A stretch of DNA of 27,940 bases. It comes from a virus. The position numbers and the translations under genes are program-made. The notes beneath the pieces are model-generated. The model did no database searches, was not told the DNA's origin, and worked only from the letters and a program-made list of their open reading frames with translations. Positions 1 through 27,940 of this stretch are shown here, in pieces. Position 1 is the first letter of the stretch. Every line of letters begins with the position of its first letter. The stretch lies in the IMG/VR virus record IMGVR_UViG_3300010148_000087, positions 1-27,940 of that record, one strand, 5' to 3'.

Positions 1-224
1 TCAGCACCTTGATCTTTTGTGTTTTGCTTTTTATCTTTTGCTTCTTCTTTCGTCATAGCTCCTCCGCCTCCTTTAATCAAATCACTTGTTGACCCCATCA
101 TATCTTGTTGAGATGGTGATTTATCGTCATATTTAAAAGGAGAATTACCACCGTCTTGCATATACGTTCTGCGTCTGCCGCAGCTCGTTACAGGAAAAGG
201 GTTATTTTTTTGTTTATAAGCCAT
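1..224 (-). CDS. Hypothetical phage protein, N-terminal part (runs off window)
   Basis: This reading frame starts with ATG at 224 and stays open for 74 codons to the window edge, so the C-terminus is missing. It begins MAYKQKNNPFPVTSCGRRR, continues with a Gly/Asp-rich stretch (MQDGGNSPF), and then has a charged Lys/Glu-rich region after a run of four glycines. There is no signal peptide, membrane segment or recognisable catalytic motif in the visible part. Its ATG shares one base with the stop codon of the upstream M15 peptidase gene (TAATG), which indicates translational coupling and supports this start. The MAYKQK-type opening followed by Pro/Gly-rich, disordered-looking sequence is one I associate with small conserved proteins in marine phage contigs, but I cannot assign a function. 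Confidence 0.7.
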   Translation of the reverse strand, partial: MAYKQKNNPFPVTSCGRRRTYMQDGGNSPFKYDDKSPSQQDMMGSTSDLIKGGGGAMTKEEAKDKKQNTKDQGA

Positions 225-685
225 TATATTACTTTATATTTTGTTTTACCATTTGATTTGTACGCCTCTAAACATCTGTTTCTATTATCTTCGTCGTTTA
301 CATAACTTACGTGTAACCAGTTTGGGTTTTTGTCTGTACCAAACTCCCATATTAACTGATCAAAGTTTAAGTTATCTTTTATCCAATAATACATGTCGGC
401 GTTAGACATGTGTCCAAATGTGTCGTCAATATCCATTGCTTGACCAGCCATGTGCTGTGATTTTTTAGCACCACCTATAGCTTTGTTAAGTTCTGGTCCA
501 CGATAAAACGAATTTATCTTTATAGGAGCTCCTACGTGAGCTCTAAGGGGTTCAAATATTTTTTCAGCCGTAACTTTCATTGTGGCTAAATGCTCTTCAG
601 TAGGCGTGTTATCTATACCGCGTCTATCTGCAGTTCTGCTATACATACCTTCGCGATAACTTACGTGTTTACTTATTCTTTCCAT
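224..685 (-). CDS. M15-family peptidase (VanY/D-Ala-D-Ala carboxypeptidase-like), probable endolysin
   Basis: This is probably the phage peptidoglycan hydrolase, a zinc peptidase of the M15 family that cleaves peptide cross-links in the cell wall. Of 153 residues, the family signature is visible as SQH at 76-78 followed by MDID ending the SxHxxGxAxD block (H78 and D85 as zinc ligands), and the third ligand is H125 in NWLHVS. R62 in FYRGPELN fits the conserved Arg of the family. It has no signal peptide, so access to the wall would need a holin or lysis. The gene overlaps the PAP2 gene by 17 bases upstream and shares one base with the next gene. An M15 domain could instead belong to a virion-associated wall enzyme used at entry. 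Its place at the end of the cassette with membrane proteins favours lysis. Confidence 0.88.
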   Translation of the reverse strand: MERISKHVSYREGMYSRTADRRGIDNTPTEEHLATMKVTAEKIFEPLRAHVGAPIKINSFYRGPELNKAIGGAKKSQHMAGQAMDIDDTFGHMSNADMYYWIKDNLNFDQLIWEFGTDKNPNWLHVSYVNDEDNRNRCLEAYKSNGKTKYKVI

Positions 686-1232
686 CTATTTTATCTTTTA
701 CATGTTTAAACATATCTTCTCCTATTTTTTCGCCAAGATCTGAGTCTGATTTAAAATGTGCCCTAGCTATACGCCTGCTCATAGATATGTCTTTTCCTTC
801 TTTTTCAAACTCAGCCTTATGTTCTGGGTACATTTTACCTAGAATTTTACCTATTAATACACCTTGAACAGAGTGGCCAGAAGGGTATGATGGTGTTTTC
901 ATAGAATTCATTGCTATGTCTTTTAGCTTTATATCAAAATTAGGGGCTAAATGTTTTGGTCTTGGTCTTCCAAAGTGATTTTTTAATTTTAAAATTTTTT
1001 CAGCACTTTGTTTTACTATATTTGAAATTAGTTCTGCAGGAAAATCTAGGTTTAATTTTTCAGCTAGTTTTTTAAAAGACTTTTCTTGATCGTCTTTATC
1101 CTTTACAAACTTAGGATCCTGTCTTAAACCTTTTATTTCTCTTAACTCTTTAAGTGTTGTTAAAGAATCATTTGCAGGAGGAGACATTTTTTTGTAAACG
1201 TCTATATTAAATCCTTCTAACATATTTTTCAT
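669..1232 (-). CDS. PAP2-superfamily phosphatase (class A acid phosphatase-like), soluble
   Basis: All three motifs of the PAP2/class A acid phosphatase fold are intact. They are K82-x6-R89-P90, P117-S-G-H120, and S152-R153-x5-H159-x3-D163. H159 is the expected phosphohistidine nucleophile and H120 the acid/base residue. The family removes phosphate from lipids (phosphatidate, undecaprenyl pyrophosphate) or from small phosphomonoesters. At 187 residues it is short, and the N-terminal 70 residues are charged. I see no signal peptide and no convincing transmembrane helices, so it looks cytosolic unless released by lysis, whereas most bacterial relatives are membrane or periplasmic enzymes. The start codon overlaps the stop of the upstream membrane gene (ATGA) and the 3' end overlaps the M15 gene. 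The substrate is unknown. Family assignment is firm; a lysis or envelope role is inferred from position only. Confidence 0.87.
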   Translation of the reverse strand: MKNMLEGFNIDVYKKMSPPANDSLTTLKELREIKGLRQDPKFVKDKDDQEKSFKKLAEKLNLDFPAELISNIVKQSAEKILKLKNHFGRPRPKHLAPNFDIKLKDIAMNSMKTPSYPSGHSVQGVLIGKILGKMYPEHKAEFEKEGKDISMSRRIARAHFKSDSDLGEKIGEDMFKHVKDKIDGKNK

Positions 1233-1579
1233 CTTCTTCTTCTTTTACACTTTTTTCTAAATAAATCATCTATTTCTATAACAAGGCCAACTGTTATTGC
1301 GCCATACATACTAGCAGCAATATCTTGACCATCACCATGACCTTTGTCTATAAAAACTTCTTTAAAAGTTGCCACAGCCAAAGTAGTAGCCATAGAGTAT
1401 ATTATAGCTTTCTCTTTACTTCTAGTTCTTTCGAATATAAGATCGTGAGATATACTAGTTATAGCTACACCAGCTAAGTAGTGCATAGCTTTATCTTCTT
1501 GCACTTCCCAACCATACAAGTCTAACTGAGCTAGACAGATACTTGGTAGTAACAGTAATAAAGCTATAATTTTTTTCAT
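1229..1579 (-). CDS. Secreted/membrane protein resembling YfiM (DUF2279), lysis-cassette member
   Basis: The 116-residue protein opens with MKKIIALLLLLPSICLAQ, a Sec signal peptide or N-terminal anchor. A likely cleavage site is A17|Q18, with Gln at +1 as in Bacteroidetes exported proteins. The rest has D29-K-x2-H33, K73-E74, D86 and small-residue-rich hydrophobic stretches around 33-47, 58-72 and 86-102, and ends in a basic tail (KKCKRRRR). The DKxxH, KE and DxxA...GA pattern resembles the YfiM/DUF2279 family of small envelope proteins. The hydrophobic segments and basic tail would also suit a holin-like role. The ATG shares one base with the upstream stop (TAATG) and the stop overlaps the PAP2 start (ATGA). 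The family call is tentative. Confidence 0.72.
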   Translation of the reverse strand: MKKIIALLLLLPSICLAQLDLYGWEVQEDKAMHYLAGVAITSISHDLIFERTRSKEKAIIYSMATTLAVATFKEVFIDKGHGDGQDIAASMYGAITVGLVIEIDDLFRKKCKRRRR

Positions 1580-1809
1580 TATTTCTTTTTTCTACCTTTT
1601 CTAGCATTACCTTTTATAGCGTCGTCTATATCACCAAGTTGATTACCAACTTCTTTTATAGCATCCGCTACATCAGCTAATTCTTGAGCTGTAAGCTTAT
1701 ATCTTTTTTTAATCTCTTGTACTGTAGCTATAGCTTTTTCATCTATAGTGGTTTTACTCCATAAAGCTTTCCACATATCTTTCCAGTACTGTTTAGTTAA
1801 TTTCCACAT
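1579..1809 (-). CDS. Small basic hypothetical protein with helical pattern
   Basis: This 76-residue protein is not recognised. Its N-terminus is Trp-rich and basic (MWKLTKQYWKDMWKALW), consistent with an amphipathic helix that could lie on a membrane. A middle heptad-like helix follows (residues about 23-65), with a basic end KGNARKGRKKK. There is no signal peptide or enzyme motif. It is separated by three bases from the upstream thioredoxin-like gene and overlaps the next start by one base. That makes it part of the coupled envelope cassette despite its size. A peripheral membrane helper is possible but unproven. Confidence 0.75.
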   Translation of the reverse strand: MWKLTKQYWKDMWKALWSKTTIDEKAIATVQEIKKRYKLTAQELADVADAIKEVGNQLGDIDDAIKGNARKGRKKK

Positions 1810-1812
1810 AAT

Positions 1813-2223
1813 TTAAAATTTGTTTGCGTTGTTTATTTCGTTTATTGACTCTTGTATTTCAACTAAATCAGTTGGTAGCAGCAGGTCTAAACCAGCTTTA
1901 AATACAACTTCTTTAATTCCATCTTTAAATATTATAAGAGTAGGAGCCATTCTAACTCTATATTTCTTTTTAGCTAAAGGAGCTTCAGCTATATCAACCC
2001 TATAGTATGTAGCGTCTTTTACTTTTTCCCACTCTGAAAAACAGTTTTCTTTATTAAACTCTGCCCAAAACTCAATTAAAACTGGCTTGTTATCTTCGTC
2101 GCCAAAAGCAGACTTACCGCTTATAGCTTTTTCAAAATCAGAATCAGTTAACCAGTATTCTTCTGGAACATCAACTTGACCAAATGATAAAAATGGTATT
2201 AAAAGTAAAATTAAGTATTTCAT
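1813..2223 (-). CDS. Secreted thioredoxin-fold protein lacking the CxxC active site
   Basis: The 136-residue protein begins with a Sec signal peptide, MKYLILLLIPFLSFGQ, with likely cleavage at G15|Q16. The mature part has a thioredoxin-fold core. The beta strand PVLIEFWAEF (residues 47-56) matches the family's strand before the active site, and MAPTLIIFKDG (92-102) matches the cis-Pro loop and following strand, with P94 as cis-Pro. The active site is altered: an ungapped alignment of WAEFNKENC to WAEWCGPCK puts Asn57 and Asn60 where the two redox cysteines should be, leaving one offset Cys61. Disulfide exchange in the usual way is therefore unlikely, and a binding or chaperone-like role in the periplasm is more plausible. 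It shares one base with the upstream gene (TAATG). The fold call is good; function is unknown. Confidence 0.82.
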   Translation of the reverse strand: MKYLILLLIPFLSFGQVDVPEEYWLTDSDFEKAISGKSAFGDEDNKPVLIEFWAEFNKENCFSEWEKVKDATYYRVDIAEAPLAKKKYRVRMAPTLIIFKDGIKEVVFKAGLDLLLPTDLVEIQESINEINNANKF

Positions 2224-2510
2224 TATCTATTTTTTTGTATTTCGTAAAGTCTTTGATCTATCTTATCTATAGTTTCTTTTATTTCTTCTACATCATCTTG
2301 AGTGTCCATAATTGTTTGACGAATTAATTCATCTTTTAAATCATATTCAACTCTATCAATTACAGGTTTAGGCATTTCCATTGCAAGAGCTATATCTGCT
2401 TGCATTATAAAATACATACTAGCTAGTGAAACTACTCCACCTATTATTAATCCTATTGTTTTTAAATCTAGAGTTATCTTTGTGTTCTCTCCTATTTGTG
2501 GTGCTGCCAT
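2223..2510 (-). CDS. One-pass membrane protein with coiled-coil tail (holin/spanin-like candidate)
   Basis: This is a 95-residue protein with one clear transmembrane helix at about residues 19-37 (IGLIIGGVVSLASMYFIM). Acidic and charged sequence follows, and a C-terminal heptad-rich coiled coil (about 65-93, containing VEEIKETIDKIDQRL). The short N-terminus (MAAPQIGENTK) is polar and has no signal cleavage site. This topology suits small phage lysis proteins such as holins or inner-membrane spanin subunits, and its neighbours include a peptidoglycan peptidase. It has neither the paired outer-membrane lipoprotein of a two-component spanin nor several helices like class I holins, so a specific name is not justified. 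There are two bases between it and the upstream gene, and its stop overlaps the next start. Confidence 0.8.
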   Translation of the reverse strand: MAAPQIGENTKITLDLKTIGLIIGGVVSLASMYFIMQADIALAMEMPKPVIDRVEYDLKDELIRQTIMDTQDDVEEIKETIDKIDQRLYEIQKNR

Positions 2511-2512
2511 GA

Positions 2513-3748
2513 TTATCTAAGTGTAAGGTTAATTCCAAATGTTGTTATAAAAAACTCTGAGTCCCACATCTTAGTATACTCACCTTCAGCAAATACACCT
2601 ATTGATTTACTAAGCTTCCAGCCAATGTTAGCGCCAGCTTGGTAATCCCACCATTGCTCGCCCTTTGCGGCGTCAGCTAAACCATATTGATCCCAGCTGT
2701 TTCTATATAAATATGATAATGGTATTCTACCTTTGTCATCTTCATCACCCATAACATATTTATGATAAGGTAAAAATGCAGATCCGTATACATGGGCCCA
2801 AAACTTAGACTTGTAATGGTACCAGTCAAAACCTACAACCGGACTTACTAAGCCAAAAGTTCCTGTGTTACCTAAAATATCGTTATTATATCGTGATATT
2901 AATTGTTTATAAGGACCATCTCTAAACTGAGGATCAGATGAAGCTACTATTTGTCCTTCTGGGTTCCACCAAAAATAACCACCAACGTTTTCTTCTTCAC
3001 CAGTTATAGGGTTATAAATTTCAGTAGTGTAATAAGCGTCTTGATAACCATACTCATAAGCTAGTTCATACCAGTAATTTTCTTGATTACCATTAGCGTC
3101 TAAAGCACTAACCCATATTTCATAAGGATTAACACCATAAACTCTTTCATGTGTTCTAAATGCTGCACCAGCAGATATACTAAACTTTTTACCAATGGGT
3201 AATCTAGCTCTTACGTCTACAGCATTGTAATTAAAATCAAAAGCACCTTGGTATCTTGATTCTAATTTTACAATGTGGTATTTACCTGTGTGTCTTAAAA
3301 AATATCTTTGATTATTCCACTCTTCACCTCTACGTCTTTCTTTTTCAAAATGAAATAAATATTCCCAACCTTTTACAGCGGATGTAGGCGCTATTAAAGC
3401 ATTTTGTCTTTCTACGTTTTGATCACCAGTCCAAAAATTACCTGGTTTTCTTTCATAATCAAATCTACCTAATTTACGTATACCAAAACCTATTCTATAA
3501 TCAGATGGAAAATACTCTGTAACATCAACAACTTGAGGTACATCGTACAAACCAGCACCGTCAGGTTGTCTTATTAAGTATTTTTTATCAGAAGACTCAT
3601 ACGCAGCTCTATAATCTCCAGCAGCATATACTGTAGCATATTTAAAAAAGTCTTCATAAAAACCTTTAAAAAAGTTTTTCTTTTCTTTTTCTTGCGCGTT
3701 TATAACAAACGTTAGCAGAGTTAAAATAGTAATCAGTATTTTTTTCAT
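2513..3748 (-). CDS. Predicted outer-membrane beta-barrel protein with Sec signal peptide
   Basis: The 411-residue protein starts with a classic signal peptide (MKKILITILTLLTFVINAQ, likely cleavage A18|Q19). It is then rich in Tyr, Phe, Trp and Gly with many alternating polar/hydrophobic strands and aromatic pairs such as YFWWNP, VGFDWYHY and QWWDYQAG. The C-terminus (SIGVFAEGEYTKMW, then FFITTFGINLTLR) reads like two closing barrel strands joined by a short loop, although the last residue is Arg rather than the usual Phe. Tailed phages seldom carry such exported proteins. Known phage examples act on the host surface, for example by masking receptors or excluding other phages. No virion role is indicated because virion proteins are not Sec-exported. 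One base separates it from the upstream giant gene. The barrel prediction is by eye; the precise family is not recognised. Confidence 0.8.
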   Translation of the reverse strand: MKKILITILTLLTFVINAQEKEKKNFFKGFYEDFFKYATVYAAGDYRAAYESSDKKYLIRQPDGAGLYDVPQVVDVTEYFPSDYRIGFGIRKLGRFDYERKPGNFWTGDQNVERQNALIAPTSAVKGWEYLFHFEKERRRGEEWNNQRYFLRHTGKYHIVKLESRYQGAFDFNYNAVDVRARLPIGKKFSISAGAAFRTHERVYGVNPYEIWVSALDANGNQENYWYELAYEYGYQDAYYTTEIYNPITGEEENVGGYFWWNPEGQIVASSDPQFRDGPYKQLISRYNNDILGNTGTFGLVSPVVGFDWYHYKSKFWAHVYGSAFLPYHKYVMGDEDDKGRIPLSYLYRNSWDQYGLADAAKGEQWWDYQAGANIGWKLSKSIGVFAEGEYTKMWDSEFFITTFGINLTLR

Positions 3749-3749
3749 G

Positions 3750-6700
3750 TTAATTGTTTTGGTAGTATTTTTTTCTTATAGCATCTCTTCTAGCTTTTTG
3801 AGAAGCTGATATTTTTTTCTTTCTCTTTTTTCTCTTTTTTAACTTTTTCTTTAAACCTTCAAGTTCAGGATCTATTTCAGCATCAACATCCCAAGAGTTC
3901 CAACCTAAGAGCATAGCTAGTCTTTGCCAGCTTTCATTTCTACTATTAGCGGCACCTCTTAAGTTGTTGTATTTATTAACAACTCTATCTAAAGGTATGT
4001 TTGTAATTGCTGAAATTACGTTTCCACCTGTTTGTAATATAGGATTATCTAAACTAAACCCTTTATATGATATTACATCTTTATTAAACTTGTACGTTTG
4101 TATACCAGAATATAATTTTCTTAATTTAGAACCAATAGGTGGCGATAAGTTTGCAGCTTCTATTACCGTGTAAGCGTGATCAGCGTTCCAACCTTTTTCT
4201 TCTTGCTCCATGAATTTTAATATCATGTTTTTAATAGTAGAAAGACCAGCACCAAATATACCAGAACCTCTAAGTATAGAGTCTGTCATAGTGTTTGCTA
4301 TTCTAGCTTTTTTCTTACCATACTTGTCTTCGTCATCGTCATCGTCAAATAACATCGCAAATAAAGCTGATTGCATAGAAGCAAATATAAGGTTTTGTAT
4401 TGCCCCGTAGTAAACTATTTTAGATAAATTAGTCTTAACATCACCTCTGCCATTTATTAAATCAAGAAAAGCTTTCTTTATTAATCTAGTATACTGCATA
4501 GGTGTATTTTGAAAAGCTAGTATTAATCTACCTAAAGGACCAGCTTGCTGTTGGCTAATCATATCAGGCCTTGAAGACTGTTGAGATACTTCAGTAGTTT
4601 CTTGAAAATCTTTAAAAGCTTGGTCTAAAGCTTGCTGTTGTGTCATACCTTCTTTTAGGTATGTGTTTATTCTGTTTCTATAAAAAGCAGCACCACCTAC
4701 AGATATTGCAAAGCTATCTGCTATTTGTGTTGGTGTAAAACCTATTCTAAGCAAATAATTTAATATAGCTTGAGGTTTGTTTCTAGCGCCGCTCATTGCT
4801 TCAGCTATTTCAGATTCGTTTACGTCTCTACCAATACCAGATCTTCTTTGCTTTAGCATGTCTGAATTAAATAACGTAACAAAATCTTTTGCAAACTGCT
4901 TGGTGTTTAATATAGCTTTGGCAAAATTTAAAGGATTATTATCACTCCAGTTTATAAAGTTAACAAAAGATATAGTCTGTAATATAGCCGATCTCATGTT
5001 AAAAAACATTATAGCACCTACACTATTATTCACCCAATTTGAGAAAGAATTAACTAATCTGTTCTTACCAAAGTTCCTATTTGTGCCATTTTCCATGCGG
5101 TAGAGCATATCTTCTAGTGCTTCTCTAAAATTACTACCGTATAAAGCCTCTATTTTATTTAAGTTTTCTTTGCTAAATATAACTTCTTTGTTTGCTATCC
5201 ACTCTGATAAAAACTCTTTTCTACCTACTTTATCTGTTATATCTTTTATATCTGTTGCTAAGTTACCTACTAGCCAGTTTTCTCCAGGAGCAGGAAAACC
5301 TCTTTCTGAAGTCATTAGTTCTATAGCTTCAGCAAATTGTTTTAGCTCTTTGTCGTTTTCAACAATATCTGTTAATCTTTTTACGTCTGTTTTAGATAAA
5401 CCAGGAATTGTTATACCAGCTTTAGTCCATATATAAACTCTAACAGCCGTGCTGTAAGTAAAGTTATTGTAAGGTGTTATTTTAGATAATTTTTTAGCAG
5501 CTTCAGGATATGCTTTTTTAAGTGCTCTAAAGTTGTTTGCTAAAGCTTGTTTTGTTCTATTTAATTCGTCCATTGCTCTAGCAAATGGCTTTACAAGAGC
5601 TTTGTTAAAAAATTCCATTTGAGCTTCACCAACTTTACCTTTTCCTAAAAAGCTATATATTAAACCTACAAAATCTTCTGCAGATGGTGGTAAGAAAAAT
5701 TTCCACTTACCAATGTCTTTGCCTCTAGATCTAGCCGCTGCGTCAGAAAATCTTTTTTCAGACTTAACACCTTTTGTTTGCTCTAGTATATCGTTAAACT
5801 GCTCTCCCATTGTTCTAGCAAACTGTAGTTTAGCCTGTTGAACTTCTCTTTTAACATCTATTACATCTAAAACATCTTGAACGGCTTTTACATTTTTATA
5901 AGCATCATCAGCAAAATAAAAATTATTATAACCTTCAGCAGCTTTGCTTATTATCCAATCAGACTTAGCCGATGGTCTACCATCTGCTAAACCTGTTATA
6001 TTTTCTATAGGTATAGTAAGACCTAATCCTTTTAAGAAAGCGTGTATTGCTATTGCGGCTTCTTGCGGTCTTGCTGTTAATATAAAAATATCTTTACTTG
6101 TAAACTTGTCTTGTCGTCTCATAGCCAAGTCAAATAAAGGACCTTTTTTACCTTCTACAACTTTATTAAACTCGCTGAAATCAAATGTAGCGCCAGCAGC
6201 TTCAAGATCTGCAGACTGTAAAGCAAACTCTGTAGCGTTTATTTTACCTTGAGTTCCATCTGGAAGAGTATAACCAACCTTACTATTTGATCTAGCTATA
6301 GTGTCATCAAAATCAAATACACTAATACCTTTTTCAGGCGCAAAAGGATTTCTAGCTACTTGTATTGCTTTGTTTAATATAGTTTGTTTTTCTAAGTTTG
6401 TTCTAGAAAACTGTAGATTAGACATTTTAGCATGGTTCTCACCATATTTAGTTTCATCTGTTAAAGATTCTATAGCAAACATGTTGTTCATACCAAGAGT
6501 TAAGCCGTCAAAATACCTTAACGTTTCGTGCATAGACTCGTTCCAGTAAGCTGGCATTACTTTTTGCCTTTGTATGTTTATGTTATTATCCATTATCTCT
6601 GGAACTATAGCTACTTTATACCTGTCTTTCAAAGCATTTAAATCTATAGGAGCATTATAAAAATGCTGGGTAAGCTTTAAAACTATATACTCTGTAGGTA

Positions 6701-9700
6701 TTATATGTTCATAAGTAACAGTGTCAACATTAGGACCAACAAAGTAATATTCTACAGGCGCAGCTGCTTTTAGCATACTAGCCATGTTAGATTTTAAGCT
6801 CATCATGGTCATAGCAAAATCAAGAGGATTACCATTTTTTCTTATATAGGTTAATAAACCTATTAAATTATTCCAAGCCTCGTCTGCAGATTTTTTTCTA
6901 ATATCTAGCTCATCTTTAAAAGCTTGTTTACTTTTAACTCTTTTGTTTTTACCACTACCTAAATAACCAGATTGAGCCGGTGTTGTTGTAAGGGCTTTTA
7001 CATTTTTTTCATTTAAAATAGTAACGTTTCCTTCTAAGTCAGTAATTTCAAGTAAATTACCATCTAGATCTGTTATGCTTAAAACACTTGTTCCGCTGCC
7101 TTTAGTAATTGTGTTTATACGAATACTCTTAGGTTCTAGTATTTTATTTAAACTGTCTATATAATCTTGATTTCCTGAAAATATCTGGTTTCTTTTTACT
7201 AAAAAGTATTTTTTACCAGCACTAGTCATGTGACCTCTAAAGTGCTTTAAATGATTTATTACATCGTCTACACTATTTATAGTTTCATCAGCGTATGACA
7301 AATAGTGATTTCTTTGTCTTCCTACGTATTTTTTAAGTGTAAATATTTGTCCAAAGTTTTTAAACTTTTGAGTAACACCGTCTACAACTATATCTAATTT
7401 ATTTAGATTAAAAACTCTAGACAAGTTAGTTGCTACTGAGTCTGTTGCAACTTCCTCAAGTATCATTTTACTTAAATCAACGTTTTGATCTTCGTATTTA
7501 ACAAATTTTGTTATAGCTTTTGTAATTGCTGCTCTGTAATCAGCCACGTCTTTAGACGTCCAAACACCTGGGTCCAATATTTTATTTAACATTAAACCAA
7601 CAGTGCTACTAGTAATAGAATCGCCTAATTCTCTTATACCTTTTACTATAGCGTCTTTGTTTTGTACTATATCTTGAGCTTGGTTTTCTGTTATTGAAAA
7701 CTGTAGTGTTGTATCAAACCCTCTTGCTTCTCCTTTTTTTCTATCTAAAGCGTTTATTAGTTTGTCTATAGAAGCTTCTATTGCTGCTGCATTTATGTCT
7801 GACTGGCTTAAGTTAGCAATGTCAGCTAGCTCGTTCATAAAGACAGGATCGCTTTTTAATTTTATAAGTTCATTTTTAACAAACTCATTAGATATGCTTA
7901 TAGCATATGTTTTCTGTCTAGCTAGCAAAGTGGTATAACCTCCAACTGTATGGTGTTTTATCCAGTCTATTTTGCTAGGCTTTGTCATTTGAAAAGTACC
8001 TTTACCTACAGCTGTTTTTTCTCTACCAGTTTTAGTTAAGTTAAAAAGCTTTCCATAAGACTTTTTTATAACATCAAGTGGTAAGGCGGCTATGCTTACA
8101 TCATAATTTTCTCTAAGATGTAATTCGTAGTTAGCGTCAATAACAACTTCGCCTTTCTTCTTACTTATATTACCTAAGTTTTTAGTTACTATTTTTCTAA
8201 CTTCTTTATTAACTATGCTTTCCATAGAGTTAATAGCTGCTTCTAAGTTAGTTCCAGTTTTAGCTACAACTAGTTTTAAGTTTTTTGATACTTCGTTAAA
8301 TATAGATTTTTTTAAAGCTGGTGTTAGAAAAGACTCTTTTTTAGATCTCAACTTGTCAAAGCTAGTTAGCTTTCTTGCTTTTCTACCTTGGTCTACACTA
8401 CTTTGTTTTGATGTTTTTTGAGCAACAGATGATTTAAGATTACCATCTTCAGTTGTCATACCTTCTAACACAGCGTCTTTAACGTAGTATTTAAAAGCTT
8501 CTTTTGATCTTTCTTTAAAAAACGTATTTATATAAGCTGCAACGTTTTTATATTTTTGCTTTTCTGTAACAAAGTCTTTTACTAAACCCACTACGTTTCT
8601 AGCTTTTGATGTTTGTTTTTGACTAGGTATTTTGTCATAAAGCATCATAGCTATTATATCTTCTTTGTTTTGATCTATTATATCCTTTTGATCTTTAGTG
8701 TAGTTAGAGCCATCTCTTAGTGATTTAAAAGTAGACTCAGCCATACCCCTATATTTGTCGGCTATCTCAAAACCAGCAATTTCTTTATTTTCGTTTGCAT
8801 CATATATTCTATTGACTTCAGCAGCGTCTTCAGTTCTAGACATTTGAACTTTATCTACTGTATCAACATCTTTTATTTTTACTCTGGCTTTGTTTTCAGC
8901 GGCTGTTATAGCGTCTGAAGCCTTTTTACTTATTTTACCTTTTTTAATGCTAGTGTTATACTCTTTCATAAAGTTGTATACGTCTCTACCATTGTCAAAA
9001 GATATATTATCAAAACCTTTACCTACAAAAAATCTTTTTATTACTTCACCTAGTTTTTCAAAAAATCCTTGATCATAATTTATTTCGTTTTTTTGTATTA
9101 AGTCTGAAAAATAGTTTAAATACTCAGTGTCATAATTATTAGGATCAACTCCTCCTTTTTTCATAGCATTGTAAACTGCTCTGTCGTTTGTTCTAGAAAC
9201 TCTAGATCTAAAAGACTTTACAAACTTACCTTGCTGTTGTTTATTACCAACTAAAGAGTTTAAAACAGGGTGTAAAAACTCATGACTAGCAACAGATACA
9301 GCGCCAACTTTTTTAGCTTGTGTTTTATTTATAAATATTTGACCTTTTCCAACAAATACACCATCAGATCCAGATGCTATTTCTTTTGCTTTGTCTATAG
9401 TTATACCTTGGTTGTCTGCTATTTTTTGAAAATACGTGTCCTCGTTTTCTTCAACATTTATGTCTAAACCTCTTTTTTTAGCTTCTGGCTGTACTGCTTT
9501 TAAGTTTTTATTAAACGATGCTTCAAATTTATCATCTATAGCTTTTGCTACAGCTTGTTTTCTTTGCTCTATAGTAACATCTAATTTATTGCCTTTGTAT
9601 TTTTCGTTTATAGCGTTTATTTCTTGCTGTATCTCAGATAACCTAGTGGCGTTTCCAGTTTGATTTTTACTTAAAAACTTTTGTTCTTTCATCAACTTTA

Positions 9701-11093
9701 TAACTGTTGATCTATCATCACTGTTGTTTATTCTACTATCTACCTTTTGGTCTAAATCTATATTTTGACGCCTGTTATTTATAAGTCTTTCTACAGATGG
9801 AGAGTTTTCTACTTTTATATCAGCAGACACATAGGCTTCGTCGTCCATTAACTTTATAGCGTCATGAAACTCTTTACCATTCATTTTTTGGCCGTTAATA
9901 GAGTATTTAGGCGCACCTGACATTGCTGCTTTACCGATTTGCACTCCTGTAAATGTTTTGTCTGCAAAACCTTCTATTAATATCTCTTCAAGATTAAACT
10001 CTTGTCCAGCTGCTTTTTGTCCAAAGTATTCAGATCCTATACCACCAGCTGTTTCAACTCCTGCGGCTGTAGCAACTCTAGCTGCTCCAGAAAGAGCACT
10101 AGAAGTTGTTTTCGCTACACCTTTAAAAGCGGCTCCACCAGCACCACCAGTAACTAAACCTGTTACGGTATCAAAAGCACCTATAGTAACACCTCTTGCT
10201 AAGGCTTTACTTTTGATATCATTAAGTTTTTCCTCATCATTAGTAAGTGTTCTAACCCAGTCAAACCTTTCTGCGTCAGACATACTTCCCCAATTTAAAC
10301 CTTGTTCTTCAGCAGACTCTTGCATTAGCTGTGCTGTTGTCATACCTGTTTCCATAGCCCCACTTACACCACCAAAGAAACCAGCTAAAGCCGCTGTTGG
10401 AACAGTAACTATTTCTTCAGGTAAGGCGACTTGTGGACCAGCTTGGCCTAATAAAGCCACTGTACCACCAGCAGCAGTTGCACCAGCTGTTCCGGACGCT
10501 AAAACTTCATTGCTATCATAAGCCGCGGAAAACATTTGTGCTAACGACTGTGTTGTGTATTGTGCTAAAGCAGTAGGATTATCCCAGTAAGCACCAACGA
10601 AACTAGTAAAACCACCATAACCTTCTTGTTTAAGAGCTTCCATTTTTTGACTAGCAGCTATCATTTCATCTGTTTGACCAGAGCTCTCCATGTCTCTACC
10701 TGCTTTGATAAAGTCCATAACCTCTTCATCTGTCATGTCTTTACCTTTTCTGTATAAATCCATAGATTCATCAACACTTGCGCCAGCTGTTATACCAGCC
10801 ATAGGAGCACGCACAAAAACATCACTAAGACCATCTGTAAGCCAATTTTTACCAAACGTGTCTTCTAACCAAGTGTTCTCTTCTTTACTGTTTTCAAAAT
10901 CATCTGGATCTACTAATTCCGAAGAACCAGCTGCCGATTGTGAGGCCGTATTTTTTTTCGACCCGGTACTCGCCTCCTTTATTACTGGGTCTGATGTCTT
11001 TCCCGATGTGTAACTTCTAACTACTCCAGCTATAGCCTCTTCTGGCTCACCGGCTTTTACCATTCGGTCAACAATTTTTTCTAATTCTTCCAT
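3750..11093 (-). CDS. Giant polyvalent internal virion/ejection protein (HExxH and HAD phosphatase-like domains)
   Basis: This 2447-residue protein, over a quarter of the window, is probably packed in the virion and injected with the DNA. Regions in order: an N-terminal charged segment; Gly/Ala-rich hydrophobic stretches at about 195-250 and 300-360, likely membrane-active; an HExxH metallopeptidase-like site at 604-608 (HEFLH); and long helical regions. A complete HAD phosphatase motif set follows: D1594-x-D1596-x-T1598, T1673 in ILTARP, K1710, and D1729-D1730. Near 2182-2210 is a segment (GPLGRLILAFQNTPMQYTRL) like those in large polyvalent-protein-associated domains, then a hydrophobic stretch at 2225-2250, an acidic run and a Lys/Arg-rich tail. 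It corresponds functionally to T7 gp16 or crAss-like cargo proteins. Upstream are two smaller ejection-type proteins. Motifs are directly visible; enzymatic activity is inferred. Confidence 0.87.
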   Translation of the reverse strand: MEELEKIVDRMVKAGEPEEAIAGVVRSYTSGKTSDPVIKEASTGSKKNTASQSAAGSSELVDPDDFENSKEENTWLEDTFGKNWLTDGLSDVFVRAPMAGITAGASVDESMDLYRKGKDMTDEEVMDFIKAGRDMESSGQTDEMIAASQKMEALKQEGYGGFTSFVGAYWDNPTALAQYTTQSLAQMFSAAYDSNEVLASGTAGATAAGGTVALLGQAGPQVALPEEIVTVPTAALAGFFGGVSGAMETGMTTAQLMQESAEEQGLNWGSMSDAERFDWVRTLTNDEEKLNDIKSKALARGVTIGAFDTVTGLVTGGAGGAAFKGVAKTTSSALSGAARVATAAGVETAGGIGSEYFGQKAAGQEFNLEEILIEGFADKTFTGVQIGKAAMSGAPKYSINGQKMNGKEFHDAIKLMDDEAYVSADIKVENSPSVERLINNRRQNIDLDQKVDSRINNSDDRSTVIKLMKEQKFLSKNQTGNATRLSEIQQEINAINEKYKGNKLDVTIEQRKQAVAKAIDDKFEASFNKNLKAVQPEAKKRGLDINVEENEDTYFQKIADNQGITIDKAKEIASGSDGVFVGKGQIFINKTQAKKVGAVSVASHEFLHPVLNSLVGNKQQQGKFVKSFRSRVSRTNDRAVYNAMKKGGVDPNNYDTEYLNYFSDLIQKNEINYDQGFFEKLGEVIKRFFVGKGFDNISFDNGRDVYNFMKEYNTSIKKGKISKKASDAITAAENKARVKIKDVDTVDKVQMSRTEDAAEVNRIYDANENKEIAGFEIADKYRGMAESTFKSLRDGSNYTKDQKDIIDQNKEDIIAMMLYDKIPSQKQTSKARNVVGLVKDFVTEKQKYKNVAAYINTFFKERSKEAFKYYVKDAVLEGMTTEDGNLKSSVAQKTSKQSSVDQGRKARKLTSFDKLRSKKESFLTPALKKSIFNEVSKNLKLVVAKTGTNLEAAINSMESIVNKEVRKIVTKNLGNISKKKGEVVIDANYELHLRENYDVSIAALPLDVIKKSYGKLFNLTKTGREKTAVGKGTFQMTKPSKIDWIKHHTVGGYTTLLARQKTYAISISNEFVKNELIKLKSDPVFMNELADIANLSQSDINAAAIEASIDKLINALDRKKGEARGFDTTLQFSITENQAQDIVQNKDAIVKGIRELGDSITSSTVGLMLNKILDPGVWTSKDVADYRAAITKAITKFVKYEDQNVDLSKMILEEVATDSVATNLSRVFNLNKLDIVVDGVTQKFKNFGQIFTLKKYVGRQRNHYLSYADETINSVDDVINHLKHFRGHMTSAGKKYFLVKRNQIFSGNQDYIDSLNKILEPKSIRINTITKGSGTSVLSITDLDGNLLEITDLEGNVTILNEKNVKALTTTPAQSGYLGSGKNKRVKSKQAFKDELDIRKKSADEAWNNLIGLLTYIRKNGNPLDFAMTMMSLKSNMASMLKAAAPVEYYFVGPNVDTVTYEHIIPTEYIVLKLTQHFYNAPIDLNALKDRYKVAIVPEIMDNNINIQRQKVMPAYWNESMHETLRYFDGLTLGMNNMFAIESLTDETKYGENHAKMSNLQFSRTNLEKQTILNKAIQVARNPFAPEKGISVFDFDDTIARSNSKVGYTLPDGTQGKINATEFALQSADLEAAGATFDFSEFNKVVEGKKGPLFDLAMRRQDKFTSKDIFILTARPQEAAIAIHAFLKGLGLTIPIENITGLADGRPSAKSDWIISKAAEGYNNFYFADDAYKNVKAVQDVLDVIDVKREVQQAKLQFARTMGEQFNDILEQTKGVKSEKRFSDAAARSRGKDIGKWKFFLPPSAEDFVGLIYSFLGKGKVGEAQMEFFNKALVKPFARAMDELNRTKQALANNFRALKKAYPEAAKKLSKITPYNNFTYSTAVRVYIWTKAGITIPGLSKTDVKRLTDIVENDKELKQFAEAIELMTSERGFPAPGENWLVGNLATDIKDITDKVGRKEFLSEWIANKEVIFSKENLNKIEALYGSNFREALEDMLYRMENGTNRNFGKNRLVNSFSNWVNNSVGAIMFFNMRSAILQTISFVNFINWSDNNPLNFAKAILNTKQFAKDFVTLFNSDMLKQRRSGIGRDVNESEIAEAMSGARNKPQAILNYLLRIGFTPTQIADSFAISVGGAAFYRNRINTYLKEGMTQQQALDQAFKDFQETTEVSQQSSRPDMISQQQAGPLGRLILAFQNTPMQYTRLIKKAFLDLINGRGDVKTNLSKIVYYGAIQNLIFASMQSALFAMLFDDDDDEDKYGKKKARIANTMTDSILRGSGIFGAGLSTIKNMILKFMEQEEKGWNADHAYTVIEAANLSPPIGSKLRKLYSGIQTYKFNKDVISYKGFSLDNPILQTGGNVISAITNIPLDRVVNKYNNLRGAANSRNESWQRLAMLLGWNSWDVDAEIDPELEGLKKKLKKRKKRKKKISASQKARRDAIRKKYYQNN

Positions 11094-11100
11094 AAAATTA

Positions 11101-12378
11101 CTATTTTTGTACTGTGTGTTTGTACTTTTCTATATAATAAGAAGGATCTTTTATCTCTTTATTCTCATAGATGTCGTTAGCATCTTTAGCTAATCTAGCT
11201 TTATCTAATAAACTTAAATCAGGCCACATTCTTTCTGGTATGTTTTTTAGCTTAAGTAATTTAGTAAGCTCATTTACATTTTTAGGATCAATAACCACTA
11301 GCTCATCTTTGCTATTAAATATTTCTAATTTACCTTTTTCTACTTCTGACTCCATTACATCAAATCCTTTTCCAAGAACATCGTTTATTTCTCCTGCGTC
11401 TCCGCTTTTCATAGCTGCAGCTAAAGATTGAATTTGCGCAGCGGCATCTCTTTCGCTTAAAGCAGAACCTTTGCTAGATCTTGACTGTTTTTGATTATAA
11501 GACTTGTTAGAGGTTTCTTTAAACATCTGCATGTAAGAGTCTATTACTTTATTTCTTAACTCATCTGTTCTTTCAGTGTTATACAGCAAGTCTTGATCTA
11601 GTATACCTAAACCACCTTCTGTTATAAAATCATCTGTAGCTAATGATAAAACCTCGTCTCTTGACTTAGTTATGTTTTGTAGCTTCATTCTAAGTAGTCT
11701 TTCTTTACTTGAGCTTATTCTTGTGCCGCTATTAAACAAACTGTCGTTCATTTTTAATATCTCACTAGCACCTTTATTATTTTTAACTGTATAATCAGGT
11801 ATGTCATCAAACTTTAAGTAACCTGTTTCGTCTGTAAACATTATATTTCCTTCATCAGTTATTTCTAATATCATCTCGTCTGTATAAACAGAAGATAAAA
11901 GAGATCTTTTCTTAGGGTTTACAGCATTACTTATTAAACCGTTTTCTGCGTCTTTTAAAAAATTATCTTTATAGTTTTTAAAATTAGTAAATTGAGCGTC
12001 TAAGTTTTTAAACTGTTGCTCAACTTCCATCATTTTTTGTTTATAAGTTACCGCTTTAGCATAATCACCACCGCTTTCAGCTATAGCCGCCTGTTGCGCG
12101 TAATTACCAAACTCTATATGTTTAGACTTAGCCCAACCAGAAAGCTCTCTTCTAGCCGCAGAAGGAATTTTACTAGTATCAACACCATCTGGCATTTTAC
12201 TTAAGTATTTTTCAATCTTAGCGTTAGCTCTAGCCTCTTCTGCTTTAGCTTCTCTTCTCATTTGAATAACTTGATCCATTTTAGATTGAAGCTCTTGGTC
12301 TTGTGCTGCCAACTGGTTAGAAGCTTCAAACGCTCTTCCTGTTGGCGAATCTCCGCCTGAATAATCTGGAATTCTCAT
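11101..12378 (-). CDS. Coiled-coil internal virion / ejection protein candidate
   Basis: The product is about 425 residues, mostly charged and helical. Residues 15-150 are Gln/Glu/Lys/Ala-rich with heptad-like spacing, and there is no signal peptide or enzyme motif. I chose the ATG at 12378 (MRIPDYSGGDSPTGRAFE). The frame also has an ATG at 12435, but that start would overlap the end of the upstream gene by 44 bases and add 19 residues (MLVSYQAEHK...) that read like out-of-frame sequence of it. The 12378 start leaves a normal 13-base gap. The gene sits between a membrane-active Gln/Ala-rich protein and the giant polyvalent protein. In T7-like and crAss-like phages this is where the set of ejected or cargo proteins is encoded. 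The role is inferred from position and composition. Confidence 0.8.
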   Translation of the reverse strand: MRIPDYSGGDSPTGRAFEASNQLAAQDQELQSKMDQVIQMRREAKAEEARANAKIEKYLSKMPDGVDTSKIPSAARRELSGWAKSKHIEFGNYAQQAAIAESGGDYAKAVTYKQKMMEVEQQFKNLDAQFTNFKNYKDNFLKDAENGLISNAVNPKKRSLLSSVYTDEMILEITDEGNIMFTDETGYLKFDDIPDYTVKNNKGASEILKMNDSLFNSGTRISSSKERLLRMKLQNITKSRDEVLSLATDDFITEGGLGILDQDLLYNTERTDELRNKVIDSYMQMFKETSNKSYNQKQSRSSKGSALSERDAAAQIQSLAAAMKSGDAGEINDVLGKGFDVMESEVEKGKLEIFNSKDELVVIDPKNVNELTKLLKLKNIPERMWPDLSLLDKARLAKDANDIYENKEIKDPSYYIEKYKHTVQK

Positions 12379-12391
12379 ATTTTGTATTAGT

Positions 12392-13072
12392 TTACGTTCT
12401 AGAATTTTGTGCTCCGCCTGGTAAGAAACTAGCACCCATACCAGCTAACTCACCTACGCCACCCATTATACTATTAGTAGCAGCTTGTCTAGCTTGGTTT
12501 GCTGCTGAAAGTCTTTGCCCTGCTCTACCTAACATACCTGAGACCTTGCTAGCCTCCATTTGTCTAGACATCATTTCACCTTCAACCATGTTTTGTTGCA
12601 ATTGAGCGGCTTGACCAGCTTGTAGTTGCTGGTTTCTAGCTTCTTGTTGACCTATACTAGCTGTTGCTGCTTGTAAATTTTGTGATTGTTGATTAGCCAT
12701 AGATTGAGCTAAGGCAGCTATACCAGATCCACCCGCAGCTCCCTGCAAGTTACCCATAGTGTTAGCTAAAGACTGTTGTTGCTGTTGAGCTAGCATATCA
12801 GCCTGTTGAGTATTAACTGTTAAATCATCGTAAGTATTTTCTTGGTTAGCGTATGGATTTGAAGTGTCCATACCCTCTAGTCTTTGTAGTTGTTTATCGT
12901 AGTTAGCTTGAGCTCTTCTTTGCTCTGCTTTTCTTTTTTTAGAGCCGATTATACCCCCTGCTATACTGCTAAGCGCTTTTACTCCACCTACAACTAACGC
13001 TGGCGCGATAGCAAAACTAACTCCTTCTGGAGCTTCAAAGAGTGATTTTATTATTTCTAGTATATTTTCCAT
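12392..13072 (-). CDS. Gln/Ala-rich internal virion protein (T7 gp14-like type)
   Basis: In this 226-residue protein, residues about 17-44 form a hydrophobic Gly/Ala segment (SFAIAPALVVGGVKALSSI followed by AGGIIGS) that could insert in a membrane, ended by a basic patch KKRKAEQRR. Residues 75-180 are dominated by Gln, Ala, Asn and Met in a long helix (QQADMLAQQQQQSLANTMG). A Gly-rich tail follows. This layout is seen in small ejection proteins of podovirus-like phages such as T7 gp14, which form a channel in the host envelope. It is the first of three consecutive genes of the ejection type. The family relation is by composition and order, not by motif. Confidence 0.78.
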   Translation of the reverse strand: MENILEIIKSLFEAPEGVSFAIAPALVVGGVKALSSIAGGIIGSKKRKAEQRRAQANYDKQLQRLEGMDTSNPYANQENTYDDLTVNTQQADMLAQQQQQSLANTMGNLQGAAGGSGIAALAQSMANQQSQNLQAATASIGQQEARNQQLQAGQAAQLQQNMVEGEMMSRQMEASKVSGMLGRAGQRLSAANQARQAATNSIMGGVGELAGMGASFLPGGAQNSRT

Positions 13073-13103
13073 ATTTTTATATTGTTAATATTATAATTAC
13101 ACG

Positions 13104-13448
13104 TTATTGACTACTTATAACTATCTCTCCACTAACATGAAAAATCTCTGCGGCTGTAGTAGAATCGTTTGTTAAGTTTATCTCAGCAAAGTAACCAGTT
13201 ATACTAGCCATATTTACTCTATTGTCTTTACTGAAGAGTATAAAATCGTTTGCTGTTGGCCTAGTTGTTGAAGCGCTAATGTTACATGTTATTGTAAACT
13301 CACCTATGGATGTTATGCTACCTATTTCAACTAAGGCTCCTCCTGTTAAAAACCCACCAGTTGTTCCTGTGCTTGTATAAAAAGCTATATCTCCAACTTG
13401 AACAGAATCTTGAACAGGGTTATCAAATGTTAATGTTATACTAGGCAT
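13104..13448 (-). CDS. Small beta-rich phage structural protein, unknown role
   Basis: This 114-residue protein is made almost entirely of alternating hydrophobic and polar beta-strand sequence, with Thr/Ser/Gly-rich turns (VGDIAFYTSTGTTGGFLTGG). A C-terminal part around FSKDNRVNMASITGYFAEI resembles a conserved small protein I associate with marine phage structural blocks. It has no signal peptide, Cys pairs or enzyme motif. It lies directly after the 711-residue Ig-like gene, two bases apart, so it may decorate or complete the same tail or fibre structure. No specific function can be assigned. Confidence 0.75.
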   Translation of the reverse strand: MPSITLTFDNPVQDSVQVGDIAFYTSTGTTGGFLTGGALVEIGSITSIGEFTITCNISASTTRPTANDFILFSKDNRVNMASITGYFAEINLTNDSTTAAEIFHVSGEIVISSQ

Positions 13449-13450
13449 AA

Positions 13451-15586
13451 TTATTGTAATAAGTTATCATATTCTATTAGTAAATCTAGTCTATAGCTCT
13501 TGCTGCTACTTAAGCCTCCAGTTACTGGTATTGTAGTTGATGTAGTAGCTACTACAGCAGAAACACCGTTGTTAACAGAGGAAGCACCACCGGCCTGATT
13601 CATATTCATAACAGTTGGCCCTGATACAACAACGTTATCTGTGATATTTCTTAATGTGTATTTTAATGCTATATCACCTAAGTTGTTAACATAACTAGGC
13701 ATTGTGTTAGAAGCTGCACTTACATCCCAGCTACTATAGCTAAATGTAAACGACGTAGCTCCATTTGTAAATCCACTTATAGTAGGCACACCATGATAGG
13801 TTGAATTACCTATAATATTAAGCGCAGTGCTACCATCTTCCGTGTCGTTCCAAGTCCAAAGGTAAGAAGGAGCAAATGATCCACCACCACCACCACCTTG
13901 TATTTGAACGTTAACTTGAGCTGTATTACTGTCTTCAAAAGTGTCATTTACTTTAAAAGTAAAAGAATCTGCACCGCTTGACAAACCACCAGCCGGCGTA
14001 TAAGTAGCTACTCCAGTAGAAGAATTTACAGTTGCCGTGCCTTTTGACCCTTGTGAAACTATACTATATGTTAGTGTGTCAGAATTAGGATCTGTTGCTG
14101 TTAAATTTATATTAGTAGCTGTGTTGTTCTGTATTGAAACAGCTGACGTTATAGCTGATGCTACGGGTGGTTGGTTTATAAAGTTATCTAAAGCAAAATT
14201 AGGAGCTACATTAGATGTGCCGCCTAGTATCATAAATAGATTACCAGAAACAGTTAAAGTAGTAGTACCACTTCCTGTTGCTGTTAAGTTTTCTATATTA
14301 AACCTAGAGCCATTGTTTGAAGCTTCTAATGTATTTGTAAAATCATTATTACCAGCAGTATCAAAAGCAACCTCATTGCTAAAAACAGGTTGTCTTCTTA
14401 TTACAACGTTACCTCCACCACTTCTTGTTATGCTTGCGCTAAACGCTTTTGGCTGCAATGGCTCACCGTTATCATCTAGGTAATAACGATTTACATCAAA
14501 ACTCAGACTATTATTAGTTAAAGTATTTGCTAAACCTGTTCCACTTGCTGATATAACTAGAGATACAGGAGTAGACTGAACTATAGATGCAGTAAAAGGG
14601 TTGTTGTTGCCTGTGCCACCTTGAACAGTATTAGTACTAGGTGATGATCCACCAGCAACGCTTACCGTGTATGTAGCGCCAGAGCTATTAGCTGGAAATT
14701 GTATATCTACAAAAAAAGTACCTGATGAATCAAAAACACCTGTTAAATTAGTTGATGCAGATGTAAATAATCCAGTTGTAAAATCATAAGTATCATTATC
14801 ACTTCCGTCTGTTACAGTTATAACGTAAGAGGCCCCAATAGTTCCGTTAATAATAAGTCTTCTAGTTTCTCCTTTTGCGTCTAAGCCTGTAGAATCAATT
14901 TCTACTTGAGATATTAAGTTGTTTGGAGTTGGAATATTTACTTGAGGACAATTAATTATAACAGTATGACCAGATACGTTCTCAGCTGGGTGAATCCAAA
15001 ATAGTTTTAACGTTACAGATGTTAATCTTCCATTTGTATAAACATGGTTTGAAGCTTCTATAATGTATTTATCTGCGTAATTACCAACGCTGTGAAGTGT
15101 AACTGTAGGTTCTGAAGATAAAAATTGAGTAGAAGTGTTAGTAACAGCTACTACTTTTGTAAATAATAAGCTAGTAGTTCCTTCTGCTCCGCTAGCGTTA
15201 TAGTTTGAGTCTACCTTAGTGCTACCACAAACATTGTTTGTTAAAGATCCTGCTATAGTAAACTCTAGTCTTTCAGCAAGCTTAGCTTCACCGTCTATAT
15301 CTATAGTAGCTGTAACGTTAGCGGTTGGAGTAAATCCAGAATCTTTTAAATCAACAGTTACTAAAACAGTATTATTATCAGCATAAGCAGTCCCTGAGTT
15401 TGATAAAGATATACTTTGTATTGGCCCTGAAACAAGAGAACCCGTATTATCAGAAAAATCAGCAGCGCTAACAACAAAACCAGTATTAGGTGTTATTACT
15501 AAAACTTGACTAGGAGTATTACCTAAAGCTTGTCCCGATGTTACAGTTACAGATGCTGATGTTATTGTACAGTTTGTTAATGCCAT
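13451..15586 (-). CDS. Tandem Ig/cadherin-like virion surface protein (fibre/adhesin candidate)
   Basis: This 711-residue protein is built of beta-sandwich-like sequence rich in Thr, Ser, Asn and Val, with almost no Cys. The clearest module is at 471-562. It begins NQPPVASAITS, has the calcium-binding-like segment TATDPNSDTLTYSI and ends DSFTFKVNDTFEDSNTA, a typical tandem cadherin-like/Big_9 repeat found in bacterial adhesins. Six glycines at 564-569 then link to a C-terminal beta-rich domain of about 140 residues that ends EYDNLLQ. The N-terminal 470 residues look like several diverged Ig-like units (VSLVISASGTGLANTLTNNS). Position right after the stabilisation protein, and the lack of a signal peptide, suggest a tail or head fibre contacting host glycans or protein. 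It could be a head decoration instead. Confidence 0.8.
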   Translation of the reverse strand: MALTNCTITSASVTVTSGQALGNTPSQVLVITPNTGFVVSAADFSDNTGSLVSGPIQSISLSNSGTAYADNNTVLVTVDLKDSGFTPTANVTATIDIDGEAKLAERLEFTIAGSLTNNVCGSTKVDSNYNASGAEGTTSLLFTKVVAVTNTSTQFLSSEPTVTLHSVGNYADKYIIEASNHVYTNGRLTSVTLKLFWIHPAENVSGHTVIINCPQVNIPTPNNLISQVEIDSTGLDAKGETRRLIINGTIGASYVITVTDGSDNDTYDFTTGLFTSASTNLTGVFDSSGTFFVDIQFPANSSGATYTVSVAGGSSPSTNTVQGGTGNNNPFTASIVQSTPVSLVISASGTGLANTLTNNSLSFDVNRYYLDDNGEPLQPKAFSASITRSGGGNVVIRRQPVFSNEVAFDTAGNNDFTNTLEASNNGSRFNIENLTATGSGTTTLTVSGNLFMILGGTSNVAPNFALDNFINQPPVASAITSAVSIQNNTATNINLTATDPNSDTLTYSIVSQGSKGTATVNSSTGVATYTPAGGLSSGADSFTFKVNDTFEDSNTAQVNVQIQGGGGGGSFAPSYLWTWNDTEDGSTALNIIGNSTYHGVPTISGFTNGATSFTFSYSSWDVSAASNTMPSYVNNLGDIALKYTLRNITDNVVVSGPTVMNMNQAGGASSVNNGVSAVVATTSTTIPVTGGLSSSKSYRLDLLIEYDNLLQ
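13881..13897. repeat. Short CCA trinucleotide run encoding a polyglycine linker
   Basis: A run of CCA units on the plus strand encodes six glycines (residues 564-569) between the cadherin-like module and the C-terminal domain of the 711-residue surface protein. Slippage here would change linker length without shifting the reading frame. Confidence 0.6.
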
Positions 15587-15587
15587 G

Positions 15588-18500
15588 TTAATCGTTGTTT
15601 TCTACAATTGTTATTGTTACTTGAGTTGGAGCAGTGTCACCTGTTACAGATCCATTTAGTTGACCTATACCTTGAACAGTAAACTCTGACGTGTCTATGT
15701 CACTCAAAGACCTAGTTGCTGTCCCGTGTATATAATTAAACCATTTGTTTTCTTTTTTAACAAATTCTTTTACATAACCAGACTGCATATCTGTTTCTAT
15801 AGCGTTAGCATACCAACCATTATAAGCAACATTGTTATAGTATTGATCATCGTTTAAATCTTGATTCCATTTGGCTTGCGAGCCTTCATAGTTTAAAGTT
15901 CTAAATGTCTTTACTTGCTCAGGTAAATCGTTAAATATTAACTTAACCGTAGAGTTATACTGTACACCATAATAATTGTTTCTAGTTTCATTATCGTGTG
16001 AATATATTTCACCATCTTTAAACGTATAAAACTCATCGTTTATAGAAAGTCCATTTTCTGGTATATAAGAAGCAAAGCTTGTCCAGCCCTGAACGTCTTC
16101 TTTAAAGTTTATAGTCTCACCTGGTGCTTCTTGGTAACCAGGTTTTCTTTTTAATGTTAAAGTGTAAACACCTTGTTGAATATTTATACAGCCCTGTGCC
16201 TCTGTTATGTTTTTTAATTTATCACTAAAATAATCAGACATACCATAATCTGATATTTTAACAATACCATTCATAGATAATCTTAACACAGCTCCTCTAG
16301 ACCTGTCAGTAAAGTAACATCTATATCCATCAGCTGCAAAACTTTCTGGATTCTTGCTTATACCAAACTCGCCAAATGTAGATGGTATTATAGCTTGACC
16401 TAGAACATTGCTTGATGCTGTTATATTTGCATTACCGTCTGCGTTAAATAAAGCATCTTTATTAGCTAGTATTTTAACAACTTTATCTTCGCAAAAAGCT
16501 AACATATCTGTGCCTCTAACGTGTAATTTTTGTATACTACCGTACTCAGGATTTAAGTCTTTTGTAATTTTATCAGCCATAATAAACTGATTAGTGCCAT
16601 TTAAACCTGATGTTGAATTATATATTTGAGAATATATTAAACCATTTTTTCTTCTTTCTTGCTTGTATTGCTCAGCTAAAGGTGCAGATGCTTTAACACC
16701 TTTCTTTATAAAAGGAGCGTTAAAATCATCTCTAATTCTATTTGACTCTACGCCGTTTGCAAAACTATAACAGTTATGATACGTTAAAGAGTGTTCGTTA
16801 CCGTGTTGAGCTATAGGTATGGCATCACTTGCTTCGTAATATATATCTAGTTCAGCTTGCTCTTTTGGTTCTGTTTCCCATATTGCAGGGTTTTTAGTTC
16901 TAAAAGAAGCCGCGTCATATTCTTCTACTATTTCAATGCTACTGCTTCTATATCCACTTGGGTTTGGAAATCCATCAGTAAATAAATCCCAGTCTACTAT
17001 TGGTTTATCTAGTTTTAATATAAATATTCTTCTTTTGTTTCTTGACCAAGACCCATCATTACCAAGATCAGGACTGTTAAAGTTTCTAACAGGCCTGTGA
17101 GCGTGTTTTTTAATTGTATAAACATTTTGGTTAGGATCGTCTGCAAATCTAAATTTAGTACCATCGGTTGTTATAGCGTCAAGAACTTCTGCGTATATTC
17201 CGTTCCTAGAAGCACGTATACCAGTTATACTTCTGTGTCTTTGAAAACATAGTTGAATAGTATCTCTACCTATTTTTACTGGTTGAGTTCTAACTGTATT
17301 AGTGCTAGCGTTCCAAGCGCTTTTACTAGCTAAAACTTGAGCAAAATTATCAGCACGCCCAGAACCTTTTATGGTGTTTTCTTTCATTTCATAAATCTTA
17401 CAGCTATTCCACATCCAGCCTCTTTTCCTAGCAGAATCAGTATCATTATTGTTCCATGATCCATTACCACTACCGCCGGCGCGTCTACCACAGTTAAAAC
17501 CGTTTTTCATGACACTAACTGTAGCTGAGTTAACAATTGCAAAGTTTGCAACGTTGTTAGAATCAATTATATACTGTTGTAGAACTTGATCTTTATATAC
17601 TTTAGCAAAAAATCTACCAGTAAACTCTGCTTTGTTTTTTAATTTAGTTTGAGCTATTTCATAACCTATACCAGAAACCTCAGAACTATGTGTTTCATCT
17701 GGGTAAAACTGATTTACATCTTGCTCAAATCTTTCAGCTAAATTAATTCTAACACGTTTACCACTACCAATACCCACAAAAGATATGTTTGATATATCAT
17801 ACCATGCTGTTCTTCTACCTCCAGCTGCTATTATTCTTATACATAAATCTGACGTAGACAATATTTCTGAAGGTGGATCATTACCATGGTTTTCGTTCCA
17901 CACATCATCTTTATTCATGTCAAAAAACGTAGCGTCTTGTTTTGGAAAATTAGTAGTATCAAAAGTAACATGGCTTCCATTAAAGACGCCAAAAGATGCT
18001 TTTATTTCTTTTAGCTCTGTTGGAGCTTCGTTAGAAATGTCTATAACCTTATATTTTGCTTGAGGTGTAACTAACTCATCTCTATCATGTGCTTTCTTTA
18101 GTATTAAAAAAGTTTCTTCATCTAACTTATTTCTTTCAGAAGATGGAAAAGATAGCCAAATATTACCGTCTTCAGCATCGTACCATCTATCTTGAGCTAA
18201 ATTATAATATTGATTAGACGTGTCTTTTACAAAAAATTTAAAACTAGTTGCAAACTGAGGCGCTGAGCTTAGCAGTTTAGTTTTAATTCTATTAAAGCCA
18301 CTAGCTGAAGATTTATCTAAAACTATACTACCTGTTTTATCTGTTTGTACAGGTGTCTCTCTTCCATAAGCATCTCTATAAACAACACCAAGCTGATACG
18401 TTCTCATTGATTTTATAGATTTTTCTGGATCAGGAAGATCCTCAGCATTAATTGTATTTTCGCTTGAAAAACCTAAAGGATCTATGCTTCTTTCAAATAA

Positions 18501-19904
18501 AGGGCTTATTTCATTGCTGTTTATATCTATTAAATCAAACTGTTGTAAATAGTTTCCATAAACTATTCTATTAGCAACTAACTCTTGAGATTTAGCTTTT
18601 AATGGCACGTTGTCAAATGGTCTTAACAACTGCATAGAAGGAAGAAGTTTATATATTATTTCAGACTCTATAATGTAGGAGTTGTTATTCCAGTCTTCGT
18701 CTGATTTTTTTAAAGAAACAACACTGTATACGTTTGTGCTTTGTTCCTTTTTAAAAAGTATTTCTGTTTCAATAACCTGCTTTGGCATATCAGATGGTCT
18801 AAACCCAGATATTTTTAAATACCTTAAGGTATTAACCATACCCGTATTATAACCTTGAGCTGGATCGTATTCAAATATATCAGGTAAAAACGCTGGCTCA
18901 GTAAATGGTGAAAAAACAGAATATTCTCCGTCTTTATATTTATACCTATAAGCAAACCTAACAAACTCTTTTTCAAACAGAGGGTCTTCTTGTTTTAATT
19001 TTAAATTCCAACTAACGTTTGTTGTTGGTTGATCTTCTGAGGCTGACTGTATTGTTAACACAGCTGTTTGCTCGTCATCATCTTCAGATATTATATTAGA
19101 AACTATAAAGCTAATACCATATTCATCATCAAAAACATCACCGTCTATACCAGCTGTAGCTATAATAGTATCACCTGTAGCCCAACCCATACCATAAACA
19201 GTTACATTTATACTTGTGCCTACGTTTACTATACCTTCACTATCAGTAACGTTAAAAACAGCTGTCGTCTCTACAGCGGCAGGTATTGGATTACCGTTAC
19301 TATCTTGGTTTTGTGGAAAAGGCTTGAATCTTTTTGTAGGTGACATAAATAAAACAGGAGCTGTAGTTGGTCCTCTCTTTATAACAGTCACGTCTTCTTC
19401 TGTAAAACTGTAAGCAGCGCCGTCCTGATCTATTAAAGTTGTATGTGTTGAGAAATCTACCGAACCTTCTTTGAATTTATCTATATTGATAACTTTTGGT
19501 TCTGAGTTGTCGTCTGTGAAGAATAATAAACCATCTATTAAGTTTATTCCAGTTATTAATGTTGATGGTTTAAATTTAAGAACACCGCTAGTGTCTATTA
19601 AAACCGGGTTAACAGCTCCGTTATGATATTCTAATATTGCATTTACTTGATTTGTTCTTTGAACAAACCAGTATATTTTATCATTTTCTTCGTCTGCTAT
19701 AGTACCTATACATTTAGCACCAGTAGGCATAACATTGCTTCTCTGCTGGTTGCCAAGTACGTTTTGTAAAGTTCCAACATCGCTACCTTCTGATGTAGCC
19801 GCTTGAACGTTTAACGCGTCTCTATATTCACCATTAGGAACTAATCTCTCGTCTAGGTCTTTATTCATTTTACCTATACGAAAGTGGCGTTTAATTTCTG
19901 CCAT
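15588..19904 (-). CDS. Tail stabilisation / muzzle protein (P22 gp10-like, crAss-like type)
   Basis: This 1438-residue protein has the very recognisable N-terminal block GKMNKDLDERLVPNGEYRDA (residues 11-30), continuing LNVQAATSEGSDVGTLQN. I know this block from phage 'stabilization proteins' related to P22 gp10 and the crAss-like muzzle. In those phages it forms the distal part of the short tail below the ring proteins. Further on are Ig-like and beta-rich insertions (about 205-300, VFNVTDSEGIVNVGTS) and segments such as FGISKNPESFAADGYRCYFTD that would fit beta-propeller blades. There is no signal peptide or catalytic motif. It follows the two ring-like genes, four bases after the upstream stop, and ends one base before the 711-residue gene. 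The family call is strong; the domain boundaries are approximate. Confidence 0.88.
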   Translation of the reverse strand: MAEIKRHFRIGKMNKDLDERLVPNGEYRDALNVQAATSEGSDVGTLQNVLGNQQRSNVMPTGAKCIGTIADEENDKIYWFVQRTNQVNAILEYHNGAVNPVLIDTSGVLKFKPSTLITGINLIDGLLFFTDDNSEPKVINIDKFKEGSVDFSTHTTLIDQDGAAYSFTEEDVTVIKRGPTTAPVLFMSPTKRFKPFPQNQDSNGNPIPAAVETTAVFNVTDSEGIVNVGTSINVTVYGMGWATGDTIIATAGIDGDVFDDEYGISFIVSNIISEDDDEQTAVLTIQSASEDQPTTNVSWNLKLKQEDPLFEKEFVRFAYRYKYKDGEYSVFSPFTEPAFLPDIFEYDPAQGYNTGMVNTLRYLKISGFRPSDMPKQVIETEILFKKEQSTNVYSVVSLKKSDEDWNNNSYIIESEIIYKLLPSMQLLRPFDNVPLKAKSQELVANRIVYGNYLQQFDLIDINSNEISPLFERSIDPLGFSSENTINAEDLPDPEKSIKSMRTYQLGVVYRDAYGRETPVQTDKTGSIVLDKSSASGFNRIKTKLLSSAPQFATSFKFFVKDTSNQYYNLAQDRWYDAEDGNIWLSFPSSERNKLDEETFLILKKAHDRDELVTPQAKYKVIDISNEAPTELKEIKASFGVFNGSHVTFDTTNFPKQDATFFDMNKDDVWNENHGNDPPSEILSTSDLCIRIIAAGGRRTAWYDISNISFVGIGSGKRVRINLAERFEQDVNQFYPDETHSSEVSGIGYEIAQTKLKNKAEFTGRFFAKVYKDQVLQQYIIDSNNVANFAIVNSATVSVMKNGFNCGRRAGGSGNGSWNNNDTDSARKRGWMWNSCKIYEMKENTIKGSGRADNFAQVLASKSAWNASTNTVRTQPVKIGRDTIQLCFQRHRSITGIRASRNGIYAEVLDAITTDGTKFRFADDPNQNVYTIKKHAHRPVRNFNSPDLGNDGSWSRNKRRIFILKLDKPIVDWDLFTDGFPNPSGYRSSSIEIVEEYDAASFRTKNPAIWETEPKEQAELDIYYEASDAIPIAQHGNEHSLTYHNCYSFANGVESNRIRDDFNAPFIKKGVKASAPLAEQYKQERRKNGLIYSQIYNSTSGLNGTNQFIMADKITKDLNPEYGSIQKLHVRGTDMLAFCEDKVVKILANKDALFNADGNANITASSNVLGQAIIPSTFGEFGISKNPESFAADGYRCYFTDRSRGAVLRLSMNGIVKISDYGMSDYFSDKLKNITEAQGCINIQQGVYTLTLKRKPGYQEAPGETINFKEDVQGWTSFASYIPENGLSINDEFYTFKDGEIYSHDNETRNNYYGVQYNSTVKLIFNDLPEQVKTFRTLNYEGSQAKWNQDLNDDQYYNNVAYNGWYANAIETDMQSGYVKEFVKKENKWFNYIHGTATRSLSDIDTSEFTVQGIGQLNGSVTGDTAPTQVTITIVENND

Positions 19905-19907
19905 ACT

Positions 19908-20999
19908 TTAGTGTTTTATTTGTTTAGATTTACCTCTCATTATTTGAGTAAGTTCTTCTGATTTTAAATTAGAAAGCCTTAGCTTGGCTGTTCTTATGGC
20001 ATTAAACTTATCTCGTTTGAATCTATTTACTATATACTCTTGAACGTTTGCTCTTGTTGATAATATAGCGTAAGCCATGTACTTATACATTGCCTCTTCT
20101 GCGAATTTATGAACTATCATTTCAGCGTCTGTACCCAAGCTATCACTTATGTATTTTAGTATAATAATTTTACCATTTAAGTCTGAGCTAAAATGTATTA
20201 AACCTCTTAGTGAATCTATATAAAATATTCCATTTGACTGAGCTGTTTCTGGATTTATACCATATCTTCTACCCGCGTCTGTTAAATAATCATATAAACT
20301 AGCGCTAGGGTCTTCTGTGTTTGTTGAATCAACTGATCTATATCTGTTAACAGAAGTTGAATCTTGAGCCGTTAATAAGCTACCGTCATTATCAAATAAA
20401 TAACCAAAGTCTGGAGCTTGTAATATAGCTGTAGGGTTACTTGTTTTACCAGTAGGATATATAACATGTTCTACGCCTGAGTCATCTATCCATGCTAATT
20501 TTACGTAATTAACATAGTCGTGTGGCAGCTTCATTGTTAAAGAAGGTGGCACTTCTATTTCTTGCGACTTAGTACACTTAAATGTATCGTAGCTTAATTC
20601 TTGAATACCTCTTTGAGCGTGAAAAGAAACATCTGCTCTTCTTACTTTTGGTATTATTTTATCTTCACCTACGTAAGATATAATAAAGTTATTTACAATA
20701 TCGTTTATACCTATAAATTGATAGTTACCTAACTGTTCTTCAAAGTTAAACTGCTGAACAACTATAACTACACCATTAGCCGGTGCGCTATCAAATGTTA
20801 ATACACCTGTACTACTATTGTAAGGTGTCGCGTCGTATAAATTAGTATTTACCTCAGAACCATCAAAAAATACTTTAAAGTTATTTATGCTTGCTGGTAG
20901 TGGAGAAAAAGTTAAAGTAAAAGCAGTTGCAGAACCATCGCCAGTAAAAGACTGGCTATTGTTATAGTATTGCTGTTGTGTTCCTGTAAATAAAGGCAT
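19908..20999 (-). CDS. Head-tail connector/ring protein with fibre-like N-terminal beta module
   Basis: The protein has 363 residues. Residues 15-85 read as a small beta domain (SFTGDGSATAFTLTF, then VFFDGSEV, then GVLTFDSAPANGVVIVV). This pattern is common in T7-type tail fibre N-terminal modules and related phage beta domains. From about residue 100 the sequence changes to mixed alpha/beta (IVNNFIISYVGEDKIIPKVR, ADVSFHAQRGIQELSYDTF), resembling ring or adaptor proteins of crAss-like and related short-tailed phages, and ends in a basic helix (RDKFNAIRTAKLRLSNLKS). It lies between the 264-residue connector and the stabilisation protein, with 3-base gaps, matching the order of tail assembly. 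It probably forms a ring under the portal; the N-terminal module may be a docking point for a fibre. Confidence 0.76.
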   Translation of the reverse strand: MPLFTGTQQQYYNNSQSFTGDGSATAFTLTFSPLPASINNFKVFFDGSEVNTNLYDATPYNSSTGVLTFDSAPANGVVIVVQQFNFEEQLGNYQFIGINDIVNNFIISYVGEDKIIPKVRRADVSFHAQRGIQELSYDTFKCTKSQEIEVPPSLTMKLPHDYVNYVKLAWIDDSGVEHVIYPTGKTSNPTAILQAPDFGYLFDNDGSLLTAQDSTSVNRYRSVDSTNTEDPSASLYDYLTDAGRRYGINPETAQSNGIFYIDSLRGLIHFSSDLNGKIIILKYISDSLGTDAEMIVHKFAEEAMYKYMAYAILSTRANVQEYIVNRFKRDKFNAIRTAKLRLSNLKSEELTQIMRGKSKQIKH

Positions 21000-21002
21000 A
21001 TT

Positions 21003-21797
21003 TTATAGTTTTTCTTCTTGAATATCGTTTTGAATTTCTGTATTAGCTATTTGATACATTTGAGGATCTTTTATTATTACACCAGCTAAAGCTAATATTT
21101 TAAATATTAAATTAACTTCTTCTGATTGGTGTAACTCAAAGTCAACAGCTGTGGTAGAGTTATACAATGCTTGTTCATTAACAACCGTGTAACCCCAATT
21201 TACTTGTGCAGGTCTAGCTATATAATTACATACAACATTATCTGTTATTGTTGTAGGATAAACTTGTATTGATCTTGATAAGCCTATTTCATTTGCTGAT
21301 GTTGCTGATTGAGCACTGTCACTAGCATCGTTTGGCACAACGCCTCTAGTTCTAACATAAACAGGTTGATTAAGTGTTGGTGTTGTTAATGGAGAGTTTA
21401 TTATATGATGAACCTCGTTTTGATTCATCTTTTCTATTTCAATATATCTAGCACCACCGACGCAGTCTGCGTGAAAAAAATAAATTTCACCTAGCCTGTA
21501 GTATAAAGGTAAAGTACCCATGCCTCCTTGATTGCTGTTAGTAGACATAACAACTGGTTGTCTGTATCTTTCAAATACATCTATTTTTTCTTTAATAATA
21601 TCAACAGGGTCACCGTGAGTCGTGTCATTACCTGGCTGCTGTAAGAATTGTTTTAAGTCATAAAAGTATTGCTCAAACAAATCCATTTGCGCTTGATTAG
21701 CCAACAAATTAAACTCTTGAGGCGTTATATAACCTCTTTGTTCTTTATTAGCTATAGCTAAAACTCTTTGATATACTGTATCTATGCTTACTGCCAT
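21003..21797 (-). CDS. Head-tail connector / adaptor-like protein
   Basis: This 264-residue protein begins SIDTVYQRVLAIANKEQRGY followed by ITPQEFNLLANQAQMDLFEQ, an N-terminal helical block I recognise from a conserved protein in marine and crAss-like phage structural clusters next to the portal and capsid genes. The middle is beta-rich (PLYYRLGEIYFFHADCVGG and the following strand, NYIARPAQVNWGY). The C-terminus is helical (EEVNLIFKILALAGVIIKD), ending EIQNDIQEEKL. An alpha-beta-alpha layout with a helical tail fits adaptor or ring proteins that bind beneath the portal. It opens the tail module after the hairpin at 21811-21851, and its stop lies three bases before the next gene. The role is by order and family memory, without a catalytic or diagnostic motif. 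Confidence 0.75.
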   Translation of the reverse strand: MAVSIDTVYQRVLAIANKEQRGYITPQEFNLLANQAQMDLFEQYFYDLKQFLQQPGNDTTHGDPVDIIKEKIDVFERYRQPVVMSTNSNQGGMGTLPLYYRLGEIYFFHADCVGGARYIEIEKMNQNEVHHIINSPLTTPTLNQPVYVRTRGVVPNDASDSAQSATSANEIGLSRSIQVYPTTITDNVVCNYIARPAQVNWGYTVVNEQALYNSTTAVDFELHQSEEVNLIFKILALAGVIIKDPQMYQIANTEIQNDIQEEKL

Positions 21798-21810
21798 AAT
21801 TTTTTTTATT

Positions 21811-21851
21811 TATAATAATTAGGCTACCGTTAAAGTAGCCTAACTACTATA
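21811..21851 (-). terminator. Long hairpin after the 253-aa gene (terminator or processing site)
   Basis: Minus-strand RNA can form a 17-pair stem with a 7-base loop: core TTAGGCTAC / GTAGCCTAA (plus-strand arms 21811-21827 and 21835-21851). Two of the outer pairs are G-U only in the minus-strand RNA; in plus-strand RNA they would be A-C mismatches, so the structure belongs to the genes' own strand. It starts six bases after the TAG stop of the 253-residue gene. There is no clean U-run after the stem (AATAAAAAAAATT), so RNA processing or partial termination is as likely as full termination. Confidence 0.65.
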
Positions 21852-21857
21852 GGTAAT

Positions 21858-22619
21858 CTATTTCATTTTCTTTTGTATACTTTTTAGAACTTCCATTCCT
21901 TCGTCTGTTTTAAACCAATCAGCTATTGCTGGATATGGATCTTGATCAAACGGTACACTCATTATTTTTTTACCAGTTTTTTCCCAAAGAAAAGCTCTGC
22001 CATCTGGTGACATTTTTATAACTTTTAACTTAACAGCTTTCATAGCTATGTTTTTTAGATGAATATCATCATCTTGTATTAACTGTAAAAACTCTCTTGG
22101 ATTATTTCTAGCAAAAACTATTATATCTCTTTTTATTTCTTTACTTGTCATTGAAGATACATTACTTCCAGCTTCAACTCTTAATATTGCCTCAGCGTCA
22201 TCAATATCTAATGAAGATGCTATTTTTAAAGCTTCAATCTCCATTTCTAAATAACTCAAATCAACTTCAGCTGTTTTTTGATCATCTTTTTCAAAATAAT
22301 GTTTGTTTCGCATTGGGTGATAAAGAGACAATAACTTCTGTAAGTTTTGTTTCTGTTTTGGCACTATTAGCTTACCATCTCTAAAAAATATATGACCTAA
22401 AGTTACTTGACCTTTTTGCTCATCAACAAATGGTGAGTTTTGGTTGGTAGCGTATCTTAATTCTCTTTGAATACCTTGTTCTTCGTCAAACCATAATAAA
22501 GCCTTTACTCTACTATGTTTTGCAGGTACTGTAAATAATAAAGGTGTTTTATTACCTTTTAATAAGTAAACTCTATCTTTAATCTCCCAAGTTGCAGGAG
22601 CTTTTTCTTGCTTTTTCAT
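21858..22619 (-). CDS. Conserved phage structural-cluster protein of unknown function
   Basis: This 253-residue soluble protein opens with beta-rich sequence (TWEIKDRVYLLKGNKTPLLF, LLWFDEEQGIQRELRYATNQ). A helical middle follows (about 120-165, YLEMEIEALKIASSLDID), then a segment FARNNPREFLQLIQDDD and a C-terminus VPFDQDPYPAIADWFKTDEG. I recognise this pattern as a conserved protein next to capsid genes in marine phage contigs, but no function is established to my knowledge. It has no signal peptide, membrane helix or catalytic motif. It is isolated between two RNA hairpins, one after the capsid gene and one after its own stop. This suggests its level is set separately, as for a minor capsid or assembly component. 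That is inference. Confidence 0.75.
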   Translation of the reverse strand: MKKQEKAPATWEIKDRVYLLKGNKTPLLFTVPAKHSRVKALLWFDEEQGIQRELRYATNQNSPFVDEQKGQVTLGHIFFRDGKLIVPKQKQNLQKLLSLYHPMRNKHYFEKDDQKTAEVDLSYLEMEIEALKIASSLDIDDAEAILRVEAGSNVSSMTSKEIKRDIIVFARNNPREFLQLIQDDDIHLKNIAMKAVKLKVIKMSPDGRAFLWEKTGKKIMSVPFDQDPYPAIADWFKTDEGMEVLKSIQKKMK

Positions 22620-22643
22620 AATATAATATAATTTAATAAAAGT

Positions 22644-22678
22644 AAAAACTACCCCACTAATACCGTGGGGTAATCTTT
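22644..22678 (-). terminator. Rho-independent terminator after the major capsid gene
   Basis: On the minus strand the RNA forms TACCCCAC-GGTATTA-GTGGGGTA, a perfect 8-pair stem with a 7-base loop. It extends to 14 pairs by AAAGAT with GTTTTT (two G-U pairs) and is followed by ACTTTT. The hairpin starts 14 bases after the capsid stop codon. G-U pairs exist only in the minus-strand RNA, supporting this orientation. GC-rich arms in an AT-rich genome plus the U-rich tail make it the best terminator in the window. Partial read-through must feed the genes downstream unless a promoter I cannot see lies in the 30 bases before the next ATG. Confidence 0.85.
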
Positions 22679-22692
22679 ACATTAGTTATTGA

Positions 22693-24156
22693 TTAGTCAC
22701 CAGTTTGGCCATCAGAATCTTTAAATAAGATAAAGTTGTTAGCAGCTTGAACACATAAACATCTTTCTGATAAGAAGTGAACGTTCATTGCATCCTCGTC
22801 GCTAGTGTAGTTACCACCAACAGATCCAGTGATCCAAGACTTCATACGTCTGTCATCAGCTTCAGAAGCTCTATAACGAACGTGTAAGAAAGGTCTTTTG
22901 ATGTTTTTACCTAATTGCTGATCGTAAACAGTACTTGTTCCAGCAGGAACTAATACTCCTTGTACATCACCAATTAATCCTCTTGTAGTACCATCGTTTA
23001 AGTATTTCCAGTCAGACTTGTAAAAATCGTAAGAACCTCTTCTAAATCCTGAGAATCCTAAGTTAAGTGCCATATCTTCAGAATTGTCAAATACACCGTA
23101 AGATGTACCACCAGTTCCGTAAGAATTTTGAGCAGCTAGCATGTTGTCGATAGCTAAAGAAGTTCCTCTGTTTAAGAACATCATGTTTTCTTCAATAGCT
23201 CCTTGCTTGTCAAGCTCTTGTAACACAACGTCAAATTCAGTAATTCCTTCACCAGCTAGCGTAGAACCAAAATCAGGGTTATTGTAAATTAATCCTCTTT
23301 CTTCAATAGCAGAGAATAAACCTTGAGTTCCGTGTTGTCCTACAACAGCAGCAGTTTCAAAAACACCAGCACCATCCATTTGGTTACCAGAAACTGGCTC
23401 AGCTTCAATCATCGCCATTTCTAATTGGTCCTCAAATCTTAAACGTGCTTCGTGCTCTGATTTTAAGTACCATAAGTACCCACCAGTTCCAGCTTCAGTA
23501 GTTACTTCTACCCAGCCGATGCTAGCAGTATCAGAACCATTAACACTGTACTTGTCTCTTAAGATAATTGGCTTGTTACTAAAAGTAGTAAAGTCAGCAT
23601 CTTTAGAGTTACCAGCGTTGATAGATCCTTTTTTGTACTCAGATCCATAAACAAATACGTTTAAGTTAGAACTGTCATTCGCAATACCAGCAGCAGCTAA
23701 AGTAGCAGCAGTGTAAGGAATAACAGTAGCAGTAGTCGCACTTGGCTTAGCTGAAACGTAACACTTTACTGTAGTACCTCCAGTGTTAACGATGATAGTG
23801 TCATGAATTTCAATCATAGAAGCGTTAGCCGCTGATGAAAAAGTTAACTCATTAGTAGCACCACCGTTAGCATCTGTAGAACAGTCACTAAAAGCAACGT
23901 GAATACGACCTTGCTCAGACCAAACTACTCGGTCAGAAGCCATAGGCATTTCAGCTCCTACCATTTTCAAAAATCCAGCAACAGTTCTGTTACCAAATCT
24001 TTCAACTTCTTTTTCGTAAACTTCTGGTAGGAATTGTTTAGTAAAGTTGTAATCATTACCTGTAATTGACAGGTAATTCGACCCGTATAAATCTTTTACA
24101 GGTCTAGGGGTTAAATGTGCTAGGGCAGTCCCAGCACCTTGATTTAAAAAAGGCAT
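22693..24156 (-). CDS. Major capsid protein (HK97-fold type)
   Basis: This 487-residue protein directly follows the scaffold-like gene and precedes the head-tail genes, the standard place for the capsid gene. The N-terminal block LYGSNYLSITGNDYNFTKQF and the following EVYEKEVERFGNRTVAGFLK resemble the capsid proteins of marine podovirus-like and crAss-like phages. An Ala/Thr/Gly-rich beta domain (about 90-180) could be a surface insertion, and an acidic helix (SEHEARLRFEDQLEMAMIEA) suits the HK97 spine helix. The gene is visibly less AT-rich than its neighbours: two 60-base samples gave 42% and 35% GC, against about 28% in two samples from other genes. This fits selection for high expression. 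A strong terminator follows it. There is no Shine-Dalgarno; the leader is AAATTAAAGATTATG. Confidence 0.88.
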   Translation of the reverse strand: MPFLNQGAGTALAHLTPRPVKDLYGSNYLSITGNDYNFTKQFLPEVYEKEVERFGNRTVAGFLKMVGAEMPMASDRVVWSEQGRIHVAFSDCSTDANGGATNELTFSSAANASMIEIHDTIIVNTGGTTVKCYVSAKPSATTATVIPYTAATLAAAGIANDSSNLNVFVYGSEYKKGSINAGNSKDADFTTFSNKPIILRDKYSVNGSDTASIGWVEVTTEAGTGGYLWYLKSEHEARLRFEDQLEMAMIEAEPVSGNQMDGAGVFETAAVVGQHGTQGLFSAIEERGLIYNNPDFGSTLAGEGITEFDVVLQELDKQGAIEENMMFLNRGTSLAIDNMLAAQNSYGTGGTSYGVFDNSEDMALNLGFSGFRRGSYDFYKSDWKYLNDGTTRGLIGDVQGVLVPAGTSTVYDQQLGKNIKRPFLHVRYRASEADDRRMKSWITGSVGGNYTSDEDAMNVHFLSERCLCVQAANNFILFKDSDGQTGD

Positions 24157-24179
24157 AATCTTTAATTTTAAATGTTAAA

Positions 24180-25355
24180 TTATCTAGTTTTTATTTTAAA
24201 CTTAAAGTCTCCGGTCTCGTTGTCAACGCTTCTTACTGTAAATCCATTTGGACTTGGGGCCTTTTCGTGAGTAGACCTTGCATCCATATCTATATTTTTA
24301 GCTTTAGCCATGCTGTTCTTAATAGCATCAGCCTTGCCTTGTTCGTAAAAATGTTGAGCTACTAGATCTGGATTCATCGCGGTAAATAAGCCTTTATGAT
24401 AACCCGCAGCATCTGACATCTCATCTTTTTCATTCAAGAACTTCTTGACAAAGTTATTAATGTCGCTTTGAGTATCTTTGACTTTACCAGAATCTTTTAC
24501 ATTAAACCTATATTTCTTTTCACCAACCTTATATTCAAAACCTTTGAACTGATCGTTAAAAACATTGTTTGTTTTTTGTTGAAACACATTTTTATGGTGA
24601 TCTTGTAATTTCTGATTTTCCTCAGACTCTTTGTTGTATCTATTAAAGAACTCAACTGCTTTCTGTTGCTCTGGGAGCAAATTACTACCAGCTTTGATCT
24701 CTTCATAGTATTTAGACTTTAGCCCGTCTAAGTGGCTTTTAGCACTTGCAACCTGCTCTTTTAGTGCTAATTTTTTTCTTCTAATATCTCTCTCATCGTC
24801 GACGTCTTCGTCAAATGAAAAGTTATCTTCCATTAAGAAGTTTATTTCTTCGTCTTCTAAGTGAGGTTTAGTTTGTTTGTAATATTCTCTTAATAAAGCT
24901 TTATCTTCGTAATTAGTAAAATCTTGATTAAGCTTTACATAATCCTCTAAGCTTCCACCAGTTTCATTAATAAAGTCTACTACTTTTTGTATGTTTTCTG
25001 GTAATGGTTCGCCTGTTTGTTGAGCTTCAACTATTGCTTCTTCAACTTCTTCTTGAACTTCTTCAGCTTGCTCAATAATTTCTTCTTCTGTTATTTCTTC
25101 AACAACAGGAGTTTCTTCTATCTGTTCCTCAACAACTTCCTCAACTTGCTCGTCGCTAGCTTCTGGTTGTTGTTCAGTTTCAACTTCTTCTTCAACTGGA
25201 GTAGCTGAAAAATCAAGTTTAATTGTACCATCTTCTAAAACTTCAGATTTTGGTCCATCGACAGCTGGTTCTTCTTGAACAGCTTCGGTTTTAACTTCTT
25301 GAGTTTGCTCTACAGCCTCCTCTTGAATTTCTTCTTGTTTTTGTTCTTCTGCCAT
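24180..25355 (-). CDS. Acidic scaffolding protein candidate
   Basis: This 391-residue protein lies between portal and capsid genes, where tailed phages encode the scaffold. Residues 1-117 are extremely acidic and low in complexity, with Glu/Val/Gln repeats (EEVEEAIVEAQQ). The rest is helical and charged with coiled-coil-like stretches (about 195-260, KKLALKEQVASAKSHLDGLK). The C-terminal part is more basic (FTVRSVDNETGDFKFKIKTR), as expected if it contacts the inner capsid surface. There is no protease triad that would mark a fused maturation protease, and none is seen elsewhere in the window. The start is ATG in an AT-rich leader, 28 bases after the portal stop. A same-strand overlapping 69-codon frame inside it looks like a shadow. 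Confidence 0.82.
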   Translation of the reverse strand: MAEEQKQEEIQEEAVEQTQEVKTEAVQEEPAVDGPKSEVLEDGTIKLDFSATPVEEEVETEQQPEASDEQVEEVVEEQIEETPVVEEITEEEIIEQAEEVQEEVEEAIVEAQQTGEPLPENIQKVVDFINETGGSLEDYVKLNQDFTNYEDKALLREYYKQTKPHLEDEEINFLMEDNFSFDEDVDDERDIRRKKLALKEQVASAKSHLDGLKSKYYEEIKAGSNLLPEQQKAVEFFNRYNKESEENQKLQDHHKNVFQQKTNNVFNDQFKGFEYKVGEKKYRFNVKDSGKVKDTQSDINNFVKKFLNEKDEMSDAAGYHKGLFTAMNPDLVAQHFYEQGKADAIKNSMAKAKNIDMDARSTHEKAPSPNGFTVRSVDNETGDFKFKIKTR

Positions 25356-25383
25356 AATATGATATTATAAAATTAATAAATAA

Positions 25384-27813
25384 TTATCTAGGATCTGTAG
25401 CGCCTAGATCAAACCCGCCTCCAAGTATATCATTACTTGAAGATTCAAAGTTTTTAGGTGGTTTACCACTATTTCTTTGTTCAATTAACTCACTTTGTTG
25501 AGTTGCTTGTATTTTAGTTCTTTTGTCTTTTCTATCTTCTTTATACTCTTCTTTACTTTTTAGTCCTTGAACCTCTATATTTTTCAACCTCATGTTTATT
25601 TGAAACTCATGATTCATAAGCTCTTTCTTATACATTACCTCTCTTTGAGTTTTTGCTTCTTCTATTTGAGCTTTAATTTGTTCTAGTTGTATTTTTTGTT
25701 GAGTTATAGCTTGATTTTTTTCAACTTCAGCTTGTGCAGCAACTTGTTGAGCTTGAGCATTTGCTTGTGCTTGTGCTTGTATATTCTGCTGTTGCATCAT
25801 TTGATCTCTTTCTTGCTTTTTCTTTCTACGTATCTTAAGTAGTTGGTTGGCTAGTTTTATATTCTTTATTTCTCTAAGATCAATAGCATCTTCTAAATCA
25901 ATACCTCCACTACTCAAAGCCATTTGAATATTATTTTCTAACATTTGTTTTTGCTCTTCATCTGGCGATAACTCTATTGTTATGCCAAAGTCAGATAAAT
26001 GCAAGTTAGCCATTTCAGCAAGAGTAGATACATTATGTATTCCTAGCTTTTGAATAAATGCTTCTTTAGTATTAGAATACTCTAGTACATCAGAAACTCT
26101 AAGAGATATAGCTTCTGCAACTTCTGAAGTTAAAAACAAACCAGACTGTAGTATATGTCTTGTAGCTGTGTTACTATTAGCCGCAGCTATTTTTTGGACA
26201 CCAACTAAAGCGTCTTTTGCAGGAGTAGAAGCGTCTGATGCTTCATTTAATCCAGTCACATCTCTTATCATCTGTAGATAATAATTATAAGTACCTATTA
26301 AACTTTGCATTTTTTGGCCACCAGAACCAGATTGTATTTCTTGAATAGGAACTTTGCCAGGGTTCATATCACCCTCGCTAGTCATAGACCTACCTATAAT
26401 ACTACCCGTTTGAAAAAACATGTTTAACGCTTCTTGTGGGTTGTAGTTTGTTCCATTACCTAGATCTATTTCAGCAAGCCCGTCTGCGTCTAAGTATATA
26501 CCATCTGGAGTTAATCTAGACATCACTTGTTGTAGTTTTAAGTGTGTAAGCTGTATCATGTCAGCAAAACCAGTTATACGACTTACTAAGCTTTCTATTC
26601 TACCTTTATACATACGTGGCGCACATATAGCGTAGTTCATTTTAACCTTAGTATAATCACTCTTTGGTCTCATCATGTTTTTACTTAAATCCCATTTGAG
26701 TAATATATCAGTACCTAAAATCAAAGCACCTTCATATAAAACTTCTATTGATCTAGATAGCTTACCATACTTAGCTTCAAGCACTTGATCAATAATAGGA
26801 TTAAAAGTATCATCTTTTACTATAACTTTACTAGCGCCTGTAGCTGTTTCTTTTACTTTGTAAACTTCATTAGCATAAGTCTTATAGTTAAAATATAAAA
26901 CCTGCACTTGGTTTTTATCAATTTGGTTTGACTCTGTAAGACTTCTATTGTAAAACCCATGGTTTTGAAAACCTTGACCAGTTATTTTCTTTAGCTGATC
27001 TTCTTTTAAATGCGAGAATTGTTTTTTCAACTCATTTACAGGTATACTTTTTACTTCACCAACATAGTATATGTCGTCAAAGTTAGGATCTTCTGTGTAA
27101 GAATATACCATATTAGCTGGATCTACATACTCTACTTTTATACCTTCTGATTTATTGTAGACAGTTTTAACAGCACCTATTCCTAAAACAGTTAAATCGT
27201 AGTTTATTCTACGTCTAGTTAAATCGTATCTATTACCATCTAGTATAACATTTATAGCTTGTTCTTCTGCTAGCTCTACAGCTTGTTTATATGTAAGCTG
27301 CATATGCAACTCAAGCTCTTGTTGAGAATCTGGTAATATTTCTGGATCGTTTTCTGATAAATCAATATCAAAAGCTTGTTGAGCGAAAGAGGCTAAATCT
27401 TTACTACGCATATCTCTAAGCATAGATTCCATATAAGCTGTTCTTTTGCTTACTCCAGAAGGATCTTGAGAGTATGCTTTAATATCGTAAACTCTTTCAG
27501 ATATACCGTTTACAACTATATCTACAAATTTAGGTATAACAGGCACTGGTTTCCAGTCTAAGTTTAAATAGCTTAAGTCACCATTTATAGATAATTCATC
27601 TTTATATTTTTGTATTGATTGTTCTCCTCTAGCGTATAATCTTAATTTATGAAACTCTGTTTGATTACCAAAAAATCTATTAGTACCAGAGTCTCTTTTA
27701 AACCACTCGCTTTCAATTGCTTTAGCAACTTTCAAACCGTAGTCTTTACTCATTTTTTCTAAATCGCTAGCGACTTGACTTGGAAAATAACCTTTAACAA
27801 CTGATTCAGCCAT
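25384..27813 (-). CDS. Portal protein (crAss-like / P22-like, long form)
   Basis: This 809-residue protein is the dodecameric gate in the capsid vertex through which DNA is packaged and released. The block LRLYARGEQSIQKYKDELSI with NGDLSYLNLDWKPVPVIPKF (about residues 55-95) is the most recognisable portion, shared in my recollection with portal proteins of marine podovirus-like and crAss-like phages. The core continues with mixed alpha/beta sequence and helical stem regions (SRITGFADMIQLTHLKLQQV). The C-terminal 150 residues are a Gln/Ala/Lys-rich coiled coil (MMQQQNIQAQAQANAQAQQ), matching the long helical barrel of P22-type portals. It is the first complete gene in the transcript. A stop codon lies one base upstream of its start, so it is tightly spaced with the preceding small gene. 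Confidence 0.88.
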   Translation of the reverse strand: MAESVVKGYFPSQVASDLEKMSKDYGLKVAKAIESEWFKRDSGTNRFFGNQTEFHKLRLYARGEQSIQKYKDELSINGDLSYLNLDWKPVPVIPKFVDIVVNGISERVYDIKAYSQDPSGVSKRTAYMESMLRDMRSKDLASFAQQAFDIDLSENDPEILPDSQQELELHMQLTYKQAVELAEEQAINVILDGNRYDLTRRRINYDLTVLGIGAVKTVYNKSEGIKVEYVDPANMVYSYTEDPNFDDIYYVGEVKSIPVNELKKQFSHLKEDQLKKITGQGFQNHGFYNRSLTESNQIDKNQVQVLYFNYKTYANEVYKVKETATGASKVIVKDDTFNPIIDQVLEAKYGKLSRSIEVLYEGALILGTDILLKWDLSKNMMRPKSDYTKVKMNYAICAPRMYKGRIESLVSRITGFADMIQLTHLKLQQVMSRLTPDGIYLDADGLAEIDLGNGTNYNPQEALNMFFQTGSIIGRSMTSEGDMNPGKVPIQEIQSGSGGQKMQSLIGTYNYYLQMIRDVTGLNEASDASTPAKDALVGVQKIAAANSNTATRHILQSGLFLTSEVAEAISLRVSDVLEYSNTKEAFIQKLGIHNVSTLAEMANLHLSDFGITIELSPDEEQKQMLENNIQMALSSGGIDLEDAIDLREIKNIKLANQLLKIRRKKKQERDQMMQQQNIQAQAQANAQAQQVAAQAEVEKNQAITQQKIQLEQIKAQIEEAKTQREVMYKKELMNHEFQINMRLKNIEVQGLKSKEEYKEDRKDKRTKIQATQQSELIEQRNSGKPPKNFESSSNDILGGGFDLGATDPR

Positions 27814-27814
27814 A

Positions 27815-27940
27815 TTATTTTTCTATTAATTTTGAATGTAATCCGCTTTGCTTATATCTAGCGAAATTTATATTTATTTTTTGTTTTTCTATTTTAGCAT
27901 TTGGAGTATATAAATGTCTATTACAACCCATTATAGCTAA
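27815..27940 (-). CDS. Small or truncated hypothetical protein upstream of the portal gene
   Basis: An open frame enters from the window edge and ends at TAA, 27817-27815, one base before the portal ATG. The visible residues are LAIM followed by GCNRHLYTPNAKIEKQKINI and end SGLHSKLIEK. An in-frame ATG at 27931 would give a complete 38-residue protein, but the frame is still open before it, so this is equally likely the C-terminus of a longer gene. The hydrophobic residues right before a Cys (LAIMGC) are a weak lipobox-like pattern. Not enough is visible to identify it. Confidence 0.5.
   Translation of the reverse strand, partial: LAIMGCNRHLYTPNAKIEKQKININFARYKQSGLHSKLIEK

Follow-up and report, generated by a model that had tools for sequence, protein, structure and literature searches.

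A thioredoxin-fold protein in a phage gene cluster

The window examined here is a 27,940-nucleotide stretch of viral DNA (IMG/VR record IMGVR_UViG_3300010148_000087, positions 1 to 27,940), and all window features for which coordinates are given lie on its minus strand. At its focus is an open reading frame (1813..2223) for a 136-residue protein, hereafter the Trx-like protein, which the first-pass annotation had described as a secreted thioredoxin fold with both catalytic cysteine positions replaced. The 411 residues assigned to it there are in fact its bases; by coincidence, 411 is also the residue count of the protein encoded two genes upstream. Overlapping the Trx-like gene by 1 base is the gene tm (2223..2510), which encodes a predicted inner-membrane protein of 95 residues with one hydrophobic segment and a coiled-coil-like tail. 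Beyond it lies the gene for the 411-residue protein (2513..3748), an exported, probable outer-membrane β-barrel. On the other side are genes for a 76-residue charged protein (1579..1809; ORF list), a YfiM-like exported protein (1229..1579; NF008028, E = 1.4e-6, under the equivalog cut-off; phrog_26616), a PAP2-like phosphatase (669..1232; PF01569, E = 7e-6, just under the cut-off; also PhoC-like, far under the equivalog cut-off) and a peptidase M15 endolysin (224..685; PF08291, E = 9e-17; phrog_894 endolysin, E = 6e-31). The 76-residue (frequent), YfiM-like and PAP2-like neighbours were excluded from the cassette core because they are variable. A Pfam hit to MtmB in the window fell under its cut-off and was discarded.

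The Trx-like protein matches PF00085 at 29.0 bits (E = 1.1e-6; Pfam cut-off 23.5 bits), 44 of 44 sampled relatives match this family too, and a profile search of the PDB gives an E value of 2e-6. The AlphaFold model (pLDDT 85.5, pTM 0.79) matches T. thermophilus thioredoxin in Foldseek (E = 4.2e-8), and VIA superposes it on D. radiodurans Trx2 (7d6l) over 102 residues with a Z score of 14.5 and an rmsd of 2.3 Å. All of these agree, and the window protein clearly has the thioredoxin fold, beyond chance similarity, as had been proposed from the letters. The motifs behind that proposal, PVLIEFWAEF (residues 47–56) and MAPTLIIF (92–99, with the cis-Pro position P94 at 1942..1944), are present as quoted, and the counterpart of WCGPC reads F56-N57-K58-E59-N60, which places Asn57 and Asn60 at the catalytic Cys sites. 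In an alignment with E. coli TrxA, the second helix is shortened, and E51 and R75 correspond to D26 and K57 of TrxA.

Both catalytic cysteines are replaced throughout the family

Approximately 350 relatives of the Trx-like protein were confirmed in IMG/VR viral contigs, which come from uncultured phages. Among 65 distinct close relatives, E51, F52, F56, N57, N60, F62, W65, R75, R91 and P94 are invariant; five of these positions (F56, N57, N60, F62 and W65) lie in a rebuilt active-site segment, F56-N57-K-E-N60-C61-F62-S-E-W65 (2029..2058). Of the three residues singled out for a conservation check, N57 and N60 are thus retained and Cys61, one position past the second catalytic site, is not, being C, K or S in the 65 relatives and A in locus L129; a monothiol role for Cys61 was ruled out by this variation. 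Within the clade comprising L052 and L058–L080, Lys at position 61 often coincides with Cys at position 81 (18 each among the 65).

A scan with the barrel protein uncovered two further subtypes, T2 (shorter, with the motif FSAxF[VT]KxN) and T3 (INAKWNxSN), beside the T1 subtype of the window protein. Iterative profile searches started from T1, T2 or T3 converge on the same 362 open reading frames, 245 of them distinct, and profile–profile probabilities between subtypes are 97–98%, with signal peptides included in the comparisons that involve T2. T1 and T2 match thioredoxins directly, and the fold assignment of T3 rests on its profile relation to T1 and T2 together with weak hits. Across the 245 distinct sequences, position 57 is occupied by N (205), V (26), A (5), T (4) or L (3) and position 60 by N (222), S (6) or A (1); neither is ever Cys. 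The cis-Pro position is Pro in 243 of the 243 aligned sequences.

A CxxC motif occurs in 0 of the 245 distinct members of T1, T2 and T3. Homologues with an intact motif, which would have pointed to a simple local mutation, were not found in this set, nor was a CxxC-bearing ancestor within the family, and membership among redox-active thioredoxins was rejected on the same count. The alignments thus indicate that cysteine loss is a family trait and no local mutation, and a protein with Asn replacing both cysteines cannot, judged by its sequence, perform dithiol–disulfide exchange. The earlier view that the fold has been kept while its redox chemistry has been lost therefore appears to hold family-wide. 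The Asn codons at N57 and N60 switch between AAT and AAC, and comparable fourfold-degenerate third positions in T1 differ in 56% of comparisons, which argues that the residues themselves are under selection.

Compared with the thioredoxin family (PF00085; E. coli TrxA), the Trx-like proteins share the fold, the cis-Pro and the overall sequence pattern, and T1 passes or nears the family model. They differ from it not only in their missing CxxC and shortened second helix but also in their export, in an additional conserved C-terminal motif, AGLDLxLP, and in being tied to a phage membrane gene.

Predicted export and a probable Bacteroidota host

Residues 1–15 of the Trx-like protein form a signal peptide (2179..2223) with predicted cleavage before Gln16. 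The first residue past the signal peptide is Gln in 240 of the 240 readable family sequences, and it is always preceded by S, A, G or T. Gln directly after the cleavage site is the Q-rule signature of Bacteroidota (PMC5837995). The site is of the signal peptidase I type, and a lipobox was found in only 1 of 245 Trx-like proteins by a loose pattern. By this signature the Trx-like protein is exported, in line with the original claim, and the suggestion that it might serve as a processivity-like partner finds no support, since every one of the 240 readable sequences carries a signal peptide with this signature at its cleavage site. The window portal protein is related to portals of Flavobacterium, Cellulophaga, Tenacibaculum and Maribacter phages, which, with the Q-rule signature, makes the host very likely a member of the Bacteroidota.

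The distribution of the cassette was examined by tblastn against an isolate-phage collection. For the Trx-like protein, the hits were confined to ordinary thioredoxins of phages and to chance matches (E of 0.1 or worse); the barrel, tm, T3 and the giant protein described below retrieved no cassette member, and T2 gave one weak partial hit that was no cassette member. The portal does match Flavobacterium, Cellulophaga and Maribacter isolates in the collection, and these lack the cassette. When 99 genomes from a single bacterial order were searched for cellular representatives, weak matches emerged, the nine best being ordinary WCAPC thioredoxins, besides one already-known phage cassette locus. 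A Mycoplasmataceae MAG contig (L131, 1–180) opens with a family fragment joined to unrelated sequence and is probably a misassembly.

A membrane-protein gene accompanies the Trx-like gene

The partner gene is the new point of this analysis. The Trx-like gene lies directly downstream of tm in 354 of 361 cases, the remaining 7 starting too close to the locus edge; the loci were gathered as the best 80 per scan, such that exceptions to the pairing may exist, and, as they overlap and were found via the family, the 354 are not independent events and correspond to 252 distinct pairs. The gap between the two genes, overlaps included, is at most 5 bases in 331 of the 354, with a median of −1. The hydrophobic segment of tm spans residues 18–37, its C-terminal part is charged and heptad-like, and the charge pattern suggests an N-in/C-out orientation. 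Against spanin and holin families, tm gave no convincing match (an Rz-like spanin PHROG reached E = 0.03), and against the PDB it gave coiled-coil noise only.

The layout tm–T2–barrel–tm–T3 occurs in 27 loci, and tm is nearest to the tm of its own Trx subtype in 249 of 252 pairs. These patterns indicate that the pair has been duplicated as a unit and that the Trx-like protein is tied to tm. In T3, the trees of Trx and tm correlate at 0.64, compared with 0.11–0.13 for either against the endolysin. In T1, the Trx–tm and Trx–endolysin correlations are equal at 0.43, and T1 alone would not reveal a special closeness of the pair relative to other cassette genes. Tandem doubling of tm itself is common, with the order barrel–tm–tm–T1 in 46 loci (L003, L004, L101 and others).

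These observations bear on two other explanations. The family could be a decayed, functionless thioredoxin, which would account for the loss of the cysteines and nothing else; strong conservation in hundreds of phages, the invariance of N57 and N60 in close relatives, intact reading frames and duplication of the unit leave this idea with almost no probability. The Trx-like protein could also be a decoy, as suggested initially, in which the dead fold competes with Trx- or Dsb-like proteins for partners and thereby inhibits host periplasmic disulfide enzymes. Retention of the fold and of the cis-Pro, a substrate-binding element of thioredoxins, fits such a role. However, the active-site face has been rebuilt, unlike a simple Cys-to-Ser trap, nothing points to a partner from the host, and the link that is conserved is to a phage membrane protein; we consider this explanation very unlikely.

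The barrel and the genomic setting

The best structural matches of the 411-residue protein are nearly all outer-membrane barrels, with modest TM-scores and a model pLDDT of 74, and the protein is probably an outer-membrane barrel, as the first reading had it. Its gene almost always adjoins the tm–Trx pair in T1 and T2 loci, and the T2 Trx and barrel trees correlate at 0.49. Both facts are compatible with a dedicated periplasmic chaperone, anchored by tm, that would hold the unfolded barrel until insertion by BAM, and might do so for further exported proteins of the phage, in the manner of the holdase part of CnoX/YbbN; redox-poor holdases with a thioredoxin fold do exist. By contrast, for many T3 pairs the flanking sequence retrieved contains no barrel gene, and the invariant partner is tm and not the barrel. 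The adjacency behind the original chaperone suggestion therefore holds in T1 and T2, but a chaperone for the barrel is an unlikely account of the family.

CnoX and YbbN are cytoplasmic chaperedoxins that combine a thioredoxin domain with a TPR domain. They may be analogous in using a thioredoxin fold for protein binding more than for dithiol exchange. The Trx-like protein differs in being a single exported domain, and its 136 residues leave no room for a TPR domain, for which reason membership of this group was rejected.

The cassette occurs on contigs of up to 213 kb with differing backbones. Of the 189 loci whose downstream flank is 4 kb or longer, 140 have an M15 peptidase or an amidase within 6 kb of the cassette, Amidase_2 taking the place of M15 in some large phages; the other quarter or so have neither within this distance, and some of these carry the endolysin-related gene phrog_33083. 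In L129 and L132, the cassette adjoins what by eye appear to be ribonucleotide reductase (nucleotide-metabolism) genes, after which come genes for a small membrane protein and an endolysin-related product. A PAP2-like gene accompanies barrel–tm–Trx in small and large phages alike (the window; L143, 6563–7210; L160, 6543–7187).

The presence of the cassette in unrelated backbones could reflect superinfection exclusion or receptor masking, in which the barrel, lodged in the outer membrane of an infected host, would block other phages while tm and the Trx-like protein provide periplasmic support or a block to DNA entry; the literature describes phage-made envelope proteins in such roles. Yet the cassette usually neighbours the endolysin gene and structural genes, a position that points to late expression, and no cassette gene matched the defence or exclusion families of PADLOC, making exclusion quite improbable.

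Comparison with lysis systems and proposed role

Lysis is suggested by the hydrolase-rich setting. T4 RI is not known to have a thioredoxin fold, and no sequence relation is known between the T4 T/RI pair and the tm–Trx pair. The two share a layout, predicted on the tm–Trx side, of a one-segment membrane protein with a periplasmic domain and an exported protein with a cleavable signal; they differ in that some cassette loci carry separate holin genes. In T4, the antiholin RI is an exported protein whose signal peptide is cleaved off; it binds to the holin T at the periplasmic domain of the latter (PMC8385771). In spanins, the inner-membrane partner is N-in with coiled coils (PMC6139136). Like lambda Rz and Rz1, tm and the Trx-like gene are an adjacent, often overlapping pair in a lysis region, and tm may resemble Rz in its predicted N-terminal membrane segment and coiled-coil-like tail. 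In place of an outer-membrane lipoprotein, the Trx-like product is a globular thioredoxin fold; membership among two-component spanins with this product as the lipoprotein partner was rejected on its signal peptidase I site and missing lipobox.

The lost chemistry, the selected face and the invariant, co-duplicated membrane partner are best read together as a binding module for tm. After cleavage before Gln16, the Trx-like protein would reside in the periplasm of the Bacteroidota host, where its cis-Pro and rebuilt face (F56, N57, N60, F62 and W65) would most probably serve as a surface for binding proteins. The most likely partner is tm, whose coiled-coil tail would be directed into the periplasm. 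With the outer-membrane barrel, the two would form an envelope complex within a lysis-associated cassette that either opens the outer membrane in a spanin-like manner or times lysis in the manner of the T4 T/RI layout. The separate holin gene in L257 argues against tm as the holin there and favours the outer-membrane step. We infer the physical binding of Trx-like protein and tm, their topology in the cell and the role in lysis, and we give about an even chance to the Trx-like protein being a redox-dead periplasmic binding module, partnered with tm, in a lysis or envelope-opening complex. Counted against this reading are the tied T1 trees, the quarter of loci without M15 or amidase, the setting of L129 and L132, and the unconvincing matches of tm to spanins and holins. 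Of the functions first put forward, a periplasmic binding role in general is thus probable, given the fold, the lost chemistry and the predicted export, but the processivity candidate is not supported and the host-inhibitor candidate is very unlikely. More tentatively, and as a possibility that we hold to be doubtful, the tm coiled coil, the redox-dead Trx and the barrel may constitute a trans-envelope machine of uncultured marine Bacteroidota phages, unrelated to known spanins and antiholins and with duplicated tm–Trx modules, whose task would be to break the outer membrane or to set the time of lysis.

Outer-membrane disruption and lysis timing have been little studied in Bacteroidota phages, and the cassette is a candidate for that step. 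As judged against the open-access literature and the family databases searched, this large family of hundreds of members was previously without a name and appears to have turned an enzyme fold into a binding module; no relevant report of a redox-dead phage thioredoxin in lysis was found in that literature.

Two further features of the neighbourhood were observed. Adjacent to the barrel gene, the window encodes a virion-size protein of 2447 residues (3750–11093) with a HAD-like stretch, VFDFDDTIA, and a metalloprotease-like HEFLH motif, whose kin are stand-alone genes beside the cassette in large phages (L143, 10187–10756; L160, 9715–10284). Finally, lipoprotein-like genes of two families (~145 and ~180 residues) recur near the cassette (L012, 7354–7791; L164, 6407–6952) and could encode outer-membrane partners.
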